In this document: positions 1 to 64,000 of the stretch, in pieces
Position numbering within the stretch: position 1 is the first letter of the stretch
How the letters are laid out: every line of letters starts with the position of its first letter
Origin: a virus
Strand: one strand, 5' to 3'
Length of the DNA: 64,000 nucleotides
IMG/VR virus record: IMGVR_UViG_3300021962_000044
Location: 1-64,000 of that record
Translations under genes and position numbers: made by a program
The notes under the pieces: model-generated
The model's database searches: none
Seen by the model: the letters and a program-made list of their open reading frames with translations, nothing else
Told to the model about the DNA's origin: nothing

Positions 1-2
1 AT

Positions 3-251
3 TTATATACTAAAGATCAAATTTTATCAGGTGAATTATTGAAAAAAGCGGCTGAAACTGCATACTTTCGTAGTCGTGTGTTTTTGAATTTCCGTGAAAA
101 ATTTATGACTGTCAAAGTTGAGGCACCACAACTTGCTGACAAAATTTCTAATGAAGTAGAACAGTTACTAATTCATGCAGGAAAGACTGGTGTATATGTT
201 AAACACGGTAAAGCTAGTATAATTTTTGAATTCGCACATCGTAAAATTTGA
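3..251 (+). CDS. Truncated conserved protein, C-terminal part
   Basis: The reading frame is open from the left edge and stops at 249-251, so only the last 82 residues are visible. A TTG at 39 could be a start, but there is no ribosome-binding site before it and the frame continues upstream, so a truncated gene is more likely. The visible part is mixed alpha/beta with no signal peptide or membrane segment, and I do not recognise the family. Its stop codon overlaps the -35 element of the promoter for the next gene. Confidence 0.6.
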   Translation, partial: LYTKDQILSGELLKKAAETAYFRSRVFLNFREKFMTVKVEAPQLADKISNEVEQLLIHAGKTGVYVKHGKASIIFEFAHRKI

Positions 252-276
252 CAATAAATGGCATTCGTGCTATAAT
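248..276 (+). promoter_or_regulatory. Consensus sigma70 promoter for the AAA ATPase gene
   Basis: TTGACA at 248-253 and TATAAT at 271-276 are both perfect consensus boxes with a 17-bp spacer. The expected start is near 283. That leaves a leader of about 28 nt that includes AGGAGAAG before the ATG at 311. Confidence 0.9.
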
Positions 277-310
277 ACTTGTATTGATTGATTAACACAC
301 AGGAGAAGCT

Positions 311-1330
311 ATGTCTACGATTCGCATTTTGTCAGGTTCTTATCGCAATGAAGCAGTTAAAGGTGAAGTGTTTACACTTGTTAAGGGTTTTCAGACAGGT
401 AAAAAAGGTAGTTATGTGACTGTTAAAAATGATGGTCAATTCCCAGGTCGTAGTGCTGAAGTTAAAATCTTAGTAGATACTATTAACAATATTGAATTTT
501 TGAATGGAGAACAAGTGTTAGCAAATACAGTAGAATTTAAAAAAGAAGTAGTAAAAGAAACTGACGAACAAGCAATGGACCGTATTGCTACACGTTTTTC
601 AGTACTTGATGAAATGTCTAAGGCATGTATCAGTGGTGACATACGTGCTATGATTGTGACAGGTCCTGCAGGTATCGGTAAGTCGCATGGTGTAGCATTG
701 CAAATGGAAAAAGCAAGCATGTTTGATCGTCTTGCAAGCAAGAAAATTCGCTTTGAAGTTGTCAAAGGTGCTATGTCAGGTATCGGATTGTTTGCTAAGT
801 TGTACAAATTTTCTGATGCTAAGAACGTTCTAGTTTTTGACGATTGCGATATCTGGGAAGATCAAGACGCTATCAATGTATTGAAAGGTGCATTGGATTC
901 AGGTAAGACACGTAGGATTTCTTGGAATAAAGATTCACGTATTTTGCGTGACGAAGGTATCCCGAATAGTTTCAACTTCAACGGCTCTATCATTTTCATC
1001 ACAAACAAATCGTTTGATGCTAAGAAAGCCGGCAAGATGCAACCTCACTTAGATGCATTGCAGTCTCGTTGTCACTTTCTGGACCTGACAGTTGATAGTG
1101 AACGTGACAAAATGTTGCGTATCAAGCAAGTGCATCGTGACGCTGATGGTGGTTTGTTTGCTGAGTATGATTTTACACAAGAACAGACAGACGAAATTAT
1201 GTCGTTTATCTGGGACAATCATTCTAAATTGCGTGAAGTGTCCTTGCGTATGTGTTTGAAGGTTGCTGACTTAGTTAAGATTAGTGCTAACTGGCGCGAA
1301 CTTGCTAAAGCAACTTGCATGAAGGCATAA
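311..1330 (+). CDS. AAA-family ATPase
   Basis: A 339-residue protein with a P-loop GPAGIGKS at residues 118-125, a Walker B VLVFDD at 173-178 and a sensor-like strand (SIIFITN) further on, followed by a helical lid. The first 80 residues form a separate beta-rich domain with basic patches. The family is probably the stand-alone phage AAA ATPases related to clamp-loader and helicase-loader ATPases; the exact role is not known to me. It has its own consensus early promoter, a strong AGGAGAAG ribosome site, and is followed by a TTCG-tetraloop terminator, so it looks like a single-gene transcript. The ATG start is well supported. Confidence 0.8.
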   Translation: MSTIRILSGSYRNEAVKGEVFTLVKGFQTGKKGSYVTVKNDGQFPGRSAEVKILVDTINNIEFLNGEQVLANTVEFKKEVVKETDEQAMDRIATRFSVLDEMSKACISGDIRAMIVTGPAGIGKSHGVALQMEKASMFDRLASKKIRFEVVKGAMSGIGLFAKLYKFSDAKNVLVFDDCDIWEDQDAINVLKGALDSGKTRRISWNKDSRILRDEGIPNSFNFNGSIIFITNKSFDAKKAGKMQPHLDALQSRCHFLDLTVDSERDKMLRIKQVHRDADGGLFAEYDFTQEQTDEIMSFIWDNHSKLREVSLRMCLKVADLVKISANWRELAKATCMKA

Positions 1331-1407
1331 GCCCTGCAGTGTGCGTAACGGCAATGTCAATAAGTCCGTTTCGATAAAGTTTTTCGTTCCTTTCTTTAAG
1401 TACTTTT

Positions 1408-1434
1408 GAGAGACTTCGGTCTCTCCTTTTTTAT
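1408..1434 (+). terminator. Rho-independent terminator with TTCG tetraloop
   Basis: GAGAGAC (1408-1414), loop TTCG, GTCTCTC (1419-1425), then a T-rich run. It ends the AAA ATPase transcript and directly precedes the next promoter. Confidence 0.9.
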
Positions 1435-1462
1435 TGATTTTTTGTTTTATTTGTTGTATAAT
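1434..1462 (+). promoter_or_regulatory. Sigma70-type promoter with start on the ATG of the next gene
   Basis: TTGATT at 1434-1439 and TATAAT at 1457-1462 with a 17-bp spacer. The base 7 nt after the -10 box is the A of the ATG at 1469, which predicts a leaderless mRNA. No ribosome-binding site is visible. Confidence 0.75.
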
Positions 1463-1468
1463 TGCTGA

Positions 1469-2497
1469 ATGATAGAATTGAATAATAAAGAACAGTTAAT
1501 ATATTTTATGATTACCAACTTAAGATTAAGTAGGTATGATATTCGTTTCCTTCAGAACCTTGAAAAAATCATTGTATCTAAAAAACGTATCACTAGCAAT
1601 CAATCAACACTAGTGGATAAACTTATTGAAAAATATGAACGTCAGTTTGTGAAAAATCAAATGTTCATCAAGGAATTAGCAAAACTTCCTTGGAAAACAC
1701 TAGTAGTGGAAACTACTGATGAATACACATCCGCTCATATAGGTATTGTAGATGACAATATCATTTTAAAAACTCCCTACAATAAAGCATTTATTACAGC
1801 ATTCAGATCACTTAGTCAATCTAGTTTTGTATGGGATAATATCAATAAATACTATGTTGCTGATTTAAGTACCTTTTCGTTAAAACTAGCATTACGAATT
1901 ACTGGAACTTTTTTTAATGAGATTAGATATAGCGATAATGTTAAAAAAATATTAAGCCAACAAGAGTATTACAAAGATGCAAAATACTGGACACCCACAT
2001 TAGTTTGTGTTAACGGTAATTATATGATTGCATGTACTAATTCTGCATTAGATGAAGCTATTAAACATATTACCTTAAATACAGAACTATCCACATTAGC
2101 AGAACTAGTACGATATGGAATAGAGATTGATACTAGTATCTTATTAACTGATGAAGAACGATTTGCTGGTTTATATAATCCCAAAGTAGAATTAACAAAT
2201 GTATGTGATATTGTGCCTTGGTTACAAAATATAAAATGTGATTATGTATCGGTATCAGGAGTAGGATTGTCAACTAGTGTGAAGTTTAAAAATGATTTAA
2301 AACAAGCATTAGAAATTGCAGGTATAAAGTATAATGATTCTTCACGTTTTATGACGCATGATAGTTTAAGTAAGTATAAATTTCCTGTAGTAATCAAATT
2401 CAAATTGATAACTGATGCAGAACAGGTTAATGCCGCAAAAGTAATCAATGTAATAAATAGTCAACCAGTTAACTTGGAAAAGAATGAAACAATGTAA
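1469..2497 (+). CDS. Helicase-associated protein upstream of uvsW (unknown function)
   Basis: A 342-residue protein without a P-loop. Residues 1-60 form a small helical unit. Residues about 97-145 (spaced around NKAFITAFRSL, FVWDNINKYYVAD and the helix after it) look like the HARP-type or pre-helicase module found N-terminal to SNF2/UvsW-like helicases; this is inference from pattern only. The gene overlaps uvsW by 14 bp and is transcribed with it, which supports an accessory role in UvsW-dependent branch migration. The mRNA is predicted leaderless. An unrelated phage-specific protein cannot be excluded. Confidence 0.7.
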   Translation: MIELNNKEQLIYFMITNLRLSRYDIRFLQNLEKIIVSKKRITSNQSTLVDKLIEKYERQFVKNQMFIKELAKLPWKTLVVETTDEYTSAHIGIVDDNIILKTPYNKAFITAFRSLSQSSFVWDNINKYYVADLSTFSLKLALRITGTFFNEIRYSDNVKKILSQQEYYKDAKYWTPTLVCVNGNYMIACTNSALDEAIKHITLNTELSTLAELVRYGIEIDTSILLTDEERFAGLYNPKVELTNVCDIVPWLQNIKCDYVSVSGVGLSTSVKFKNDLKQALEIAGIKYNDSSRFMTHDSLSKYKFPVVIKFKLITDAEQVNAAKVINVINSQPVNLEKNETM

Positions 2498-3941
2498 AAT
2501 AATCGTCAAAGACGAAGTGAATGTAAAGATAGAGGGACTTGAACTATCAGAGCGCAAAGCACTGATGAAAATGTTTGAGTACGAAATACCCGGAGCACGT
2601 TATTTACCCGCAGTAAGACTAGGTAGATGGAATGGTAAGGTAAGCTATTTCAGTTTAGCGGGTAGCACATACATTAACTTGTTACCTGAAATACTTCCTT
2701 ATCTAGACAATGCAGGATATGATATTGAGTTAGATGATTTAAGAGATTATACTACAACCTTTACTTTTGACAAAGTGTCCGAGGATACATTCAAAAATAA
2801 GAACTGGCCTAAAGGTCATCCCAAAGAAGGACAACCGGTAGAACTACGTGACTATCAAATTGAAATTGTAAACAACTTCTTAGAGAATCCACAATCATTA
2901 CAAGAAATTGCTACAGGTGCAGGCAAAACGTTAATGACTGCCGCACTAAGTTATAGTATTGAGAAGTATGGACGTAGTATTGTTATCGTCCCAAATAAAT
3001 CACTAGTAACCCAAACAGAAGCAGATTACATTAATCTTGGATTAGATGTTGGTGTATACTTTGGTGATCGCAAAGAATATAACAAAACACATACAATCTG
3101 TACTTGGCAAAGCCTTAACAATATGCTTAAGAAAACAAAGTCGGGTGAAGCTGAAGTTGAGATAGGTGACTTTATTGAAGGTGTGGTATGTGTAATGGTT
3201 GACGAAGTACATATGGCAAAAGCAGATGCATTGAAAACATTGCTTACAAGTGTATTTGCTAAAGTGCCCATTCGCTGGGGATTGACTGGAACTATTCCTA
3301 AAGCTAAGTTTGAAGCACAGAGTATATTTGTTAGTTTGGGTAATGTTATTGGTAAACTAAGTGCTAGTGAATTACAAGATCAGGGTGTTCTTGCACGTTG
3401 TCACGTTAACATTATGCAGTTACAAGATGGCAAAGAGTTTACCAACTATCAAAGCGAACTAAAACACTTGTTAGAAGATAGTGAACGATTGGATAAGATT
3501 GCTAGTTTAATTAGTGGTATCAATGATACAGGTAATACATTGATTCTTGTTGATAGAGTTAATGCAGGAAAAGAGATTGTTAACAGATTGCCTGGTAGCG
3601 TATTCGTTAGCGGTGCTACTAATATGACTGAAAGGAAAGAGGAATATGATGAAGTTGCCACTAGTACGAATAAAATTATTGTTGCGACTTATGGAGTTGC
3701 GGCTGTTGGCATTAATATACCTAGGATATTTAACCTTGTTTTGTTGGAGCCAGGAAAGAGTTTTGTTCGGGTTATCCAAAGTATTGGACGTGGAATTCGA
3801 AAAGCAGAAGATAAAGACCACGTACAAATCTACGACATAACTAGCAGTTGTAAGTTTGCTAAACGGCATTTGACCCAACGCAAGGCTTTTTACCGTGAAG
3901 CCAATTACCCCTTTGATGTAGAAAAGTTGACGTACAAATAA
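2484..3941 (+). CDS. uvsW: UvsW-like DNA/RNA helicase
   Basis: A superfamily 2 helicase of 485 residues, close to T4 UvsW. Residues 1-90 match the UvsW N-terminal DNA-binding domain. Motif I is TGAGKT (about 144-149), motif II is DEVH (240-243), motif III is TGT (268-270), and motif VI is QSIGRGIRK near 443-451. In T4, UvsW unwinds R-loops and D-loops and moves branched DNA, ending origin-dependent replication. It starts inside the end of the preceding helicase-associated gene. The stop at 3939-3941 directly abuts the stop codon of the antiparallel homing endonuclease. Confidence 0.93.
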   Translation: MKQCKIIVKDEVNVKIEGLELSERKALMKMFEYEIPGARYLPAVRLGRWNGKVSYFSLAGSTYINLLPEILPYLDNAGYDIELDDLRDYTTTFTFDKVSEDTFKNKNWPKGHPKEGQPVELRDYQIEIVNNFLENPQSLQEIATGAGKTLMTAALSYSIEKYGRSIVIVPNKSLVTQTEADYINLGLDVGVYFGDRKEYNKTHTICTWQSLNNMLKKTKSGEAEVEIGDFIEGVVCVMVDEVHMAKADALKTLLTSVFAKVPIRWGLTGTIPKAKFEAQSIFVSLGNVIGKLSASELQDQGVLARCHVNIMQLQDGKEFTNYQSELKHLLEDSERLDKIASLISGINDTGNTLILVDRVNAGKEIVNRLPGSVFVSGATNMTERKEEYDEVATSTNKIIVATYGVAAVGINIPRIFNLVLLEPGKSFVRVIQSIGRGIRKAEDKDHVQIYDITSSCKFAKRHLTQRKAFYREANYPFDVEKLTYK

Positions 3942-4535
3942 TTATAAATATTCCCAGCCTGATCTACCGCGTTTTATTAACCCTCGGATAGCCTGACCAC
4001 TAATACCATATGATAATCCGGCTAGTTTTGTACTAGGAAAATGTTCTCCTGAGGGAGAAATACAAGGTCGATTGCGGTATTCTGCTAGTTTTTTCTTAGA
4101 ATTAGTTGTATGTGTTTTTCCTTTAAAAGGAGATTTTCTGCCCCTAGCACTATCAGCCATTTTTTGTTTGGTATCATCACTATGCTTTTTAATACCTTTA
4201 GTAAGCGCAGACATTGCAGCCGATGCTTCACGTTTCAATTGCTCATACAACCTTGATGATATTTTATATCTATTATGTAGTTTTGAATGTGCGGTCATCA
4301 TATCCACAGCCTTAATCATTTGAAATTTTGCTTTTCCCTCAACCATTTTAACTAATAATCTATGACAAATAAAATGCTCTCTGGCTGTTAATCTAATTAA
4401 ATTATCTTTTTTATTAGTACCGCCGAGACACTTTGGGATTATATGATGTTTTTCCGAGTATTCATCCAAAACTCTTGCTTTTGCTCTATTAACTATGTTA
4501 TTATACGTTATGGTATACTTATTATCTAAATACAT
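3942..4535 (-). CDS. HNH homing endonuclease (antiparallel insertion)
   Basis: A 197-residue protein with an HNH core (EKHHIIPKCLGG, DNLIRLTAREHF, then a His in CHRLL) and NUMOD-like DNA-binding repeats in the C-terminal half (KGKTHT, SKKKLAEYRN, ending in a helix-turn-helix-like segment). The start at 4535 is chosen because AAAGGAGC lies 8-10 bases upstream; the frame stays open further up but without a ribosome site. The gene fills the space between uvsW and the next plus-strand gene: its stop touches the uvsW stop and its late promoter lies 14 bp from the neighbour's start. It is therefore a free-standing mobile gene. Its leader is shared with the GIY-YIG gene at 24937. Confidence 0.9.
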   Translation of the reverse strand: MYLDNKYTITYNNIVNRAKARVLDEYSEKHHIIPKCLGGTNKKDNLIRLTAREHFICHRLLVKMVEGKAKFQMIKAVDMMTAHSKLHNRYKISSRLYEQLKREASAAMSALTKGIKKHSDDTKQKMADSARGRKSPFKGKTHTTNSKKKLAEYRNRPCISPSGEHFPSTKLAGLSYGISGQAIRGLIKRGRSGWEYL

Positions 4536-4592
4536 TGCTGATTGCTCCTTTGTAGCGTTAGAGAGGGTGGGAACTGCAATTCCGCGACCCTC
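4536..4592 (-). ncRNA. Structured 5' leader of the HNH gene
   Basis: The predicted transcript begins at 4592 with GAGGGT (4592-4587), a loop starting CGCGG, then ACCCTC (4568-4563), giving a 6-bp hairpin at the very 5' end; GGAA and TTCC inside the loop can extend it. CTCTAACGCTA and AAAGGAGC follow before the ATG. The leader at 24883-24936 has the same layout with a different stem that still pairs. Confidence 0.75.
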
Positions 4593-4597
4593 ACACT

Positions 4598-4605
4598 TAT
4601 TTATC
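4598..4605 (-). promoter_or_regulatory. T4-type late promoter for the HNH gene
   Basis: GATAAATA on the minus strand. The predicted start is 4592, the first base of the leader hairpin. Confidence 0.8.
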
Positions 4606-4618
4606 ACGGAGAACTAAA

Positions 4619-5119
4619 ATTCGCATCCTAACACTAGACAATGAGTTCTATAACCTAGAAACACTTCCCGAAGAAATTGATGACCTGCGTTTTGCTATAT
4701 TGGACAATAGTAATCCCTCAAACGTAGATTATCATTACATTCCACTAATCTTTTTGGAATCATTTAACAGTCCTGCACTTGTATTAAAGATTGGTAACAG
4801 CACTATTAAGATGCCAGTGGATTGGCAAATACTAATTGGCGAACAAGAACATGGGGACTTAGAGACATTACCATTAACAAGTATCAATGATAGAGGCTTC
4901 AATGCATTTGAGTTTAATCCATTAAGTTCATTCAGTCCCTCATTCGTACCTATCGAGATTGTAGATATCTATCACGATGTAACATGGTATGCACCTCGCT
5001 TGAAAAACGGACAGTTCTTATGTGTGCCGATTGATGATGGACCTAAACCTCGCTGTGTATATTTTGTTAAAGAAATTAGTCGTAATTGTGAAATAGTAGA
5101 TTATAGTCAGGCATTCTAA
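4619..5119 (+). CDS. Conserved phage protein with probable ATT start
   Basis: A 166-residue protein whose N-terminus would read MRILTLDNEFYNLETLP, then a mostly beta-rich body. I do not recognise a functional domain. The start is placed at the ATT at 4619 because GGAG (4608-4611) sits 7 bases upstream, whereas the TTG at 4700 has no ribosome site and would remove a well-formed N-terminus. One G-to-T change would turn the expected ATG into ATT. The stop overlaps the next ATG (TAATG at 5117-5121), so it is coupled to the clamp-loader-like gene. It probably belongs to the uvsW operon, read through the antiparallel HNH insertion. Confidence 0.65.
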   Translation: MRILTLDNEFYNLETLPEEIDDLRFAILDNSNPSNVDYHYIPLIFLESFNSPALVLKIGNSTIKMPVDWQILIGEQEHGDLETLPLTSINDRGFNAFEFNPLSSFSPSFVPIEIVDIYHDVTWYAPRLKNGQFLCVPIDDGPKPRCVYFVKEISRNCEIVDYSQAF

Positions 5120-5709
5120 TGGCAACGAAAAAGAGTACACCTACTGATGAAAAGTTTGAAGGGCAAGACTTTGACTTGTTTGATGCTCTTACAGCTATGG
5201 ATAAAAAAGACTATGGTTATTATGACAGATTAACAGAAGAACAACAAAAGAAGTTTGTTCCCTATATGATGACACATTGGATGAGTGCTATTAAAGGATC
5301 GGGTGACGTTCAGGGCTATTATTTACGTAGTGTTGACTATCACGCAAACAAACATCTATTCAATGAATATGTACAGAAACATCCTAAATTGCAATGGTAT
5401 ATGTTATGTGCTAGTAGTCCTGGATTAGGAAAACAGTTCCATCAATGGATTCCCCATTTAGGTAGCAAAGTTACATCATTAAAAGAACCTGCAAAAGCAA
5501 AAGATATCAAAGAATATTACACTAAGATTTATCCCAAAGTTGGTGCAGATGATATTGATGAGATTGCTAAGGCCTTTGTAGTAGAACATAAACGTAAATG
5601 TTATCTAGCAGAAACATTCCCTAACTTAAAACAATCGGATATAGAAGTTCTTAGTCAATTGGTGACTGAAGAAGAAATTAAGCAATATGAAAAAGACCGA
5701 GGAAACTAA
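5119..5709 (+). CDS. 62: Probable clamp-loader small subunit (gp62-like)
   Basis: A 196-residue, helix-rich protein. The segment LQWYMLCASSPGLGKQFHQW resembles the gp62 region around AVPRGKRYGKW, and the length is close to T4 gp62 (187 residues). In T4, gp62 joins gp44 to load the gp45 sliding clamp onto DNA. The partner gp44 is in this window at 52256, far from this gene, unlike the adjacent 44-62 pair in T4. The start overlaps the preceding stop (TAATG). Identity rests on weak motif similarity and context, so other replication accessory roles are possible. Confidence 0.6.
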   Translation: MATKKSTPTDEKFEGQDFDLFDALTAMDKKDYGYYDRLTEEQQKKFVPYMMTHWMSAIKGSGDVQGYYLRSVDYHANKHLFNEYVQKHPKLQWYMLCASSPGLGKQFHQWIPHLGSKVTSLKEPAKAKDIKEYYTKIYPKVGADDIDEIAKAFVVEHKRKCYLAETFPNLKQSDIEVLSQLVTEEEIKQYEKDRGN

Positions 5710-6385
5710 ATCACTACATGGTTGTGAGTTCTGTAAAGCTACGTTCCAACGTGAAAGCACAGTACTTAAACATATATGTGAAACTAAACGTAGATGGTTA
5801 GAACGTGACCGTCAAGGTAATCGTGTGGGTTTTCAAGCTTGGCTACAGTTTTATAAGAAAAATACTGCAGGTACAAAAAATCGTACATATGAGGAATTCA
5901 TTAAGAATCCTTATTACCTTGCGTTCATTAAGTTTGGTCTATATTGTGTAGAGATTAAGTGTATTAATGTAAGTAGATTTAGTGATTGGTTATTAAAGAA
6001 TTCAATTCGTATTGATAACTGGCGACAAGACAGTAACTATACAAAGTTCTTATGTGAATATTTACGAACAGAAGATCCATTAGATGCGATACATCGTAGC
6101 ATTGAAACTACAATGGATAAAGCTGAAAATGAAAAAATTCAAAGCAGAGATTATTTACGCTATGGCAATGTAAATAATATATGTTATGAGATTGCCAGAG
6201 GACGAATTAGTCCATGGATGTTATATCAAAGTTCTAGTGGTGTAAGATTTTTAGATACATTACGTGATGACCAGCAGAAGATGATTATTGACTATATCAA
6301 TCCAGAGCAATGGGCCATTAAGTTTAAACGTGAACCAGAAAACGTGAAACAAGTTAAGGAATTATTAAATGCGGGCGGGTACTAG
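5687..6385 (+). CDS. Zinc-finger protein of unknown function
   Basis: A 232-residue protein. Residues 13-31 carry a CxxC...HxxxC pattern (CEFCKATF, then LKHICE) like a small C2H2/C2HC finger. The remainder is helical and basic with many aromatic residues. It overlaps the end of the gp62-like gene by 23 bp and the next small gene by 17 bp, so it is part of one translationally linked operon with replication genes. A DNA-binding or transcription-related role is a guess from the finger only. Confidence 0.75.
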   Translation: MKKTEETKSLHGCEFCKATFQRESTVLKHICETKRRWLERDRQGNRVGFQAWLQFYKKNTAGTKNRTYEEFIKNPYYLAFIKFGLYCVEIKCINVSRFSDWLLKNSIRIDNWRQDSNYTKFLCEYLRTEDPLDAIHRSIETTMDKAENEKIQSRDYLRYGNVNNICYEIARGRISPWMLYQSSSGVRFLDTLRDDQQKMIIDYINPEQWAIKFKREPENVKQVKELLNAGGY

Positions 6386-6563
6386 AGTTCGTATACCATG
6401 GCAGAAAGGTGATATTATAGATTGGAATCAAACCTGTGCTTGGGCTATGGAACAGTTTGGATTACCCGGTGATAGATATGTTACACACTCAACTGAAAAT
6501 TATTTGGATTTCTATTTCAAGGATGAACGTGATGCTATTCTTTTTGAGTTGACCCGTGGCTGA
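6369..6563 (+). CDS. Small protein A of a tandem family (C-terminal FxLRW-type motif)
   Basis: A 64-residue protein ending DFYFKDERDAILFELTRG. The C-terminal pattern (aromatic-x-F-x-x-E-K/R-D, then F-x-L-x-R) recurs in the following genes. AAGGAATT precedes the ATG, which lies inside the end of the zinc-finger gene. Function unknown. Confidence 0.75.
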   Translation: MRAGTRVRIPWQKGDIIDWNQTCAWAMEQFGLPGDRYVTHSTENYLDFYFKDERDAILFELTRG

Positions 6564-6771
6564 CGTTATCCTATATATTACCGCCAAAAGAACTATGGAA
6601 ATAGGACATGAGTTACGAAACATGGGTTATATTCAGGGTGTTGATTTTGACTATGCTTACTACCAAGAGAAGTATGACAACTTTAGCCATGAACCTATTG
6701 TGAAACGACATGCAAGATTTACTTTTTACAATGATACTAATGCTAGTTATTTTGCGTTGAGGTGGGGATGA
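6556..6771 (+). CDS. Small protein B of a tandem family
   Basis: A 71-residue protein with a GTG start inside the end of gene A. It ends RFTFYNDTNASYFALRWG, the same C-terminal motif as its neighbours. The first 30 residues resemble a small alpha/beta unit. Function unknown. Confidence 0.7.
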   Translation: MADVILYITAKRTMEIGHELRNMGYIQGVDFDYAYYQEKYDNFSHEPIVKRHARFTFYNDTNASYFALRWG

Positions 6772-7085
6772 ATATAACAGAAGAAATTATTAATCAAGTA
6801 GCCGATCAAATGGCTAAAGATATTGACGCAATGGTGTTAATGTCTGCATTAGGATGGCATTCTTTTGATTTTAATAAAGGTACCGTTTATGGTCAACCGT
6901 ATTTGACTGTACAACCATTGGACAGTATTAAATGGAAAGAAATGGAAGCATGGATGGTAGAAACATTTGGACCTACAGCACACGACGGTGTATGGACACC
7001 TGACATGAGATGGTATATGAATAATTCTAAGTTTTGGTTTCGTAACAAAAAAGATTTAGAATGGTTTCTACTAAGATGGCAATAA
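6768..7085 (+). CDS. Small protein C of a tandem family
   Basis: A 105-residue protein ending KFWFRNKKDLEWFLLRWQ. The ATG at 6768 overlaps the previous stop as ATGA and is preferred over the upstream GTG at 6762. It has a helical N-terminal extension (residues 1-40) that its neighbours lack, then the shared unit: a segment around EMEAWMVETFG, a Trp-rich stretch and the C-terminal motif. Function unknown. Confidence 0.75.
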   Translation: MNITEEIINQVADQMAKDIDAMVLMSALGWHSFDFNKGTVYGQPYLTVQPLDSIKWKEMEAWMVETFGPTAHDGVWTPDMRWYMNNSKFWFRNKKDLEWFLLRWQ

Positions 7086-7315
7086 TTGAACATTATGAAC
7101 GAGACCGTAGTTGGGATGAAACTAAACCTGGTTGGTATGAATGTAGTGTGAAAATAAAACGTATTGACAAATACTTAGAATTAATCGATTGGTTATATGC
7201 CAATATAGGAAAATGTGAAAGACATTGTAGATGGCGTACTACTTCCGATGATACAGTTAGTGTCAAGTTTAGATATGAAAAAGATTATATTATGTTTACG
7301 TTGAGGTGGAGTTGA
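7076..7315 (+). CDS. Small protein D of a tandem family
   Basis: A 79-residue protein ending VKFRYEKDYIMFTLRWS. I chose the ATG at 7076, which overlaps the previous gene by 10 bp; an upstream ATG at 7061 would add five residues. The central part (LELIDWLYANIG, CRWRTT) matches the arrangement in gene C. Function unknown. Confidence 0.72.
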   Translation: MAIIEHYERDRSWDETKPGWYECSVKIKRIDKYLELIDWLYANIGKCERHCRWRTTSDDTVSVKFRYEKDYIMFTLRWS

Positions 7316-7581
7316 TGGCAACCATACCTCAAATACAAGATTACGATGACGATGATCCAAATATAGAACAGCGTAAAAAGCGTTGGGATTATTGGACAGC
7401 ATTGAAACTTGTACGTAAAGAATATATGGAACAAAACAAAGAGTTTGACGCATATGATTTTGAAGATTACCTTATAGGACAATATGGTATAAGAATGAAC
7501 ATTATTAATGGCAACATAACTGATGGTTATGAGATTGTTGACGAAAAGAAGTACCTAATATTTTTATTAAAATTCCAATGA
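7315..7581 (+). CDS. Small protein E of a tandem family
   Basis: An 88-residue protein ending YEIVDEKKYLIFLLKFQ, a diverged form of the shared C-terminus. The ATG at 7315 overlaps the previous stop (TGATG) and has GGTGGAG upstream. It starts with a very acidic stretch (DDDD). Function unknown. Confidence 0.72.
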   Translation: MATIPQIQDYDDDDPNIEQRKKRWDYWTALKLVRKEYMEQNKEFDAYDFEDYLIGQYGIRMNIINGNITDGYEIVDEKKYLIFLLKFQ

Positions 7582-7925
7582 ACCAATTATTTCCCATAAC
7601 CTCTATACAAAACAACAAATTTATGTTATCATGGCCTAACTGGGATAACATTAAACAGTTTGATACAAAAAAATTATTAATAGAATTATTGTTTAAAGAT
7701 ATGAAAGTTAAAGAAGCTGGAGTTGCATTAGATATGTATGACGGTGAGATAGATATTATGTGGATAGACCATCAATGGTGGATGAAAGATATCAATGGTG
7801 AATATGCAAAGTACCTAGAAGATATGTATACAATTAAAGGTGTAGCTTTTAATAGTGAAATAGAAGCATTGAAGCTACGAGATTACTTAGAGAAAAAATA
7901 TATTTGGAAAACATTGCAGGCGTAA
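7578..7925 (+). CDS. Small protein F, last of the tandem group
   Basis: A 115-residue protein, start overlapping the previous stop as ATGA. It is the most diverged member: residues near the end (AFNSEIEALKLRDYL) still resemble the shared motif, but a further helical tail follows. Membership in the family is tentative. Function unknown. Confidence 0.65.
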   Translation: MNQLFPITSIQNNKFMLSWPNWDNIKQFDTKKLLIELLFKDMKVKEAGVALDMYDGEIDIMWIDHQWWMKDINGEYAKYLEDMYTIKGVAFNSEIEALKLRDYLEKKYIWKTLQA

Positions 7926-7926
7926 T

Positions 7927-8481
7927 ATGGCACAAGACATAATGATAGATATGGAAACACTTGACACAAGTCCTGATTGTGTTATCTTAACCATTGGTGC
8001 AGTAAGATTTGATCCTAAAGGTAGTGGAGTTGTTGAAAGACTAGAATTACGACCTACTATTGAAGAACAAACAGAAATTTATAATAGGAGTATAAATGAA
8101 GATACATTACGCTGGTGGGGTGAGCAAAGTCCGGCAGCTCTTGAAGAGGCTATGGGAGAAAATGGCAGAATTCCATTTAAAGAATGTATGGAAATACTTT
8201 ATAAGTTTTGTTGGAATCGCCGTGCTGTGTGGAGTAATGGTGCATCATTTGATGTGGTTGTGGCAGAGTCGGCCTGGAGAAACCTTGAAATGCGAACCCC
8301 CTGGCCTTTCTACACCGTTAGAGATACACGTACCTTGTATGAGATAACTGGAGTAAGTCTTAAAGACGGCGGTCACGTAACCAGTCACAAAGCAGTTGAA
8401 GATGCCGAAAGACAAGCAATTGTTGTACAAAAAGCGTATACTAAATTAATTAAAGCAGAACTGGTACCTCCCCCAAAATGA
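7927..8481 (+). CDS. dexA: DexA-like 3'-5' exonuclease (DEDDh)
   Basis: A 184-residue DnaQ-fold exonuclease. The first acidic pair is D8 and E10 (IDMETL), the second motif is WSNGASFDVVV, and the third is HKAVEDAERQA, where His and Asp complete the DEDDh set. It matches the T4 DexA / Rv2179c-type group, which degrades single-stranded DNA or RNA 3'-5'. The length is shorter than T4 DexA (227). The gene is coupled by an ATGA overlap to the DnaE-like palm half that follows, which raises the possibility that it acts as the proofreading partner of that protein. Confidence 0.85.
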   Translation: MAQDIMIDMETLDTSPDCVILTIGAVRFDPKGSGVVERLELRPTIEEQTEIYNRSINEDTLRWWGEQSPAALEEAMGENGRIPFKECMEILYKFCWNRRAVWSNGASFDVVVAESAWRNLEMRTPWPFYTVRDTRTLYEITGVSLKDGGHVTSHKAVEDAERQAIVVQKAYTKLIKAELVPPPK

Positions 8482-9041
8482 GAATAGACTCAGATATTGA
8501 CATTGACTTTGGTGATAGAGATAAGTTATTACAACTTATAAAATATACGCCGGCAGCAATGCGTAATGTAAAACCAATACGTAAACATGCTACCGGTGTA
8601 TATGTTACTGACATTCCATATGATCCAGTCAACAGTATGTCAAGTATTGATTATACAGTTGCAGATAAACGTGGATATTTTAAATTAGACTTATTGAATG
8701 TTCATGTGTATAGTCAGGTTAGTGATGAACTGCATTTAATAGAATTAATGCGAGAACCTAACTGGGATAAACTTAAAGATCCTGTATTTGTAGAGAAATT
8801 AATTCACTTAAATAATCAATTTTATAATTTACAAAAAATGCCGGAACCAGTAGATAGTATTCCTAGATTAGCTATGTTTCTAGCTGTAATTCGTCCTGGT
8901 AAGAAGCATTTAATAGGTGAACGATGGATTAATGTTGCTAAAACTGTATGGGATAAAGGTACAGACGGGTATGTGTTTAAAAAGTCGCATAGTTTAGCCT
9001 ATTCACAGCTAGTTGTAGTTCATATGAACCTATTAGGGTAA
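8478..9041 (+). CDS. DnaE-like (family C) polymerase palm, C-terminal half
   Basis: A 187-residue protein that aligns by eye with bacterial DNA polymerase III alpha. DIDIDF (residues 6-11) followed by GDRD matches the DFDVDF catalytic pair. RKHATGVYVT (35-44) matches the KHAGGVVI segment. FKLDLLNV (68-75) matches KFDFLGL with the third catalytic Asp. AVIRPG (136-141) matches ALFRPG, and GYVFKKSHSLAYS (164-176) matches GYGFNKSHSAAYA. The thumb and most of the fingers are missing or very short. It begins where the protein encoded at 50482 ends relative to DnaE, so the two look like halves of one core. The start overlaps the dexA stop (ATGA). It may be catalytic with its partner or a repurposed remnant. 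Confidence 0.8.
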   Translation: MRIDSDIDIDFGDRDKLLQLIKYTPAAMRNVKPIRKHATGVYVTDIPYDPVNSMSSIDYTVADKRGYFKLDLLNVHVYSQVSDELHLIELMREPNWDKLKDPVFVEKLIHLNNQFYNLQKMPEPVDSIPRLAMFLAVIRPGKKHLIGERWINVAKTVWDKGTDGYVFKKSHSLAYSQLVVVHMNLLG

Positions 9042-9413
9042 GCGTTTAACTAATGTAATACTACGGCGTTTGCTTCTACGTTTATTTAATTCAATTATAC
9101 TACAGACAGGACCATGTAGTATAGTAAGACTTTTGTTATTAAATGTCCTAATATAGGGCTTAAATATACTCCATTCATCTTTTAAAAATAGATTGATGGG
9201 TATTAATCTATTACTTTCCCACCACCAAACATCACCTAATTCTAAGAATTTCTCTTTAATAGCGTTATCTATTATAGAACCGTAATCATATATAGTGGTG
9301 ACTATATCGTCCCTATTTTGAACAATTCCTACATAATCTTGATTTGCGTAGGAACAAATAGTTATGAAGGGGTGATTTTCGCCTAATCGTTTAAAAAACT
9401 CGTTTTGTATCAT
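9033..9413 (-). CDS. Conserved phage protein, minus strand
   Basis: A 126-residue protein with a recognisable ordered core (NQDYVGIVQNRDD, then GDVWWWESNRLIPIN and FLKDEW) and a basic tail. It resembles conserved unknowns of T4-like marine phages. The start at the ATG at 9413 is chosen because a late promoter lies 21-28 bp upstream; the ribosome site is weak. Its 3' end overlaps the end of the polymerase-like gene by 9 bp, tail to tail. Function unknown. Confidence 0.75.
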   Translation of the reverse strand: MIQNEFFKRLGENHPFITICSYANQDYVGIVQNRDDIVTTIYDYGSIIDNAIKEKFLELGDVWWWESNRLIPINLFLKDEWSIFKPYIRTFNNKSLTILHGPVCSIIELNKRRSKRRSITLVKRLP

Positions 9414-9433
9414 TAAAATTATAGTCTCGGATA

Positions 9434-9441
9434 TATTTATC
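9434..9441 (-). promoter_or_regulatory. T4-type late promoter, minus strand
   Basis: GATAAATA on the minus strand, predicted start near 9428, 15 nt before the ATG at 9413. It is back to back with the plus-strand late promoter at 9471. Confidence 0.75.
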
Positions 9442-9470
9442 GGGCAAACCAAACCATTAATAAATTAATA

Positions 9471-9478
9471 TATAAATA
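9471..9478 (+). promoter_or_regulatory. Consensus T4 late promoter
   Basis: TATAAATA, the exact T4 consensus, with predicted start near 9484 and AGGAG before the GTG at 9499. Confidence 0.85.
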
Positions 9479-9498
9479 CACAATAGGAGATTACATTT

Positions 9499-10266
9499 GT
9501 GTACTCAACCCAAGTTTTCATTTATACACAACGCCAAATCGTTGTATTATTATCAGGATATTCGCCAAGGAGTTATATGCCTCAGTATGCCAAACCACTG
9601 ACCCTACACAAGGGTGTAGATAACATGATTCAGTTCCAGTTTCTAAATCAACAACAAAAACCTGTTGATATTACTGGTAAATCAATAACATGTAGAATTA
9701 TCAACTATCAGGGTAATGAATTATTATTGCAAAAAGCACTAACCTTGCAATTACCTGCAACAGGAATTGCCGCATTAATGTTAGGTCCTGCTGATATAGA
9801 AAGTTTTGATGCTCAAAAATGTTATTACTCATTAGAGATTCCGGTAGGAGAATTTGATTATCCTGTATTCGTTGACCAAAATGCAGGTGCTAGAGGTGAT
9901 TTAAATATTGTTAATAGTGTACTTCCTAGCTTTGTACCTTCAATGCCAGTTACAATTCCTACAGGACAATCGTTCCCTAACAACAATAGTAATGGTAATA
10001 GCGATAGCAACTTGACTTATTATACCAGTGTAATTACAACCAATGATTCTAGTGTATTAACTTTGCAGGCAGAATATAGTGATTATTATGGTAATATTGC
10101 CATTGAAGGTTCTACTATTGTTGATGGAGATTGGTATCCAATATTCGCTGACACATACACAGAAGTAACAGATACAAAAGGGTATGTTGTAGAAGGCTTC
10201 CACCCATATATCAGAATGCAATTTGAAAGCAATGCTGGTTTTGTAACCAACATATTGGCAAGATAA
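9499..10266 (+). CDS. Virion protein with BppU-like N-terminal domain
   Basis: A 255-residue protein. Residues about 26-130 form a beta-sandwich resembling the BppU-type baseplate/fibre N-terminal domain (KPLTLHKGVDN, FLNQQQKPVDITG, CRIINYQGNE, YYSLEI). Then follows a Asn/Ser-rich linker (NNNSNGNSDSN) and a second beta domain. GTG at 9499 is taken as the start because the AGGAG and late promoter are correctly placed; an ATG at 9577 with its own AAGGAG is an alternative internal start. Probably a baseplate or fibre component made late. Confidence 0.75.
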   Translation: MYSTQVFIYTQRQIVVLLSGYSPRSYMPQYAKPLTLHKGVDNMIQFQFLNQQQKPVDITGKSITCRIINYQGNELLLQKALTLQLPATGIAALMLGPADIESFDAQKCYYSLEIPVGEFDYPVFVDQNAGARGDLNIVNSVLPSFVPSMPVTIPTGQSFPNNNSNGNSDSNLTYYTSVITTNDSSVLTLQAEYSDYYGNIAIEGSTIVDGDWYPIFADTYTEVTDTKGYVVEGFHPYIRMQFESNAGFVTNILAR

Positions 10267-10279
10267 ACAACCATAGTTG

Positions 10280-10308
10280 TTGATATCTCTGTTAGAGTAT
10301 GTTATACT
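10280..10308 (+). promoter_or_regulatory. Sigma70-type promoter, leaderless primase transcript
   Basis: TTGATA at 10280-10285, TATACT at 10303-10308, 17-bp spacer. The ATG at 10316 lies 8 nt after the -10 box, and no ribosome site is present. Confidence 0.7.
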
Positions 10309-10315
10309 ACTACTA

Positions 10316-11293
10316 ATGTTTGATATTTTATCTATTATTCCGGGAAAGAAAAAAACAACAAGTAGTGGCTGGCACAGCTTCAACGCTATTTGTTGTAGCC
10401 ATCTCGGGCACAAACCCGATCGCAGAATGCGTGGTGGCATCAAGTTTGACGGACAAACTAATTGGTCTATGCATTGTTTCAATTGTGGATACAAATGTAA
10501 CTTTGTATTAGGTCGTAGCATAAGCTATAAAACAAAACAACTATTAATGTGGTGTGGTATAGATGATACACAAATAGGTAAGTGGAGTTTAGAAAGTCTA
10601 CAACAAAAAGACTTATTAGATATTGTTATTCAAAAGAAAACTAAATTTAAAATCAAATTCAAAGACCATGAATTGCCTGAAGGTGAATTGCTTGAAGGAA
10701 ATAATCCATTACACAAAGAGTATATTGATTATGTGCAGTCGAGGGGGATAAATTATAATGAGTATCCGTTCTTAATAACACCTACTGCAAAAGGTCGTTA
10801 CGCAAATAGAATAATCATTCCCTACACATATAAAAATAAAATCGTTGGTCACACCAGTAGATTCTTAGACAATAAAATACCAAAATATATTAACGAACAA
10901 CAACCGGGTTATTTGTTCAACATTGATATACAGAAGCCTGAGTGGCAAGTATGTATATTAACAGAAGGTATATTTGATGCATTAAGCATTGATGGTGTCG
11001 CAATCATGCACGATGATATAAGCAATGAACAAGCACAACTGCTTGCAACATTGAATAAACAAATCATTGTTGTTCCAGATAGAGATAAGACAGGATTAAA
11101 AATATGTGATAGAGCTTTAGAGTTGGGCTATAGTGTTAGTTTACCTAATTGGGAACCGGGTATTAAAGATGTCAATGATGCCGTAGTGCGTTACGGCAAG
11201 TTGGCAACTCTATTAAGTATCTTGCAAAATGCTACAATGAGTAAAATAAAAATAGAAATACAGAGGAAGAAAATTGAGAAAACAATCCAATAA
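10316..11293 (+). CDS. 61: DNA primase (gp61-like)
   Basis: A 325-residue primase. The N-terminal zinc module uses C26/C27, H29/H32, C54 and C57 (CFNCGY). The TOPRIM region contains LTEGIFDAL and VVPDRDKTG, the metal-binding acidic residues. It makes RNA primers for lagging-strand synthesis with gp41, encoded just downstream with a 20-bp overlap. The start at 10316 is preferred over an upstream TTG at 10277, because that position lies inside the promoter. Confidence 0.9.
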   Translation: MFDILSIIPGKKKTTSSGWHSFNAICCSHLGHKPDRRMRGGIKFDGQTNWSMHCFNCGYKCNFVLGRSISYKTKQLLMWCGIDDTQIGKWSLESLQQKDLLDIVIQKKTKFKIKFKDHELPEGELLEGNNPLHKEYIDYVQSRGINYNEYPFLITPTAKGRYANRIIIPYTYKNKIVGHTSRFLDNKIPKYINEQQPGYLFNIDIQKPEWQVCILTEGIFDALSIDGVAIMHDDISNEQAQLLATLNKQIIVVPDRDKTGLKICDRALELGYSVSLPNWEPGIKDVNDAVVRYGKLATLLSILQNATMSKIKIEIQRKKIEKTIQ

Positions 11294-12713
11294 TAAAGAA
11301 TATACAGTAGAGATGCAGAAGTTGTTTCTGCAAATGATGATTACTAATGCTGAACTTTATACCAGAGTTATGAACATTATGAACTCTGAAAACTTTGATA
11401 GGTCTTTGCGTCCAGTAGCAGAGTTATTCAAAGAACATACAACAAAGTATAGTGTATTGCCTGATAGCACACAGATAAAAGCAATCACTGGTATAGATAT
11501 TGAAGTGATACCTGAATTAGTACAGGGACATTATGATTGGTTCTTCGAAGAATTTGAAGCATTTACTAGACGACAAGAGTTAGAAAGAGCTATTCTTAAA
11601 TCAGCCGATTTATTAGAAAAAGGTGAGTTTGAACCAGTTGAAAAATTAATCAAAGATGCAGTACAAATCAGTTTACAAAAAGACATGGGTACAGATTATT
11701 TTCTTGACCCTGCTGGTCGTATTAACAAATATTTTAATAGTGGTGGGCAAGTTAGCACAGGCTGGCCGCAACTTGATAGAATACTATATGGTGGATTTAG
11801 TCGTGGCGAATTGAATATTTTTGCAGGTGGTTCTGGCTCAGGTAAAAGTCTTGTTATGATGAATATTGCATTAAATTGGTTACAGACAGGAATGAGCGGT
11901 GTATATGTTACATTAGAATTGAGTGAAGAATTAACTAGTTTGCGTACTGATGCGATGTTAACTAACATGGGTACAAAAGATATTCGTAGAGATATTGGAT
12001 CAACTGAACTTAAAGTTAAAATGGTAGGTAAAAAGTCAGGACAATATCGTGTTAAAGCACTACCCGCACAAAGTAATGTAAATGATATTCGTGCTTATTT
12101 AAAAGAAGTACAGATCCAAACAGGTATTAAAATTGACTTTGTTATGATTGACTATTTGGATCTAGTAATGCCGGTATCTGTTAAAGTCAATCCTAATGAC
12201 CAGTTTATTAAAGACAAGTATGTTGCTGAAGAATTACGTAATCTTGCAAAAGAGATGGGTATATTGATGGTAACTGCAAGTCAATTGAATCGTACAGCGG
12301 TTGATGAAATTGAGTTTGACCATAGTCACATTGCTGGTGGTATCAGTAAGATTAATACAGCAGATAATGTGTTTGGTATCTTTACAAGTCGCAGTATGAG
12401 AGAACGTGGAAAGTATCAAATTCAATGTATGAAAAGTCGTAGTTCAACGGGTGTAGGACAAAAGATTGATTTAGATTATAATGTAGAAACCATGAGAATT
12501 AGTGATTCCGGTGGTGACGGTGAAGATAGTTACAGACCACAACCTAGCGCCACTGATATTATGAATAAGTTAAAACCCCAATCTACATTACAGTCTACAG
12601 AACCTATTATAGATCAATCTACAGGCGAGATATTAGAACCTGAAAACAAGAAAGTTGTAGTAGATGTTCAGGGGTCAAAGCTTAAAAACTTACTTAATAG
12701 TTTAAAGAAATAA
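11274..12713 (+). CDS. 41: Replicative DnaB-type helicase (gp41-like)
   Basis: A 479-residue RecA-fold helicase. The N-terminal helical domain (1-150) is followed by the P-loop GGSGSGKS (185-192), the Walker B region VMIDYLDLV and the ASQLNRTAV segment typical of DnaB/gp41. It unwinds the fork 5'-3' and recruits primase. The TTG start has AGAGGAAG 5-11 bases upstream and lies within the end of the primase gene, so the two are translationally coupled. The last 70 residues are Gln/Ser-rich and probably disordered. Confidence 0.93.
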   Translation: MRKQSNNKEYTVEMQKLFLQMMITNAELYTRVMNIMNSENFDRSLRPVAELFKEHTTKYSVLPDSTQIKAITGIDIEVIPELVQGHYDWFFEEFEAFTRRQELERAILKSADLLEKGEFEPVEKLIKDAVQISLQKDMGTDYFLDPAGRINKYFNSGGQVSTGWPQLDRILYGGFSRGELNIFAGGSGSGKSLVMMNIALNWLQTGMSGVYVTLELSEELTSLRTDAMLTNMGTKDIRRDIGSTELKVKMVGKKSGQYRVKALPAQSNVNDIRAYLKEVQIQTGIKIDFVMIDYLDLVMPVSVKVNPNDQFIKDKYVAEELRNLAKEMGILMVTASQLNRTAVDEIEFDHSHIAGGISKINTADNVFGIFTSRSMRERGKYQIQCMKSRSSTGVGQKIDLDYNVETMRISDSGGDGEDSYRPQPSATDIMNKLKPQSTLQSTEPIIDQSTGEILEPENKKVVVDVQGSKLKNLLNSLKK

Positions 12714-12724
12714 TCCTTAAAATA

Positions 12725-12732
12725 GATAAATA
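12725..12732 (+). promoter_or_regulatory. T4-type late promoter
   Basis: GATAAATA. The predicted start near 12738 leaves an 11-nt leader that begins with AGGAAA before the ATG at 12749. Confidence 0.8.
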
Positions 12733-12748
12733 CTATTAGGAAATTAAT

Positions 12749-13003
12749 ATGCAAAAACAAACTCGCAGCCTTCTGCAGGAATTGGAAGCTATCGGCAATA
12801 ATCGTGATACAAGTCATGTTATTGAGAGTAGAGCCCACAACATCATTACCAGTGCTATTAATTTATTAGAAATGATTAATAGGAACTATCCTAAAGAACA
12901 AGCAGAAATATTAGAGAGAAAGTTGCTTGGGGCGATTAAAAGCCGTGATCAAGGTAAGTTTTCTAAATCAATAAAGAAGAATAGCGACAAAGAGCAGTTA
13001 TGA
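12749..13003 (+). CDS. Small conserved late protein
   Basis: An 84-residue all-helical protein (RSLLQELEAI, HNIITSAINLLEMI, EILERKLLGAIKSRD) with a basic C-terminus. It resembles short conserved proteins of marine T4-like phages with no assigned role. It is expressed from its own late promoter and overlaps the next gene by 4 bp. Confidence 0.78.
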   Translation: MQKQTRSLLQELEAIGNNRDTSHVIESRAHNIITSAINLLEMINRNYPKEQAEILERKLLGAIKSRDQGKFSKSIKKNSDKEQL

Positions 13004-14148
13004 ATTTAGCGGAAACATTAGCATTACTTAAATCTAAAATTGACAAACTATCTATAAATGAAGATAAAGGTCATTTAGACCACCCAGAAGATTTAATCTT
13101 TTTAGGCGGTAGTGAGGGTGCTAATCGTGCTATACAAGCTACTGTTGCTACAGTTAAAAATCCGGCAACTGTTACCATTAAATGGGATGGATATCCTGCA
13201 TTAATATTTGGACGTAATAGTTCAGGTAAGTTTAGTATTATGGACAAACATATGTTCAATAAGAAAGACGGCACAGGACGTCAAGTATTCAGTCCTGAAC
13301 AATTTGTACAATATGATCAAGCACGTAGTGTAGAGCGTGATAGTTTATGGCCTATTATTACTGAAATATGGCCTGGATTAGAAAAAGCTAGCAAAGGTGC
13401 TAAGGGTTATTACTGGGGTGATTTGTTATTTCATCAACCATTAAACGACCAAAACGGTAACTATGTTTTCAAAGCTAATCCTAATGGTATTACTTATAAA
13501 GTAGAAGCTAATAGCCCAATTGGTAAATTAATGAGTGGAAAACGTGCTGGTATAGCAGTACATCAGTATATTGATCCTAACGCAATGACTACAGATGAAG
13601 CAGTTACATTGGATGGTAATATAGGACAATTAAAAAATAATAGTGATGTTGCAATTGTTCCTAGTGCTATGCCAACAGCACCTAAGCTTAAGATAGATAA
13701 CACTTTATTAAAGAACGCACAGAATGCAATAAAGAAATATGGTCCTGCAGTGGATCAATTGATGAATACTGCCCCACAAGCACGTAATACATTTAATCAA
13801 TTGTTTACTGTATATATTAACAAGAAGATTGTTTCGGGCGATTTAAACAATCTTGCTAGTGGTTTTATGGATTTTGTAGAAACTAGACCTATGACTGACA
13901 AAATGAAAGCTAAGATAAGTGAACATCTTAATAATAATAAAGATGCTATTGTTGGAGCATTTACTATATGGATTGCAATGTACAACCTAAAAATGTCTGT
14001 AGTTAGTCAATTAAATAAAGCCGCAGAAGTTAGTCCTGTTAAAGGATATTTAGAAGACGGAACCGAGACACATGAAGGTTTTGTATCAAATGGCTTAAAA
14101 TTTGTAGATAGAATGGGCTTTAGTCGTCAAAATCTAGCCAGAAGATAA
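13000..14148 (+). CDS. KWDG-motif protein, possible nucleotidyltransferase fold
   Basis: A 382-residue protein similar to a conserved aquatic-phage family of unknown function (DUF6267-like, from memory). TIKWDGYPALIFGR (residues 59-72) looks like the KxDG motif I of DNA/RNA ligases, with an Arg after it. GYYWGDLLFH and GITYKVEAN could be motifs III and IV. The C-terminal third is helical. If the fold is right, K61 would be the adenylated lysine. The gene is expressed late, after the preceding 84-residue gene (ATGA overlap). Ligase activity is inference only. Confidence 0.7.
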   Translation: MNLAETLALLKSKIDKLSINEDKGHLDHPEDLIFLGGSEGANRAIQATVATVKNPATVTIKWDGYPALIFGRNSSGKFSIMDKHMFNKKDGTGRQVFSPEQFVQYDQARSVERDSLWPIITEIWPGLEKASKGAKGYYWGDLLFHQPLNDQNGNYVFKANPNGITYKVEANSPIGKLMSGKRAGIAVHQYIDPNAMTTDEAVTLDGNIGQLKNNSDVAIVPSAMPTAPKLKIDNTLLKNAQNAIKKYGPAVDQLMNTAPQARNTFNQLFTVYINKKIVSGDLNNLASGFMDFVETRPMTDKMKAKISEHLNNNKDAIVGAFTIWIAMYNLKMSVVSQLNKAAEVSPVKGYLEDGTETHEGFVSNGLKFVDRMGFSRQNLARR

Positions 14149-14177
14149 GCCCAAAACCAACATTTTTTGTTGCCAGG

Positions 14178-14185
14178 CATAAATA
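14178..14185 (+). promoter_or_regulatory. T4-type late promoter
   Basis: CATAAATA, predicted start near 14191, with AAGGAAT before the ATG at 14227. Confidence 0.75.
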
Positions 14186-14226
14186 ATAGTAGAGCTATAT
14201 GCTCACAAACTTAAAGGAATTTTATC

Positions 14227-14592
14227 ATGGCACAATTTACACGTGTAAACGGCGACTATCTACCAGTCATTAACTATGACGCACCTGACTATACAAATAG
14301 CGGTGTAAACGCAGTTACTTCTGGAGCAACTGTTCAACCACAAGGTCCAAAATTGGACTTCTTCACAGTCACTTTTGACGGTGCATTGACTACAACACAA
14401 TTGAATGTAGCTGTTCAGACTATTCAACAATTAGCTACAATCTATATGTATGAGTATACAGATACAGGTAATGACACATTAGCTGTTGCTTTATATCCAG
14501 TTGGCGCATGGACAACTACAAGTTTAGACACTGCATTGACTGCGGCTGTTGAGGCTGTAACAGTTACAGCTACTGCTACATTCACAGGTTAA
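14227..14592 (+). CDS. Probable virion protein
   Basis: A 121-residue, Thr/Ala-rich, beta-strand-rich protein (FFTVTFDGALTTTQLN, IYMYEYTD, LAVALYPVGAW). The composition and late promoter fit a small capsid or tail component. It stands alone between a late promoter and a strong terminator, the pattern of a highly expressed single gene. I cannot assign a T4 counterpart. Confidence 0.72.
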   Translation: MAQFTRVNGDYLPVINYDAPDYTNSGVNAVTSGATVQPQGPKLDFFTVTFDGALTTTQLNVAVQTIQQLATIYMYEYTDTGNDTLAVALYPVGAWTTTSLDTALTAAVEAVTVTATATFTG

Positions 14593-14612
14593 TTTTAACT
14601 TGAACAAAAGGA

Positions 14613-14637
14613 CCCGAGAAATTCTCGGGTTTTTTTA
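14613..14637 (+). terminator. Rho-independent terminator
   Basis: CCCGAG, AAATT loop, CTCGGG, then seven T residues. It ends the transcript of the small virion gene at 14227. Confidence 0.92.
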
Positions 14638-14642
14638 CCTCT

Positions 14643-14650
14643 ATTAAATA
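14643..14650 (+). promoter_or_regulatory. Late promoter variant, leaderless start
   Basis: ATTAAATA. The base 6 nt downstream of its last A is the A of the ATG at 14656, so the transcript is predicted leaderless. Confidence 0.6.
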
Positions 14651-14655
14651 GTAAT

Positions 14656-15114
14656 ATGAGTTATAAGATTACTTGTTATACATTATTTGATATTACACCA
14701 ACTGGAGTAATGAATCGGCATCGTCCTGTTGAAAAAGAACAAATACCTGAATGGTTACATAAAAGAAATACACAATGTAATTTTGACACGGTATTACAAG
14801 CAGTATCATTGAGAAGTCAACCTGAAATATTAAATATGCCAAAAAAAATAGAAATAAGATTTGATGAATTTGGTGATTTTGGATTTCTGTTTGAACAACG
14901 TGAAAATGAAATTTATAATTGCTGGTCTTTTGATTTTGAAATACAACATGCTAGTGTTTTTAATGACGGTACTAATGAATTAGGAGCATTGTATAGTGAT
15001 TGTGACAATGTTCCAATGATCAAAACAGACACTAGTTGGAGTGAATTACCTTCATTTTTAGATACCAGTGCCGAACTACGTAATATATATTTTAAAGTTG
15101 TAGAATATGATTAA
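14656..15114 (+). CDS. Conserved phage protein, unknown function
   Basis: A 152-residue protein (ITCYTLFDITPTGVMNRHRP, RNTQCNFDTVLQAVSLRSQP, CWSFDFEI). The pattern is typical of a conserved unknown in T4-like and related phages. No catalytic motif is seen. Predicted leaderless from a late-type promoter; overlaps the next gene by 8 bp. Confidence 0.78.
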   Translation: MSYKITCYTLFDITPTGVMNRHRPVEKEQIPEWLHKRNTQCNFDTVLQAVSLRSQPEILNMPKKIEIRFDEFGDFGFLFEQRENEIYNCWSFDFEIQHASVFNDGTNELGALYSDCDNVPMIKTDTSWSELPSFLDTSAELRNIYFKVVEYD

Positions 15115-15586
15115 ACGATATAATGCCGAAAAACAGTTAGCTAAATTAATGAAACCCAATATTATTGGGGATTTAGAAGATGTTATAATTTTTCAAAATA
15201 CTGATGGTAGCTATGAGTTATTCAATATGTATCATATTACTAAAAATGAAAATAATGAATATATAGTAACAATGCATACTACATTTACTATTCATAATTT
15301 TAACACACTTAAACATGCTGTAGCATGGTGTACATTTGACAAAAGAAATATGTTTTATCAGGCTAATAGGATATTAAAATTGGATAATTTACTAGCTGGG
15401 TTGGAAGTAGATATATCATTACATACCAAAATCTTCAAAAATGCCAAAGATACGGACAATCGTCTAATAGTTTTATCCAAATTAAGTGAGGATAAGCTGA
15501 AAAAAAGACGGTATACGGATGAATTGTACACATATATTAATGATTCTAAAAAATGGCAAACTAAAAGATTTGACACAAAACCCTAA
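15107..15586 (+). CDS. Conserved phage protein, unknown function
   Basis: A 159-residue protein. The N-terminal part is beta-rich (VIIFQNTDGSYELFNMYHI) and the C-terminal part is a basic helix bundle (KLDNLLAGLEVDISLHTKI, SEDKLKKRRYTDELYTYI). It is translated in overlap with the preceding gene. No known domain recognised. Confidence 0.75.
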   Translation: MIKRYNAEKQLAKLMKPNIIGDLEDVIIFQNTDGSYELFNMYHITKNENNEYIVTMHTTFTIHNFNTLKHAVAWCTFDKRNMFYQANRILKLDNLLAGLEVDISLHTKIFKNAKDTDNRLIVLSKLSEDKLKKRRYTDELYTYINDSKKWQTKRFDTKP

Positions 15587-15601
15587 CAATAAAACAAAAA
15601 A

Positions 15602-15609
15602 GATAAATA
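15602..15609 (+). promoter_or_regulatory. T4-type late promoter
   Basis: GATAAATA, predicted start near 15615, with a weak GGAAT before the ATG at 15636. Confidence 0.8.
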
Positions 15610-15635
15610 CTTTATATTAGTCTTGGAATATAACT

Positions 15636-16358
15636 ATGAAATTAACCGAATTCGACAACAAAAAAATATCAACAGCTTCTAGAGCTTTGAATGAACACTA
15701 TTCTCTTCCGTTTAATACAAAGAGAATGACTGTAACTGAAACTAAGTCTATGCTTGGTAAAGTTCGTGGATTGATTAATGAAACCAAATCATCTACTGAC
15801 TTTTATCAAAGCCAAACTAGTCCATCGTACATGAAACTAGTGTTTATGGAACAAGCATTAGCTGACCATTTTAACTATTTACAGTCACTACCTAAAACTC
15901 GTATCGTTGTAGAGAACGAAGAAGTTGAAAAATCACAGGTTGTTCTTGCAGCCCAAGACATGGTAGACCAAGTACAAAAAATGGTTGAAGAAGTATCTGA
16001 TATGTTAGTAAAAGAATTACCAGCATTAACATCAGGTGTTCAAAGCGAAATTGGCGTAAATGAAAGTGAATCTTTCAACCAACAAGTTACTGAAGCACTA
16101 ACTGCACTACAAGCCGCATTGACACAATCTAAAGGCACATTACAATCTGCATTGAACGGTATTACTGGTCAAGGCGGTGAAATGGCTTCTGATAATGCAT
16201 TTGGTGATGAGACTAATGATATGTCTGCTGATATGGATATGTCTGCTGATATGGAAACACCCGGCGGTGAAGAAGATTTCAGCGTTGATGATGACATATC
16301 TATTGAAGAACCAGATGAAGAAATGCCCGTTGCAGGTGCTGGCCGCGCAAAGAGATAA
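15636..16358 (+). CDS. Acidic helical protein, possible prohead core component
   Basis: A 240-residue protein. Residues 1-190 are helical and coiled-coil-like (VVLAAQDMVDQVQKMVEEVS and neighbours). Residues 190-235 are very acidic with two DMSAD repeats, and the end is basic (GRAKR). This charge layout and late expression resemble T4 prohead core or internal proteins; the assignment is inference. It overlaps the next gene by one base (TAATG). Confidence 0.7.
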   Translation: MKLTEFDNKKISTASRALNEHYSLPFNTKRMTVTETKSMLGKVRGLINETKSSTDFYQSQTSPSYMKLVFMEQALADHFNYLQSLPKTRIVVENEEVEKSQVVLAAQDMVDQVQKMVEEVSDMLVKELPALTSGVQSEIGVNESESFNQQVTEALTALQAALTQSKGTLQSALNGITGQGGEMASDNAFGDETNDMSADMDMSADMETPGGEEDFSVDDDISIEEPDEEMPVAGAGRAKR

Positions 16359-16681
16359 TGCGATTATTTGAGCTATCAAATCCAAACCCACTATTAGTAA
16401 GATTAGTTGCTGTAACAAGTCAGTTGGCTAGTGATATTGATAGTGGTGTTGAACATTCTGATTGGACAGTTGATGAGTTATTAGATTACTATAAAAGTAA
16501 TGATATCATATTAGCTAAAGATGATTTGTACGATATGATTAAAAAGCCACCATTAAAGAATAAAATTTCAAACATTCAAGGTGATAAGGTTATATTTAAG
16601 GGTCAAGAAACCCCAGTAGAACCTGAAGAAGAAGAAAGTAAAAAAGTTGTCAAACAAATGGCACAAAAAGCAATGAAGTAA
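16358..16681 (+). CDS. Small conserved late protein
   Basis: A 107-residue protein: helical N-terminal region (PLLVRLVAVTSQLASDI, WTVDELLDYY), a small beta hairpin and an acidic-then-basic tail. Coupled to the preceding gene by TAATG. I do not recognise it. Confidence 0.72.
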   Translation: MRLFELSNPNPLLVRLVAVTSQLASDIDSGVEHSDWTVDELLDYYKSNDIILAKDDLYDMIKKPPLKNKISNIQGDKVIFKGQETPVEPEEEESKKVVKQMAQKAMK

Positions 16682-16682
16682 G

Positions 16683-17009
16683 ATGATTACACTCTCTGAA
16701 AAAGCTTCAAATAAAATACAACAAATAATTAAAAAACGTGGTAAAGGTCTAGGAATACGAATAGGCGTCAAGACCACTGGTTGTAGCGGATTAGCATATG
16801 TATTAGAATATGTAGATGAATACACATATGAAGAATCTATTATTAATTATGCACAACCTAATTTTATTGTATTAGTAGATAAAAAGCATGATGTTTATCT
16901 AAAGAACATGAAAGTAGATTATGTGCGTAATGGGTTAAATGAAGGGTTTGAGTTTAGCAACCCAAATGAGCGTGACCGATGCGGTTGTGGAGAGAGTTTT
17001 AGAGTTTAA
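16683..17009 (+). CDS. IscA/ErpA-type iron-sulfur carrier
   Basis: A 108-residue A-type Fe-S carrier. The three cluster-binding cysteines are C34 (TTGCSG), C100 and C102 (CGCGESF), in the usual positions for this HesB/IscA/SufA/ErpA family. The length is normal and the fold looks intact. Such proteins hand Fe-S clusters to apo-enzymes. It lies at the end of a late transcript with head-type genes, so it is expressed during virion production. Phage copies are known in aquatic phages; here it may support host enzymes or a phage Fe-S protein. Confidence 0.93.
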   Translation: MITLSEKASNKIQQIIKKRGKGLGIRIGVKTTGCSGLAYVLEYVDEYTYEESIINYAQPNFIVLVDKKHDVYLKNMKVDYVRNGLNEGFEFSNPNERDRCGCGESFRV

Positions 17010-17018
17010 CCTAAATTC

Positions 17019-17047
17019 TTGCATTTAAATATAAAATATAATATAAT
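17019..17047 (+). promoter_or_regulatory. Sigma70-type promoter, leaderless start
   Basis: TTGCAT at 17019-17024 and TATAAT at 17042-17047, 17-bp spacer. The ATG at 17054 is 7 nt after the -10 box. Confidence 0.75.
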
Positions 17048-17053
17048 AGTTAA

Positions 17054-17740
17054 ATGTACATTCCAAACAAATATAATTATGTCCCAATGAGCCGTGTAGA
17101 AATAGACGGCAAACGCAGATACGCTACACCAGATGGTGAAAAACTCCCTTCAGTTACTACTATTTTAGACGCTACTAAAAGCGAAGAATCTAAGAAAGCA
17201 TTAATGGAATGGCGTAAACGTGTAGGTGCACAAAAAGCACAAGAAATCACAACAGAAGCCGCAGGCCGTGGAACACGAATGCACAAATGGTTAGAAAACT
17301 ATATTAAAACAGGAGCAACGGGTGAGCCCGGAAGCAATCCATATAGCTTACAAAGCCATACTATGGCACAAACTATCATTAGTGAAGGTCTTATTAAATG
17401 CAATGAATATTGGGGTACAGAAGTTCCTCTCTATTATCCAAAAATTTATGCAGGGACAACAGACCTAGTAGGTATACATGATGGTGATGAAGCTATTATG
17501 GATCACAAACAAACAAATAAACCTAAAAAACGTGAGTGGATTGAAGATTATTTTGTTCAGTTAGCCGCTTATGCTAATGCTCACAATGAAGTGCATGGTA
17601 CAAAGATACGTAAAGGTGTTATTTTTATGTGTTCCGCTGATAATCTTTATCAGGAATTCATATTAGAAGGATCTGATTTTGACAAGTATTCAGATATTTG
17701 GTTCAATCGTGTAGAAAAATATTACATGAGCTTTCTGTAA
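17054..17740 (+). CDS. PD-(D/E)XK exonuclease, MGME1/RecB-like
   Basis: A 228-residue nuclease. Signature residues are H77 (RMHKWLE), E123, D137 (AGTTDLVG), D150-x-K152 (MDHKQT) and Q169-L-A-A-Y (motif of the RecB/Cas4/MGME1 branch). This family degrades single-stranded DNA or flaps and acts in recombination and replication. It has its own early-type promoter with the predicted start on the ATG, so it is expressed apart from the late genes around it. Confidence 0.87.
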   Translation: MYIPNKYNYVPMSRVEIDGKRRYATPDGEKLPSVTTILDATKSEESKKALMEWRKRVGAQKAQEITTEAAGRGTRMHKWLENYIKTGATGEPGSNPYSLQSHTMAQTIISEGLIKCNEYWGTEVPLYYPKIYAGTTDLVGIHDGDEAIMDHKQTNKPKKREWIEDYFVQLAAYANAHNEVHGTKIRKGVIFMCSADNLYQEFILEGSDFDKYSDIWFNRVEKYYMSFL

Positions 17741-17748
17741 GAAATAAT

Positions 17749-17756
17749 GATAAATA
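17749..17756 (+). promoter_or_regulatory. T4-type late promoter
   Basis: GATAAATA, predicted start near 17762. Confidence 0.8.
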
Positions 17757-17783
17757 AGTGTAAATCTTCAAAGAATTACACTT
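17756..17783 (+). promoter_or_regulatory. Inverted repeat flush against the fibre start codon
   Basis: AAGTGTAA (17756-17763) and TTACACTT (17776-17783) are perfect inverted arms ending at the base before the ATG at 17784. No ribosome site is present in between. Confidence 0.6.
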
Positions 17784-19262
17784 ATGGCCATTATACAGAT
17801 ATCGAAAATTCAACAACGTTCAGGTAACCTTGTAGACCTGCCACAATTATCAGAAGCACAATTAGGTTGGGCAAATGATGCTAAACGCCTTTTTATAGGT
17901 GGTACCGGCAATGCTAATACTTATAATGAAAACATTGAGGTATTAACATCATATTCTGATATTACCTTTAGCCAAATAAATGGTAGTGAAGGTAACCTAG
18001 ATATTAATTCTGCCGCATCAGGACAAGTTTTGGGTTATAACGGAACTGATTGGGTTAACAAAGGCGGCACAGCAGGCGGACTAATTAATTTAGGCACAGT
18101 AGCCAATGTTAAATTAGGTGGAGGTGTTAATGGATATGTGTTACAAACAGATGGTTTGGGTAATTTAAGTTGGACTACTCAAACAGGTGGTGGCGGCAAT
18201 GCTAACGCTGCCGGCTCTAATACACAAATTCAATTTAATAATGCTGGTTTGTTTGGTGGAAATTCAGGATTTACTTTTGAACAAGTTACCGGCGCAATGG
18301 CAGTTCCAGGAACACTTGCAGTAAGCAATACAATTACCGGAACAAGATTAATATCTAATATCGCTACAGGAACAGCCCCGTTAACGGTAACAAGTACCAC
18401 ACAAGTTGCTAACTTAAATGTAGCTACATCAGGTGTTGCAGGAACAGTAACAACAGCGGCACAACCTAATATCACCTCAGTAGGAACACTAACAAGCTTA
18501 ACAGTAACTGGTAATATTATCGGTGGCAATGTATATGCTAACACAGGCACAATTGGTGCAACTAATTTAACTGGTACACTAACAACAGCCGCACAGCCAA
18601 ACATAACAAGTGTAGGCACATTAACTAGTTTAACTGTTACAGGAAATATTACGAGTGGCAATGTATATGCTAATAGTGGTACTGTTGGCGCTAGTTTATT
18701 AACTGGTACATTAACCACTGCGGCACAACCAAATATTACAAGTGTTAGCACTTCATTTACCAATCTTACATTTGCAAATGCACAAACAATCAGTGGTAAT
18801 AATATGACATTGACTACTGGCGCAAACACAAATGTTGGTACTATTACTGGTAATTGGTCATTATCTACCGGATCACAGCTACGTGCCACATATGCTGACT
18901 TAGCAGAATATTATGTAGCAGATCAACATTATGAATCTGGTACTGTTTTAGCATTTGGCGGAGACAAAGAAGTTACACTAGCAGAAGATGGAACATCACG
19001 TGTTGCAGGTATTGTTTCAACTAACCCAGCATATGTATTGAATACTGCATGTGAAGGTGAACATACCGTAGTATTAGCATTACAAGGACGTGTTCCTTGC
19101 AAGGTGCGTGGAATAATTCGTAAAGGTGATATGATGGTATCTGGCGGAAATGGCTTTGCTAGAGCAAGTTTATCACCTCATATGGGAACAGTTATTGGCA
19201 AAGCATTAGAAAACTTTGATGGAATCGAGGGCGTAATTGAAGTCGCTGTCGGTAGATTATAA
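17784..19262 (+). CDS. Tail fibre-like protein with repeats and conserved C-terminal domain
   Basis: A 492-residue protein. The N-terminus (QISKIQQRSGNLVDLP, RLFIGG) matches the N-terminal unit of structural proteins in aquatic T4-like phages. The middle has three repeats of the form TAAQPNITSVGTLTSLTVTG. The last 135 residues (from ITGNWSLS, with ATYADLAEYY, VALQGRVP and KGDMMVS) are paralogous to the C-terminus of the protein encoded at 42689. The C-terminal domain resembles fibre-tip or Peptidase_G2-like intramolecular chaperone domains; I am unsure of that. Probably a distal fibre or adhesin. Confidence 0.82.
   Translation: MAIIQISKIQQRSGNLVDLPQLSEAQLGWANDAKRLFIGGTGNANTYNENIEVLTSYSDITFSQINGSEGNLDINSAASGQVLGYNGTDWVNKGGTAGGLINLGTVANVKLGGGVNGYVLQTDGLGNLSWTTQTGGGGNANAAGSNTQIQFNNAGLFGGNSGFTFEQVTGAMAVPGTLAVSNTITGTRLISNIATGTAPLTVTSTTQVANLNVATSGVAGTVTTAAQPNITSVGTLTSLTVTGNIIGGNVYANTGTIGATNLTGTLTTAAQPNITSVGTLTSLTVTGNITSGNVYANSGTVGASLLTGTLTTAAQPNITSVSTSFTNLTFANAQTISGNNMTLTTGANTNVGTITGNWSLSTGSQLRATYADLAEYYVADQHYESGTVLAFGGDKEVTLAEDGTSRVAGIVSTNPAYVLNTACEGEHTVVLALQGRVPCKVRGIIRKGDMMVSGGNGFARASLSPHMGTVIGKALENFDGIEGVIEVAVGRL
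18446..18760 (+). repeat. Three tandem fibre repeats
   Basis: Three diverged copies, each about 75 bp with about 125-135 bp periodicity, encode TAAQPNITSVGTLTSLTVTG-like units. The same unit recurs about seven times in the gene at 42689. Confidence 0.75.
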
Positions 19263-19265
19263 ATA
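19258..19265 (+). promoter_or_regulatory. Consensus T4 late promoter overlapping a stop codon
   Basis: TATAAATA spans the stop of the fibre gene. Its predicted start near 19271 is only 5 nt before the ATG at 19276, and the AGGAAAA site lies partly upstream of it. Confidence 0.7.
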
Positions 19266-19275
19266 GGAAAATAAA

Positions 19276-19563
19276 ATGGCATCAGCAATTTATACAGCAA
19301 ACAGTTCAAGTCAATTAACAACAGTAGCAACTACCGATAAAGTTCGTATTGCTACTACAACATCAGCTATAGCTATAGCAGTAGGTAATTCTAGCATTAC
19401 GGCTAACTTAACGACAGGAGAAATTATCCCTGCTAACACAGTAGACAATAACTTCTTGGTTGGCCAAGGTAATTATATTGCTTACATCAATGTAGCAGGT
19501 ACAGCAGGAGCATTCAGTATAACTCAACTAGGTGCAAATCACGCCAATACAGGCACTGAATAA
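19276..19563 (+). CDS. Small virion protein
   Basis: A 95-residue Ala/Thr-rich beta protein (VRIATTTSAIAIAVGNSSIT, NFLVGQGNYIAYI). The composition resembles capsid decoration or tail surface proteins. Late promoter in front and late genes on both sides. I cannot name a counterpart. Confidence 0.7.
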   Translation: MASAIYTANSSSQLTTVATTDKVRIATTTSAIAIAVGNSSITANLTTGEIIPANTVDNNFLVGQGNYIAYINVAGTAGAFSITQLGANHANTGTE

Positions 19564-19572
19564 TATATATTA

Positions 19573-19580
19573 GATAAATA
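19573..19580 (+). promoter_or_regulatory. T4-type late promoter
   Basis: GATAAATA, predicted start near 19586, with AAGGAAAAA before the ATG at 19600. Confidence 0.82.
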
Positions 19581-19599
19581 TTTTATAAGGAAAAATAAA

Positions 19600-20490
19600 A
19601 TGGGAAATGCTCTAAAGATTAGAAAATATCAGGATGGTCAAGTTATTGATGACGGCTTTCCTAACGATGGCTCAACAAACAACGGATATAGTGACTCTCA
19701 ACCCGGTATTGTAGGCGGTATTAATGAAGATAGCGATATGATTCGTTGTGATGCGGCTGTACTTGTAAAAGGTTTAGGAACTATTACGGCTGATACAGGT
19801 AGTTCCACAGTTACAGGAACTGGTACACATTTTAGTACTGATGGATTTACTGGCTCTAGTCAACTTTGGGTTAGTGATGGTGCCGGTGGTTACACATCAT
19901 TGGGAATCTATAGTAGCACAACTGATGACGAAGAATTAGAATTAGGTGACCCTTCAGGTTCAAATGTAACTGATAGTGCTTGGTACTATACCGCAACTAG
20001 CAACAGTTCTATCGTTCGTCAAAAAGGTTCTAGAAAATTCTTAGTTGCGGCCAATAACAATGTCATCCAAGATGAATCTATTGCGACCGGTCAGGCATAT
20101 ATGATTGCTACTGTGGGTGATACTGATTGGCAAGCACTTGGTGCTGATGCAACAGCCGCCCAATATGATATTTTTACAGCATTGAAAGATGGAACAGGTT
20201 TAACAACTAATGGTGAAGTTTATGCAGTTGCTACATGTTTATTAGTAGACTTAAACAGTCCAACAGAACCTAACACAATTAGTGTTCAAATTAATGATGA
20301 TGGCAATACATATTATGCAAGCCGTTTGAAGAACAAGTTCAGCACTAACTTTGCTACACCATATGCAAATTGCAATCCAGGTGTAACATTCTCTGCTACA
20401 TTCTTTAATGATAATGGTAACACATTACCTAACCCATCAGCTTCTGGTGACTTAGTTTATACATTAGTTGGTACAGAAAACTGGTGTTAA
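19600..20490 (+). CDS. Virion structural protein
   Basis: A 296-residue protein beginning GNALKIRKYQDG. The body is beta-rich and Gly/Ser/Thr-rich; SSIVRQKGSRKFLV is repeated in variant form (FIVRQKGKTKYLV) in the protein encoded at 21318, so the two are paralogous. A late promoter and a strong ribosome site precede it and a terminator follows. Likely a head or tail surface protein. Confidence 0.75.
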   Translation: MGNALKIRKYQDGQVIDDGFPNDGSTNNGYSDSQPGIVGGINEDSDMIRCDAAVLVKGLGTITADTGSSTVTGTGTHFSTDGFTGSSQLWVSDGAGGYTSLGIYSSTTDDEELELGDPSGSNVTDSAWYYTATSNSSIVRQKGSRKFLVAANNNVIQDESIATGQAYMIATVGDTDWQALGADATAAQYDIFTALKDGTGLTTNGEVYAVATCLLVDLNSPTEPNTISVQINDDGNTYYASRLKNKFSTNFATPYANCNPGVTFSATFFNDNGNTLPNPSASGDLVYTLVGTENWC

Positions 20491-20509
20491 TACTATAACA
20501 CTCAAAAGA

Positions 20510-20531
20510 AAAAGCGACTTAGGTCGCTTTT
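20510..20531 (+). terminator. Rho-independent terminator
   Basis: AAAAGCGAC, TTAG loop, GTCGCTTTT. The A-rich and T-rich flanks would let it work in both directions. Confidence 0.85.
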
Positions 20532-20533
20532 CC

Positions 20534-20541
20534 ATTAAATA
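20534..20541 (+). promoter_or_regulatory. Late promoter variant, leaderless start
   Basis: ATTAAATA. The base 6 nt after the last A is the A of the ATG at 20547. Confidence 0.65.
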
Positions 20542-20546
20542 AACGC

Positions 20547-21227
20547 ATGATTACATATAGAAACCCAAACACATTAGGACATCTTAAAGAAGACTGGATT
20601 GAAACTTATCGCACGTTCAGTAACAATAGTTATTACGATTCAAACTATATTCATTATAGCGACTTAGAAGTTATTAACGATGATAGGGTACAACCTAGAA
20701 ACTGTGTACCCATTCATCAACATTGTGATATGGAAATCTTAGGATACATTATAGATGGTCCTTGCTATCACAATGACAACTTGCATAACTACGGAGAAGT
20801 TCCTAGTGGATGTGTACAGCGCATGAGTTCAGGAACGGGTATTTGGCATACTGAAGGTAACTTATCAGATAACCCAATTCGTTATTTACAGATTTGGCTA
20901 CGACCAAACAAACATAATTTTCCACCACAATACGATGTAATGCAATTTACTAGAAAAGATAAATTGAATAAGTTTTGTCCCATCGCCAGTAATACTGGTC
21001 CTATACATATTAATAGCGATGCAAAAGTATTTGCAGGCATATTCACTCAAGATTTTAACGTCAACTTGAATAATAGTCGTAGATATTATGTATATGTTGT
21101 TAGCGGGACAGTAAAAATCAATGGATATGATTGTGTCGAAACTTCAGGATTGAGTTTTGAGAGTGAAGATTTGTTAACTATTGAGCAGGCCAAGGATGCA
21201 GAGGTGTTGCTTTTTGACCTTCGTTGA
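20547..21227 (+). CDS. Pirin-like protein (YhhW type)
   Basis: A 226-residue bicupin. The metal ligands of the pirin family are present with family spacing: H57 and H59 (PIHQHCDME), H101 and E103 (IWHTEG). The segments GYIIDGPCYHNDN and QRMSSGTG also fit. Family members bind iron and act as quercetin dioxygenases or redox-sensing regulators. The gene is a single-cistron late unit between a terminator and the next late promoter, and its mRNA is predicted leaderless. An auxiliary metabolic or host-regulatory role is likely, but the substrate is unknown. Confidence 0.85.
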   Translation: MITYRNPNTLGHLKEDWIETYRTFSNNSYYDSNYIHYSDLEVINDDRVQPRNCVPIHQHCDMEILGYIIDGPCYHNDNLHNYGEVPSGCVQRMSSGTGIWHTEGNLSDNPIRYLQIWLRPNKHNFPPQYDVMQFTRKDKLNKFCPIASNTGPIHINSDAKVFAGIFTQDFNVNLNNSRRYYVYVVSGTVKINGYDCVETSGLSFESEDLLTIEQAKDAEVLLFDLR

Positions 21228-21233
21228 TAAATA
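21226..21233 (+). promoter_or_regulatory. T4-type late promoter
   Basis: GATAAATA overlapping the end of the pirin-like gene. The predicted start near 21239 gives the longest late leader in the window (about 79 nt). Confidence 0.78.
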
Positions 21234-21238
21234 TATGA

Positions 21239-21317
21239 TACGCTCTTAATTCTGAGAGTTTATGCAGTACCCACTGCGTAGCGGCTAGAACCCGCAATTA
21301 TAATTAAGGAAAATCAA
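21239..21317 (+). promoter_or_regulatory. Structured 5' leader of a virion gene
   Basis: Three hairpins in series: CTCT/AGAG (21243-21258), GCAGT-ACCC-ACTGC (21264-21277), GCGG/CCGC (21281-21295). A free AAGGAAAA ribosome site follows before the ATG at 21318. Confidence 0.55.
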
Positions 21318-22709
21318 ATGGGACGTCCTCTAAAAATCGCAAAGGCTCAAGCAGTCTTAACAATTACTGATACAGCCGCAACAGGTAGTATCGTTACAAT
21401 ATCAGGTGGAAATTTAACTACATCACCAACAGTTGGTGTAGCTAAAGGTATGCCATTCCAAGTAGCTACAACAGTTGGTGGCCTAACAGCAGGTGTTACA
21501 TATTTTATAAATTCAATACTATCAAATACTACATTTGATGTATCTGCTACAGACCTAAGTGTTCAGCCACAAGTTATGGCAACACTGTCTGACACAAGTA
21601 GTCAAACAGTTTTAATGTCGGTTGGTGTAGTTGATGCTTATTTTAATAATCCAGTAGGTGGTGCAGGTTTCCCTGCAACTAACGCTAATACATATGGTGT
21701 AGTTGGTGGCAATACAGCAATTGTTGGTAATCAAGTATTAACACGTGTTGCTATTGGTATCAATGGTACAGGTACATTGTACACACCTACAGCAGTTAAC
21801 ACAAGCACAGTGGTAGTAGGTGTAGGTACTGATTTAGCTAACTTAACAACTGGTGCCGCACTTCAAGTAGGTGTTGCTAACATTAATGGTAGTACTGATT
21901 ATGTTAATCTAGGTTTTGCAAGTGCAACAAAAGGTGATGTAACAGTAGCTGTTGCAAACACTGTAGTATCAGGAAATATAATTGGAACTTCTGGTAATGC
22001 CCAAACTCTTATAGTAGATATGCCAATTACATTTAGTGCTAATTTGGGTACTCTAGTAACAGGTACAACATATTTTGTTAAGGCTATTGCTAATGCTGCC
22101 GCATTTACAGTATCTACTAGCCAAAGTGGCCCTGAAGTACAAATGGCTGCCGCTACTGGTACACCAGATGCTGTAATGAACCGTGTTGTATTAACTGCTA
22201 ATGCAAATGTTGTAGCAAGTGGTGCGGCATATGTTTATGCAAATGATGAAGCTGGTTTTATCGTTCGTCAAAAAGGCAAAACAAAATATTTAGTTACAGG
22301 TGGTACAACTGGCTTGACAGCACAATGCTATACAGCTAACGTAGCAAACACAGCATTAACACCAAACACAATGAACATCTTGTCTACTGACGCCGCATCT
22401 GCTACAGCATTTGTATCAAGTATTAATGACTATAACTCTGAAGTGTTCCCAACACAAGTTGCAGCCGGTTCATTATCAGCAGGTACTGTTTACACAATTT
22501 ACAGTGCAGGTACAACAAACTGGACAGCAGTTGGTGCTATGGCTAATATGACAGGTATTACATTCACTGCTACTGGCGCAGGATCTGGTACAGGTACTGC
22601 TGTTGCATATACTGTTAACCCTGACGTTATTGCTACATTCAATACTGCGGCGGCTGCTAATGCGGCTAACGGTCAACCTAACCCGATCGTAGTTATTGCT
22701 AGTGCTTAA
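21318..22709 (+). CDS. Virion structural protein, Ala/Thr/Val-rich
   Basis: A 463-residue beta-rich protein starting GRPLKIAKAQAV, paralogous at its start and in a central segment (IVRQKGKTKYLV) to the protein encoded at 19600. It contains internal repeats of a module near GVTYFINSILSNTTFDVSA and GTTYFVKAIANAAAFTVST. The long structured leader and high Ala/Gly content suggest an abundant capsid or tail surface protein. No T4 counterpart named. Confidence 0.75.
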   Translation: MGRPLKIAKAQAVLTITDTAATGSIVTISGGNLTTSPTVGVAKGMPFQVATTVGGLTAGVTYFINSILSNTTFDVSATDLSVQPQVMATLSDTSSQTVLMSVGVVDAYFNNPVGGAGFPATNANTYGVVGGNTAIVGNQVLTRVAIGINGTGTLYTPTAVNTSTVVVGVGTDLANLTTGAALQVGVANINGSTDYVNLGFASATKGDVTVAVANTVVSGNIIGTSGNAQTLIVDMPITFSANLGTLVTGTTYFVKAIANAAAFTVSTSQSGPEVQMAAATGTPDAVMNRVVLTANANVVASGAAYVYANDEAGFIVRQKGKTKYLVTGGTTGLTAQCYTANVANTALTPNTMNILSTDAASATAFVSSINDYNSEVFPTQVAAGSLSAGTVYTIYSAGTTNWTAVGAMANMTGITFTATGAGSGTGTAVAYTVNPDVIATFNTAAAANAANGQPNPIVVIASA

Positions 22710-23023
22710 TGATGACAAGTACTATTAAAATGCCGACTCAGACAACTAAAACTGATATCGCTGTACTTCAAGTTCAAGTTAAAAACATTGAACAGGACGT
22801 CAGCGAAATCAAAACTAGTCTTAAAGAGATGCATGAATGTCTTGACCGTAACGCAGAAGAAACTAGAGAACTTCTAACTAATATGCGTAACGAAGATATG
22901 ATTGCTCATAAAGAATTAGGAGCAAAAGTTTCTGCTTTAGAAAAGTGGAGATGGATGATGATGGGTGCAGGCATAGTTTTAGGATCATTGGGATTTGATA
23001 TGATAGCAAAAATGCTAAAATAA
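22709..23023 (+). CDS. XhlA-like coiled-coil membrane protein
   Basis: A 104-residue protein. Residues 15-75 are a heptad-rich coiled coil (LQVQVKNIEQDVSEIKTSL). Residues about 80-100 are a single membrane segment (MMMGAGIVLGSLGFDMIA) with charged ends. This layout matches the haemolysin XhlA family of phage lysis-associated proteins. The ATG overlaps the stop of the preceding virion gene. It might act with the holin encoded at 55601; a tail-tip role is an alternative. Confidence 0.7.
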   Translation: MMTSTIKMPTQTTKTDIAVLQVQVKNIEQDVSEIKTSLKEMHECLDRNAEETRELLTNMRNEDMIAHKELGAKVSALEKWRWMMMGAGIVLGSLGFDMIAKMLK

Positions 23024-23049
23024 AAAAAGAGACTTAGGTCTCTTTTTTT
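23022..23049. terminator. Bidirectional terminator between convergent genes
   Basis: AAAAGAGAC, TTAG loop, GTCTCTTTT with an A-run on one side and a T-run on the other. The minus-strand Nudix gene ends inside it. Confidence 0.88.
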
Positions 23050-23450
23050 GTAAGTGCTTTTAATTTCTTTTGAACAACATCAAAATTTACAGTACTAAAC
23101 AGTCCAGGATGTAATGGTTTAGGATATTGATTATCTCCCACCCATGCATACCCACAATGTTCTTCATTTAGTACTGGAGTAAATTCTTCATCTATCTTGC
23201 AAAAAAATGTATGATATGTAAATGTATTATTTACAAATTTTTGTATAGGTACTAATTTTGGATTTTCTGGAAAGTACCCAATTTCTTCATTACATTCTCT
23301 ATCAATGCCCACAAGTAATGTTTCACCATTTTCTATTTTCCCACCCGGAATGCCCCAGTTACCCGGATTTTTATTATCCGTTCTAAGTAGATATAAGAAT
23401 CGTTGTGTGTTTTTAGCGTAAAAGAAAACGCCTGCTGAGATATTATTCAT
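23034..23450 (-). CDS. Nudix hydrolase
   Basis: A 138-residue protein with a complete Nudix box at residues 37-59 (G, five residues, E43, then R51-E52 and E55-E56-x-G). Nudix enzymes hydrolyse nucleoside diphosphate derivatives such as oxidised dNTPs, NADH or capped RNA 5' ends; the substrate cannot be told. It has its own minus-strand sigma70-type promoter and a 4-nt leader, so it is transcribed apart from the gp14-gp15 late unit. Confidence 0.9.
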   Translation of the reverse strand: MNNISAGVFFYAKNTQRFLYLLRTDNKNPGNWGIPGGKIENGETLLVGIDRECNEEIGYFPENPKLVPIQKFVNNTFTYHTFFCKIDEEFTPVLNEEHCGYAWVGDNQYPKPLHPGLFSTVNFDVVQKKLKALTKKET

Positions 23451-23460
23451 ATGCTAAGAC

Positions 23461-23489
23461 ATTATAGCATAAAGTAAATTAGATTACAA
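23461..23489 (-). promoter_or_regulatory. Sigma70-type promoter for the Nudix gene
   Basis: On the minus strand: TTGTAA (23489-23484), 17-bp spacer, TATAAT (23466-23461). The predicted start is about 4 nt before the ATG at 23450, with no ribosome site. It overlaps the last codons of gp15. Confidence 0.7.
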
Positions 23490-24855
23490 TACTATAATCA
23501 CCCTGGTCGTAAAAACCTTCCCACGATTTCATCCAGGAACCTTCTGAAGCAACATATCGATATTGTACATTAGTTGTTAAATTGGTTACGTATTGTACTT
23601 CAGTATCTACCGCACTGTTAAACGCAACAAACCATTCACCTGTTGTATCATCATATTCAATAATATCGTTTGCATATGCTACTACATTTCCCCATGCAAT
23701 AGTTGTATTATCCGGACTACCAATATCTTCTACTATAAGATATCTAATTCCGTTAACAGGAGTAGGTAACCCTGCATTTGGTCCAGTGACTAATGGGTTG
23801 ACCACGCTGTCTACAGGATCCAATGTATTTTGAGGCAGGGTATCCGGATCAATATTATAGATTAATAATCTATCATCATTTGGATCTGGAACAATAGTAC
23901 CTACAATTTCAGTATTCATAAAAGGATTTTGTAACCATATCTGACTAATACCTGGACGTAATGTTCCGTATACATTAAGCAAACTTGACCAATACAAACT
24001 AGTATTGGGATTAGGTGGCAAATCTAAATTTTCATTATCGGGATAGAAATCTTGATTAGCAGGTAATAATTGTAAACTATTACCTATTAATAATAACTTG
24101 TATCCGTATGGTGTAATCTTTTGTCTTGTACCTAATAACAAATCATCATTCTGTATATCATCTAATGCTTTACCAGAGAATATACTTGCAATAATCTTTT
24201 CAATAACACCCATCTTTTTAAGTTTGGCTGCATTGCTAATCCATATAGGCATGTAGAATTTCCAACTTAATACGTCAATGGGATTACCTGTACCTTGCGG
24301 AATAGTTCTACTACTAAATGTTAAACCATCTTGATATACAACACTTAAACTAGTCCAATCAATAAAGTTATCAGTAGATTGAATTTCTAATGAAGGATTG
24401 AATAGTGTACCTAGTTGTTCAATCAATTCTAATTTTTGATTATAATTAGTTGTCCATAAATCTACACTCATACGTAATGTATAGGGTACTGGCATTAATC
24501 TTTCAACAGTAAATGCCTGTCCTTGTACAGTTTCATAACTTTGTGTTTCTGTGTTATAGCTACGTTGACGAACTTGAATTTTATCAATGAAAGTGGGGTC
24601 CTGAGTTCTTTTTTGATCATATTCTAGACCAGTAATATAATATGTAATAAGTGGTGCGCTAGGTAAATTACTTGCACTGTTATTAGCAATGATAGTACTT
24701 GCTTGACGACTTGAGTCACCATACATAACTGGTACACGAACAAGTATATCATTACCTGCAGGATCTTTACCTTTAGTAACATACCAATTACTAAAGATTT
24801 TTCCAAACTGAATTAGAAATCTGCGGACCTGATTATCGTAGAAGAAGGCTGCCAA
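23479..24855 (-). CDS. 15: Tail completion / sheath stabiliser protein (gp15-like)
   Basis: A 458-residue protein. The N-terminus AAFFYDNQVRRFLIQFGKIF parallels T4 gp15 (FGYFYNSSFRRYATLMGDLF), followed by VRVPVMYGDSSR and a region matching the gp15 body (MPVPYTLRMSVDLWTTNYNQ). In T4, gp15 caps the tail and joins it to the head. The protein is much longer than T4 gp15 (272), with an extra C-terminal half. TTG at 24855 is taken as the start because AAGGA is 8-9 bases upstream. The GIY-YIG gene is inserted directly upstream in the opposite orientation, so transcription probably comes from the gp14 promoter through it. Confidence 0.85.
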   Translation of the reverse strand: MAAFFYDNQVRRFLIQFGKIFSNWYVTKGKDPAGNDILVRVPVMYGDSSRQASTIIANNSASNLPSAPLITYYITGLEYDQKRTQDPTFIDKIQVRQRSYNTETQSYETVQGQAFTVERLMPVPYTLRMSVDLWTTNYNQKLELIEQLGTLFNPSLEIQSTDNFIDWTSLSVVYQDGLTFSSRTIPQGTGNPIDVLSWKFYMPIWISNAAKLKKMGVIEKIIASIFSGKALDDIQNDDLLLGTRQKITPYGYKLLLIGNSLQLLPANQDFYPDNENLDLPPNPNTSLYWSSLLNVYGTLRPGISQIWLQNPFMNTEIVGTIVPDPNDDRLLIYNIDPDTLPQNTLDPVDSVVNPLVTGPNAGLPTPVNGIRYLIVEDIGSPDNTTIAWGNVVAYANDIIEYDDTTGEWFVAFNSAVDTEVQYVTNLTTNVQYRYVASEGSWMKSWEGFYDQGDYSIVI

Positions 24856-24869
24856 AATAGTATTCCTTG

Positions 24870-24877
24870 TATAAATA
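24870..24877 (+). promoter_or_regulatory. Consensus late promoter for the GIY-YIG gene
   Basis: TATAAATA. The predicted start 24883 is the first base of the leader hairpin. It lies 15 bp from the divergent gp15 start codon. Confidence 0.8.
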
Positions 24878-24882
24878 ATAGT

Positions 24883-24936
24883 GTAACTCGCGGCTTCTGA
24901 CACCCAGTTACTCTAACGCTATTAAGGAGCATCAGC
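24883..24936 (+). ncRNA. Structured 5' leader of the GIY-YIG gene
   Basis: GTAACT (24883-24888), a 17-nt loop starting CGCGG, AGTTAC (24906-24911), then TCTAACGCTA and AAGGAGC before the ATG. The layout matches the HNH leader at 4536-4592 with a different paired stem. Confidence 0.75.
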
Positions 24937-25551
24937 ATGACTATTTATCTTTATAAAAAGACCCATCGTATTACTGGATTAAAGTATCTAGGAAAAACTT
25001 CTTCAAAAGACCCGCATTTATACACAGGTTCGGGAAAATATTGGAAATCGCATCTAAACAAGCACGGATTTGATTACGATACTGAAATCTTAAGAGAATG
25101 TTATACTAACGATGAAGTTAAGCAATGGGGTGAATATTACAGTAACTTATGGAATATAGTTGAAAGTAATGAATGGGCTAATCTAAAAATAGAATCAGGT
25201 GACGGGGGCGATCCCGGTCCAATTGGTCGTAGTAAAATTGCAAAAGCTCAAACAGGAAGAAAACATACTACAGAAGAAAATGAGCACAAAAGCAAAAGAC
25301 AAACTGGTATAAAACGATCACCGGATTATCTTGCAAAAAAGATTGGACTAACATACAAAAAACCAAAAGCAAGAACTAGGCCAAACAAAAACAAAGGCAG
25401 ACAACTAACACAAGAATGGATTGATAATAGTGCAAAAAGTCGCACCGGCATGAAATACAAAATAATAGAATGTCCGCATTGCGGGAAACAGGGCGGGTCT
25501 TGCACTATGCCAAGATGGCATTTTAATAATTGCAAATCTCTAAAATCTTAA
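24937..25551 (+). CDS. GIY-YIG homing endonuclease (antiparallel insertion)
   Basis: A 204-residue protein. The N-terminal GIY-YIG core is IYLYKKTHRITGLKYLGKT (residues 3-21), with DYDTEILRE and an E-Y-Y helix following. NUMOD3-like repeats (GRKHTTEE, TGIKRSPDYL, TGMKYK) and a C-terminal zinc motif (CPHCGKQGG, then WHFNNC) supply DNA binding, as in Seg-type enzymes. It sits antiparallel between gp14 and gp15; its stop codon overlaps the gp14 stop codon, so it fills the intergenic space exactly. It is expressed late from its own promoter. Confidence 0.93.
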   Translation: MTIYLYKKTHRITGLKYLGKTSSKDPHLYTGSGKYWKSHLNKHGFDYDTEILRECYTNDEVKQWGEYYSNLWNIVESNEWANLKIESGDGGDPGPIGRSKIAKAQTGRKHTTEENEHKSKRQTGIKRSPDYLAKKIGLTYKKPKARTRPNKNKGRQLTQEWIDNSAKSRTGMKYKIIECPHCGKQGGSCTMPRWHFNNCKSLKS

Positions 25552-27266
25552 GGTTGCGGTGGTAGTGTATCTGGTGCTATTGTCAAAATAGTTGACAATG
25601 CTTGTTTCTGTGGAATCTCTGTTCCACTAGTTGTTATTGTAACGTTACTGTTATTTATGAAGCTAGATTGTTGTGACAAATCTGTTTCAGTGAATCCAGT
25701 TTGTGTTCTTACATTCTTAGATATGCGAACCCATATCCTACCATCCCAACGATATAGTAGTTGTGGTAGATAATCTGTACGTAAGAAATATGCACCAACT
25801 TGTGGGTTCTGAGGGAATGCAATTCCTGCACCAGTTGGGAATCCATTTGGAGCCTCAGCCGTACCATCTAAGTAACCTGTTGTATATCCAAAAGTTCTTG
25901 GACTACTACGTGCAATAAAAGCAAATCTAGGATCAGCATCAGCACGATAGTCCATAGTATTTGGTCCGTATGGTTCTGTACCTGTAAAGCCTGGTAGTTC
26001 TGGATTCTGATCTGCCGTAGCATATGTGTTATCTGCAGTACCATATGGTCCTGTAACAGGACCTGTAGGTTGTAATGTTAATACTGTCTCACCTTCAACT
26101 GGGCCTGAACCATTACCTATACGTTGTGGTGCTAGTACAGTAGATTCTAAGTTTATTTGATGTGCAACCTGCAATGGTTCAATGAACATATCTATAGTCA
26201 TATCCCAAATACTTTTTATAGTTGATTTGGGAATACGAAGTACCGGACTTGAGTTTTTATATTTAGGATTACGTACCATTGCAACAGTACCGGTTGCTAC
26301 AACAGGTGCACCACTGTTATTTGTAACAACATTTATAGGTGGAGCCGGCTGATTATATTTACCTGATAATTCAGTATTAGTTTCAAATTCACCATATGTA
26401 GGGACAATATATAAATTGCTTCTATCATAACCTGCTTTAGGAACTAATCTGTCTGCCTCTTCAAGAATAGCATTATTGATTTGTAGATTCTTATTGTATG
26501 TAGCAAGAATATCTTTAAGATTTTGATTAGGATCAAGTTCCCAATATACTGTATTAGGTGGTACAATACCAATTGGTACTTCTTGTTTAGATATATAATT
26601 CTTGTCACCAAATGTAATACTATAACCAGCAGGATAAACTTTATTACTATTCCATAATCCAAGATAATTATCCTGATCAATTGGCTCAGTTAATATCTGA
26701 CTAAATTCTTCACTATCAACTAATGGTTCACATTTAATACGCCATAAATGCGGATACCATGTAGGACTAAATCCTTCACTAGCAAAGTTACCATCTGTTA
26801 TTTGATAAAATCTTTTTAATGCTACTGGTATAGTTTCTTTTAATGGATTATAATCTAATAAATGAGGTAATTCTAATACATCACCTACCATTAACTTACG
26901 ACCAATTAAATCAATCATATCGTTATAATGAATAGTAATAAAGATAATATCGTTATTTAAAAATAAACCAAATTGACTTAAATCAAAGTCTAGATTTTGT
27001 ACATTATAATGTCCACGTAATCTATAAATATTAGGATCATATGTCCTATCTCTATTCTCTAAAAATAATAAATCTTGTATATTAGTAGGATCTAATGAAT
27101 CATATTGGGGTTGTGTATAATCAATACTTGCACCCTGATCTGTAGGACCTAAGTATTTGTGAATATATAAATCAGTGGCGCCAACAGTAAACATCTCTGA
27201 TATTGTTCTATCAAAGAAACGATAATCATTTGATTTCGTGGGGTGATATAATGAGAGTCTAGGCAT
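25548..27266 (-). CDS. 14: Neck protein (gp14-like)
   Basis: A 572-residue protein. The N-terminal half carries the gp14 pattern: SNDYRFFDRTISEMF, GATDLYIHKYLGP, a disordered loop, MVGDVLELPHLL, then ALKRFYQITDGNF and WRIKCEPL. In T4, gp13 and gp14 form the neck that closes the head and joins the tail. It is more than twice the length of T4 gp14 (256), with a Gly/Pro/Thr-rich C-terminal extension. The minus-strand late promoter places the transcript start next to the ATG. It is encoded opposite to gp13, unlike in T4. Confidence 0.82.
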   Translation of the reverse strand: MPRLSLYHPTKSNDYRFFDRTISEMFTVGATDLYIHKYLGPTDQGASIDYTQPQYDSLDPTNIQDLLFLENRDRTYDPNIYRLRGHYNVQNLDFDLSQFGLFLNNDIIFITIHYNDMIDLIGRKLMVGDVLELPHLLDYNPLKETIPVALKRFYQITDGNFASEGFSPTWYPHLWRIKCEPLVDSEEFSQILTEPIDQDNYLGLWNSNKVYPAGYSITFGDKNYISKQEVPIGIVPPNTVYWELDPNQNLKDILATYNKNLQINNAILEEADRLVPKAGYDRSNLYIVPTYGEFETNTELSGKYNQPAPPINVVTNNSGAPVVATGTVAMVRNPKYKNSSPVLRIPKSTIKSIWDMTIDMFIEPLQVAHQINLESTVLAPQRIGNGSGPVEGETVLTLQPTGPVTGPYGTADNTYATADQNPELPGFTGTEPYGPNTMDYRADADPRFAFIARSSPRTFGYTTGYLDGTAEAPNGFPTGAGIAFPQNPQVGAYFLRTDYLPQLLYRWDGRIWVRISKNVRTQTGFTETDLSQQSSFINNSNVTITTSGTEIPQKQALSTILTIAPDTLPPQP

Positions 27267-27272
27267 ATCTAT

Positions 27273-27280
27273 TATTTATC
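27273..27280 (-). promoter_or_regulatory. Late promoter of gp14, leaderless start
   Basis: GATAAATA on the minus strand. The predicted start 27267 is one base before the ATG at 27266. Confidence 0.78.
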
Positions 27281-27330
27281 GTTTATAGTCGGTTCAGTAA
27301 ATAGAATAAGAAAATGGGTCAAATTAAAGG

Positions 27331-27359
27331 TTGACAACAAATGAAACATCTGCTATAAT
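27331..27359 (+). promoter_or_regulatory. Consensus sigma70 promoter
   Basis: TTGACA (27331-27336), 17-bp spacer, TATAAT (27354-27359). The predicted start is the A of an ATG at 27366 that opens an 8-codon ORF overlapping the next gene. Confidence 0.9.
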
Positions 27360-27365
27360 ACACAA

Positions 27366-27392
27366 ATGCGCTATAAATTTAGGAGAACTTAA
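27366..27392 (+). CDS. Possible leader peptide MRYKFRRT
   Basis: An 8-codon frame whose ATG falls on the predicted transcription start and whose TAA overlaps the ATG of the next gene (TAATG). It spans the AGGAGA ribosome site of that gene, so its translation could open or block that site. It is basic and very short; it may be coincidence. Confidence 0.35.
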   Translation: MRYKFRRT

Positions 27393-28576
27393 TGGCAACA
27401 CGTAAACCCGAAAAGAAAATCATTAAAGCTAGTGATTATTCACAGGTTAAGACACTTAACCCAAGAGACCCGGACACAGAATATTTAGGTCCTGAACCTA
27501 TGTTTGCCGTACAACCCGATGAAGATAGACGCCGAGTCGCACTTATGCGTAGTTTCACGTGGTACGGTCGTTTCTATGGTAAGAAAGATGCTAAAGAATT
27601 TTTAGCACAATACTTAGACCTACGTGAACGCCCGCAAGAGGCTAAGATTATGCGTAAGATTGATGAGAAAGAATGTATCAATACTCTAGCCTGGTTAGCA
27701 CGTATGGAATTGCGTGGATTAGAACTATCTGAAACAGAATCATATACATTACAAAATGAAATCAAACGGTTGCTTGAGACTATTAACAAACCACAAGTGA
27801 TTGAGGCTATGGTACCCGATGCTCCTACTAGACCCAATATTCAGGAAATTTTAAAAGATAAAGCACGTGAAGCGGCAGGTGAACTTGAAGGATTGTTTGA
27901 TGAATATATTACGTCAGGCGCCGGTGCAAAACACACATTGCGACCAATGGATGAGGTTGCTAAAAAGAATGTGATGCCACAACATATAAGTTTATTGACT
28001 GATGTATGGAAAAAGAAACTGAATGAAATTGAAGAAGTATTGAAAGGTACGGATAGTCAATTAGTGCAGGGCTATCAACACTTAACCAAAACTCAATTGA
28101 AAAATATTGTAAAATTTATTGAATTGGTTATCAGTGACTTAAACAGCTATATCAGTGTTAAGAAAGCGGCAAAGGCCCCACGTGCCCGAAAAGCTGTTCC
28201 TGTAGAGAAACAGGTGGCAAAATTGAAGTACTTGAAAACATTCAAAGATACTGCAACAAAACTTGATTTAGTAAGTATCAGTCCTATCAAATTGCATGGT
28301 GCAAGTGAAGCATGGGTTTATGATACTGCAAAACGCAAGTTACACCATTACATTGCGGATGATTATAGCAAAACATTTACAGTTAAAGGTAGTACGTTGT
28401 TGGGATTTGATTCAGCACAAAGTGAAGTAAAGACACTACGTAAACCAAGTGAGCAGATTAAAGAAGTTATGGGTAGCAAGCCTGCGGCACGTAAGTATTT
28501 TAAAGACATTAAAGCAGTTAGTACAACACCTAATGGTAGATTTAATGAACATATGATTATTTTGAAAGCATTCTAA
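27392..28576 (+). CDS. Conserved phage protein, unknown function
   Basis: A 394-residue protein with a basic helical C-terminal half. The central region is helical (DVWKKKLNEIEEVL), followed by a Lys/Ala-rich linker (KKAAKAPRARKAVP) and a beta-rich C-terminal domain (KLHGASEAWVYDTAKRKLHH, STLLGFDSAQSE). The perfect sigma70 promoter suggests early expression. No known motif; nucleic-acid binding is possible from charge. The stop overlaps the MazG start (TAATG). Confidence 0.75.
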   Translation: MATRKPEKKIIKASDYSQVKTLNPRDPDTEYLGPEPMFAVQPDEDRRRVALMRSFTWYGRFYGKKDAKEFLAQYLDLRERPQEAKIMRKIDEKECINTLAWLARMELRGLELSETESYTLQNEIKRLLETINKPQVIEAMVPDAPTRPNIQEILKDKAREAAGELEGLFDEYITSGAGAKHTLRPMDEVAKKNVMPQHISLLTDVWKKKLNEIEEVLKGTDSQLVQGYQHLTKTQLKNIVKFIELVISDLNSYISVKKAAKAPRARKAVPVEKQVAKLKYLKTFKDTATKLDLVSISPIKLHGASEAWVYDTAKRKLHHYIADDYSKTFTVKGSTLLGFDSAQSEVKTLRKPSEQIKEVMGSKPAARKYFKDIKAVSTTPNGRFNEHMIILKAF

Positions 28577-29010
28577 TGAGTAAAATTGATTTAAACAAAT
28601 ATAGTGAATTTGTAGAAGCTGTAACAAGCAAGGCTAGTAATGACTTAACTACATTTATGGATCGATGTGATGAACTTGATGGTAATTACATTGGTGATGG
28701 TGTACATGGTCCTGATATCAATGTACCATTGTTATTAACCGCTTGTCTAGGATTAGCGGCAGAAGGTGGAGAGTTTATTGAAGTGCCCAAAAAGATGTTT
28801 TTTCAGGGCAAACCTTTAACTGATGCTGAAGTGTTTCACTTAAAGCGTGAGTTAGGAGATGTTATGTGGTATTGGATTAATGCTTGTAGAGCATTGAACC
28901 TTGATCCAAATGACGTTATTGATGAAAACGTGCGTAAATTAGAATCACGCTATCCCGGCGGGTCATTTGATGCACATTATAGTGAAAATCGTAAAGAAGG
29001 TGATATATGA
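28576..29010 (+). CDS. mazG: MazG-like nucleotide pyrophosphohydrolase
   Basis: A 144-residue all-alpha NTP pyrophosphohydrolase. The metal-binding signature is present: AAEGGEFIEVPKKMF, then RELGDVMWYWINACRAL. MazG proteins hydrolyse NTPs, dNTPs or (p)ppGpp-type nucleotides; phage versions are common in aquatic phages and may clean the nucleotide pool. It is translationally coupled on both sides (TAATG before, ATGA after), in the early operon starting at 27392. Confidence 0.88.
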   Translation: MSKIDLNKYSEFVEAVTSKASNDLTTFMDRCDELDGNYIGDGVHGPDINVPLLLTACLGLAAEGGEFIEVPKKMFFQGKPLTDAEVFHLKRELGDVMWYWINACRALNLDPNDVIDENVRKLESRYPGGSFDAHYSENRKEGDI

Positions 29011-29603
29011 AAGTTAAAATTAAATCTCTAAAAGTTAATCTGGATAACATAGATTTTGTAGATCCGGATCAAGTAAATGATGGTAGAAATGGTAAAATCC
29101 TTGAACAAGAAATGATGAGGCAAGGATATCCCATAGATCAAAATGGTACAATTGACTTACCCGGAATTGAAGTTAAAAGCAGAAAGTCATCAACTGATGC
29201 AATGCATACAGTTGGCACAATGACATATGACGACATTCTAGTTACCCCGTGGGATCAAACACCATTTAAGAAAAAGTTACAAACACAATATAGGGTTACT
29301 ATTAACAAAGAAGAATGTACCGGTGGTGTTAGTGCTACTGGTAAAGTAGTAGATTTGTCTGATCCAGAAATTCAAAAAGAATTAGAGGATGCATATGAAA
29401 AATGTCGTGCTGAACTCATTGCACAGGGACAAATATATGTAGGACAAACAATTACAGCCGGCGGACAGTATGGTAAATTAGAACATAAGCCCGGTCCTAA
29501 TGGTACTGGCAAAAGTTATGCATTAAGAATACCCAATTCAGGTATGAAAAAAATGCTAACAATGGCTAACAGTACATTTAATCAACTTTTTGAATCAAAT
29601 TAA
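29007..29603 (+). CDS. PD-(D/E)XK-like putative endonuclease
   Basis: A 198-residue protein. NGKILEQEM, then D50-L-P-G-I-E55-V-K57 fits a restriction-fold active site (D...ExK), and HTVGTMTYDDI resembles the segment after it in MutH/Sau3AI-type enzymes. The C-terminal half is less clear. Overlaps mazG by 4 bp, so it is expressed with nucleotide metabolism, which would fit degradation of host DNA. Activity is inference from motif only. Confidence 0.6.
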   Translation: MKVKIKSLKVNLDNIDFVDPDQVNDGRNGKILEQEMMRQGYPIDQNGTIDLPGIEVKSRKSSTDAMHTVGTMTYDDILVTPWDQTPFKKKLQTQYRVTINKEECTGGVSATGKVVDLSDPEIQKELEDAYEKCRAELIAQGQIYVGQTITAGGQYGKLEHKPGPNGTGKSYALRIPNSGMKKMLTMANSTFNQLFESN

Positions 29604-29621
29604 AGGTATATAATTATATAA

Positions 29622-29652
29622 TGTTTCCTGATAAATACAATATCGGGAAACA
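29622..29652. repeat. Near-perfect palindrome spanning the gp13 late promoter
   Basis: Arms at 29622-29633 (TGTTTCCTGATA) and 29641-29652 (TATCGGGAAACA), 12 bp with one T-G pairing, separated by 7 bp. The late promoter octamer lies in the left arm and spacer. Confidence 0.6.
29630..29637 (+). promoter_or_regulatory. T4-type late promoter for gp13
   Basis: GATAAATA, predicted start near 29643. Confidence 0.8.
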
Positions 29653-29655
29653 CAT

Positions 29656-30453
29656 ATGACAATATCAGCAACAGCAAATATCCTTTCTACTCCATCTGGT
29701 CTAACATTAGATGAATTGAAACAAGCATTATTCCAAAACGTTAGATATCGTCTAGGAGATGGCATCATTGACTTGGAACTAGATCCTCAACACTATGAGG
29801 CGGCATATAACTATGCTATCAAAGTCTATCGTCAAAGAGCGCAAAATGCCACACAAGAATCTTATACTCTTTTCACAATAGAAAAGAATGTTGATACATA
29901 CACACTTCCTAGCGAGTTTATTAACGTCAGATGTTTATATCGTAGAACCGTTGGTTTAGAAACAGGGCCAAGTTCTAGCAGTTTTGACCCATTTAGTTCA
30001 GCTATTCTAAACACATATTTGCTAAACTATAACTATGCAGGTGGTATGGCAACATATGATTTCTATGCTGGTTATGTTGAATTAGCCGCACGTATGTTTG
30101 GTGGATATGTAGTTTATACATTTGATCCAGTAACCAAAGTACTACGTATTGTTCGTGATCCAAAAGGATCTGGTGAGCGTATATTGATTTGGGCAGACGT
30201 TCAAAGAACACAAGAAGTATTGTTGCAAGATCCGGGTGCTGGCGTTTGGATTGGTGATTGGGTTTATGCTGTTTTAAAAGGTATCATTGGTGAAGCACGT
30301 GAGAAGTTTGCTAGTATTGCAGGCCCAGGTGGCGGTACAAGCTTAAATGGTGCGGCAATGAAGGCTGAAAGTAAACAACTACAAGAACAATTAATACAAG
30401 AATTGAAAAACTATGTAGATTATTCCGCTCCCTTAACATGGGTACAAGGCTAA
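29656..30453 (+). CDS. 13: Neck / head completion protein (gp13-like)
   Basis: A 265-residue protein. The N-terminal segment LTLDELKQALFQNVRYRLGD, the DPQHYEAAYNYAIKVYRQRA helix and the FNTIEKNV-like YTLFTIEKNVDTYTLP strand follow the gp13 pattern seen in T4-like phages; the C-terminal helices end LQEQLIQELKNYVDYS. It works with gp14 to close the filled head. Late promoter in front. Confidence 0.85.
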   Translation: MTISATANILSTPSGLTLDELKQALFQNVRYRLGDGIIDLELDPQHYEAAYNYAIKVYRQRAQNATQESYTLFTIEKNVDTYTLPSEFINVRCLYRRTVGLETGPSSSSFDPFSSAILNTYLLNYNYAGGMATYDFYAGYVELAARMFGGYVVYTFDPVTKVLRIVRDPKGSGERILIWADVQRTQEVLLQDPGAGVWIGDWVYAVLKGIIGEAREKFASIAGPGGGTSLNGAAMKAESKQLQEQLIQELKNYVDYSAPLTWVQG

Positions 30454-30477
30454 ATTAACTTGGGTTTGAGGATAAGG

Positions 30478-30485
30478 CATAAATA
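30478..30485 (+). promoter_or_regulatory. Late promoter, leaderless HNH transcript
   Basis: CATAAATA. Its predicted start is exactly the A of the ATG at 30491. Confidence 0.72.
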
Positions 30486-30490
30486 CAAGT

Positions 30491-31321
30491 ATGAAAAACA
30501 TACTTGCAACCATAATTGCTGAAGATACAAGTTATAATAAATCTGTAACTAGATATTTGAGTAAAACACATCCTGAATTATGGAATAAAATATTAGAAAT
30601 CACCTCTTTTTTACCAAAAAATGCTAAACCTAAACAAAGAGTGTGGCATGTATTACATGAAAAATATTCCATAGAGCTATGTCCAATTACCGGAGAAGCA
30701 TTGCGATGGAATGAAAAAGATTACAGAAGATTTGCGTCCATTGAAGCAAAAAATAAAGGTATCGGAAAGATAGTCAGTAGTGCAACTACTGGTAATCATT
30801 GGAGACAAAAAGATCCTAATAAATCTATGCAAGCTAATGAAAAATTCTCAACTGGATTTATTAAGGGTAATCATAAGCCTTGGAATGAACGTAACAGAGA
30901 TTACACATCTAGTTTAGAAGCAGCCAGAAAAACTTGGATGGAAAAATATGGAGTTGATAATCCCTCTAAATGTCCTGCTATACGGCAAAAACTTTCTAAA
31001 TCTGCAATCAGTAGATATTCAGGAGTAGATAGAACTCTGGAAGTAGAATATTATAACGCTGTTAAATTGGTCACTAATAAAAACTGGTATGAACATTTTT
31101 ATGATATTAATCCTAATCGGTTGTCAAGAAGTAGAGACCTTCACTTAGACCACATTTACAGTATTAGTGAAGGTTTCAAAAATAATATTCCTGCAGAAGT
31201 TATTGGGCATTGGACTAATCTAAGATTAATTCCAAAAATAGAAAACTCTAGTAAGGGTGCCAAATGTCACAAAACAATAGAAGAATTATTTGAGGATTAT
31301 AATAGGGTAAATTCTAATTGA
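30491..31321 (+). CDS. HNH homing endonuclease
   Basis: A 276-residue protein. The HNH core is at the C-terminus: LDHIYSISEGF, then HWTNLRLIP and IENSSKGAK. The middle contains a MEKYGVDNPSK-type repeat typical of phage homing enzymes (DNA-recognition). It is co-directional with gp13 and, unlike the HNH at 4535, has no hairpin leader; its late transcript should start on the ATG. Its stop codon overlaps the -35 box of the dNMP kinase promoter. Confidence 0.88.
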   Translation: MKNILATIIAEDTSYNKSVTRYLSKTHPELWNKILEITSFLPKNAKPKQRVWHVLHEKYSIELCPITGEALRWNEKDYRRFASIEAKNKGIGKIVSSATTGNHWRQKDPNKSMQANEKFSTGFIKGNHKPWNERNRDYTSSLEAARKTWMEKYGVDNPSKCPAIRQKLSKSAISRYSGVDRTLEVEYYNAVKLVTNKNWYEHFYDINPNRLSRSRDLHLDHIYSISEGFKNNIPAEVIGHWTNLRLIPKIENSSKGAKCHKTIEELFEDYNRVNSN

Positions 31322-31346
31322 CATTACTATTAGTATATGTCATAAT
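31318..31346 (+). promoter_or_regulatory. Sigma70-type promoter, leaderless dNMP kinase
   Basis: TTGACA (31318-31323), 17-bp spacer, CATAAT (31341-31346). The ATG at 31353 is 7 nt after the -10 box. Confidence 0.78.
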
Positions 31347-31352
31347 CAGCTT

Positions 31353-31994
31353 ATGAAAAATAAAATTATAGGTGTGTGCGGCCTGATAGGTAGCGGCAAG
31401 GACACAATTGCTGACTATCTTTGCACATTTCACGGATTCAAACGTGTTAGTTTTGCGGCAAGTTTAAAAGACGCAGTAGCAGCCGTCTTTGGCTGGAATA
31501 GAGAATACTTAGAAGGTTCAACTAAAACCAGTAGAGCTTGGCGCGAGCAAAAAGATGAATGGTGGAGTGCCCGATTAGGTATGGAAATCACCCCACGTTG
31601 GGTATTACAATACTGGGGAACAGAAGTCTGTCGTAATAACTTTCATACTGATATTTGGGTAGCTAGTGTAGAGAACAAACTACGACAAACTGATGAAAAC
31701 ATTGTGATTACAGACTGTCGTTTTGTTAATGAAGTTAATTCTATTAAAAGTGTAGGTGGAATTACAATGCGAGTTAACAGGGGTGAGCGACCAGTTTGGT
31801 ATAGTGCCGCAGTTGATTATAACAATGAGCCTGAAGGTAGCGAACAAAGACTAAAAGCTATGGTAGAATTAAGCAACTATGCTGTTCATGCTAGTGAGTA
31901 TTCTAGTGTAGGCTTATTGTATGATTACTATATCGATAACAATGGTTCAATTGATGAGTTACATAAACAAGTGAACTCAGTAGTCAACCTGTAA
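31353..31994 (+). CDS. 1: Deoxynucleoside monophosphate kinase (gp1-like)
   Basis: A 213-residue P-loop kinase. GLIGSGKDT (residues 10-18) is the Walker A; ITDCRFVNE is the strand before the lid and MRVNRGE follows. T4 gp1 phosphorylates dGMP, dTMP and hydroxymethyl-dCMP. The C-terminus (VHASEYSSVGLLYDYYIDNNGSID) matches the family. It is transcribed early from its own promoter. Its 3' end overlaps the minus-strand neighbour by 18 bp. Confidence 0.9.
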   Translation: MKNKIIGVCGLIGSGKDTIADYLCTFHGFKRVSFAASLKDAVAAVFGWNREYLEGSTKTSRAWREQKDEWWSARLGMEITPRWVLQYWGTEVCRNNFHTDIWVASVENKLRQTDENIVITDCRFVNEVNSIKSVGGITMRVNRGERPVWYSAAVDYNNEPEGSEQRLKAMVELSNYAVHASEYSSVGLLYDYYIDNNGSIDELHKQVNSVVNL

Positions 31995-32321
31995 GTCTCC
32001 TCGTTTCCAGGTAACTTCTTTCTTTTTAACCACTTCCACACAGTTAAGACAGATACTACGTAGATTAGATAGTTCAGCGTTATCTAAATTACCATCAATG
32101 TGAAAGACTGTAATTTGACTTGTAAATAAACTTTTGAAGCCGCATAAGTCACATGCGGTTTTTTTCTTATAACCTTTAGTTTTCCATTTAGGGGCACGTG
32201 GTTTAAGTTTATTTTTCTTTCTCCCACACTCATCACACATACTTCTATAGTGTGTTATTCCTGCACGATTGTAGTTAACAGCGCAGTGATTCTTTCCACA
32301 AGTATTGCATACAGGTCTCAT
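31977..32321 (-). CDS. Zinc-ribbon HNH-like protein
   Basis: A 114-residue basic protein with several CxxC pairs (CNTCGK, CDECGR, CDLCGF, then ICLNC) and a HIDGN..ELSNLRSICLNC segment like an HNH/zinc-ribbon nuclease. It resembles a protein conserved in T4-like cyanophages. The start at the ATG at 32321 is chosen because a late promoter CATAAATA places the transcript start within one base of it; the frame extends 26 codons further upstream without support. Mobile or DNA-processing function possible. Confidence 0.75.
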   Translation of the reverse strand: MRPVCNTCGKNHCAVNYNRAGITHYRSMCDECGRKKNKLKPRAPKWKTKGYKKKTACDLCGFKSLFTSQITVFHIDGNLDNAELSNLRSICLNCVEVVKKKEVTWKRGDLQVDY

Positions 32322-32325
32322 AATG

Positions 32326-32333
32326 TATTTATG
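32326..32333 (-). promoter_or_regulatory. Late promoter, near-leaderless start
   Basis: CATAAATA on the minus strand; predicted start 32320-32321, on the ATG. Confidence 0.65.
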
Positions 32334-32380
32334 CCCAGAACCTTCGAAGGTACGGTAAGTAAGCCTTTTTATAGGTATTT

Positions 32381-32388
32381 GATAAATA
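32381..32388 (+). promoter_or_regulatory. T4-type late promoter for the tail sheath gene
   Basis: GATAAATA. The predicted start 32394 is the A of an ATG that opens a 7-codon frame (MQTGSKP) ending at 32417, 24 bp before the sheath ATG, which has its own AAAGGAAAT. Confidence 0.8.
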
Positions 32389-32441
32389 TTAATATGCAAA
32401 CAGGTAGTAAACCTTAAAATTTTACATAAAGGAAATATAAA

Positions 32442-35400
32442 ATGGCATTAACATCTCCAGGCGTAGAAGTAACGATCATTGACCAGAGTCAATATCTTCC
32501 AGCCCCAACGAATTCAGTCCCACTTATTCTATTAGCAACAGCACAAAACAAAGCTGATGCATCCGGAACAGGTGTAGCAGCCGCAACTACAGCGGCTAAC
32601 GCAAATAAACTGTTCCAAGTAACAAGTCAACGAGATTTGGTAAACTTGTATGGTACACCATTTTTCTATACAACGACAAATGGAACACCAATTCAGGGTT
32701 ATGAATTAAATGAATATGGTTTATTAGCAGCCTATTCAACATTAGGTGTAACAAATCGTTGTTATGTTTTACGTGCTGATATTGATTTAGCTAGCTTAGT
32801 AGGTCAAACAGGTCGTCCAACAGGCAATCCAGATTCTGGTACATATTGGTTAGATACTACTACAAGTACATGGGGTATATATGAGTTTAATCAAACCACT
32901 GGTCAATTCACATTACAAAATCCAATTGTTATCACAAATGCAACTGATTTAACTGCAGGTGTACCTAATAGTAGTATTGGTAATATCGGTGATTATGCAG
33001 TAGATGCTATTCAAATTACTAGTGTACCTACCGGAAGTGAAAGAACTTATTGGTATAAAACAACTGCTAATGTTTGGGTAAAATTAGGTACTGATGGTTG
33101 GAGGTTAGACACACCTGCAGTGCAGGCTACCGAATCTAATCCATCTTTAACAGCGGGCAATACATTTACAATTAATTTGTCGGGTATAGCAGGTGTAACA
33201 GCAACTATTACAGTTCCTGTAGCACCTAACAATAATGTAGCAGGAGTTGCTACCGCAATTAATTCTTTAGATTGGCCACAATTAACAGCAGAAGTTCGTA
33301 GTGGTAAGTTATGTTTATTCAGTAGTCAACATATTGTTTCAGGTACACAAAGTCTTGATATAGCTAACGGTGCTGGCACTGCATTGACTGACATGGGATT
33401 AGTGGCAGGCTCATATAATCAACCAGTAATTGCATATGGTACAAGTGCTCAAATGCCATTATGGGGAAGCAATCAATCAACACCTAGACCAACTGGTTCA
33501 GTCTGGTTAAAAGTTGGTTCTGCTGGTACTGGTTTAAATCCAGTACTATCAGTGTTCAATGGTGCCACCCAATCATTCCAAACTAAAAATGTATCTTTAG
33601 CTACATCAGATTGGACAGCAACAAGTAATTTAGATGCTACCGGTGGTCAAGCTATTCCTGCAGGTAGTATATATGCTCAGTATTCATTCAATACACAGGC
33701 ATCATCTGCCCCTGTTTATATGTGGGAAAGAATTGCTACTGGTCCAACTGTAATTACCGGTTCTAATACGGCTCCAAACTTTACTAGTGGTCCATATTAT
33801 ATGTTAGTATATGTAAGTATTCCCGGAAGCACATCATTAAGTTCTGGATATCAGTTTACATTAGCAGACAACACAGATGCTACAGATTTTGTAACAGCCT
33901 GGGCAGCAGCTAATATACCATATACAACTGCAAGTGTAACAACAGACGGTTCTATACAATTGACACATACTGAAGGTGGTGAAATTATTTTAAGTGATTA
34001 TTTTAATTCATCTTTTACTAATATTAATGTATCTAATGGGTTAATAGAAGATGCTGGATTTATCATTGGTACAACTGGTAGTGTAAAGACTGGCATTTCT
34101 AACAGTGCATCATTTATTGTATCTCAAACATCAACTAGTGGAGTAGGATCAGGTGCTACATTTGCTGTTAATACATTTTTAAATATTTATGTAGTAAATG
34201 GTGATGGTGTTAGTGGTGCAGGTGGCAGTGGTTATGCAGTAGGTGACACCGTTACTATCGCAGGTACTAGTTTAGGTGGAACAACACCAGCAAATGATTT
34301 AGTTCTTGAAATTACATCAGTATCTGCTGGTGCGGCAACATCTTGTACATATATATCAGGTCAACCCCCATCACACTTTACTACACAATTAAGTAATTGG
34401 GTAGAATTTACATACACTGCTAATGAAGGTGCTCCTGCAGTTGCTCCTGCTAATGATACAAACTGGTTCTACAGTGTAGTTGACCAAGTTGATATTATGA
34501 TTAACTTCTCGGGTCAATGGTATGGTTATGGTAATAGAGATTACGATAGTAATGGTTTCCCACTACCAAGTGGCACTAACGTAACTGATCCAAATGGACC
34601 ATTAATTAGTGCTACATCTCCTGCAGTACAAAGTGATGGTACTCCACTAGAATATGGTGACATATGGATTGACACTAGTGATTTAGAAAATTATCCAATA
34701 ATCAGCCGTTGGCAGAGTGTTAGTGGTACTGATCAGTGGGTGTTAATAAATAACACAGACCAAACAAGTAGCACGGGTGTAGTTTTTGCTGATGCTCGTT
34801 GGTCTAGTGATCAGGATACAATAAGTCCAGTAGATGATCCTATCCCAACAATTGTTAGTTTGTTAACTAGCAATAATTTAGATTTAGATGCTCCAGATCC
34901 AACATTGTATCCATCAGGTATGTTGTTGTTTAATACACGCCGTAGTGGTTATAACGTAAAACAATATAGATCAAACTATTTTAATGGTACAGATTTCCCA
35001 GATGAAACATTGCCAACATATACTGATACTTGGGTAACAGTAAGTGGCAATCAGACAAATGGTGCACCATATATGGGTCGTAAAGCACAACGTGCAATGG
35101 TTGTACAATCATTGAATGCGGCAATTGCTACAAATACAGCAATACGTGATGAAGATAACTTCTTTAACTTGCTAGCAACACCTAATTATCCAGAACTACA
35201 GCCTGGTATGATTACATTGAATAATGACCGTGGTCAAACTGGTTATATTCTAGGTGATACCCCAATGAGATTACCGGATGATGCTACTGCAATTCAAGCA
35301 TGGGCTAATAACGAAGCTGGTGCAGCAAGTACAGGTGAAGAAGGTCTTGTAAATCGTGATACGTATATGGGTCTATTCTATCCTAGTGGATTGGCAACAG

Positions 35401-36017
35401 ACTTATCAGGTAATCAAGTAGCAGTACCGGCATCATATATGATGTTACGTACATTCTTACGTAATGATACTATTAGCTATCCGTGGTTAGCGGCAGCAGG
35501 TACTCGTCGTGGTACAATTGACAATGCATTAAGTATTGGTTATGTTGATAGTACTACTGGTGAATTTATGCCAATTAAAACACGTTTAGGTATACGTGAT
35601 GTATTGTATATTAACTTCATTAATCCTCTAGTATTCTTTACTGGTGTTGGTTTATTGAATTACGGTAACAAAACAAGCTTTAATAGTTCAAGTGCATTAG
35701 ATAGAACTAACGTTGCTCGTTTAATTGCTTACATACGTAGACAATTAACATTGGCAGCAAGACCGTTCGTATTTGAACCTAATGATGCATTGACACGTAA
35801 TCAAATTGCAGGTGTTGTACAAACATTGATGGTTGATTTAGTTGCAAAACGCGGTCTATATGATTATCTTGTAGTTTGTGACGAAAGTAACAATACTCCA
35901 GCAAGAATCGATAGAAATGAATTGTGGATTGATGTTGCAGTTGAGCCAGTTAAGGCAGCTGAATTCATCTATATCCCAGTTCGTATATTGAACACAGGCG
36001 AGCTTGGTGGACAATAA
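32442..36017 (+). CDS. 18: Contractile tail sheath protein (gp18-like)
   Basis: A 1191-residue protein. The N-terminus (ALTSPGVEVTIIDQS, PLILLATAQNKA) and the C-terminal 300 residues (ALDRTNVARLIAYIRRQL, RPFVFEPNDALTRNQIAGVV, YDYLVVCDESNNTPARID, EPVKAAEFIYIPVRI) are typical of T4-type sheath subunits. Between them, about residues 110-880 form a large Gly/Ser/Thr-rich insertion with repeated beta modules, making it nearly twice the length of T4 gp18 (659). The insertion is probably displayed on the tail surface. It is transcribed from its own late promoter and ends before a hairpin. Confidence 0.93.
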   Translation: MALTSPGVEVTIIDQSQYLPAPTNSVPLILLATAQNKADASGTGVAAATTAANANKLFQVTSQRDLVNLYGTPFFYTTTNGTPIQGYELNEYGLLAAYSTLGVTNRCYVLRADIDLASLVGQTGRPTGNPDSGTYWLDTTTSTWGIYEFNQTTGQFTLQNPIVITNATDLTAGVPNSSIGNIGDYAVDAIQITSVPTGSERTYWYKTTANVWVKLGTDGWRLDTPAVQATESNPSLTAGNTFTINLSGIAGVTATITVPVAPNNNVAGVATAINSLDWPQLTAEVRSGKLCLFSSQHIVSGTQSLDIANGAGTALTDMGLVAGSYNQPVIAYGTSAQMPLWGSNQSTPRPTGSVWLKVGSAGTGLNPVLSVFNGATQSFQTKNVSLATSDWTATSNLDATGGQAIPAGSIYAQYSFNTQASSAPVYMWERIATGPTVITGSNTAPNFTSGPYYMLVYVSIPGSTSLSSGYQFTLADNTDATDFVTAWAAANIPYTTASVTTDGSIQLTHTEGGEIILSDYFNSSFTNINVSNGLIEDAGFIIGTTGSVKTGISNSASFIVSQTSTSGVGSGATFAVNTFLNIYVVNGDGVSGAGGSGYAVGDTVTIAGTSLGGTTPANDLVLEITSVSAGAATSCTYISGQPPSHFTTQLSNWVEFTYTANEGAPAVAPANDTNWFYSVVDQVDIMINFSGQWYGYGNRDYDSNGFPLPSGTNVTDPNGPLISATSPAVQSDGTPLEYGDIWIDTSDLENYPIISRWQSVSGTDQWVLINNTDQTSSTGVVFADARWSSDQDTISPVDDPIPTIVSLLTSNNLDLDAPDPTLYPSGMLLFNTRRSGYNVKQYRSNYFNGTDFPDETLPTYTDTWVTVSGNQTNGAPYMGRKAQRAMVVQSLNAAIATNTAIRDEDNFFNLLATPNYPELQPGMITLNNDRGQTGYILGDTPMRLPDDATAIQAWANNEAGAASTGEEGLVNRDTYMGLFYPSGLATDLSGNQVAVPASYMMLRTFLRNDTISYPWLAAAGTRRGTIDNALSIGYVDSTTGEFMPIKTRLGIRDVLYINFINPLVFFTGVGLLNYGNKTSFNSSSALDRTNVARLIAYIRRQLTLAARPFVFEPNDALTRNQIAGVVQTLMVDLVAKRGLYDYLVVCDESNNTPARIDRNELWIDVAVEPVKAAEFIYIPVRILNTGELGGQ

Positions 36018-36025
36018 TAAAATAT

Positions 36026-36049
36026 GATACCCCGAAAGGGGTATCTATT
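36026..36049 (+). terminator. GAAA-tetraloop hairpin after the sheath gene
   Basis: GATACCCC, GAAA, GGGGTATC, then TATTT. The T-run is weak, so it may attenuate or process the transcript rather than fully stop it. Confidence 0.7.
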
Positions 36050-36055
36050 TAAATA

Positions 36056-36063
36056 GATAAATA
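36056..36063 (+). promoter_or_regulatory. T4-type late promoter for the tail tube gene
   Basis: GATAAATA, predicted start near 36069, with CAGGAGAAA before the ATG at 36083. Confidence 0.85.
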
Positions 36064-36082
36064 TTAATAACAGGAGAAAAAA

Positions 36083-36718
36083 ATGGCAATAGCCTCACAA
36101 TCATTGTTTAACATGACCGTAGCATCTGATAATGCTGGCGGAAATCAGGGCTTGCTAATGCCCAAACTACAATATCGTTTTAGAGTTAATTTTCTTAACT
36201 TTGGTACGAGTGCATCTACAAATGAATTAACTAAGCAAGTTATTGACGTAACACGCCCTTCAGTTAGTTTTGGTGAGATTACTATACCAGTTTATAACTC
36301 TACTATGTATTTGGCAGGACGTCACGAATGGCAACCTATGACAATCAACGTTAGAGATGACGCTACCGGTAGTGTTTCAAAATTGGTTGGTCAACAATTA
36401 CAGAAACAAATGGACTTTGTTGAACAAGCATCTGCGGCTACTGGTCAAGATTATAAGTTCCAAACAAACATTGAAATCTTAGATGGTGGTAACGGTACTG
36501 CTGCTCCTGTGGTATTAGAAACATGGGAAGTATATGGATGTTTCTTACAAGGTGCTAATTACAATAATTTAGCATACAGTTCTAATGAAGTAGTAACTAT
36601 ACAGATGGCAATTCGTTTTGACAATGCAGTTCAATCACCATTGACTTCAGGTGTTGGCACAAGTGTTGGACGTGCTTTTGGTGGACAATCAACTACTGGT
36701 ATTGGTTCTACAACTTAA
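36083..36718 (+). CDS. 19: Tail tube protein (gp19-like)
   Basis: A 211-residue protein of the T4 gp19 fold: LQYRFRVNFLNF, TKQVIDVTRPSVSFGEITIPVYNS, GRHEWQPMTINVRDD, and ETWEVYGCFLQGANY. It forms the inner tube of the contractile tail. Slightly longer than T4 gp19 (163) owing to a Gly/Ser-rich tail. Strong ribosome site and own late promoter, directly after the sheath gene as in T4. Confidence 0.92.
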   Translation: MAIASQSLFNMTVASDNAGGNQGLLMPKLQYRFRVNFLNFGTSASTNELTKQVIDVTRPSVSFGEITIPVYNSTMYLAGRHEWQPMTINVRDDATGSVSKLVGQQLQKQMDFVEQASAATGQDYKFQTNIEILDGGNGTAAPVVLETWEVYGCFLQGANYNNLAYSSNEVVTIQMAIRFDNAVQSPLTSGVGTSVGRAFGGQSTTGIGSTT

Positions 36719-36736
36719 TATATTTTAATATATTAA

Positions 36737-37927
36737 ATGTCTGGATTCTTTCAAAACTTACTAACAGACGCTGCCGGAGGATTCTTCGGCAACGACTACC
36801 TTCGTGATTATACTCACGCTAGTAAAACATTCAGACCTAATGCATATCAATATGCACCTAAATTTAAATTCCTATTCCATGTGTATTTTGAAATCAATCA
36901 AAGTGCATATGCAGTAGGATTACCTCAAGGTGCAAACTTTGGCTTAGCTGTTAAATCTATTAAATTGCCTAGCTACTCATTTGATACACATACAATGAAT
37001 CAATACAATCGTAAACGTATTGTACAAACAAAAATTAAATATGATCCTATAGATATTAACTTCCATGATGACAATGGTAATTTAATTCGTAATATGTGGT
37101 ATAATTACTATACATATTATTATAAAGATGCAAGTATTCCAGTAGCATCGGTATCAGGAAGACAAGCACAACAAACAGGTAATGGTAGTACTAATAGTCC
37201 CAATAATACAAATTATAATTTAAGAAATATCTATTCACAATCTATTACAGGTGATACTAATTGGGGCTATGTAGGAGAAACACCTGATAGTCCTGCTACT
37301 AATATACAAGCTAGTAATGGACAAACTAAAATTCCATTTTTTAAGAACGTTACAATATTTGGATTTAATCAACATAATTATGTAGCATATACCTTAATTA
37401 ATCCTATCATTAATAGATTTACACATGATACCTACGATTATTCACAGGGTAATGGTACAATGACAAATACAATGACATTAGATTATGAAACTGTTAAATA
37501 TTTCCAAGGTGCTATTAATGGTAAAGAACCTAGCAATATTGTTGCTGGATTTGGACTAGAGACTAATTATGATAGAGTACCTAGTCCTATTACAAGACCG
37601 GGAAGTCAGGCTAGTATATTAGGTCAAGGTGGTTTAGTAGACGGAGTTAATGGCGTCATTAACGATTTGTCCGGAGAAAACACAAATGTATTAGGAGCTA
37701 TACAAAAAGCAGGTGCTACTTATAATACTCTTAAAAATATGAATTTAAAACAAGCAATTAAGAGTGAAGTAACAACTGGAATCACTAATGCTATTATGAA
37801 TCCTTTAAATAATACTGGAAGAAATGTATTATTTAATTTACCTATATTTGGTAATACACCAAATCAATCTAAACAAGCAAATGGTAGAGCCGTAGTTCCT
37901 CCTAATATAAATAGTACAGGAGGATAA
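36737..37927 (+). CDS. Second tail-tube-fold protein (gp54-like tube initiator)
   Basis: A 396-residue protein. Residues 40-250 repeat the tube fold (FKFLFHVYFEIN, FGLAVKSIKLPSYSFDTHTM, IDINFHDDNG, MWYNYYTYYYKD), and the C-terminal 120 residues are Asn/Gly-rich and flexible. The size and tube homology fit a baseplate tube initiator such as T4 gp54, but gp48 or a head-proximal tube protein are alternatives. It follows gp19 with only an 18-bp gap and no clear promoter, so it is probably co-transcribed. Confidence 0.7.
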   Translation: MSGFFQNLLTDAAGGFFGNDYLRDYTHASKTFRPNAYQYAPKFKFLFHVYFEINQSAYAVGLPQGANFGLAVKSIKLPSYSFDTHTMNQYNRKRIVQTKIKYDPIDINFHDDNGNLIRNMWYNYYTYYYKDASIPVASVSGRQAQQTGNGSTNSPNNTNYNLRNIYSQSITGDTNWGYVGETPDSPATNIQASNGQTKIPFFKNVTIFGFNQHNYVAYTLINPIINRFTHDTYDYSQGNGTMTNTMTLDYETVKYFQGAINGKEPSNIVAGFGLETNYDRVPSPITRPGSQASILGQGGLVDGVNGVINDLSGENTNVLGAIQKAGATYNTLKNMNLKQAIKSEVTTGITNAIMNPLNNTGRNVLFNLPIFGNTPNQSKQANGRAVVPPNINSTGG

Positions 37928-37930
37928 CTC

Positions 37931-38290
37931 ATGGCACGAATTATAGATGACCGCACGTCAACTGATTTAACAGTTAAAATATTTGATGATTTCTATTCAT
38001 TTAATATGGTAGTTAACGGTAATGAATTTGATATTGTTAATGGATATTTTAAAACAGTATGCGCTACTAGAGCTATCGCAGGTAATTTTACTGCATTTTT
38101 ATTTAGAATATCACAAGAAACAGGAATTCCTGTATTAGATTTGTTGGGCCAAATTCAAGGTACTAACAAATTGCAAATGAATCAGGTTATATCATACTAC
38201 TTAAACAGTTTTAAATCTAAAACTAGTTTATACGGTGTCAGTACAATACCTCAACCAACTCAACCTGTAGCACGTAACATCGTGCAATAA
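37931..38290 (+). CDS. Conserved tail-operon protein, unknown function
   Basis: A 119-residue helical protein (DFYSFNMVVNGNEFDIVNGYF, GNFTAFLFRISQETGIPVLDL, NQVISYYLNSFKSKTSLYG). It resembles a small conserved unknown of cyanophage-type T4-like genomes located near tail genes. It could be a tail assembly chaperone; no direct evidence. Confidence 0.75.
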   Translation: MARIIDDRTSTDLTVKIFDDFYSFNMVVNGNEFDIVNGYFKTVCATRAIAGNFTAFLFRISQETGIPVLDLLGQIQGTNKLQMNQVISYYLNSFKSKTSLYGVSTIPQPTQPVARNIVQ

Positions 38291-38292
38291 TC

Positions 38293-38730
38293 ATGGCAAA
38301 GTTTGCTCAAGGTATATTCACTCCAAAAAATGTTCAAAAATATGTAGGTAAACATACACCTAGATATCGTAGTGGATGGGAACTCACATTTATGATGTTC
38401 CTGGATTCTAATTCGAGCATAATTCAATGGGCAAGTGAATCTATTAGAATTCCATATAGAAACCCCTTAACCGGAAAAGCTAGCACATATGTTCCGGATT
38501 TTTTAGTTTTATATGAAAATAAGTATAAGAAGCAAATAGCTGAACTTGTTGAAATCAAACCAAAAAAACAATCACTAATTGAAAGCAGAACAGCTAGTGC
38601 TAGAGACCAAGCTATTGTGGCAGTCAACCACGCTAAATGGGCATCCGCACGTGCATGGTGTTCACAAAATGGTTTAACTTTTAGAGTAATTAATGAAAAT
38701 GACCTTTTCTATAATGGGCGAAGCAAGTAA
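38293..38730 (+). CDS. 4: Head completion nuclease-fold protein (gp4-like)
   Basis: A 145-residue protein matching T4 gp4: YRSGWELTFMMFLDSN, IQWASESIRIPYRNPLTGKA, YVPDFLVLYENK, and LVEIKPKKQ. The PDF...E-x-K set is the TnsA/PD-(D/E)XK nuclease motif. In T4, gp4 is needed for head completion and DNA end processing. Located just upstream of the terminase small subunit. Confidence 0.88.
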   Translation: MAKFAQGIFTPKNVQKYVGKHTPRYRSGWELTFMMFLDSNSSIIQWASESIRIPYRNPLTGKASTYVPDFLVLYENKYKKQIAELVEIKPKKQSLIESRTASARDQAIVAVNHAKWASARAWCSQNGLTFRVINENDLFYNGRSK

Positions 38731-38737
38731 CTAAATA
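38730..38737 (+). promoter_or_regulatory. Late promoter variant, leaderless start
   Basis: ACTAAATA; its predicted start is exactly the A of the ATG at 38743. Confidence 0.65.
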
Positions 38738-38742
38738 CTTGT

Positions 38743-39225
38743 ATGACAAAAAAATTAACCGAATTGTTTGAATTACCACAAGATGAAATTGACAGCTTGC
38801 ATATTCCTATTCCAGAAAATGCACATGAGATAACCACTGATGCATTAAGTGCGTTAGAAAAGATTGACCAAGCATTGCCACAAGTACGTGGATTAGATGC
38901 AAGTGACGGAGAACTAGATGAACTAGCACAAATGGCAGTAGATAGTTTTAAAGATTTAAGTGATTTGGGTATGCAAGTAGATAGTAGATTTAGTAGCGAA
39001 ATTTTTAGTGTTGCAAGTAATATGTTAGGCCATGCTATTACAGCTAAGACTGCAAAGCTTAATAAAAAGTTAAAAATGATTGATTTACAGCTTAAAAAAG
39101 CACAGTTGGATCAAAAATTAGCTAGCAAATCCGAAGAGATAGAGAATACTCCTGTCGGTGAAGGCAAAGCTTTAGACCGTAACGAGTTGTTAAAGATGTT
39201 GGCTACTAAAACAAATGAACAATGA
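38743..39225 (+). CDS. 16: Probable terminase small subunit (gp16-like)
   Basis: A 160-residue helical protein. The central helices (MAVDSFKDLSDLGMQVDSRF, FSVASNMLGHAITAKTAK) and the coiled coil (KMIDLQLKKAQLDQKLASK) match the oligomerisation pattern of gp16 in aquatic T4-like phages. Length matches T4 gp16 (164). The large subunit gp17 is not in this window. It is predicted to be leaderless. Confidence 0.75.
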   Translation: MTKKLTELFELPQDEIDSLHIPIPENAHEITTDALSALEKIDQALPQVRGLDASDGELDELAQMAVDSFKDLSDLGMQVDSRFSSEIFSVASNMLGHAITAKTAKLNKKLKMIDLQLKKAQLDQKLASKSEEIENTPVGEGKALDRNELLKMLATKTNEQ

Positions 39226-39231
39226 TAAATA
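39224..39231 (+). promoter_or_regulatory. T4-type late promoter
   Basis: GATAAATA overlapping the gp16 stop region; CAGGAAT precedes the ATG at 39252. Confidence 0.82.
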
Positions 39232-39251
39232 CATAATACAGGAATAATGAA

Positions 39252-39881
39252 ATGAAAAGCCTAAAAACATACATAACCGAAAGTCTTAAGAGTTACAACT
39301 ATACTATAAAGATTGCTGGTGACGTTGATAAAAACTTTATAGATATGTTTAAGTACAATCTAAACAAGTTTGATCCTATACGAATCAGTGATCCAACTAA
39401 GACACCTATACAAAAAGATCCATATGGATTTCCTAATTTGAGTAATCAATCTGTAACTATTATTAAGGCAGACTTTAGATATCCAGCTACTGAACCAATG
39501 ATTCAACAAATTGCTCAATTATTGGGCTATAATGTTAATATGGTTCGTGTTATTACTACTGATTTTGATGATAGTATTAACAGTGAAGCTGAAGGTTATG
39601 CTAATGAAATGAAAGATAGTCCAATACTTACACATGAAGAAATGGGTGAGCAACCTGGTGCTAAAGAAGCAAATAAAGCATATGGTGATAGTTATTTAAC
39701 TAGCATCAAAGATCAAATGAAGGGTTCAACTATTGATATCCCTTATGCAGGACAAAAAACACCAAATTCGTTTGATCCATTCAAACCATATTTAGATGAT
39801 GAAAAAATGGGCGATAAGAGTCCAATGAGTACAATTAAACGTCCACCAAAGCCGGCAACTGGCGCCAGCGTATCAAAATAA
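39252..39881 (+). CDS. Late virion or head-assembly protein
   Basis: A 209-residue protein. The N-terminus MKSLKTYITESLKSY carries an I-T-E site that would suit T4-type prohead protease. A ferredoxin-like domain follows (YTIKIAGDVDKNFIDMF, VTIIKADFRYPATEPMIQQI). The last 60 residues are Pro/Lys-rich and disordered. The same N-terminal style occurs in other head genes of aquatic phages. Function unknown. Confidence 0.7.
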   Translation: MKSLKTYITESLKSYNYTIKIAGDVDKNFIDMFKYNLNKFDPIRISDPTKTPIQKDPYGFPNLSNQSVTIIKADFRYPATEPMIQQIAQLLGYNVNMVRVITTDFDDSINSEAEGYANEMKDSPILTHEEMGEQPGAKEANKAYGDSYLTSIKDQMKGSTIDIPYAGQKTPNSFDPFKPYLDDEKMGDKSPMSTIKRPPKPATGASVSK

Positions 39882-39893
39882 AAGGAACATAAC

Positions 39894-42593
39894 ATGGATT
39901 TCAAAAGTTTATTATCACAACTAGACCAGTTGAACGAAGCAAAAGAAAAAACTAAAACTGGACTAAAGCATACTGCTGAACCCGGTGGCTACGGTCGTAA
40001 AGATGACGAAGATGACGAGGGTCATAAAGTTAAATCTACTGCTGTGAAAAAAGGCAAAGGTCGTCCTAAGAAAGACGCAGATGATTCAGGTGAAACTAAA
40101 AAATATGACTTTAGTGCATTTGGTGTTAAGTCTGGTAAAGATGTTAAGTTGCCTAAACATGATAAAAAGAAAACTACAGTAGTTAAAGGTAAATCACAAA
40201 GCCATGCCTCTAATAAAGTAGATGATGGTACTGATCCTGGTGAAGAACCCAAAACAAAGAAAAAAGGTCTAAAAGAATATTTTGATTCACTAGACAAAGC
40301 ATTGAACGAAGCTGAACAGATTCAAATCAAACCAGCAAGTCAAATGCCTAAACAACCTGGACAAACTTCAATGGGTCAAAAGCCAGCAATGCCTGGCCAG
40401 CAACAACAAGTAGCTGGTCAACCACAAAAGAATACACAAGTTATTCAGCAAGGTGATAAAGTTTTAGGTACTGTTGATAATCAAAATTTAGCTAATCAGA
40501 TTAAACAATCTATTGGCAAAGGCGAAATGACTTTGATGCCTGACCAACAAGTAAATGAATTAGATGCCGGCACAGTTGCTAGTTATCAAGATAAAGCCTT
40601 TGACAAGTTTATGGGTGGCGATGATAAACGTGCTCAGGGTTTAGATCGTGCATCTAAAAAACAAGCTGGGGCATTTGGACATGTACCAACTACACAAAAA
40701 GTAAATGAGAAAGATATCGGTAAGCACAACAATGCTACTACAGGCTTTGATGCATTAGTTAAGAAACTAACACCTAAGTATGGTGTAGAGGCAGCTAAAC
40801 GTATTGCTGGTGCACAACTAAAGAAAATTCGTGAAGCCGATCAACCACCAAACGATAGTTTGTTGAGTCCAATGAGTGAAGCACGTGCTAAAGCTGAAAC
40901 AGCAGGTAAGAAAGTTACTAAAGACTTGCCAGGTAATCAAGATAAATTAGATGTAGCAGAACCAAAAGGTAAGCTAGATGCTAAAGATTTCAAAGAATTG
41001 TCTAAGAAAAAGAAAGTGAAAGAAGGTATGGAACACAAATTAAAAGCAGCTCGCCATACAGGTAAAGCACACGCATTATCTAAGCAAGCATACAATTGCA
41101 ATTATGATGATATGGAAGAATCAAGACACTATCATGAAGGCTTCAAAGAAGGTTTAGATGAGTGCTATGGTCAAATGCCAATTCAAGGTTATATCGGTGA
41201 AGCAAATAACGAAGTAGCTGATATGGCTAGTTACGGTGCTCACACACCTACTATGGAAGATGACATGTACGAAATGGATAAAACTTCTTACATGAAGCAA
41301 CAAGCAATCAAGACTCCGGGTAACACCTTTAAGGCATTTGGTCAAACTTTCAAAGACAAGGAAGTACTAGAAAGTCCATTCGCTTTTGAAGCATGGGAAA
41401 AAGAATTGAATTCTATCTTAGAAGGTAAAGATGTTACTGAAGGAATGACTGTTTCTATCAGTAAAGGTCAACAAGGCACTCCTGATTCAGTAAGTGTTTC
41501 AGCACAAGATGCAGAAGCTGACCAATTATTAGGTATAATCAAATCAGCAGGTTTAGGCTTGTTTGGTGGCGATGATGCTGGTCACTCTCACACAGGTCAA
41601 CCAATGACAGTTGATGTTGACGGTGGTGAAGGTCCTCAAGCTAATATTGAAGTAGTTGATGACCATGATGATATGTTATCATTAATTCGTAAAATGACTG
41701 GTCAAGGCCCTGCTCAATCAAACGGTGATTATGAAGAAGAAGGTGGTGAAGAAATGCACGGTCATGATCATGGTCATGAAGAAACATGTGAAAGTTGCGG
41801 TGGAATGATGGAAGAGGGTCATTCATGCGGTGAGGCTGTTGAAGAAAATGAAACGATACCCCAGGCAGAAGAAGAAGTTGCCGAAGAAATCAATCCTAAC
41901 AACAATGATGAAGCTGAAGAAGAACAAACAGATGCCACACGTGATGCCGCATTAGCAACAGCTGCCGGTAAAAACTTTGCTGATACAGATGCTCCACTTG
42001 AAGAAGGTGGTGACGGTGGTGAAGCAAGTGATGCAGGAAACATTGGTGTTGAAGCCGGTGATGCAGAAGAAGAAATGCAAGCTTCTATGAATGAAGAAGA
42101 TGAAGATGAAAAACAGAAGGATGGTTTAGAAGAATCAAGTTTTGCCAATCTGTATAGAAAATTAGCAATGTTATCTGAAGAATCTACTAGTGAGAAAGAT
42201 GACAAAGCAGAAAAAGCCGCTAAAAAAGTCGCTAAAGATATCGAATATGATGAAGATCATAAGGGTAAAGATGACGACAAGGCAGAAGAAGCTGGTAAGA
42301 AAGTCAAAAAAGACATTGAGTATGATGACAAGAAAGATAAAAAAGAGAAGAAAGAAAAGATAGACGAATGGGCCAATGATGCAGGTCCGGGTAAATCTGC
42401 TTCAGATACATCATTTGAAACTGATATGGACTTTATGATGAATGTTATCAGCGGTGGTTTGAACAAGCGTAAATCAACTGGCCAAACAACTATTCCTGTT
42501 ATTGCCAATCAAGTTAATCGCACAGTATCAAACGGAATGACAGGTATCAATGAATCTGTTTCTGATTGGAAAAAACTAGCAGGTCTTAAGTAA
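39894..42593 (+). CDS. Large low-complexity protein, probable internal head/scaffold polyprotein
   Basis: An 899-residue protein rich in Glu, Asp, Lys and Gly. It contains many (I/L)-x-E sequences such as LNEAKE, LNEAEQ, ILEGKD, INESVSDW, which match the cleavage rule of T4 prohead protease gp21. Other parts: a His/Cys cluster (HGHDHGHEE, CESCGGMMEEGHSCG) that could bind metal, an acidic middle, and a repeated Lys/Asp segment (KKVAKDIEYDEDHK, KKVKKDIEYDDKK). Late promoter at 39224 and a terminator after it. Scaffold, prohead core or DNA-associated internal protein are the likely roles; none is proved. Confidence 0.75.
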   Translation: MDFKSLLSQLDQLNEAKEKTKTGLKHTAEPGGYGRKDDEDDEGHKVKSTAVKKGKGRPKKDADDSGETKKYDFSAFGVKSGKDVKLPKHDKKKTTVVKGKSQSHASNKVDDGTDPGEEPKTKKKGLKEYFDSLDKALNEAEQIQIKPASQMPKQPGQTSMGQKPAMPGQQQQVAGQPQKNTQVIQQGDKVLGTVDNQNLANQIKQSIGKGEMTLMPDQQVNELDAGTVASYQDKAFDKFMGGDDKRAQGLDRASKKQAGAFGHVPTTQKVNEKDIGKHNNATTGFDALVKKLTPKYGVEAAKRIAGAQLKKIREADQPPNDSLLSPMSEARAKAETAGKKVTKDLPGNQDKLDVAEPKGKLDAKDFKELSKKKKVKEGMEHKLKAARHTGKAHALSKQAYNCNYDDMEESRHYHEGFKEGLDECYGQMPIQGYIGEANNEVADMASYGAHTPTMEDDMYEMDKTSYMKQQAIKTPGNTFKAFGQTFKDKEVLESPFAFEAWEKELNSILEGKDVTEGMTVSISKGQQGTPDSVSVSAQDAEADQLLGIIKSAGLGLFGGDDAGHSHTGQPMTVDVDGGEGPQANIEVVDDHDDMLSLIRKMTGQGPAQSNGDYEEEGGEEMHGHDHGHEETCESCGGMMEEGHSCGEAVEENETIPQAEEEVAEEINPNNNDEAEEEQTDATRDAALATAAGKNFADTDAPLEEGGDGGEASDAGNIGVEAGDAEEEMQASMNEEDEDEKQKDGLEESSFANLYRKLAMLSEESTSEKDDKAEKAAKKVAKDIEYDEDHKGKDDDKAEEAGKKVKKDIEYDDKKDKKEKKEKIDEWANDAGPGKSASDTSFETDMDFMMNVISGGLNKRKSTGQTTIPVIANQVNRTVSNGMTGINESVSDWKKLAGLK

Positions 42594-42610
42594 TTAGTTC
42601 TGTGTAAAAG

Positions 42611-42637
42611 TACCCGGCATTAGTCGGGTATTTTTTT
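42611..42637 (+). terminator. Rho-independent terminator
   Basis: TACCCG, GCATTAGT loop, CGGGTA, then seven T residues. Confidence 0.92.
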
Positions 42638-42660
42638 GGCTATAGTCTTTATAAAAAAAC

Positions 42661-42668
42661 GATAAATA
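42661..42668 (+). promoter_or_regulatory. T4-type late promoter
   Basis: GATAAATA, predicted start near 42674, with AAGGTGA before the ATG at 42689. Confidence 0.82.
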
Positions 42669-42688
42669 CTAAATAAGGTGATATAGTT

Positions 42689-45328
42689 ATGAGTCAACAA
42701 AACATAGATTTCGGTTCCTTCCCCGACGATCCGAATGCGGATGCAATAAGAACGGCATTCCAAAAAGTACAAGATAACTTTGATGAAATATATGCAGCAG
42801 CCACTGTAGGTAGTGTAACATCAGTTAATAATGGTTCCGGCATTACAGTTAATACTCCTACAGGTAGTGTTGTTGTTACAGCTAATATTGCATGTGTACA
42901 AGTATCCACATCTTCATTATTAGTTAGTCGATCAGGTAGTACACCCGGAACATCTGCTAATATTACCAGTTCTTCTCAAATATTAGTAATAGATATTAAT
43001 CCGGCAAATGTTTTTTCTGCTAATTTTTCTGGTGTCAGCGGAGCATTAGCAAATCTTACCGGAACATTAACAACAAACTCTAACAGTCAACCAAATATTA
43101 CAAGTGTTGGTACACTAGCAAACTTAACAGTAACTGGAAATGCTAATGTAGGTAATATTGGTGCTACCGGAGTTGTTGCAACTACATTAGGCGGAACATT
43201 AACAACTATATCACAACCAAATGTAACAAGCGTAGGAAATTTAACTTCATTAAATGTAACCGGTAATATTAGGTCATCAGCTTATATAGGTGGAAATGTA
43301 TCTACTACTGGAGCCAATGCAATATTTGTAGGTGACGGTGGTTTATTAAGTAACTTAACTGTCTCGGCTGGTAGTTCAATTGTTAATGGTAATAGTAATG
43401 TTAGTATAACGGCAAACGGTAATGTAACTACTAGTGTTGCAGGCATTGCTGACATATTCATTGTTACTAGTACTGGTGCTAATGTATCCGGATATCTAAC
43501 TGTTTCTGGTAATATCACCGGTGCAAATGCAAATCTTGGTAATGCTGTTACTGCTAATTATTTTATTGGTAATTTACATGGTATTGCTAACAGTGCTACT
43601 ACTGCGGGTACAGTAACAACTGCGGCACAACCTAATATTACAAGTGTCGGTACATTAAGCTCAGTAACAGTAACTGCTGATGTGACAGCAGGAAATGTTT
43701 ATGCTAATAGTGGTATAGTTAAGGGACAATATTTATACGGTGATGGCAGTAATATTTCTAATATTACTATTTCAGCAGGTAGCTCTATTGTTAATGGTAC
43801 AAGTAATGTAAGTATACCGGGAGCTAATGGTAATGTTAATACCGTTGTTGCCGGTAACACTACTTTAGTTGTCACTGGAACAGGGGTTAACGTAGCAGGT
43901 AATTTAAACGCTACCGGTACTATTACTGGTAACTTCAACGGCAATGTAATTAATGCTACACAGGGCAATATTACAAGTTTAGGAACATTAACAGGGTTAA
44001 ATGTATCTGGTGCAAGTAATTTAGGTCCAGTGGGTAATGTAACAATTACCGGCGGCAATGCCAATGCATTTTTAATGACTAATGGATCTGGAACATTAAC
44101 TTGGAATAACGGTACACTATTACCGGTACAAGGTAGTAATAGTCAAGTAATATTTAATGACGGTGGAACAATTTATGCAGGTAATGCTAACTTAACTTTT
44201 AATAAAACAACTGGATTATTAACATCAACTTTATTAGGTGGAACATTAACTACAGCCGCCCAACCAAATATAACAAGCTTGGGTTCACTAACATCAATCA
44301 CTATTAATGGACCTACTATTGCTAATGGTACATTTAATACCGGAAATGCTAATGCAAATATTATCACTGCTAACTATTACATAGGTAATGGTTCAAATTT
44401 AGCAAGTATAACAGGTGCAAATGTAACCGGAACTGTAGCAAACGCAACATACGCAATAACTGCGGGTACTGCAACAACTGCGGGTACAGTAACAACAGCC
44501 GCACAACCAAATATTACAAGTGTTGGTACACTGACTGGATTAGGTGTAAATGGTACAATTACTGGTGTAAATATTACTGCAAATACAGGCGTGTTTACAG
44601 GTAATGGTAGTTCTTTAACAGCACTAAATGCAAATAACATTAGTTCAGGTACTCTTGCTCAAGCAAGATTAGCAAATGCAAGTGTAACATTAGGTAGCAC
44701 AGCATTAACGCTTGGTTCAACAGTAACAACAGTTGCAGGCCTGTCAAGCGTTACATCAACTACATTTGTTGGTTCATTGAGTGGTGCGGCAACAACAGCA
44801 GGTACAGTAACAACAGCCGCACAACCAAATATTACAAGTGTTGGTACATTGACCTCATTAACAACAACTACTATTAGTACTGGTGCAAACTCAACAGCAG
44901 GAACTATTACTGGTAATTGGTCATTGTCAGCTGGATCCCAATTACGGGCTACATATGCTGACTTAGCAGAATATTATGCAGGTGATTCAAATATTGAACC
45001 AGGCACGGTAATTGAATTTGGCGGCACACAAGAAGTTCAAATTTGTAATTCATATATGAGTAGGTTAGTTGCTGGCATTGTTACAACAAAACCAGCATAT
45101 ATAATGAATACTGATATCAGTTGTGAATATCCTATTGCAATTGCATTACAAGGTCGTGTTCCGGCTAAAGTAATTGGACCAGTAAAACGAGGTGATATGA
45201 TGGTTAGCTCAAACAACGGTCATGCTATATCTTGTAAATCACCTAATATGGGAACTGTATTAGGAAAAGCACTAACTGATTTTGACGGTAAAACAGGTAT
45301 AATAGAAATTATGGTAGGAAGAACATAA
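42689..45328 (+). CDS. Large tail fibre protein, repeat-rich
   Basis: An 879-residue protein. The N-terminus (FGSFPDDPNADAIRTAF, VQDNFDEIYAA) is a trimerisation or attachment unit common in aquatic-phage structural proteins. The middle carries about seven copies of TAAQPNITSVGTLTSLTVTG. The last 140 residues (ITGNWSLSAGSQ, ATYADLAEYY, VPAKVIGPVKRGDMMVSS) are paralogous to the C-terminus of the protein encoded at 17784. It opens an operon with the endolysin and a second fibre-like gene. Confidence 0.83.
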   Translation: MSQQNIDFGSFPDDPNADAIRTAFQKVQDNFDEIYAAATVGSVTSVNNGSGITVNTPTGSVVVTANIACVQVSTSSLLVSRSGSTPGTSANITSSSQILVIDINPANVFSANFSGVSGALANLTGTLTTNSNSQPNITSVGTLANLTVTGNANVGNIGATGVVATTLGGTLTTISQPNVTSVGNLTSLNVTGNIRSSAYIGGNVSTTGANAIFVGDGGLLSNLTVSAGSSIVNGNSNVSITANGNVTTSVAGIADIFIVTSTGANVSGYLTVSGNITGANANLGNAVTANYFIGNLHGIANSATTAGTVTTAAQPNITSVGTLSSVTVTADVTAGNVYANSGIVKGQYLYGDGSNISNITISAGSSIVNGTSNVSIPGANGNVNTVVAGNTTLVVTGTGVNVAGNLNATGTITGNFNGNVINATQGNITSLGTLTGLNVSGASNLGPVGNVTITGGNANAFLMTNGSGTLTWNNGTLLPVQGSNSQVIFNDGGTIYAGNANLTFNKTTGLLTSTLLGGTLTTAAQPNITSLGSLTSITINGPTIANGTFNTGNANANIITANYYIGNGSNLASITGANVTGTVANATYAITAGTATTAGTVTTAAQPNITSVGTLTGLGVNGTITGVNITANTGVFTGNGSSLTALNANNISSGTLAQARLANASVTLGSTALTLGSTVTTVAGLSSVTSTTFVGSLSGAATTAGTVTTAAQPNITSVGTLTSLTTTTISTGANSTAGTITGNWSLSAGSQLRATYADLAEYYAGDSNIEPGTVIEFGGTQEVQICNSYMSRLVAGIVTTKPAYIMNTDISCEYPIAIALQGRVPAKVIGPVKRGDMMVSSNNGHAISCKSPNMGTVLGKALTDFDGKTGIIEIMVGRT
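43060..44870 (+). repeat. About seven fibre repeats
   Basis: Diverged copies encoding TAAQPNITSVGTL-type units are spaced 130-400 bp apart (near 43070, 43200, 43610, 43965, 44245, 44490 and 44810). They share DNA similarity with the repeats at 18446-18760. Confidence 0.7.
44906..45325 (+). repeat. C-terminal fibre domain duplicated from/to 18843-19259
   Basis: The two stretches encode paralogous C-terminal domains and are nearly identical over the first 75 bp, then diverge. They could support recombination between fibre genes. Confidence 0.75.
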
Positions 45329-45329
45329 T

Positions 45330-45953
45330 ATGGTAACTATAGAATTATTAACGGCAATGTGTCCAAAAACAAAACGTTCTATCTTAGAGGGTTATGTAGA
45401 GCCACTCAACACAGTAGCAGAATACTATGAGATGTTTGAGAATCCACGTAGAATTGCTGGCTTCTTAGCACAAATAGCACACGAAAGTGGTGGCTTTAAC
45501 GCTGTCATTGAAAACTTAAATTACTCAGCTAAAGGATTGATGGGTACATTTAAAAAGTATTTTCCTAATGAAGAACTAGCAAAACAATATGAACGTAAGC
45601 CAGAAATGATTGCTAATCGTGTTTACGCTAATCGTATGAAGAACGGTGATGAGAATAGTGGTGATGGATTTAGATTCAGAGGTCGTGGACTAATTCAATT
45701 GACCGGTCGTGATAACTATACACGTTTTGCAGAAGCATTAGATATGAGTATTGAAGATACTGTAAGATATTTAGAAACACCAAATGGTGCTGTTGCCAGT
45801 GCTGGTTGGTTCTGGGACAATAATAAACTAAATCAATTCTGTGATAAAGATGATTTCATTACATTAACAAAACGTATTAATGGTGGCACTATTGGATTGG
45901 AAGATAGAAAACACCATTATCATTTGGCATTACAACATTTGGGCGCACATTAA
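45330..45953 (+). CDS. GH19 chitinase-fold endolysin
   Basis: A 207-residue lysozyme of glycoside hydrolase family 19. AQIAHESGGF contains the catalytic Glu; ENLNYSAKGLMGTF and FRGRGLIQLTGRDNY are the second signature region, and GWFWDNNKLNQF closes the fold. It cleaves peptidoglycan. No signal peptide is visible, so it needs a holin. The gene starts 2 bp after the fibre stop and might serve in entry (tail-associated) or lysis. Confidence 0.92.
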   Translation: MVTIELLTAMCPKTKRSILEGYVEPLNTVAEYYEMFENPRRIAGFLAQIAHESGGFNAVIENLNYSAKGLMGTFKKYFPNEELAKQYERKPEMIANRVYANRMKNGDENSGDGFRFRGRGLIQLTGRDNYTRFAEALDMSIEDTVRYLETPNGAVASAGWFWDNNKLNQFCDKDDFITLTKRINGGTIGLEDRKHHYHLALQHLGAH

Positions 45954-45954
45954 T

Positions 45955-48534
45955 ATGGCACAACCAATATGGAATACACCAGCAGGTTCATTGGGTACAT
46001 TCCCGGCCACAATACCGTTGGCTGTTCAATTATCAGCATCAGCCGTTTCTCCTGCAACTAGTGTTACATATACCTTACTTAGTGGTACATTACCTGCAGG
46101 ATTAACAATTAATAGTTCAGGGGTAATAAGTGGAACTACTCCGATAGTAACACAAGATGTAAGTAGTACATTTACAATTAGAGCCACTGATAATTTATTA
46201 GTAGTTCGTGACCGAACTTTTTCAATGATTATTTCAGGTGTGGCAATTCCTGAATTTACAACTCCAGCTGGTAGTATATTAAACACCATTGATAGTGTGT
46301 GGATTGAGTTACCAATAGAATATTCCAATCCTGATAATACTAATACAATTCAAATTGAGTTACAAGAAGGTCTATTACCACCTGGATTAGAGATTAATAC
46401 TGAGGGTATAATTAGAGGTTATCCTAATCCTCCTATAGTTACTGTAACAGTAAATCAAATAGTAACAAATGCTACAATTACTAATGGTTCTTCAAATACA
46501 ATTACATGTACAACTACTAATTCATTTACTGTAGGAAGACCGGTAGTTTTTACTAATACTGCTTTTGGTGGCATAGTCGGAGGAACTACTTATTACATAA
46601 GATCAATTGATAGCACAACTACATTTACTATATCTGCTACACAAGACGGACCAGTCTATGCATTAACAACTGGTACCGGATCTATGACAGTTACCCTGCC
46701 TTCAGTATCAACCGGTCAACCCATTATACGAACTTATTCTTTTATTCTTAGATTAACAAGTGCGTTAGGAGGAGATACAGCATCATATAATATTACTGTT
46801 ATAAATCAAAACACACCGGTAAGCCAAGGTGGACCAGGTAATCCACCTAACACACGTGTTCCTACTATACTTAATACTAGACCTAGAACATATGTAATTA
46901 CTGATAGTGATCCGTATTATGGATACTATATATTACCACCAGTAAGTCCATCTATACCGGCAACTATTGGTACAGTTAGAAGTGGTGAGAATTTTGCTTT
47001 TAAAATAATAGGTTACGATTTTGATGGCAATACTTTAGAATATGATTATATTAATTTGCCATCAGAATTGACAGGTGATATTAATACCGGATGGATTACT
47101 GGAGTTCCGACATTAAATTCAATTGGATTAAGCACATTTAATTTTGCAGTTAATGTTTATAAAGCAGGAAGAACTGATATTGTTACTGCTAATTTTAACT
47201 TCACTTATAATGTAAGTAATGAAATAACTGATACAATAGTATGGGTTACTCCTAATGATTTAGGTACAATTTTTAATGGTTCAATTAGTACATTAAGTGT
47301 TACTGCTATAGCAGATACTGAATTATCATATAGAATAGTTGATGGGGCATTACCTCCTAATCTTTATATTTTAGACAATGGTGAAATAACCGGTAGGGTG
47401 TCTGAACAACCCACTGATACATTATTAGCACAAAACACAGAAACAGTTTTCACTTTTACTGTAGAAGCATATTCACCTTTATATTCAGTAGTACAATCTG
47501 AAAAAACATTTACGGTAACTGTATTGCAAGAATATAATCAACCAACTGATACTCTTTATATACAAGCTACAACTAGTATAAATGATAGAAATATAATTAA
47601 TAGTTTGTTATCTAATGAAACATTAATTCCGGAAGAAATGTTATACAGACCAAATGACATTTATTTTGGTAAAGCAACTAATGTTATATATGAACATGCA
47701 TATGGAATATATGCTAGTAATATTGATGAATATTTAGCCGCAGTAACTCAAAATCATTATTGGAGAAATATTACATTAGGTGAAATAAAAACTGCATTAG
47801 CAAAAAATAGTGCAGGTGAAATCATATATGAAGTAGTATATAGTGAGGTTATTGATAATTTAGTTAATCCTCAAGGCATAAGTATTCAACAAGAAATTGT
47901 ATGGCCAAGACCAATTAATTTGGGATTAGGTCCTTGGTATACAAGTGTTACTAATACATATTCTAGTTATAATAAAGATTTACCTCCTGGTTATTATACT
48001 AGTAGGACACCGGGCTATGCACAAACATTATATCCAAATAGTTTATTCAACATGCGTAATCGTGTAGCACAAGTTGTTGGGCAAGAATATGATAGCAGAT
48101 TGTTACCATTGTGGATGACTAGTCAACAAGAAAATGGCGGTACATTAGGTTATACTCAAGCTTGGGTTATATGTTATACTAAACCTGGAATTATTGTTGA
48201 TGGTGAACAATTAACTTATGCTGAATTTGAAGCGACTGGTTTAAAAAGAACACATACTCTAAATGGAGCAACTGTAATAGACTATTTTAGTTATGCTGAA
48301 ACTATTAAAAATAATATACAAAATAATTGGCAATATACACTGAATCAAATCAACTTTAGAATTGATAGATTTAGTGTAGATAAAAGTGAAACATACAACT
48401 ACGACAAAAATCTTAATCCACCTGCTTGGACAGGATTACCAAGTGCAACACCCGTACCTGATCCATTGGATAGTAAGAATTTCTATGTATTGTTCCCTAG
48501 AGAAACAATTTTACCAGATCAATCAGAATACTAA
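45955..48534 (+). CDS. Large virion protein with Ig-like (He_PIG) domains
   Basis: An 859-residue protein. It starts with Ig-like units (LLSGTLPAGLTINSSGVISG, later EGLLPPGLEINTEGIIRG and DGALPPNLYILDNGEITG), a typical putative-Ig repeat. A mixed C-terminal half has LPLWMTSQQENGGTLGYTQA and a long tail. The true start is the ATG at 45955, just after the endolysin stop; an in-frame upstream start would lie inside the endolysin gene. Probably baseplate- or fibre-associated. Confidence 0.8.
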   Translation: MAQPIWNTPAGSLGTFPATIPLAVQLSASAVSPATSVTYTLLSGTLPAGLTINSSGVISGTTPIVTQDVSSTFTIRATDNLLVVRDRTFSMIISGVAIPEFTTPAGSILNTIDSVWIELPIEYSNPDNTNTIQIELQEGLLPPGLEINTEGIIRGYPNPPIVTVTVNQIVTNATITNGSSNTITCTTTNSFTVGRPVVFTNTAFGGIVGGTTYYIRSIDSTTTFTISATQDGPVYALTTGTGSMTVTLPSVSTGQPIIRTYSFILRLTSALGGDTASYNITVINQNTPVSQGGPGNPPNTRVPTILNTRPRTYVITDSDPYYGYYILPPVSPSIPATIGTVRSGENFAFKIIGYDFDGNTLEYDYINLPSELTGDINTGWITGVPTLNSIGLSTFNFAVNVYKAGRTDIVTANFNFTYNVSNEITDTIVWVTPNDLGTIFNGSISTLSVTAIADTELSYRIVDGALPPNLYILDNGEITGRVSEQPTDTLLAQNTETVFTFTVEAYSPLYSVVQSEKTFTVTVLQEYNQPTDTLYIQATTSINDRNIINSLLSNETLIPEEMLYRPNDIYFGKATNVIYEHAYGIYASNIDEYLAAVTQNHYWRNITLGEIKTALAKNSAGEIIYEVVYSEVIDNLVNPQGISIQQEIVWPRPINLGLGPWYTSVTNTYSSYNKDLPPGYYTSRTPGYAQTLYPNSLFNMRNRVAQVVGQEYDSRLLPLWMTSQQENGGTLGYTQAWVICYTKPGIIVDGEQLTYAEFEATGLKRTHTLNGATVIDYFSYAETIKNNIQNNWQYTLNQINFRIDRFSVDKSETYNYDKNLNPPAWTGLPSATPVPDPLDSKNFYVLFPRETILPDQSEY

Positions 48535-48537
48535 ATA
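48530..48537 (+). promoter_or_regulatory. Late promoter variant
   Basis: ACTAAATA overlapping the previous stop, predicted start near 48543, CGGAAC before the ATG at 48558. Confidence 0.65.
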
Positions 48538-48557
48538 TATAACGGAACACAACGAAT

Positions 48558-49583
48558 ATGAGCACAATTAACACAAACGGTATCAATGTAAATTACCCTG
48601 TACCAGGGGTAAATAACAACAGCCAAGGTTTTAGAGATAACTTTGCGGCAATTAGAACTAACTTGAATACAGCTGGTACTGAAATCACAGACCTACAAAA
48701 CAAAGTAGTTGTTAAATCAGCACTAGCAAATTCTACAGTAAACAATGATATGGCTAATACTCTTATTAGCAATGCTTTAACACGTAGTTTTCGTGCTAGT
48801 ACTTACAATTTAGGTAATGCAATATCAGGCACAGTATTAGTAAATGTATCCTTAGGTGATGTTCAGTATGGTACTATTGCAGGTAATACTACTATTCAAT
48901 TTACTGGATGGAGTCCTACTAGTACTCAAAGTAACGTTCAATTACAATTAGCAGTATCAAATAATTTAGCAGTATTATCATTCCCTAGTCAAGTGACCGA
49001 CGGTGTAACATCATTGGAAAATTATGCAAATGTTGCCAATACTAATACAGTTTCTATTCCATATGGTGTAACCCAATTAGATTATAGATTCAGTACATTG
49101 GATTGCGGTAATTCAATTACAGTAGAACCATTTAATAATCCCAGAATAATATCACAAGTTCAACAAAGAACACCGGCACCAACGGGCTTTCAAGGAGATG
49201 TAGCCGGCGATATTGCAATAGATGCTAACTATGTTTATGTATGTACTGCATCATACAATTCAATTGCAAATACAGTTGTAATTGCAAATGCTAGTTCTAC
49301 TGGAGATTTGTTAACAGTTTCAAATACAGGTAGCTTAACTTTAAACGATCCTATAATTTTTACAGGAGCTAACGTAACACAAGCTAATTTGGTAGCAAAT
49401 ACAATATATTATGTTAAAGCAATTGCATCCTCAGGTGCTAACGGAACAATTTCTGTAAGTGCTACTAGATCATCAGGCACTGCAGGAGCCAATGTTACAT
49501 TAACAACAACTGCAAATGGATTTAGCGCAAATACATTTAATGGTACTGATATATGGAAAAGAATTGCACTAACTTCTTGGTAA
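48558..49583 (+). CDS. Virion structural / fibre protein
   Basis: A 341-residue protein. The N-terminus (INTNGINVNYPVPGVNNNSQ, FRDNFAAIRTNLNTAG) is a conserved attachment unit of aquatic T4-like structural proteins. A beta-rich middle is followed by a Thr/Ser/Ala-rich module (FTGANVTQANLVANTIYYV) similar to modules in the virion proteins encoded at 21318 and 45955. Ends IWKRIALTSW. Likely a fibre or baseplate protein. Confidence 0.78.
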   Translation: MSTINTNGINVNYPVPGVNNNSQGFRDNFAAIRTNLNTAGTEITDLQNKVVVKSALANSTVNNDMANTLISNALTRSFRASTYNLGNAISGTVLVNVSLGDVQYGTIAGNTTIQFTGWSPTSTQSNVQLQLAVSNNLAVLSFPSQVTDGVTSLENYANVANTNTVSIPYGVTQLDYRFSTLDCGNSITVEPFNNPRIISQVQQRTPAPTGFQGDVAGDIAIDANYVYVCTASYNSIANTVVIANASSTGDLLTVSNTGSLTLNDPIIFTGANVTQANLVANTIYYVKAIASSGANGTISVSATRSSGTAGANVTLTTTANGFSANTFNGTDIWKRIALTSW

Positions 49584-49589
49584 TAAATA
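49582..49589 (+). promoter_or_regulatory. Late promoter, leaderless start
   Basis: AATAAATA spans the previous stop; predicted start is the A of the ATG at 49595. Confidence 0.65.
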
Positions 49590-49594
49590 TTTGA

Positions 49595-49828
49595 ATGGAA
49601 CACCCATTCATTTCATCACTATCTGATAAAACTCTTGAGGAGTTGCAGACTGTCATGTCCGAATTAACTAAAAAACTAAACTTTGCATATCGTATGCAAA
49701 ACAGTGCCATGATTCATCAATTAAATATGGTTATGGCTAGCTATAAAGCTGAATATGGTCGCAAAATGGATGAGCTTCTTAAAAAGCAAGGTGACCGAAC
49801 TCAAATCAATATTCAAAAAGAAAGCTAA
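49595..49828 (+). CDS. Small conserved helical protein
   Basis: A 77-residue helical protein (LSDKTLEELQTVMSELTKKL, MQNSAMIHQLNMVMASYKAEYG). It resembles short conserved proteins of T4-like phages located near structural genes. It is predicted to be leaderless from a late promoter. Function unknown. Confidence 0.75.
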   Translation: MEHPFISSLSDKTLEELQTVMSELTKKLNFAYRMQNSAMIHQLNMVMASYKAEYGRKMDELLKKQGDRTQINIQKES

Positions 49829-49830
49829 AA

Positions 49831-50433
49831 TTGACTACACGCATAGAACGAGATTTTTCATTTCAAGCAGGTGTTTATTTCCAAGAAGAATTTTTAATGA
49901 ACGTATATACTATATCATTATATATGGATGTAGAAACAGAATCTATTAGAGAACAAAACGTAGCAATGGAAAGAATCAAATACTTTCTAAATGATTGTTT
50001 AGAGAATAGCATTTTTGTACAAGATACTGAACATAAAATTATTGAGAAATATAATTCATGTGGCTTTAAAGTTTGTACAGTTCCCGAAGAACCTTACGAT
50101 CAAATTATTACTATACTGTTATTAACTAAACTGAATAGCATTACTGAAGGAAGATTAGTAATTACTGATATTACTTTAGGCTCAAGGATAAGCGATCAGG
50201 TTAAGTTTAGTTATGATATTGAAAGTCCACGTGGTCCTTTAGAAGTAGCCGGATGGTGGACAGATAACGGTACATCAATATCAGATCCTGTCAAAAAATC
50301 AGTACGTAAAGACAAAATTGTTAAGTTGTTTAAAACACAATCAACAGATTGGGCAGAATACAATTTAATTTGGAAAGAAAAAGATCCTAAAATTAAAAGT
50401 GAAATTGTTTTCACTACCGATCTTGAAAAATAA
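49831..50433 (+). CDS. Conserved virion-associated protein, unknown function
   Basis: A 200-residue protein: FQAGVYFQEEFLMNVYTISL, QNVAMERIKYFLNDCLENSI, VPEEPYDQIITILLLTKLNS, GRLVITDITLGSRISDQV, GPLEVAGWW. The ordered pattern marks a conserved protein of aquatic T4-like phages with no assigned role. A TTG start two bases after the previous stop is used; the ribosome site is poor, so coupling to the upstream gene is likely. Confidence 0.75.
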   Translation: MTTRIERDFSFQAGVYFQEEFLMNVYTISLYMDVETESIREQNVAMERIKYFLNDCLENSIFVQDTEHKIIEKYNSCGFKVCTVPEEPYDQIITILLLTKLNSITEGRLVITDITLGSRISDQVKFSYDIESPRGPLEVAGWWTDNGTSISDPVKKSVRKDKIVKLFKTQSTDWAEYNLIWKEKDPKIKSEIVFTTDLEK

Positions 50434-50446
50434 CTAACCAAAACTA

Positions 50447-50475
50447 TTGTATACTATTGATAACTATGCTATAAT
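50447..50475 (+). promoter_or_regulatory. Sigma70-type promoter, leaderless start
   Basis: TTGTAT (50447-50452), 17-bp spacer, TATAAT (50470-50475). The ATG at 50482 is 7 nt after the -10 box. Confidence 0.75.
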
Positions 50476-50481
50476 ATACAA

Positions 50482-50988
50482 ATGAAAACTGATAATTATG
50501 GTCAATTAATTTTTAATCAAAATGACCTATGCGAATTATTCTTACAAGACCCTACCCGTACTATCAATAATGCACTAGTTGATAGCGTGATAGAATTTAA
50601 TGGGTTTCTATCATTAGACAATATTCCAAATTTACAATTGTATCAAAAACCAACTATATCACTGGAAGAGTTTGATAACAATAAGCAGAAAAATTGGCAT
50701 ATGCCCAAAGAATATTATGAATTAGATATTGCTAAATGGGTGTTAGATCAATGCAAAAGTGAAGCAGAATTACAACGTGCAGGTGAGGAATTAATTAAGT
50801 TCCAAGAACGTAATATGTTTGTATTATTACAATATTTAAAGTATTTGGTTGACACAATGCGTAAGAATAATATTGTTTGGGGAGTGGGTAGGGGTAGTAG
50901 TGTAGCAAGTTTTGTATTGTTTTTAATAGGAATACACCGTATAAATAGTTTATACTATGATCTATCTATAGATGAGTTTTTAAAATAA
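50482..50988 (+). CDS. DnaE-like (family C) polymerase palm, N-terminal half
   Basis: A 168-residue protein. The last 60 residues align with bacterial DNA polymerase III alpha: FVLLQYLKYLVDTMRKNN matches YFLIVMEFIQWSKDNG, WGVGRGSSVASFVLFLIGI (133-151) matches the GPGRGSGAGSLVAYAL nucleotide-binding loop, and YYDLSIDEFLK (158-168) matches FDLLFERFLN. It ends just where the DFDVDF catalytic strand should begin; that strand opens the protein encoded at 8478. The first 70 residues do not resemble the PHP domain. Predicted leaderless and early. Confidence 0.8.
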   Translation: MKTDNYGQLIFNQNDLCELFLQDPTRTINNALVDSVIEFNGFLSLDNIPNLQLYQKPTISLEEFDNNKQKNWHMPKEYYELDIAKWVLDQCKSEAELQRAGEELIKFQERNMFVLLQYLKYLVDTMRKNNIVWGVGRGSSVASFVLFLIGIHRINSLYYDLSIDEFLK

Positions 50989-50998
50989 GGAGAATATA

Positions 50999-51358
50999 AT
51001 GGCTAATTATAAAACAGCAATGGGTAAAACAGTTGATATGGCTGCATTAACCGCAAGAAATGAAAAAACTAGAGCAGTCGGTAATATGAAAGTTAATGCT
51101 CGAGGTGATACTATTGACGGGCAGGGTCGTATTATTAAAACGGCTACCGCCAAAGTAAATGATTCATATAACAAAACTGTAGGTAATCGTTCAGCACAAC
51201 CGGTACGCAATAAGCCAAAAACATCTGCGGCACCTCCATCAAAACCCGCAATTGATCTATCACAACTAAATGAAATTGAACGTGAATTAGAAGAATCATT
51301 AGAAGATGATTTAGAAATTGAAAAAATTAAAGCACAGGAAATTAAAGGTAAAAAATGA
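50999..51358 (+). CDS. Conserved disordered protein
   Basis: A 119-residue protein (TAMGKTVDMAALTARNEKTR, VGNMKVNARGDTIDGQG, KTVGNRS), basic and Ala/Lys-rich in the middle, with a charged C-terminal helix (LNEIERELEESLEDDLEIEK). It is a typical conserved unknown of T4-like aquatic phages. It follows the polymerase half after an AAGGAGAA ribosome site and overlaps groES by 4 bp. Confidence 0.78.
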   Translation: MANYKTAMGKTVDMAALTARNEKTRAVGNMKVNARGDTIDGQGRIIKTATAKVNDSYNKTVGNRSAQPVRNKPKTSAAPPSKPAIDLSQLNEIERELEESLEDDLEIEKIKAQEIKGKK

Positions 51359-51732
51359 ACCAATACAGTAAACCAGCATTTAGCCCTACTAAAGTAGATA
51401 CAATGAGATTCTTTAAGGATCATATCATTGTATCTGACATGCATTTTGATGAACGTGTAACTTCAGGTGGTATTATCTTAATGGATGATGATAAGAAAAG
51501 TTCTGGCATTAGACCTCGTTGGGCAAAGATTTATGGTATAGGTCCTGATCAAAATGATCCACAATTAGAAATTGGTAAATGGATACTTATTAGTCATGGT
51601 CGGTGGACACGTGGAATTACAGTTGAAACTCCTGCAGGTAAACAAACATTGCGTAAAGTTGATCCTAATGATATACTCTTAGTATCAGATGAACCAATGG
51701 AAGATGAAACAATAAGTGATAAGGTATATTAA
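51355..51732 (+). CDS. GroES-like co-chaperonin (gp31-like)
   Basis: A 125-residue protein. The GroES beta-barrel pattern is present: HIIVSDMHFDE, VTSGGIILMDDD (mobile-loop position), RWAKIYGIGPD, and IGKWILISHGRWTRGI. T4 gp31 replaces host GroES so that GroEL can fold the large capsid protein. The C-terminal tail is acidic and short. It overlaps the preceding gene by ATGA. Confidence 0.85.
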   Translation: MNQYSKPAFSPTKVDTMRFFKDHIIVSDMHFDERVTSGGIILMDDDKKSSGIRPRWAKIYGIGPDQNDPQLEIGKWILISHGRWTRGITVETPAGKQTLRKVDPNDILLVSDEPMEDETISDKVY

Positions 51733-51750
51733 CATGACAGGAGTGGATGA

Positions 51751-51966
51751 ATGAATTCAATTGAGTTAGCGGATCACTTAATATTTCGGGCAAAACATTT
51801 ACATGAATTTACTGTAACTACAACTGTACCCAAAAATCTTAAATTTAATGGTCATATACCATTTGACATTAGTGTAAAAGATGATATACTTAGTGCTATC
51901 GTATATGCTGTAGACTTTGATGAAGCTACAACAATACTTAATAATTATTTGGAAAAACACACATGA
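51751..51966 (+). CDS. Small protein, unknown function
   Basis: A 71-residue protein with AGGAG upstream of its ATG and a 4-bp overlap with the next gene. Mixed alpha/beta, no motif. It lies between groES and the clamp loader. Confidence 0.65.
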   Translation: MNSIELADHLIFRAKHLHEFTVTTTVPKNLKFNGHIPFDISVKDDILSAIVYAVDFDEATTILNNYLEKHT

Positions 51967-52259
51967 TAAATTGGTTAAGACAAAAATTACAAAATTTTCT
52001 GCATCCACAATATCCACATGACAGTGATGTAGTAGAAACAAAAACTCATAGAAGAGGTGTTCTAGTTAGAGGATCAAGTCTTGATAGTAGAGGTATGAGT
52101 TTTACTATCCATATGGCTAGTGGTGGATATGTTTTAGAATACTCATCTTATGATGACAAAACAGATAGACATAACCATAATTTACATATTATCCCTTCCG
52201 ACCAAGATATGGGTCAGGGTATCGCACATATTATCACATTAGAAATGTTAAGAAAATGA
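51963..52259 (+). CDS. Small conserved protein, unknown function
   Basis: A 98-residue protein. A short basic N-terminal helix is followed by a beta-rich domain (GMSFTIHMASGGYVLEY, NLHIIPSDQDMGQGIAHI). The overlap with gp44 (ATGA) suggests coupled expression with the clamp loader. I do not recognise a function. Confidence 0.72.
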   Translation: MINWLRQKLQNFLHPQYPHDSDVVETKTHRRGVLVRGSSLDSRGMSFTIHMASGGYVLEYSSYDDKTDRHNHNLHIIPSDQDMGQGIAHIITLEMLRK

Positions 52260-53182
52260 ATAAGAAACTTTGGGTAGAATCATACAGGCCGAACACAATA
52301 GCAGACTATGTGTTTGTAGATGAACGACAAAAGAATCAAGTAGAGGGTTGGGTTAAAGATGGATCTATCCCTCATTTATTACTATCAGGTGATCCGGGTA
52401 CAGGCAAAACAACTCTTGCTAAAGTACTGATCCACGAACTTGATGTAAGTGAATATGATGTATTGGAGATCAATGCATCACGTGAGAATAGCGTAGATGT
52501 TGTACGTAACAAGATTGTTAACTTTGTACAAACAATGCCTTTTGGTAGCTTCAAAGTAGTATTATTAGATGAAGCAGATTATTTGACACCAGCTGGTCAA
52601 GCGGCATTACGTAATGATATGGAAGCATATCATATGACAGCAAGATTTATTTTAACTTGTAACTATCAGCATAGAATTATCCCTGCATTGAAGTCACGAT
52701 GCCATGAGTTTCACATTACAAAAACAGATAAAACAGAGTTCACTGCGAGAGCGGCAACTGTGTTAGTAAGTGAAAACATTGAATTTGATTTAGATGATTT
52801 AGATAGTTATGTTCGTGCCACATATCCAGATTTGCGTAAATGTTTAAATCAGTTACAGGTTAATAGTAGTACAGGGAAACTATTACCACCACAAACACAA
52901 GGATCTAGTGAGAATGAATTATTAGTTGATGCAACTAATTTATTTAAAGCAGGCAAAATCCTTGAGGGTAGACAACAGTTATTACAATATATTGCTTTGT
53001 ATCCTACACGTATTGAAGATACATATGCATGGATGTATCAAAATTTAGATTTATGGGGTAAGTCTAATGAGAAGCGTGATGCTAGTATTATTGTTATTAG
53101 AAATGGTTTAGCTAATCTAAGTTTAGTGGGTATACCTGAAATTAGTTTGGCAGCAACTCTTTGCGAACTTTCTGCGTTATAG
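52256..53182 (+). CDS. 44: Sliding clamp loader large subunit (gp44-like)
   Basis: A 308-residue AAA+ protein of the RFC/gp44 class. WVESYRPN at the N-terminus, Walker A GDPGTGKT (45-52), DEAD (105-108), and the SRC motif (147-149) with its arginine finger are all present, followed by the helical collar. Together with gp62 it opens and loads the gp45 ring. Overlaps the preceding small gene by 4 bp. Confidence 0.93.
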   Translation: MNKKLWVESYRPNTIADYVFVDERQKNQVEGWVKDGSIPHLLLSGDPGTGKTTLAKVLIHELDVSEYDVLEINASRENSVDVVRNKIVNFVQTMPFGSFKVVLLDEADYLTPAGQAALRNDMEAYHMTARFILTCNYQHRIIPALKSRCHEFHITKTDKTEFTARAATVLVSENIEFDLDDLDSYVRATYPDLRKCLNQLQVNSSTGKLLPPQTQGSSENELLVDATNLFKAGKILEGRQQLLQYIALYPTRIEDTYAWMYQNLDLWGKSNEKRDASIIVIRNGLANLSLVGIPEISLAATLCELSAL

Positions 53183-53192
53183 GATTATCAAC

Positions 53193-53465
53193 ATGAGATA
53201 TTTATTAATTACATTCATGAGAAAGCCCAATGGGCAAATTGATGAACAAGTAGCGGTATCAAAAAAAGTTAAACCAAGTGACTTGCAGACCTGTAATGTT
53301 ATATTAGATTATGCTAATAAAACAGTAGATAAATGCGTAATTGAAGGTAAAGCTTTAGATAGAGAGTGGGATAAGATGCATGAATATTATGTAAAGATTT
53401 ATCCTAATCTTATTTCACAACTTGAAAAAGAAGCAAGTATTACTGCAAAGACAAATGGGGCCTAA
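53193..53465 (+). CDS. Small conserved protein after gp44
   Basis: A 90-residue protein (RYLLITFMRKPNGQIDEQVA, QTCNVILDYANKTVDKCVIE, REWDKMHEYYVKIYP). It is a conserved unknown often beside clamp-loader genes in aquatic T4-like phages, judging from memory. Its stop codon lies in the loop of the terminator that follows. Confidence 0.75.
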   Translation: MRYLLITFMRKPNGQIDEQVAVSKKVKPSDLQTCNVILDYANKTVDKCVIEGKALDREWDKMHEYYVKIYPNLISQLEKEASITAKTNGA

Positions 53466-53476
53466 GCCCCATTTTG
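53453..53476. terminator. Bidirectional terminator between convergent genes
   Basis: AAATGGGGC, CTAA loop, GCCCCATTT. It separates the gp44 operon from the minus-strand phoH gene. Confidence 0.88.
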
Positions 53477-54259
53477 TTAACTGTATAAGTTAAGCACATG
53501 TTCAATGATTTTATGTCGTTGAACGTCTTTGAGTTCAAATTTGCATAATTGCAATCCCGGAATCACCCCCTTCCTCAATCGATTTTGTAAATCTAATAGC
53601 CCATTGTCGGCTGTTTTACGATCGGCTTGTTCAATATCGCCAGTAATTACAATCTTACTACCGACGCCGATTCTGGTCATAATCATTTTAAGTTGACCCG
53701 GGGTTGCGTTTTGTGCTTCGTCTAATACTACCCAACTATGTTTGAAATTTCGTCCTCGACAAAATGCTAGAGGTGCAATTTCCACTATCTGTTCTTCTAG
53801 CATGTGGGCTATTTCCTTTGTTGTGTAGAATTCACGCAAAACGTCTAATAACGGTCTAGTCCATGGTTCCATCTTTTGATTGATATCTCCTGGCAAAAAC
53901 CCGTGTTTTTCGTCATCAACACCTACTGCAGGCCTAGATAATATAATTCTATCACATTCACCATTACGCATAGCTTTTATGGCAGCAAGCATAGCTAAGT
54001 AAGTTTTACCAGTACCCGCAGGACCTGTGACTACGACAATATCTGTCTGCTCATCCAGTAGTGCGAGGATATAATTTTCTTGGTTAACTGACTTAGGGAT
54101 AAGTTGAACGGGCTTTTTATTGACCCGCATTTCCCGTTGTGCTTGTGCGAAATCTATCGTTTTTGATTCATGTGTGTAAAATGTTTGATTATCTTGTTTT
54201 TTACTGTGTGAAAACCGTGTGTCTTGTGTACGTAATGCGCTAGTTTTTCTTTTGCTCAA
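53477..54259 (-). CDS. phoH: PhoH-like ATPase
   Basis: A 260-residue PhoH-family protein. The P-loop is VTGPAGTGKT; LSRPAVGVDDEKHGFLPGD, the Walker B VVLDEAQN and ITGDIEQADR are the family signatures. PhoH proteins are ATPases linked to RNA metabolism and are a common aquatic-phage gene. The TTG at 54259 is chosen as the start because AAGGAG is 7 bases upstream; upstream in-frame starts lack a ribosome site. The first 50 residues are basic and flexible. Confidence 0.92.
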   Translation of the reverse strand: MSKRKTSALRTQDTRFSHSKKQDNQTFYTHESKTIDFAQAQREMRVNKKPVQLIPKSVNQENYILALLDEQTDIVVVTGPAGTGKTYLAMLAAIKAMRNGECDRIILSRPAVGVDDEKHGFLPGDINQKMEPWTRPLLDVLREFYTTKEIAHMLEEQIVEIAPLAFCRGRNFKHSWVVLDEAQNATPGQLKMIMTRIGVGSKIVITGDIEQADRKTADNGLLDLQNRLRKGVIPGLQLCKFELKDVQRHKIIEHVLNLYS

Positions 54260-54359
54260 GTTAATTCTCCTTTGTAGAGCGTGAGTTCTCATAACACTCA
54301 AGTTTATTTAAGGTCAATACTATCAGTCATAGTAGCATACTTATTGTGTAGCCATTAAT

Positions 54360-54367
54360 GATAAATA
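54360..54367 (+). promoter_or_regulatory. Distal late promoter of a tandem pair
   Basis: GATAAATA, 57 bp upstream of a second GATAAATA at 54417. The palindrome at 54380-54399 lies between them. Confidence 0.65.
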
Positions 54368-54379
54368 TTAGGCTACGGT

Positions 54380-54399
54380 ATCAAATATCGTTATTTGAT
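54380..54399. repeat. Palindrome between tandem late promoters
   Basis: ATCAAATA, TCGT, TATTTGAT: perfect 8-bp arms with a 4-base loop. It could be a protein-binding site or an RNA hairpin in the longer transcript. Confidence 0.6.
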
Positions 54400-54416
54400 G
54401 TATTCAAACTATAAAA

Positions 54417-54424
54417 GATAAATA
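54417..54424 (+). promoter_or_regulatory. Proximal late promoter, near-leaderless start
   Basis: GATAAATA; predicted start 54430, one base before the ATG at 54431. Confidence 0.75.
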
Positions 54425-54430
54425 CTTTAT

Positions 54431-55039
54431 ATGAAAACCGCAGACGAATTTTTTGACAACGTTGATTATGTTAGCATAATCGATACCGTTAAGGGTATAT
54501 TTACCAGTGACGGCTCAATGGCTGTTTTACTAGACTACGAGCGAGTCTTAGATGAAGCCGACTTATATGCATTTAAGAACTGGGAATTGGGCGAATTAGT
54601 TCAGGGCCCTGACGTTAAACGCTATACAGTAGCATGTATATTCATGTATCCATACAAATTAATGCCCGACCCACGTGGTGCTAAACGTTTAGCTAGTGTG
54701 GGATGCAAAATCAAGTTTAAAAAGACTAAGATTAAGGTTCCGGTAGCTGTGACTAATCCAGATGATTATATCCCGGGTACAAGATATCCAAAAACAGCTT
54801 TACGTGAAGTATGGCTAGTATATATTGAAATGCCCAAAGAATTGATGGATGATATCCGTGAAGGTTCTATTGACTTGGCTGGTCAGAATATTGACTTGAA
54901 TGAGTTAGATGATGCCTACGATGCTGATTTAGATAAAGAAGATACCGGTGAAGAGGAAGATCAACAACAGGATATGATGGATCAAACCGGTACAGCAGCT
55001 CCTGGAATGGGAATGCCTCCTCCATTACCGGCAATGTAA
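54431..55039 (+). CDS. Conserved late protein, unknown function
   Basis: A 202-residue protein: ADEFFDNVDYVSIIDTVKGI, MAVLLDYERVLDEADLYAF, NWELGELVQGPDVKRY, CIFMYPYKLMPDPRGAKRL, REVWLVYIEMPKELM. The ordered pattern marks a conserved virion-type protein of aquatic phages. The C-terminal 50 residues are acidic, then Met/Pro-rich. Tandem late promoters suggest high expression. Head or neck component is a guess. Confidence 0.75.
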   Translation: MKTADEFFDNVDYVSIIDTVKGIFTSDGSMAVLLDYERVLDEADLYAFKNWELGELVQGPDVKRYTVACIFMYPYKLMPDPRGAKRLASVGCKIKFKKTKIKVPVAVTNPDDYIPGTRYPKTALREVWLVYIEMPKELMDDIREGSIDLAGQNIDLNELDDAYDADLDKEDTGEEEDQQQDMMDQTGTAAPGMGMPPPLPAM

Positions 55040-55040
55040 T

Positions 55041-55598
55041 ATGACAAATAAAACTATATTAAATGAAGGTTTAGAATATCACGACTTAGTAGGTCAAATG
55101 CTTCCTACCGTAACTGTAGATGAATATGCGGCTCATATGGGTGAAGATAGTGAAATAGTAACATTAGCATTTACTGTTAAAAGTGAAGCTGCCGGAAATG
55201 ATTTAGCTGATTGGTTTGAACGTGGTTATGATTTTGTATTAGATGCACAAGTTAGCGAAGGTGAAGTTAAGCCCGGGCAATATCTAGTATTTGTTGAAAT
55301 GAATCGTAGAAGTAGTGTACCTAAACGTATCATTGAATTGTTAGATGATTTAGAAACATTAACTGCTATACCAGTTAAAGATTGGACAGTTGTTGTTGAT
55401 GATGAAGAATACTCACCAGAAGAAGATGTATTGAAACAAGTTATTACTATCAGTCCGCATGAATATCGTGAAACTGAAGAAGTTGATGAAGAAGAAATTA
55501 ATGAAATGCGTGAAAGAGCTGGATTAGAAGTTAAAGTACTTCATGCTGATAAACAAGATGCTGAAATAAAAGCATTTAAATCAATGGCGGGATTATAA
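55041..55598 (+). CDS. Conserved late protein, unknown function
   Basis: A 185-residue acidic protein. The middle (AGNDLADWFERGYDFVLDAQ, PGQYLVFVEMNRRSSVPKRI) looks like a ferredoxin-type domain. LNEGLE near the N-terminus and the acidic stretch EEVDEEEINE are present. It is one base after the previous stop (TAATATG), so it is coupled. I cannot assign a function. Confidence 0.72.
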   Translation: MTNKTILNEGLEYHDLVGQMLPTVTVDEYAAHMGEDSEIVTLAFTVKSEAAGNDLADWFERGYDFVLDAQVSEGEVKPGQYLVFVEMNRRSSVPKRIIELLDDLETLTAIPVKDWTVVVDDEEYSPEEDVLKQVITISPHEYRETEEVDEEEINEMRERAGLEVKVLHADKQDAEIKAFKSMAGL

Positions 55599-55600
55599 GA

Positions 55601-56176
55601 ATGGCAACAATATTACCTAAAAAAGCCGGATTTGAACAACCAATGGCATTGGATGATGATCACTATACAACATTGGCAGCTGATCCTAGTATTAATCAAT
55701 TCCCTCAAGGTAGTAGTTATGGTAGTACCTCTTTCGGTAATAACAGTATGAGTGCAGGTGGTTTTGGGTCACCAAACTCATTTTCAAGCCCAAACTTCAA
55801 TCAACAATCAACTTCAGGATTTGGAAGCACACAAAACGTTAATCAATCAAATAGCAATCAACCAGTACTCACAGGAGCCGCACCAACAAATGCTGCCAGT
55901 GGGGCAGATGTATTAGTAGCTAACGACAACACAGATTGGATTAACAAAAAATGGCGTCCAGTTATGGGTTGGATCTATATGCTAACTTGTACCATGGACT
56001 TTGTTATATTTCCAATCTTATGGAGCTTATTACAAGCAATGAGCAAGGGATCAGTTACAATGCAATGGCAACCACTAACATTGCAAGGTGCCGGTCTTTA
56101 TCACATCGCTATGGGTGCTGTTCTTGGTATTGCGGCTTATGGTCGTACAAAAGAAAAGATTGAGGGTAAATCTTAA
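55601..56176 (+). CDS. Holin-like membrane protein with disordered FG/N-rich N-terminus
   Basis: A 191-residue protein. Residues 1-105 are low-complexity, rich in Asn, Ser, Gly and Phe (SYGSTSFGNNSM, GGFGSPNSF, SGFGSTQN). Residues about 118-185 contain two to three membrane segments (VMGWIYMLTCTMDFVIFPIL, LYHIAMGAVLGIAAYG) preceded by KKWRP, the pattern of 3-TM phage holins. It may form the lysis pore with the GH19 endolysin. The disordered N-terminal half is unusual for a holin, so another membrane role is possible. Confidence 0.7.
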   Translation: MATILPKKAGFEQPMALDDDHYTTLAADPSINQFPQGSSYGSTSFGNNSMSAGGFGSPNSFSSPNFNQQSTSGFGSTQNVNQSNSNQPVLTGAAPTNAASGADVLVANDNTDWINKKWRPVMGWIYMLTCTMDFVIFPILWSLLQAMSKGSVTMQWQPLTLQGAGLYHIAMGAVLGIAAYGRTKEKIEGKS

Positions 56177-56177
56177 T

Positions 56178-56205
56178 TTGACAAATAGCACAACGGTGTT
56201 ATAAT
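56178..56205 (+). promoter_or_regulatory. Consensus sigma70 promoter, leaderless dnaJ
   Basis: TTGACA (56178-56183), 16-bp spacer, TATAAT (56200-56205). The ATG at 56212 is 7 nt after the -10 box. Confidence 0.85.
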
Positions 56206-56211
56206 AGTTAA

Positions 56212-57012
56212 ATGGAACATTATCAAACTTTAGGGGTAGCTAAAACTGCTACGCCTGATGAAATTAAAAAAGCATATCGCAAGTTAGCAAGTCAACATCA
56301 CCCTGATAAAGGTGGTGATACTGCTACATTTCAAAAAATTCAAATTGCATATGATATTTTAAGCGATCCTGAAAAACGTAAACAATATGACAATCCAATG
56401 CCTCAAGGTTTTCCTGGAGGTCATCCAGGACAAGGTGGATTCCATTTCAATATGAATGGTTTCAGCATGGATGATATATTTGGACAAATGTTTAAACAAC
56501 ATCATCAACAGCAACAGCAACAACAAGTATACAGAACAAGTGTTTGGATTAATTTGGAACAAGTATATTCGGGCGGGGAGCAAACAATGAAGTTGCAAAC
56601 TCAGCATAAAGCGCATATGATAAAGATTGATATACCCAAAGGTATACAAGAAGGTGGTCAAATACGTTATGAAAATATAGTTGATGGAGCACCTTTAATA
56701 GTAGAATTTAGAATTCATAATCATTTGAAATATGAAAGAAGAATTAATGACTTATACTGCAATCAACCCATATCAGTATTAGATTTAATTGTTGGAACAA
56801 GTTTTGAATTTACTACCCTGGGTGGTAAAACCCTAGAAGTAACAATTCCTCCCAAAACTCAACCGCATATGCATGTGAAATTAGGTGGGCATGGATTGCC
56901 AATACAAGGAACTATTGCGTATGGAGACCAAATACTATTGCTAAAACCCTTTATACCTGATATAGTTGATAGTCGTATAACTGATAGCATTTTGCTATCT
57001 AAATCTGAGTAA
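56212..57012 (+). CDS. DnaJ-like co-chaperone (CbpA type)
   Basis: A 266-residue protein. The J domain has the HPD motif at residues 30-32. A Gly/Phe-rich linker with a Gln/His-rich run (HHQQQQQQQ) follows, then two substrate-binding beta domains (VWINLEQVYSGGEQTMKL, MIKIDIPKGIQEGGQIRY, LEVTIPPKTQPHMHVKLGGHG). The zinc finger of DnaJ is absent, so it is of the CbpA/type II class. It would recruit and stimulate host DnaK. It is leaderless and early, and clpA follows after 24 bp. Confidence 0.9.
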   Translation: MEHYQTLGVAKTATPDEIKKAYRKLASQHHPDKGGDTATFQKIQIAYDILSDPEKRKQYDNPMPQGFPGGHPGQGGFHFNMNGFSMDDIFGQMFKQHHQQQQQQQVYRTSVWINLEQVYSGGEQTMKLQTQHKAHMIKIDIPKGIQEGGQIRYENIVDGAPLIVEFRIHNHLKYERRINDLYCNQPISVLDLIVGTSFEFTTLGGKTLEVTIPPKTQPHMHVKLGGHGLPIQGTIAYGDQILLLKPFIPDIVDSRITDSILLSKSE

Positions 57013-57036
57013 ATAATTTTTTAAAAGGAACTGAAT

Positions 57037-59313
57037 GTGAATAATTCACCCGAAATCGAAGCAATTATCGAGGAAGCAATTGGATTTGCTAAACAGCGTA
57101 AACATCAATATTGTACTATTGAACATTTGTTATTAGCATTGATAACACACACACCATTTAAGAAATGTTTGGATAGTTTCGGAAGTGATACCGAAACAAT
57201 GATTCAAGAGGTTACTGCATACGTTGATAGTCTACATGCTATTGTTGCAAAGGTAGAACCTGAAATTGAAATTCAACCACGAAAAACTAATAGTTTAGAA
57301 CGGGTAATGAATCGTTCAGTAACACAGGTACTATTTACCGGTCGTAGACAAGTTACAACTATTGATTTATACTTAAGTATATCTAGCGAGGGAAATAGTC
57401 ATGCACATTATTTCTTATTAAAATATGGTATAAGTAAAAATGATTTTGTACCACATTGGCAACAAACTTACAAAGGGGCTGAATTCACAGCTAAACTTTC
57501 AGAAAATCAAGCTGATGAAATATTGGAAGAATATACAACTAATTTATCCGATCTAGCACGATCAGGTAAATTAGAGCCACTCATTGGACGTAGTAAAGAA
57601 CTTGATGATATTGTAAATGTTCTTGCTAAACGTTTTAAAAGTAATGTATTAATGGTGGGTGATCCGGGTGTGGGTAAAACTGCAATTGCTGAAGGTCTCG
57701 CACAAATGATTTCACTAGGTGATTGCCCGGAGTTTATTCTTAACCATGAAGTATATTCACTTGAAGTGGGAGCATTACTTGCAGGATCTAAATATCGTGG
57801 TGACTTTGAAGAAAAGGTCAAACAAGTACTAGAAGCACTAAACACTAAGAAAAAATCAATTTTATTTATTGACGAAGCACATACTATGAAGGGCAGTGGT
57901 TCAGCTAGCAATGGGTCAATTGACTTTGCTAACATGATTAAGCCTGCAATTACTAAAGGTACATTAAAAGTTATTGCAAGCACAACTTGGGAAGAATATT
58001 ACGAATCATTTGAAAAGGATCGTGCATTAATGCGTAGATTCTATCGTGTATCAATAGATGAACCATCACTTGACAGCACTATTCGTATTCTTAAAGGATT
58101 AAGCACACGATTAAATGACTTCCATGAAGTTGATATCAGTGAGGAAGCAGTAACGGCAGCAGTAGAAGCGTCAGCTAGATATATTCATGACCGCAAGAAC
58201 CCAGACAAAAGTATTGATTTACTTGATGCGGCTTGCGCTAAACAACGTGTTGCAGGGAATAAGGGAGCAATCATTACTAAAGATTTGATCCACGAACAAG
58301 TTGAAAAATTCACAGGTGTTCCTGCTGATAAACTTAATGGTGATAACTTTGACCGTATCAATAGCCTTGAAGTTAATATCAAAGGTAAATTGTATGGACA
58401 GGATGAAACCGTTGAACAAGTATTAGAACGTGTATATGTATCATTTGCTGGAATAGGTAATGAACATAAACCTACAGCAAGTTTTATCTTCTTAGGCCCA
58501 ACTGGCACAGGCAAAACAGAATTAGCCAAGTTGTTAAGTAAAAATCTTGACATGACATTACTCAAGTATGATATGAGTGAATATAGTGAAAAACACTCAG
58601 TATCAAGTTTGATTGGTCCGCCCCCTGGCTATGTTGGCTTTGGAGATAGCCAAGTAGGTGGAGGACGATTAATCAATGACTTAAGCAAGAACCCACACAG
58701 CATTCTGTTGTTTGACGAAGTAGAGAAAGCTCACCCTGATATCTTTAACATCTTCTTACAAATGTTAGATGAAGGACGTATTACTGGAAGCAATGGTAAA
58801 GAAGTTAACTGTAAGAATACTATTATTATTATGACAAGTAACTTGGGCAGTAGTGATAGTGAGAAAAACAATATTGGATTTGGTAATCAGGAAAAAGTAG
58901 GTGAAGATGACAAAGCAATTAAAGAATTCTTTAAACCAGAATTTAGAAATCGTGTTGATTTGATTTGTAAGTTTGGTAAACTTGATACATTAGCTATTAA
59001 GAAAATTGTTGTTAAGTTTACAGAAGAATTAAAAAAATCTCTAATAGAGAAACATAACATTAGTTTGAATTTGAGTGAGCCGGTTGTGGATTATTTAGCT
59101 GATAAAGGTTATGACAAAAAGATGGGCGCCCGTCCACTAGGTCGTAAAATTGATGAATTGATTCGTGTACCATTGAGTAAGAAAGTATTGTTTGAACGTA
59201 TTAAAAATGCTATGGTAACATGTATTCTAGTAGATGATAAAATTGAATTTAATGTAGTACAGAAATCAATAGCGAAAGTAGGATCAGATGGCATTATTGA
59301 AATCAGTAACTGA
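57037..59313 (+). CDS. clpA: ClpA-like AAA+ unfoldase
   Basis: A 758-residue Clp ATPase, the same length as E. coli ClpA. An N domain (1-140), a first ATPase module with GDPGVGKT (208-215) and ILFIDEAHT, no long middle domain (so ClpA- rather than ClpB-like), and a second ATPase module with GPTGTGKT (487-494) and LLFDEVEKAHPDIF. The ClpP-docking loop is kept (NNIGFGNQ, IGF at 613-615), which implies it can feed host ClpP. A GTG start follows AAAAGGAA. It is probably co-transcribed with dnaJ. Confidence 0.92.
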   Translation: MNNSPEIEAIIEEAIGFAKQRKHQYCTIEHLLLALITHTPFKKCLDSFGSDTETMIQEVTAYVDSLHAIVAKVEPEIEIQPRKTNSLERVMNRSVTQVLFTGRRQVTTIDLYLSISSEGNSHAHYFLLKYGISKNDFVPHWQQTYKGAEFTAKLSENQADEILEEYTTNLSDLARSGKLEPLIGRSKELDDIVNVLAKRFKSNVLMVGDPGVGKTAIAEGLAQMISLGDCPEFILNHEVYSLEVGALLAGSKYRGDFEEKVKQVLEALNTKKKSILFIDEAHTMKGSGSASNGSIDFANMIKPAITKGTLKVIASTTWEEYYESFEKDRALMRRFYRVSIDEPSLDSTIRILKGLSTRLNDFHEVDISEEAVTAAVEASARYIHDRKNPDKSIDLLDAACAKQRVAGNKGAIITKDLIHEQVEKFTGVPADKLNGDNFDRINSLEVNIKGKLYGQDETVEQVLERVYVSFAGIGNEHKPTASFIFLGPTGTGKTELAKLLSKNLDMTLLKYDMSEYSEKHSVSSLIGPPPGYVGFGDSQVGGGRLINDLSKNPHSILLFDEVEKAHPDIFNIFLQMLDEGRITGSNGKEVNCKNTIIIMTSNLGSSDSEKNNIGFGNQEKVGEDDKAIKEFFKPEFRNRVDLICKFGKLDTLAIKKIVVKFTEELKKSLIEKHNISLNLSEPVVDYLADKGYDKKMGARPLGRKIDELIRVPLSKKVLFERIKNAMVTCILVDDKIEFNVVQKSIAKVGSDGIIEISN

Positions 59314-60022
59314 TGTACCGGGTATAGATTATTACGATTACCGAGATAGTGAATATTATAATAAGTTTGCTTATCGGTTAAGATTTAAAATGCCCAGTAT
59401 TAGGTATATCATCAATGAGACCAAAGTTGATGGTTTGATGAAAAGGTATAATGCTACTAGTGGTTGGCGAGTTATTAGAGAAGAAGATAGACCAATAGTT
59501 ACTGAAAATCTAGAAGCACTTAAACAGTTAATAGAGTTACGTAATAGTGTTAAAAAGAATGGTACAGCAACAGTTCGTTTAGAATGGAATCATGCATCTG
59601 TTTTTAGCAATGATTTATCTTTTTTGAAAAACATTGAAAACATCAAGCCTGAATTAGAATATGATTATACTCAGGTACAAACAAACAATTTTGTAGGTGT
59701 AAAATCATTTGTTAATGATCCTAAACATAAGTTTAGAGTATATTTGAAATCTAAGATAGTTAAGGGTGATTTAATACAACAACTTGATGATCTGTTAAAA
59801 CGCACCCCTAGCTTGTATCCATGTAATTCATTAAAAAATTGGTTACTAGGTGCATTACTTACTACAAATCAACATACTTGGAGATACCGTTTTACTAGTC
59901 CTACACATTTCATTGATTATGATGATGAAAGTACATTAAGCTATCTAGCAATAATGTATGGAGAATATCTTGGAAAACGATATAAATTAGAAAAAAGAAT
60001 AGAAAATTATGGAACCAATTAG
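59288..60022 (+). CDS. Conserved phage protein, unknown function
   Basis: A 244-residue protein (FAYRLRFKMPSIRYIINETK, TATVRLEWNHASVFSNDLSF, FRVYLKSKIVKGDLIQQL, YPCNSLKNWLLG). It resembles an unknown conserved in T4-like cyanophage-type genomes. It starts 26 bp inside clpA, so it is coupled to it. No catalytic motif seen. Confidence 0.75.
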   Translation: MALLKSVTDVPGIDYYDYRDSEYYNKFAYRLRFKMPSIRYIINETKVDGLMKRYNATSGWRVIREEDRPIVTENLEALKQLIELRNSVKKNGTATVRLEWNHASVFSNDLSFLKNIENIKPELEYDYTQVQTNNFVGVKSFVNDPKHKFRVYLKSKIVKGDLIQQLDDLLKRTPSLYPCNSLKNWLLGALLTTNQHTWRYRFTSPTHFIDYDDESTLSYLAIMYGEYLGKRYKLEKRIENYGTN

Positions 60023-60422
60023 AAAATTTATTAATTTAGTTGAATCTGCACAGAGTGTTGAACAACTAGCACATATAAGCGATAAAGCATTAGATGATGC
60101 TTATCATTATGGTCGTAGCACACCCGGAGCAAACTTTGGTTGGTTAGCTAATATTGAAAGTGCAAAAGCCGCTAAAAGATTGATTGATGCCGGTGAAACT
60201 GATATTGAAAAGATTAGTGATGCTATTCATGACGGCTGGAATATCACCGCAATGGCAGATTATAATAATAAATTACAATTAGATAGTCCTACTCCTGATG
60301 AAAAGAAGGCTAAAAGAGCTAAATTAGCACAACAATCTTATAGTCAGTTGCCGGAAGAAGAAAAAGAAAAAGATCGGGTAGTTGCTAGGGCTTTATTAAA
60401 CGCAATTACAGGTACTGCATAA
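60009..60422 (+). CDS. RyR-domain-like protein
   Basis: A 137-residue protein. Residues about 70-135 (HDGWNITAMADYNN, then SYSQLPEEEKEKDRVVARAL) fit the RyR repeat found in some bacterial and phage proteins; its ligand is unknown. The N-terminal half is helical with a LVESAQS site. It overlaps the preceding gene by 14 bp. Confidence 0.65.
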   Translation: MEPIRKFINLVESAQSVEQLAHISDKALDDAYHYGRSTPGANFGWLANIESAKAAKRLIDAGETDIEKISDAIHDGWNITAMADYNNKLQLDSPTPDEKKAKRAKLAQQSYSQLPEEEKEKDRVVARALLNAITGTA

Positions 60423-60426
60423 AAGT

Positions 60427-60434
60427 GATAAATA
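60427..60434 (+). promoter_or_regulatory. T4-type late promoter
   Basis: GATAAATA, predicted start near 60440, TGGAG before the ATG at 60459. Confidence 0.8.
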
Positions 60435-60458
60435 CTCTAATAAAATGGAGTATTTACC

Positions 60459-60623
60459 ATGGCAAAGATTGTAACAGAATCAATCGTAATCACTTTTAGT
60501 AAAATAGTAAAAGACAACGATTCGGGTACTAGTATCACTAGTCCTGACATCCAAGCGGCTTTAGAGCAAGTAGCCCAAGAATTAATTGGCGATAGTGTAG
60601 TTGTTGAGGTTGTAAAAGCATAA
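60459..60623 (+). CDS. Small late protein (54 residues)
   Basis: A short gene read directly from the sequence: begins MAKIVTESIVITFSKIVKDN and ends ELIGDSVVVEVVKA. TGGAG precedes the ATG, a late promoter is correctly placed, and the TAA overlaps the next ATG (TAATG). The central part is a helix, flanked by beta strands. Function unknown; likely a virion or assembly protein. Confidence 0.75.
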   Translation: MAKIVTESIVITFSKIVKDNDSGTSITSPDIQAALEQVAQELIGDSVVVEVVKA

Positions 60624-61009
60624 TGAGCCAAACAACTACTCTTATACTATTGCCACAAACAGCATATGTTAATCCAGGCAATGGAGCACCATACACTGTT
60701 ACTGGTAATAGCCAACCCGGCGCATCATACATTATCAGTCCTAGATCATTGCAAACAGTTAATATTAACTTGACAAATTGTACTGGTAATATTACTATTG
60801 AAGCTAGTTTAGCTACTACTCCTAGTAGTACAGATTGGTTTAAAGTATATGAATTAGAAGCTAACGCAAATGCCGCTAGTAATAGCGCACCACAAATAGC
60901 TAGCAATGCATCAGTTTACACAAATATTAATGGTAACTTTGTTTATATGAGAGCAAAGGTTGTAGATTTTCAAGGTGGATTGGTTAATTTTGTTAAGTTA
61001 AGTTATTGA
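60623..61009 (+). CDS. Small virion protein
   Basis: A 128-residue beta-rich protein (LILLPQTAYVNPGNGAPYTV, LQTVNINLTNCTGNITIEAS, VYMRAKVVDFQGGLVNFVKL). The composition is of a fibre- or capsid-associated structural protein. Coupled to the preceding 54-residue gene by TAATG. Confidence 0.72.
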   Translation: MSQTTTLILLPQTAYVNPGNGAPYTVTGNSQPGASYIISPRSLQTVNINLTNCTGNITIEASLATTPSSTDWFKVYELEANANAASNSAPQIASNASVYTNINGNFVYMRAKVVDFQGGLVNFVKLSY

Positions 61010-61010
61010 T

Positions 61011-62900
61011 ATGAGAAATATTGTCATTATGCCGGGAGGCTTTCATCCCTTTCATGCAGGTCATGCCGCATTATATCAAAGTGCAGTAAAAGCATTTAAT
61101 GATGCTGACGTATATGTAGCCGCAACAAATGACACAAAAACAAGACCTTTTCCTTTTTCTGTTAAAGAGAAGTTAGCAAAGCTTGCAGGTGTTGCAGATA
61201 AACACTTTGTACAAGTTAAAAGTCCCTTTCAACCAAAAGAAATAACCGATCACTATAATCCGGAAGAAGATGTATTAATCTTTGTTCGTAGTGAAAAAGA
61301 TAGAAATGAAAGTCCTAAGCCGGGTGGTACAAAGAAAGATGGTACTCCAGCATATTTTCAACCCTGGACAGGTAAGAATCTACAACCATTTGGTAAACAA
61401 GCATATATTGCTTATCTACCTACAGTAGAGTTTGGTCCAGGAATTAGTAGTGCAACAGAGATACGTAATGCATGGCCTAACTTAGATGACCGTCGTAAAA
61501 CAGCAATGGTTATGAGTTTGTACCCGGTAACTCAAAAGAATCCTAAGCTTGCCGCTAATGTTGTTAAGATGTTAGATATGGGTATGGGTAATGAGTTAGA
61601 TGAGGGTATGGGTAAAGCATTGGGTACAGCCGCGTTAGCAGGTAGCCTAGCATTAGGTGGTTTATCTAGTATGGGTAAAACAGCAGTTACTAACTGGGAT
61701 AAATTACCACAACAAATGAGTACTCAACAAGATAGTAAAGGTGGTGAAAAGATTATGTCTGTAACTGGTCCTAACAATAAAGGTGAGTATCGTGTTAGAG
61801 TTACTACAGATAATGATGTACAAGAGTTTGTTACTAAAACTCCACCAAAGGCATTAAATGAATTTGCCCCACCGAGTAGTGACCGAGGTGACGGCGGAGA
61901 TAGTAGAAGTCGTAGAATAAGAAAACTATTAGAAATTGCTATACAAGTAGCAAAAGAAAAAAATATCGATGAATTGGGTATGATTCATGGTATGAATATG
62001 ATAGCAGGTGATGAATTTTTCAATACAGCAGTTGAAGGTATACTACCAGACATAACAGATAAAGAATATATGTTTGTGCTACAGAGTGCTTATAAAACAG
62101 TAAAGCAAGGTTTGGCAGAAGCAAAGAAAAAAAGAAAAAAGAAAAGTAAAAACCGTAGTCTTGGAAGATACTTCTTCCCGGGATATAGTTACTATGGCGG
62201 CGGTGGAGAATCTGGTGAGGGTGGAGGAGATGGTGGAAGTGAAGGTATGGCGGAAGGCTTCCCTCAACCAGGACCAAGTTCAGGTGCTCCAAAACAGTTC
62301 GGTGCTGATGCCCAAATACAAACTCGCCAAATGACGGTAAAAGATATTATATCATCTATACCCGGTGTGCCTTACTATAACAATGTAGTCGATGATTGGG
62401 ACGCTAAAGATTATAGTTGGGGCGTTACTAAAAAAGTTATAGAGTATGCTACTTACTTGAAGGATCATCCAGAAAGTTTAGCAAAGTTGCCACCGGCAAT
62501 AGTATTAAACGGTAAGTTTGAAGATGGCGCCCATAGAGTATCTGCCATATGGTTGCTACAACAAAGAATGGATCCTAAAAATCCATTGTGGAAAAATGTT
62601 AAATTAAATGTTCAATTTGTTAAGCAAGGTATGACGGAAGGCGAAGAAATTACTGAAGGACCTTTTGTTCAACGTCTTGGACGTCCTAATAAAGTTAATA
62701 TCTATGTGAGACATACTACAGGCAAACCCTCTTTGCTTATTGCAACTGATATTCCTTATTCAATATATGATAAGTTTATTGCAAAGGCTATGCAAAAATA
62801 TCCACAATTTAGGCAAACAGACTTTTCATTTAAATCTGCTGATAAACTTAAGGAAGAAACTAAATTGTCCGAAAGTGCTGATTACTTAGACGAAAATTAA
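61011..62900 (+). CDS. Large fusion protein with N-terminal nucleotidyltransferase domain
   Basis: A 629-residue protein. Residues 1-190 are a cytidylyltransferase-like domain: GGFHPFHAGH (H15-A-G-H18 motif) and GISSATEIRNAW. A hydrophobic Gly/Ala segment (GTAALAGSLALGGLSSMG), a helical part, a basic stretch (KKKRKKKSK) with a Gly-rich run, and a further domain containing LNGKFEDGAHRVSAIWLLQQR follow. Many (I/L)-x-E sites (LDEGMG, LNEFAP, LAEAKK, ITEGPF, LSESAD) separate the parts, as in T4 prohead-protease substrates. It may be cleaved into packaged proteins, one being an active nucleotidyltransferase. Substrate unknown. Confidence 0.75.
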   Translation: MRNIVIMPGGFHPFHAGHAALYQSAVKAFNDADVYVAATNDTKTRPFPFSVKEKLAKLAGVADKHFVQVKSPFQPKEITDHYNPEEDVLIFVRSEKDRNESPKPGGTKKDGTPAYFQPWTGKNLQPFGKQAYIAYLPTVEFGPGISSATEIRNAWPNLDDRRKTAMVMSLYPVTQKNPKLAANVVKMLDMGMGNELDEGMGKALGTAALAGSLALGGLSSMGKTAVTNWDKLPQQMSTQQDSKGGEKIMSVTGPNNKGEYRVRVTTDNDVQEFVTKTPPKALNEFAPPSSDRGDGGDSRSRRIRKLLEIAIQVAKEKNIDELGMIHGMNMIAGDEFFNTAVEGILPDITDKEYMFVLQSAYKTVKQGLAEAKKKRKKKSKNRSLGRYFFPGYSYYGGGGESGEGGGDGGSEGMAEGFPQPGPSSGAPKQFGADAQIQTRQMTVKDIISSIPGVPYYNNVVDDWDAKDYSWGVTKKVIEYATYLKDHPESLAKLPPAIVLNGKFEDGAHRVSAIWLLQQRMDPKNPLWKNVKLNVQFVKQGMTEGEEITEGPFVQRLGRPNKVNIYVRHTTGKPSLLIATDIPYSIYDKFIAKAMQKYPQFRQTDFSFKSADKLKEETKLSESADYLDEN

Positions 62901-62925
62901 AAATATTTTGACCCCCTTGTTTTGA

Positions 62926-62933
62926 TGTAAATA
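62926..62933 (+). promoter_or_regulatory. Possible late promoter variant
   Basis: TGTAAATA, one mismatch from consensus, correctly placed for the gene at 62958 (AAGAGGAT before the ATG). Confidence 0.45.
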
Positions 62934-62957
62934 TTACTATCTTAACAAGAGGATCAA

Positions 62958-63947
62958 ATGGCAACTAAGAAAACAATCGAAAAGGTTACTGCTAAACCAG
63001 CAAAAGCCGCAACTAAAACTCCAGCAAAAGCACCGGTTAAAGCACCCGCTAAAGCTTCTAAAACAGCTAAAACAGTTCCTGTAGAAAAACTACAAGAAAT
63101 TGCTGATCAGGCTGCTAAAGAACCAGCTCAGGCAGCGGGCCCGGGTCAAGTTCAAGTTAACGTAGATTTTCTACGTACAACTAAAGTACATATTGCTATG
63201 CCATGTTATGGTGGTATGCTAACAGAATCAACATTCATGTCATTCATCAAGTGGGCAAATACAGCTCGTCAACTTGGTATTGATTGGACATTAGAAACAA
63301 TGGTTAATGAATCACTCATTAGCCGAGCAAGAAATACATTAACTGCTAAGTTTTTGGATATGCCAGACGCAACACATTTATTCTTTGTTGATGCTGACAT
63401 TGGTTGGGAGCCATGGCATCTACTAGTTCTACTGAACCGTGACGTTGATGTTATCGGTGGACTATATCCAATGAAGACAATGCCAATTAAATGGGTTGTT
63501 AATGGATTTGAAGGTGCTGAAGAAGGTACTGATGGATTACAAGAAGTATCTAAAGCAGGTACAGGTTTCTTGTTGATGAAGAAACATGTGTTTGAAAAGA
63601 TGAAGACTCATCCTGCAGTTAAACAGTATAAGAACGACATTGGATTAGATCCAAAGTTTGACCAGCACTTAAAAACGTATTTTGATACAGCGGTTCGTCA
63701 GAATCGTTACTATAGTGAAGATTGGACATTCTGTGAAAACTGGCGTGATATGGGCGGCCGCATCTGGGTTGACAAACGTGTATTGTTACGTCACTCAGGT
63801 AGTTATGTATTCTGTATGGAAAATCAGGAACATTTGATGAAAACGATCGGCCCTATGTATGTTGAAGAACAGGCTAAAAAGGCACAACCGGCAGCTCCGG
63901 CAGTTCTCCCGGATGCAACTGGTGTAGTATCAATAGCTACAACTTAA
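62958..63947 (+). CDS. Glycosyltransferase (GT-A fold) with histone H1-like N-terminus
   Basis: A 329-residue protein. Residues 1-40 are Lys/Ala/Pro-rich (PAKAPVKAPAKA), like a histone H1 tail. The rest is a phage GT2-like glycosyltransferase: HIAMPCYGGMLTESTF, ESLISRARNTLTAKF, THLFFVDADIGWEP (D-x-D), DVIGGLYPMK, and SEDWTFCENWRDMGGRIWV. It may modify a virion surface, host cell envelope or DNA. The basic tail could tether it to DNA. A GAAA-loop terminator follows. Confidence 0.82.
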   Translation: MATKKTIEKVTAKPAKAATKTPAKAPVKAPAKASKTAKTVPVEKLQEIADQAAKEPAQAAGPGQVQVNVDFLRTTKVHIAMPCYGGMLTESTFMSFIKWANTARQLGIDWTLETMVNESLISRARNTLTAKFLDMPDATHLFFVDADIGWEPWHLLVLLNRDVDVIGGLYPMKTMPIKWVVNGFEGAEEGTDGLQEVSKAGTGFLLMKKHVFEKMKTHPAVKQYKNDIGLDPKFDQHLKTYFDTAVRQNRYYSEDWTFCENWRDMGGRIWVDKRVLLRHSGSYVFCMENQEHLMKTIGPMYVEEQAKKAQPAAPAVLPDATGVVSIATT

Positions 63948-63950
63948 TAC

Positions 63951-63975
63951 AAAGCCCCGAAAGGGGCTTTTATCT
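63951..63975 (+). terminator. Rho-independent terminator with GAAA tetraloop
   Basis: AAAGCCCC, GAAA, GGGGCTTT, then a T-rich stretch. Confidence 0.9.
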
Positions 63976-63980
63976 TTTTA

Positions 63981-63988
63981 GATAAATA
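63981..63988 (+). promoter_or_regulatory. T4-type late promoter at the right edge
   Basis: GATAAATA with predicted start 63994, one base from an ATG at 63993. Confidence 0.75.
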
Positions 63989-63992
63989 CTCT

Positions 63993-64000
63993 ATGGACTT
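63993..64000 (+). CDS. Start of a next gene, cut by the window
   Basis: ATGGACTT runs to the edge. The late promoter placement makes this a probable leaderless gene start; only two codons are visible. Confidence 0.4.

Follow-up and report, generated by a model that had tools for sequence, protein, structure and literature searches.

RNA-OUT of IS10 (Tn10) is a 69-nt antisense RNA directed against the start of the transposase mRNA, and its promoter faces the promoter of that mRNA (PMC5006887). Similarly, CfrI of cyanophage S-PM2 is an antisense RNA linked to psbA and the homing endonuclease F-CphI (PMC2984593). How phages cope with a large number of homing endonucleases is still an open question, to which a shared RNA cassette would be a general answer. 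Here, we analyzed an element found at the start of two homing endonuclease genes in the first 64,000 nucleotides (hereafter, the window) of IMG/VR record IMGVR_UViG_3300021962_000044, a 111-kb virus record with the T4-like genes uvsW, gp15, and tail sheath on board. As in RNA-OUT, the element showed complementarity to the translation initiation region and a stable, selected fold on the antisense strand.

Two endonuclease genes in the window start with the same element

The first copy precedes a minus-strand gene for a 197-aa homing endonuclease with HNH and NUMOD3 domains (3942..4535; Pfam NUMOD3 1e-9, HNH 0.0016; PHROG homing endonuclease 2.6e-46), which is antisense to its neighbours, uvsW and a gene of unknown function (phrog_11279). 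The second copy precedes a plus-strand gene for a 204-aa protein (24937..25551; PHROG homing endonuclease 5.1e-16), flanked by gp15 and a virion gene and again antisense to both. The Pfam search gave no match for the latter protein; its GIY-YIG fold was assigned because the motif YLYKKTH..GLKYLGKT is present.

As read on the minus strand (~4605-4533), the HNH leader is GATAAATA AGTGT GAGGGT CGCGGAATTGCAGTTCCC ACCCTC TCTAACGCTA C AAAGGAGC AATCAGCA ATG, and the GIY-YIG leader, on the plus strand (24870-24939), is TATAAATA ATAGT GTAACT CGCGGCTTCTGACACCC AGTTAC TCTAACGCTA TT AAGGAGC ATCAGC ATG. Re-reading of the sequence confirmed what a previous sequence-only reading had observed: the common order is a T4-type late promoter, a hairpin, the shared block TCTAACGCTA, the Shine-Dalgarno sequence AAGGAGC, and ATG, and the two stems, although unlike at four of six positions, are both able to pair. 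The segment that it gave as CTCTAACGCTA takes in the final base of the 3′ stem. From sequence and spacing statistics, the late promoters were predicted at 4598..4605 on the minus strand (GATAAATA; start 5 nt downstream, opposite 4592) and at 24870..24877 on the plus strand (TATAAATA; start G24883). The Shine-Dalgarno AAGGAG of the HNH gene (4545..4550, minus strand) lies within the element.

By itself, the 11-mer shared by the leaders, which the window contains in these two places and nowhere else, is weak evidence, because 10 of 100 shuffles gave two matches with one mismatch allowed. The full arrangement is far beyond chance, since more than 400 distinct IMG/VR copies keep the order of elements and the covariance model (R2) detected both window copies with E = 5.7e-17 (4527-4603, plus strand, for the HNH copy and 24947-24872, minus strand, for the GIY-YIG copy; 80.7 bits each). 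Not noted in the sequence-only reading were the inner stem and the bulges of hairpin 1, a further hairpin that covers the ribosome-binding site, a TATTTA conserved past the start codon, another copy of the element elsewhere in the record (the third), and the strand asymmetry of the covariation.

The element is widespread in uncultured T4-like phages

The IMG/VR pattern scans share fixed words, the frequencies obtained are those of sampled elements, and the viral records are fragments. When only hairpin 1, the sense promoter, and CTA were required, at least 415 distinct elements were found in IMG/VR, and the set used for strand counting contained at least 401. The combination of hairpin, promoter, and CTAA occurred 398 times in 3.36 Mb of viral loci but not at all in 0.89 Mb of control bacterial sequence; pattern matches in bacterial genomes were apparently due to chance and served as the negative control. 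R2 detected three copies in the source record and at least one in each of 23 other IMG/VR records (24/24 positive including the source), with up to 13 per record. Further examples, on which the earlier proposal was to stand or fall, were thus abundant among the IMG/VR records searched with the covariance model.

The third copy in the source record (72001-72075 of the record, plus strand) lies ahead of another HNH endonuclease gene on the minus strand (locus L627, record 70500-73500). A 194,645-bp record (G019, that of locus L521) contained eight divergent copies, mostly with longer loops or with hairpin 2 types such as GGAACT..AGTTCT.

R2 gave no copy in ten cultured phages (T4, S-PM2, Aeromonas phage 25, ValKK3, Atu_ph07, Phosso, PA5oct, and three more), and DNA searches of isolated phages with the GIY-YIG gene and with the consensus leader were negative. 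The carriers are T4-like, with gp15 in seven and gp55-like late sigma factors in five of the eight records searched; gp55 was not found in a search of the source record, which is a fragment. By gp15 (window 23479-24903, minus strand), the closest cultured relatives are the jumbo phages Atu_ph07, Phosso, and PA5oct, at 32-37% identity, none of which has the element. Rfam 15 showed no gathering-level match at the HNH or GIY-YIG element; at E up to 10, the HNH element, which was the one searched, gave a single chance match outside the element. By these searches, uncultured T4-like phages very commonly carry the element, which constitutes an RNA family that Rfam 15 lacks.

Covariation reveals the selected strand

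Next, we analyzed the pairing pattern of the hairpins. The earlier claim of a structured RNA with true covariation held, as double changes occurred at all 11 pairs of hairpin 1, and 407 double-change cells were counted compared to 119 in shuffles. As read on the gene strand, hairpin 1 (6 bp, C-R-C side, and inner stem) was paired in 94.9% of cells. Across 10 pairs and 401 distinct elements, the gene-strand cells comprised 3885 Watson-Crick pairs, 124 A.C, and one G.U, as counted with a filter treating G.U and A.C alike; pairing was 96.9% on the gene strand and 99.98% on the opposite strand. Because the cells of the 124:1 count are not independent, haplotypes were also counted, and the 53 distinct outer-stem haplotypes showed 27 A.C and no G.U on the gene strand. 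The G.U counts of one comparison, in which some elements were mis-oriented, were left out. Since a G.U wobble appears as an A.C mismatch when the complementary strand is read, these counts indicate that the opposite-strand fold is what selection keeps. This strand asymmetry, a matter of counts, is well supported and is the central result of the analysis.

In an antisense alignment of 82 sequences, double changes were observed at 16/16 pairs of the two hairpins, with hairpin 1 paired in 99.8%, and none of 500 shuffles attained any of the five measures. The mean folding energy was −16.7 kcal/mol for the antisense RNA and −12.7 kcal/mol for the sense RNA. In line with the earlier proposal, the hairpins could serve the endonuclease mRNA itself, as a 5′ stabilizer or a protein-binding operator. 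Consistent with this reading, the predicted sense start is the first base of hairpin 1, and the sense RNA folds hairpin 1 with a mean probability of 0.83. However, the A.C:G.U ratios (124:1 by cells and 27:0 by haplotypes) are the reverse of those of a selected sense RNA, and in the GIY-YIG copy hairpin 1 is missing from the folded sense RNA (minimum energy −8.1, compared to −16.7 for its antisense RNA). We regard an action on the endonuclease mRNA as very unlikely. The folded molecule as endonuclease mRNA leader was thus not borne out, and roles in mRNA stability or late-only translation are not the best reading, because the opposite strand carries the wobble pattern, a promoter-like sequence of its own, and the more stable fold. 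The strand taken as folded in that reading was probably the wrong one, the folded RNA being read from the strand opposite the endonuclease gene. The wobble pairs of a covarying hairpin can hence reveal the functional strand, and the endonuclease-mRNA reading would have pointed experiments at the wrong molecule.

On the antisense strand, hairpin 1 of the HNH copy (4563..4592, plus strand) reads GAGGGT G GGAA-loop-TTCC G C G ACCCTC and includes an R-Y pair with a single bulged G on either side; that of the GIY-YIG copy lies at 24883..24911 on the minus strand. When scans fixed hairpin 1 only, the block after it proved variable, changing from GCT..AGC to GTT..AAC, GCC..GGC, ATT..AAT, ATA..TAT, ACT..AGT, and others. 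On the antisense strand, this block belongs to hairpin 2, an 8-bp helix of CUGAUGCU with AGCRUUAG, which takes in the conserved flanks TCTA and CAGC, paired through one G.U, and whose outer pairs change together (CTA:CAG to TTA:CAA). Its 7-nt loop faces the Shine-Dalgarno sequence, and one A separates the two hairpins. The HNH copy has hairpin 2 at 4538..4561 on the plus strand (loop CCTTTGT), with A4562 as the separating base; the GIY-YIG copy has it at 24913..24935 on the minus strand as CTGATGCT-CCTTAAT-AGCGTTAG, with 8 bp including two G.U. A sense-strand second hairpin with the Shine-Dalgarno sequence in its loop was set aside, as the antisense strand fits the same columns better (8 bp).

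Two predicted late promoters face each other across the element

A T4-type late promoter was present as a sequence feature on both strands. The sequence-only reading had placed the hairpin on the predicted first transcribed base, and indeed it begins 5 nt past TAAATA in 308/405 copies, where T4 late transcripts would start. Similarly, the spacing from CAGC to TATTTA is 5 nt in 300/404 copies, so the antisense strand reads TAAATA-N5-G, with a core and spacing identical to those of the sense promoter. The two predicted promoters face each other across ~56 bp, and the predicted starts lie at either end of the element. In the HNH copy, the antisense TAAATA, which is the TATTTA right after the start codon, lies at 4527..4532 on the plus strand, with a predicted start at G4537 and a predicted antisense RNA at 4537..4603, whose 3′ end is uncertain within a U-rich stretch past hairpin 1. 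In the GIY-YIG copy, it lies in codons 2-4 (24942..24947, minus strand), with a predicted start opposite C24936 and a predicted RNA at 24872..24936 on the minus strand. The spacer after the sense promoter is A-rich (70/67/70% A compared to 35/40/39% at generic TAAATA sites) and would be U-rich in the antisense RNA. This stretch is not a clean terminator, and a terminator scan at the HNH copy called none.

In scans that did not require it, TATTTA was present in 226/255 elements. It stands at offset 3, 4, or 5 from ATG, that is, in all three reading frames, indicating that its nucleotides rather than the encoded residues are conserved. Furthermore, where the start codon has shifted upstream (L308, L459, L483, L491, and L568), CAGC (or TAGC/CAGT)-N5-TATTTA is still kept. 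A protein-coding constraint (M-x-I-Y) was ruled out by the three frames and by this retention in N-terminally extended proteins.

The main rival explanation is that the antisense transcript supplies a promoter and a structured 5′ leader to the gene beside the endonuclease, such that an endonuclease usually antisense in an operon would earn its position by equipping the host gene downstream of it with a late promoter and a stable 5′ end. A hairpin one nucleotide from the 5′ end would stabilize an mRNA. In the window, gp15 and the phrog_11279 gene, the two neighbours, each have their start no more than ~20 nt from the element, and upstream neighbours were divergent in 133 of 193 classified copies (approximately two thirds antisense to the operon), with orientation called from open runs rather than curated genes. 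This is unlike T4, where all endonuclease genes except segD run with their neighbours, although T4 also offers a precedent in host-gene promoters embedded in endonuclease genes (PMC2988022). However, co-oriented copies, which have no neighbour able to use the promoter, keep TATTTA equally (51/58, compared to 103/111 with a divergent neighbour; p = 0.39), as expected if the motif serves the endonuclease and not the neighbour; a promoter needed by divergent neighbours only is thus unsupported by orientation. Hairpins are also equally intact in co-oriented (91.0%) and divergent (91.4%) copies. Furthermore, several operon relics without the endonuclease gene (L452, L464, L565, and L263) have lost TATTTA, and at empty sites the neighbours are spaced like operons with no promoter there. 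A leader for the neighbouring gene is unlikely in our estimate, and a payment to the downstream host gene equally so.

Several observations concern these neighbours and sites. The endonuclease gene was deleted, or reduced to a few codons beside the element, in L452, L464, L565, L263, L579, L355, and L073. The phrog_11279 gene (window 4619-5119, plus strand) seems to start with ATT (GGAGAACTAAA ATT CGC ATC CTA), and its L317 homologue reads ATG CGA ATC CTA; for gp15, next to the GIY-YIG gene, the start codon seems to be TTG, compared to ATG in an empty-site relative (L412). The window also contains a freshwater-2 RNA (Rfam RF02980, 62 bits; 21243-21320, plus strand) directly past a late promoter GATAAATA and before an ORF at 21318-22709. 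It is a second structured RNA at a late start in this phage, and it has no obvious sequence resemblance to the element.

The complementarity of the two promoter 6-mers brings in a different kind of control, in which UAAAUA would pair with UAUUUA in read-through RNA and hide the start codon, while transcripts from the late promoter would escape. The same logic is known for I-TevI, segB, and Aeh1 mobE (PMC2988022). However, folding of 150 copies gave a Shine-Dalgarno accessibility of 0.53 in the late RNA and 0.50 in the read-through RNA, the 6-mers paired with a mean probability of only 0.23, and destroying the upstream 6-mer made no change. Such sequestration is disfavoured by this lack of a folding effect, and we consider it extremely improbable.

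Unrelated nucleases share the cassette

Downstream ORFs reaching at least 110 aa (n = 270) were clustered by their N-termini, which gave 104 GIY-YIG type A, 84 HNH, and 64 GIY-YIG type B proteins, and a remainder. Pfam analysis of 49 representatives and the two window proteins showed NUMOD3, GIY-YIG, SegE-type GIY-YIG, several HNH families, and TnsA-like nucleases. The proposal that the cassette has moved between endonuclease types was borne out: 26 hairpin sequences were identical across more than one nuclease family, and the nearest non-identical element belonged to the same family in 36% of cases, compared to 30% by chance. A cassette common to nuclease types is supported because copies precede at least three unrelated families and, as the sequences stand, are nearly uncoupled from them. 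The window also has a 276-aa ORF (30491-31321, plus strand) that is similar to endonuclease VII / homing endonuclease families and does not carry the element.

This almost free exchange would also suit an element working as DNA, either as a one-strand hairpin or as a homology patch for moving or recombining endonuclease genes. Its ends mirror each other (TAAATA-N5-G and C-N5-TATTTA), and G.T pairs are tolerated in single-stranded DNA hairpins too. Nevertheless, the mirrored ends are those of two late promoters with an initiating G, a layout that a DNA hairpin would not require; aligned copies showed no sequence conserved beyond the promoters, and no known family of such kind was matched. A function as DNA seems improbable to us, to much the same degree as an action on the endonuclease mRNA.

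Model and comparison with known systems

In the model that fits best, which we hold to be moderately probable, the cassette encodes a cis-antisense RNA that limits translation of the endonuclease. The anatomy, covariation, strand asymmetry, spread, and uncoupling described above are read from the sequences, and from them we infer that the antisense RNA is transcribed, where it ends, and that it represses the endonuclease. Each copy would serve a free-standing homing endonuclease gene as a regulatory cassette that is placed where the gene begins and has two late promoters. The first of these (TAAATA, 5 nt, G) would drive the endonuclease mRNA, and the second, which lies within codons 2-4 and faces the first, would drive an antisense RNA of ~60-70 nt whose 5′ base is complementary to the C that directly precedes the start codon. 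After a 5′-G, this RNA is predicted to fold into an 8-bp hairpin, whose loop CCUUNNW faces the Shine-Dalgarno sequence, and, past a single A, into a bulged hairpin of 11 bp, followed by the U-rich stretch, which may end or stabilize the RNA. In both window copies, the antisense strand of the element complements the 5′ leader of the endonuclease mRNA over its full length, ribosome-binding site included. The antisense RNA would most likely pair with this mRNA and hold back translation, such that the selfish nuclease stays tolerable to the phage; the cassette itself has been swapped between unrelated nucleases. Counted against the model is that similar hairpins could form in the endonuclease mRNA, where they may have a use as well.

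Alternatively, the antisense RNA may act in trans, such that the copies in one phage (up to 13) regulate one another and keep the overall endonuclease load in check, or have some other function in common that relates to spread. We consider this rather unlikely; if true, the element would be a selfish RNA gene riding with whatever nuclease is at hand.

Compared with known systems, the cassette resembles the PeSL cassettes of T4-type phages, which, as far as they are described where cited in PMC4503421, are small combinations of a promoter and a stem-loop thought to shuffle between genes. In that description, however, PeSLs consist of an early promoter and a terminator stem-loop located between genes, whereas the element has two late promoters across the endonuclease start and overlaps the gene. 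I-TevI, I-TevII, I-TevIII, segB, and Aeh1 mobE also have a late promoter directly upstream and an RNA structure at the ribosome-binding site (PMC2988022), but in these genes the structure is restricted to longer, earlier transcripts, in which it hides the ribosome-binding site, and this is not so for the element. Similarly, seg43(25) of Aeromonas phage 25 has a stable hairpin directly upstream of, and not covering, the ribosome-binding site (PMC2988022); it is a single case with no antisense evidence, and R2 gave no match in that phage. CfrI, likewise from a T4-like phage, runs antisense to a homing endonuclease gene. In contrast to the element, it is ~225 nt long, psbA-linked, and a single case, and a search of the complete S-PM2 record (AJ630128) with R2 gave no match at E ≤ 1, with the 24/24 positive IMG/VR records as the control.

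No Rfam 15 family model, that of RNA-OUT included, matched the element; the likeness to RNA-OUT / RNA-IN lies in the layout, in which an antisense RNA of similar size, here a predicted one, opposes the start of the mRNA of a selfish DNA-cutting enzyme. The element differs in having two hairpins, where RNA-OUT has one domain, and in its association with phage late promoters and with homing endonucleases of unrelated families rather than a transposase. Under the model, antisense control as in transposons would extend across several families of unrelated nucleases in hundreds of uncultured phages.

What the first reader, a model, noticed from the sequence alone, without database searches (positions are those of the whole stretch)
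6369..7925. Run of six overlapping tiny genes sharing a C-terminal FxLRW motif
Seen: five proteins end FYFKDERDAILFELTRG, FTFYNDTNASYFALRWG, FWFRNKKDLEWFLLRWQ, VKFRYEKDYIMFTLRWS and YEIVDEKKYLIFLLKFQ; a sixth is more distant. Each start lies in the end of the previous gene. Inference: local duplication and divergence, perhaps inhibitors of different host targets, kept in the replication operon.
Basis: partly seen in the sequence, partly recalled or inferred. Interest (0 to 1): 0.68.

Follow-up and report, generated by a model that had tools for sequence, protein, structure and literature searches.

The report
Phage mini-gene array with shared tails
A jumbo-phage relative carries a row of swappable mini-genes, five of them related, whose shared final codons also serve as the ribosome-binding site or start codon of the next gene; related arrays of up to 14 genes occur in many aquatic viruses and their function is unknown.

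Summary
Five of the six small genes at 6369-7925 (g1-g5) belong to one family that no Pfam, PHROG, NCBIfam or PDB entry describes; the sixth (g6) is not detectably related. A C-terminal profile hits 650 ORFs in 186 of 197 viral loci, up to 14 per locus. Whole-record searches find 38 matches (25 at E<1e-3) in Sinorhizobium jumbo phage Phosso, 5 in Atu_ph07 and 3 in PA5oct.

New: (1) the tail codons TTG AGG TGG (L-R-W) are a Shine-Dalgarno site for the next, overlapping gene, or (AGA/AAA TGG) hold its start codon; codon bias is confined there, while F.F....DA.WF.L upstream is conserved only as protein. (2) Internal cassettes are gained, lost and reordered between fixed flanks, with exchange points inside these codons. 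(3) N-terminal modules are swapped; several derive from fragments of the major capsid protein gp23, and g3 probably carries one.

Most likely: a modular array of accessory proteins acting on the host or its defences, diversified by cassette shuffling. Anatomy well supported; function only inferred. 'Local duplication' is too simple; 'inhibitors' is untested.

The parts
5687..6385 (+). fixed 5' flank gene P0 (phrog_11058, unknown function; also in jumbo phages PA5oct, Phosso, Atu_ph07, Munch)
   Evidence: PHROG 2e-53; tblastn 61 phage records
6369..6563 (+). g1, first cassette, 64 aa, ends FELTRG
   Evidence: leave-orthologue-out profile 5e-5; full-domain matches to g3 and g4; first in nearly all arrays that have both flanks
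6556..6771 (+). g2 cassette, 71 aa (GTG start), ends FALRWG; shares only the last ~20 residues with the main profile
6757..6771 (+). g2/g3 seam TTGAGGTGGGGATGA: codes L-R-W-G-stop of g2, is the Shine-Dalgarno of g3 and holds its ATG
   Evidence: anti-SD duplex -8.8 kcal/mol
6768..7085 (+). g3 cassette, 105 aa from ATG 6768, ends FLLRWQ
6768..6858 (+). N-terminal module of g3, closely matching DNA at the N-terminus of a different cassette (L087:3625-3879); the module type resembles a helix of capsid protein gp23
7076..7315 (+). g4 cassette, 79 aa from ATG 7076 (inside the AGA TGG codons of g3), ends FTLRWS
7301..7317 (+). g4/g5 seam TTGAGGTGGAGTTGATG: L-R-W-S-stop of g4, Shine-Dalgarno and start of g5
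   Evidence: anti-SD duplex -10.1 kcal/mol
7315..7581 (+). g5 cassette, 88 aa from ATG 7315, ends FLLKFQ; member through intermediates
7578..7925 (+). g6, conserved last small gene before the exonuclease; not shown to be a family member
7927..8481 (+). fixed 3' flank: Rv2179c-like 3'-5' exonuclease
   Evidence: Pfam PF16473 1.5e-30

Best explanation
Shown by sequence: a cassette array. Each unit is a ~60-110 aa protein with a shared C-terminal segment (F.F....DA.WF.L). The last codons (usually TTG AGG TGG x TGA) end one protein and at the same time supply the ribosome-binding site, or with AGA/AAA TGG the start codon, of the next. A cassette therefore arrives with its own translation signal embedded in its neighbour's tail, and recombination inside the seam can add, remove or swap a gene without breaking either frame or expression. 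Variable N-terminal modules, some descended from capsid protein gp23, are exchanged onto this scaffold. Inferred: the proteins are accessory effectors (host takeover or counter-defence), co-translated from one message, with the N-terminal part setting the partner and the C-terminal part a common fold or common partner. Turnover of whole cassettes, not fast amino-acid change, tracks changing hosts or defences.
For: Family in 186 of 197 loci, up to 14 copies. Strong codon bias only at L (TTG 0.57 vs 0.16), R (AGG 0.69 vs 0.10) and the last residue. Anti-SD pairing -7.0 vs -2.6 kcal/mol after synonymous recoding, 124 seams, p=2e-19. 402 of 418 seams have the next ORF's start within -13..+15 nt. 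Fixed flanks with variable, reordered internal cassettes. g2 ends TTG AGG before g3 but mostly CTA AAA/AGA (g3-like tail) before g4 where g3 is absent. g3 is a chimera. dN/dS 0.09-0.24, so the proteins are selected. Multi-copy genomes: Phosso 38 matches, two jumbo contigs 26 and 29.
Against: No member has a known function, fold or target; no expression data. Low dN/dS within orthologues does not look like residue-level arms-race evolution. Position beside replication genes at this locus could mean a replication role. No hit in defence or anti-defence libraries beyond single weak matches.
Confidence: 0.5

Rival explanations
1. Replication accessories: small subunits or regulators acting on the neighbouring replication proteins (exonuclease, DnaE-like fragment), diversified by duplication.
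For: The array here lies between P0 and an exonuclease plus DnaE-like gene in the records with both flanks; g1 and g5/g6 positions are the most stable.
Against: PA5oct and Munch keep similar neighbours with no array there; Phosso has members in many other places, among tRNA, methyltransferase and Clp genes; copy number varies from few to 14 at the locus.
Confidence: 0.15
2. Capsid-fragment mimics: N-terminal gp23 pieces act as decoys or modulators of gp23-binding factors (host capsid sensors or phage assembly factors), the common domain being the effector or anchor.
For: Three different gp23 regions (about 48-97, 151-223, 328-376) occur in family members, Pfam Gp23 up to 2e-12; also in isolate Phosso 113923-114303. 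Host sensors of capsid protein exist (CapRel, PMC9712102).
Against: Most members carry no recognisable gp23 piece; identity only ~28-52%; highly conserved proteins are the easiest fragments to recognise, so detection is biased; the window's own module scores poorly against gp23 alone (E 5.4).
Confidence: 0.2
3. Seam-borne selfish cassettes: small ORFs that persist mainly because their ends recombine easily, with little benefit to the phage.
For: Exchange points in the seam, patchwork N-termini, fragments of other phage genes.
Against: dN/dS 0.09-0.24, open frames throughout, and conserved first and last genes argue for function.
Confidence: 0.12
4. The motif is only a by-product of ribosome-binding-site constraint, not homology.
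For: LRW codons are a Shine-Dalgarno; Phosso tails keep F-K-L but vary R-W.
Against: F.F....DA.WF.L is conserved without strong codon bias, and full-domain profiles link g1, g3 and g4 at E<=1e-14.
Confidence: 0.03

Closest known systems
Hyperplastic accessory regions of T4-like phages
   Same: Small, variable, poorly conserved genes between conserved core genes.
   Different: Here one protein family fills the slots, with a shared tail that is also the next gene's translation signal; the profile finds none in T4-like cyanophage P-HM1.
Phage T4 tifA and other anti-defence gene amplification (PMC9391042; SegB-driven, PMC13096335)
   Same: Recombination changes copy number of small phage genes.
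   Different: Those are recent copies of one locus; here cassettes are long diverged, differ in order and content, and exchange at in-frame seams.
Lineage-specific expansion of a zinc ribbon in Bacillus phage G (~35 copies, PMC7824862)
   Same: A jumbo phage with tens of copies of one small domain.
   Different: Different domain; no cassette seams described in the passage read.
Translational coupling of overlapping phage genes with an internal Shine-Dalgarno
   Same: Shine-Dalgarno inside the upstream gene's end (general knowledge).
   Different: Here the same L-R-W codons serve this in hundreds of seams of one family and leave a shared amino-acid motif.
gp23 major capsid protein (PF07068) and its sensor CapRel (PMC9712102)
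   Same: Source of several N-terminal modules; capsid protein is a known defence trigger.
   Different: Only short fragments fused to an unrelated domain; no sensing or decoy activity tested.

Membership tests
FxLRW cassette family (defined here) | C-terminal profile match with own orthologues removed, or a chain of significant intermediates | tested here: met
   g1, g2, g3, g4 directly; g5 by intermediates
FxLRW cassette family (defined here) | same test for g6 | tested here: not met
   E 2.3; hhalign 0.7%
FxLRW cassette family (defined here) | seam codons act as Shine-Dalgarno or hold the start of the next gene | tested here: met
   sequence level only; in the window the strong site is at g2/g3 and g4/g5, the in-codon start at g3/g4
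Any described Pfam / PHROG / NCBIfam / PADLOC family | significant match of the core domain | tested here: not met
   no recurrent core match; single weak or fragment hits only
Any fold with a solved structure | sequence-profile match in PDB | tested here: not met
DNA-mimic anti-restriction proteins | strongly acidic small proteins | tested here: not met
   median pI 6.06, 5-95% range 4.47-9.62; g4 pI 8.45
gp23-derived decoys | recognisable gp23 fragment in the protein | tested here: inconclusive
   met for several family members; for window g3 only through its module type (module profile ranks gp23s first against 1036 background ORFs, 2e-4 to 0.01; g3 alone 5.4)
gp23-derived decoys | binds a capsid sensor or gp23 partner | not testable with these tools
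   needs binding or infection assays
Integron-like cassette arrays | conserved recombination site longer than the translation signal | tested here: not met
   codon usage upstream of L-R-W near background; integrase not searched

The most novel reading that the evidence does not exclude
A general phage system for building and exchanging small effectors: a common C-terminal scaffold whose last codons are a standardised, self-carrying translation signal, onto which N-terminal fragments of the phage's own core proteins (major capsid gp23 repeatedly; possibly ribonucleotide reductase, helicase, DNA polymerase) are grafted as mimics or decoys against host sensors of those proteins or against competing phages.
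Probability: 0.15. Interest if true: 0.9.

Novelty: new variant of a known kind. Interest (0 to 1): 0.68.

Why it matters
It names a large, undescribed protein family in jumbo phages and aquatic relatives, with tens of copies in some genomes and members in three cultured phages, so function can be tested. It shows a concrete way for a polycistronic array to stay modular: the ribosome-binding site of each gene is written into the conserved tail of the one before. It also shows repeated reuse of capsid-protein fragments as N-terminal modules, which makes the question of capsid mimicry against host sensors directly testable.

Tried and rejected
Single-sequence tblastn against 50,697 phage records found nothing for four members, which first suggested absence from isolates; the profile search of whole records then found members in Phosso, PA5oct and Atu_ph07, so that was corrected. 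The idea that the motif is only a translation-signal artefact was rejected. Comparing seams with and without a following gene was uninformative: only 16 uncoupled. g6 as a sixth member was rejected. A gp62 name for 5119-5709 was from memory and is not used (phrog_11758, unknown function). Paper searches found no description of such arrays (passages).

Full report
WHAT IS THERE. Between P0 (5687-6385, phrog_11058) and a 3'-5' exonuclease (7927-8481, PF16473, 1.5e-30) lie six short overlapping genes on the + strand. The quoted C-termini are correct. Likely starts are g1 ATG 6369, g2 GTG 6556, g3 ATG 6768, g4 ATG 7076, g5 ATG 7315 and g6 ATG 7578; these starts are inferred from sequence. None of the six has a significant Pfam or PHROG match.

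IS IT A FAMILY. A profile of the last 26 residues hits 650 ORFs at E<1e-3 in 186 of 197 sources (196 loci and the window), up to 14 per locus. It gave no hit among reverse-strand ORFs of the first 80 loci and the window. The second set was chosen by the motif, so its frequency is biased; the first set was not. With orthologues removed, g1-g4 still outrank every non-array ORF of the window; g5 and g6 do not. Iterated full-length profiles link g1, g3 and g4 at E<=1e-14. g2 shares only the last 20 residues (hhalign 94%, 1.5e-7). g5 joins through proteins ending DEKKFxWFxLRW (hhalign 91%, 1e-6). g6 does not join. dN/dS is 0.09-0.24 for g1-g6 against 0.07-0.10 for the flank genes (only 3 sequences for g4 and g6), so these are selected proteins.

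WHERE ELSE. Single-sequence tblastn misses isolates, but the profile finds 38 places at E<=1 (25 at E<1e-3) in Sinorhizobium phage Phosso (469 kb), 3 in PA5oct and 5 (E<0.01) in Atu_ph07. It finds none in Munch, SCTP-2 or the T4-like cyanophage P-HM1. Phosso members are annotated 'hypothetical protein' in the stretches viewed and end mostly DAMLFKL followed by variable residues. Environmental contigs of 354 and 364 kb carry 29 and 26 matches, in more than one array. P0 relatives in the 20 listed phage records all come from genomes above 280 kb, and the flanking gene order recurs in PA5oct and Phosso, so the window (a 111-kb record) is probably part of a jumbo-phage genome; that is inference.

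THE SEAM. At the R/K position of LRW, AGG is 224 of 333 Arg codons, against 8% in large ORFs and 7% elsewhere in the family. Position by position over 164 representatives, strong codon bias sits only at L (TTG 0.57 vs 0.16), R (AGG 0.69 vs 0.10) and the final residue; at K, D, A and F it is slight. GAGGTG is part of the perfect complement of the 16S rRNA 3' end (general knowledge). Predicted pairing with the anti-SD averages -7.0 kcal/mol against -2.6 after synonymous recoding (124 seams, p=2e-19). In the window the strong sites are at g2/g3 (-8.8) and g4/g5 (-10.1); g4 instead starts inside AGA TGG of g3. 402 of 418 distinct seams have the next ORF's start within -13..+15 nt, mostly ATGA or TGATG. 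So F.F....DA.WF.L is held as protein, while L-R-W and the last residue are also held as a translation signal. Phosso, with few such seams, keeps F-K-L but varies R-W, which fits.

CASSETTE EXCHANGE. In records with both flanks, g1 is nearly always first, g5 or g5-g6 often last, and a variable number of others (14 cassettes in L085) lie between; g4 precedes g2 in three records, and 14 records lack only g3. Where g3 follows, g2 ends TTG AGG TGG; where g3 is missing, g2 mostly ends CTA AAA/AGA TGG like the g3 tail, followed by the same g4 leader (10 distinct seams each). The exchange point therefore lies in the L-R-W codons, and the translation signal travels with the downstream gene. This is deduced from comparison; no recombination event was observed.

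MODULES. The first ~97 nt of the g3 ORF are close to identical to the start of a different cassette (L087:3625-3879), after which similarity ends; its 3' part matches L099:621-884. Other members carry N-terminal pieces of gp23: Pfam Gp23 2e-12, with three gp23 regions in several contigs and in Phosso 113923-114303. A profile of 35 cassette modules of the g3 type ranks the gp23s first against 1036 background ORFs (2e-4 to 0.01), but g3 alone gives 5.4, so a gp23 origin for g3 is probable, not shown. Pieces resembling ribonucleotide reductase and a primase/helicase are weak; a DNA-polymerase-like SSMYPS stretch (L120:4412, L158:2349) was seen by eye only. Detection favours conserved donors.

HOW IT LIKELY WORKS. 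Shown: family, seams, cassette variation, module swap. Inferred: co-translated accessory proteins with a common scaffold, turned over as whole cassettes in response to hosts or defences (about 0.5). The replication, capsid-mimic and selfish readings remain open.

LIMITS. No function was tested. The literature library is partial.

Noticed in passing
window 8478-9041 and 50482-50988: Two short ORFs resembling parts of bacterial DNA polymerase III alpha (first: phrog_11778, 9e-53; a similar short gene in Phosso is annotated DnaE-like). The second was judged by eye (GVGRGSSVASF). Possibly a split polymerase.
   Followed up: no
window 3942-4607 (-), 24937-25551 (+), 30491-31321 (+): ORFs that look by eye like HNH or GIY-YIG homing endonucleases; the first lies just upstream of the array on the opposite strand.
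   Followed up: no
window 17784-19262 and 42689-45328: Long ORFs with repeated TTAAQPNITSVGTL segments and similar C-termini, probably tail fibres; read by eye only.
   Followed up: no
Phosso PV764938.1:182280-182546: A gp23-like fragment (E 4.6e-10) in a 228-aa frame, outside the places where the family profile matched.
   Followed up: no
L055:5544-5975, L075:8048-8497, L122:7117-7533, L196:9480-9929: Longer members (~130-150 aa) with a conserved N-terminal region reading ...DFYHGYxYV...YGPGG..., a separate recurring module of unknown origin.
   Followed up: no
L120:4412-4672, L158:2349-2621: N-termini reading DYDVSSMYPS / NDISSMYPS, like motif A of family B DNA polymerases; by eye only.
   Followed up: no
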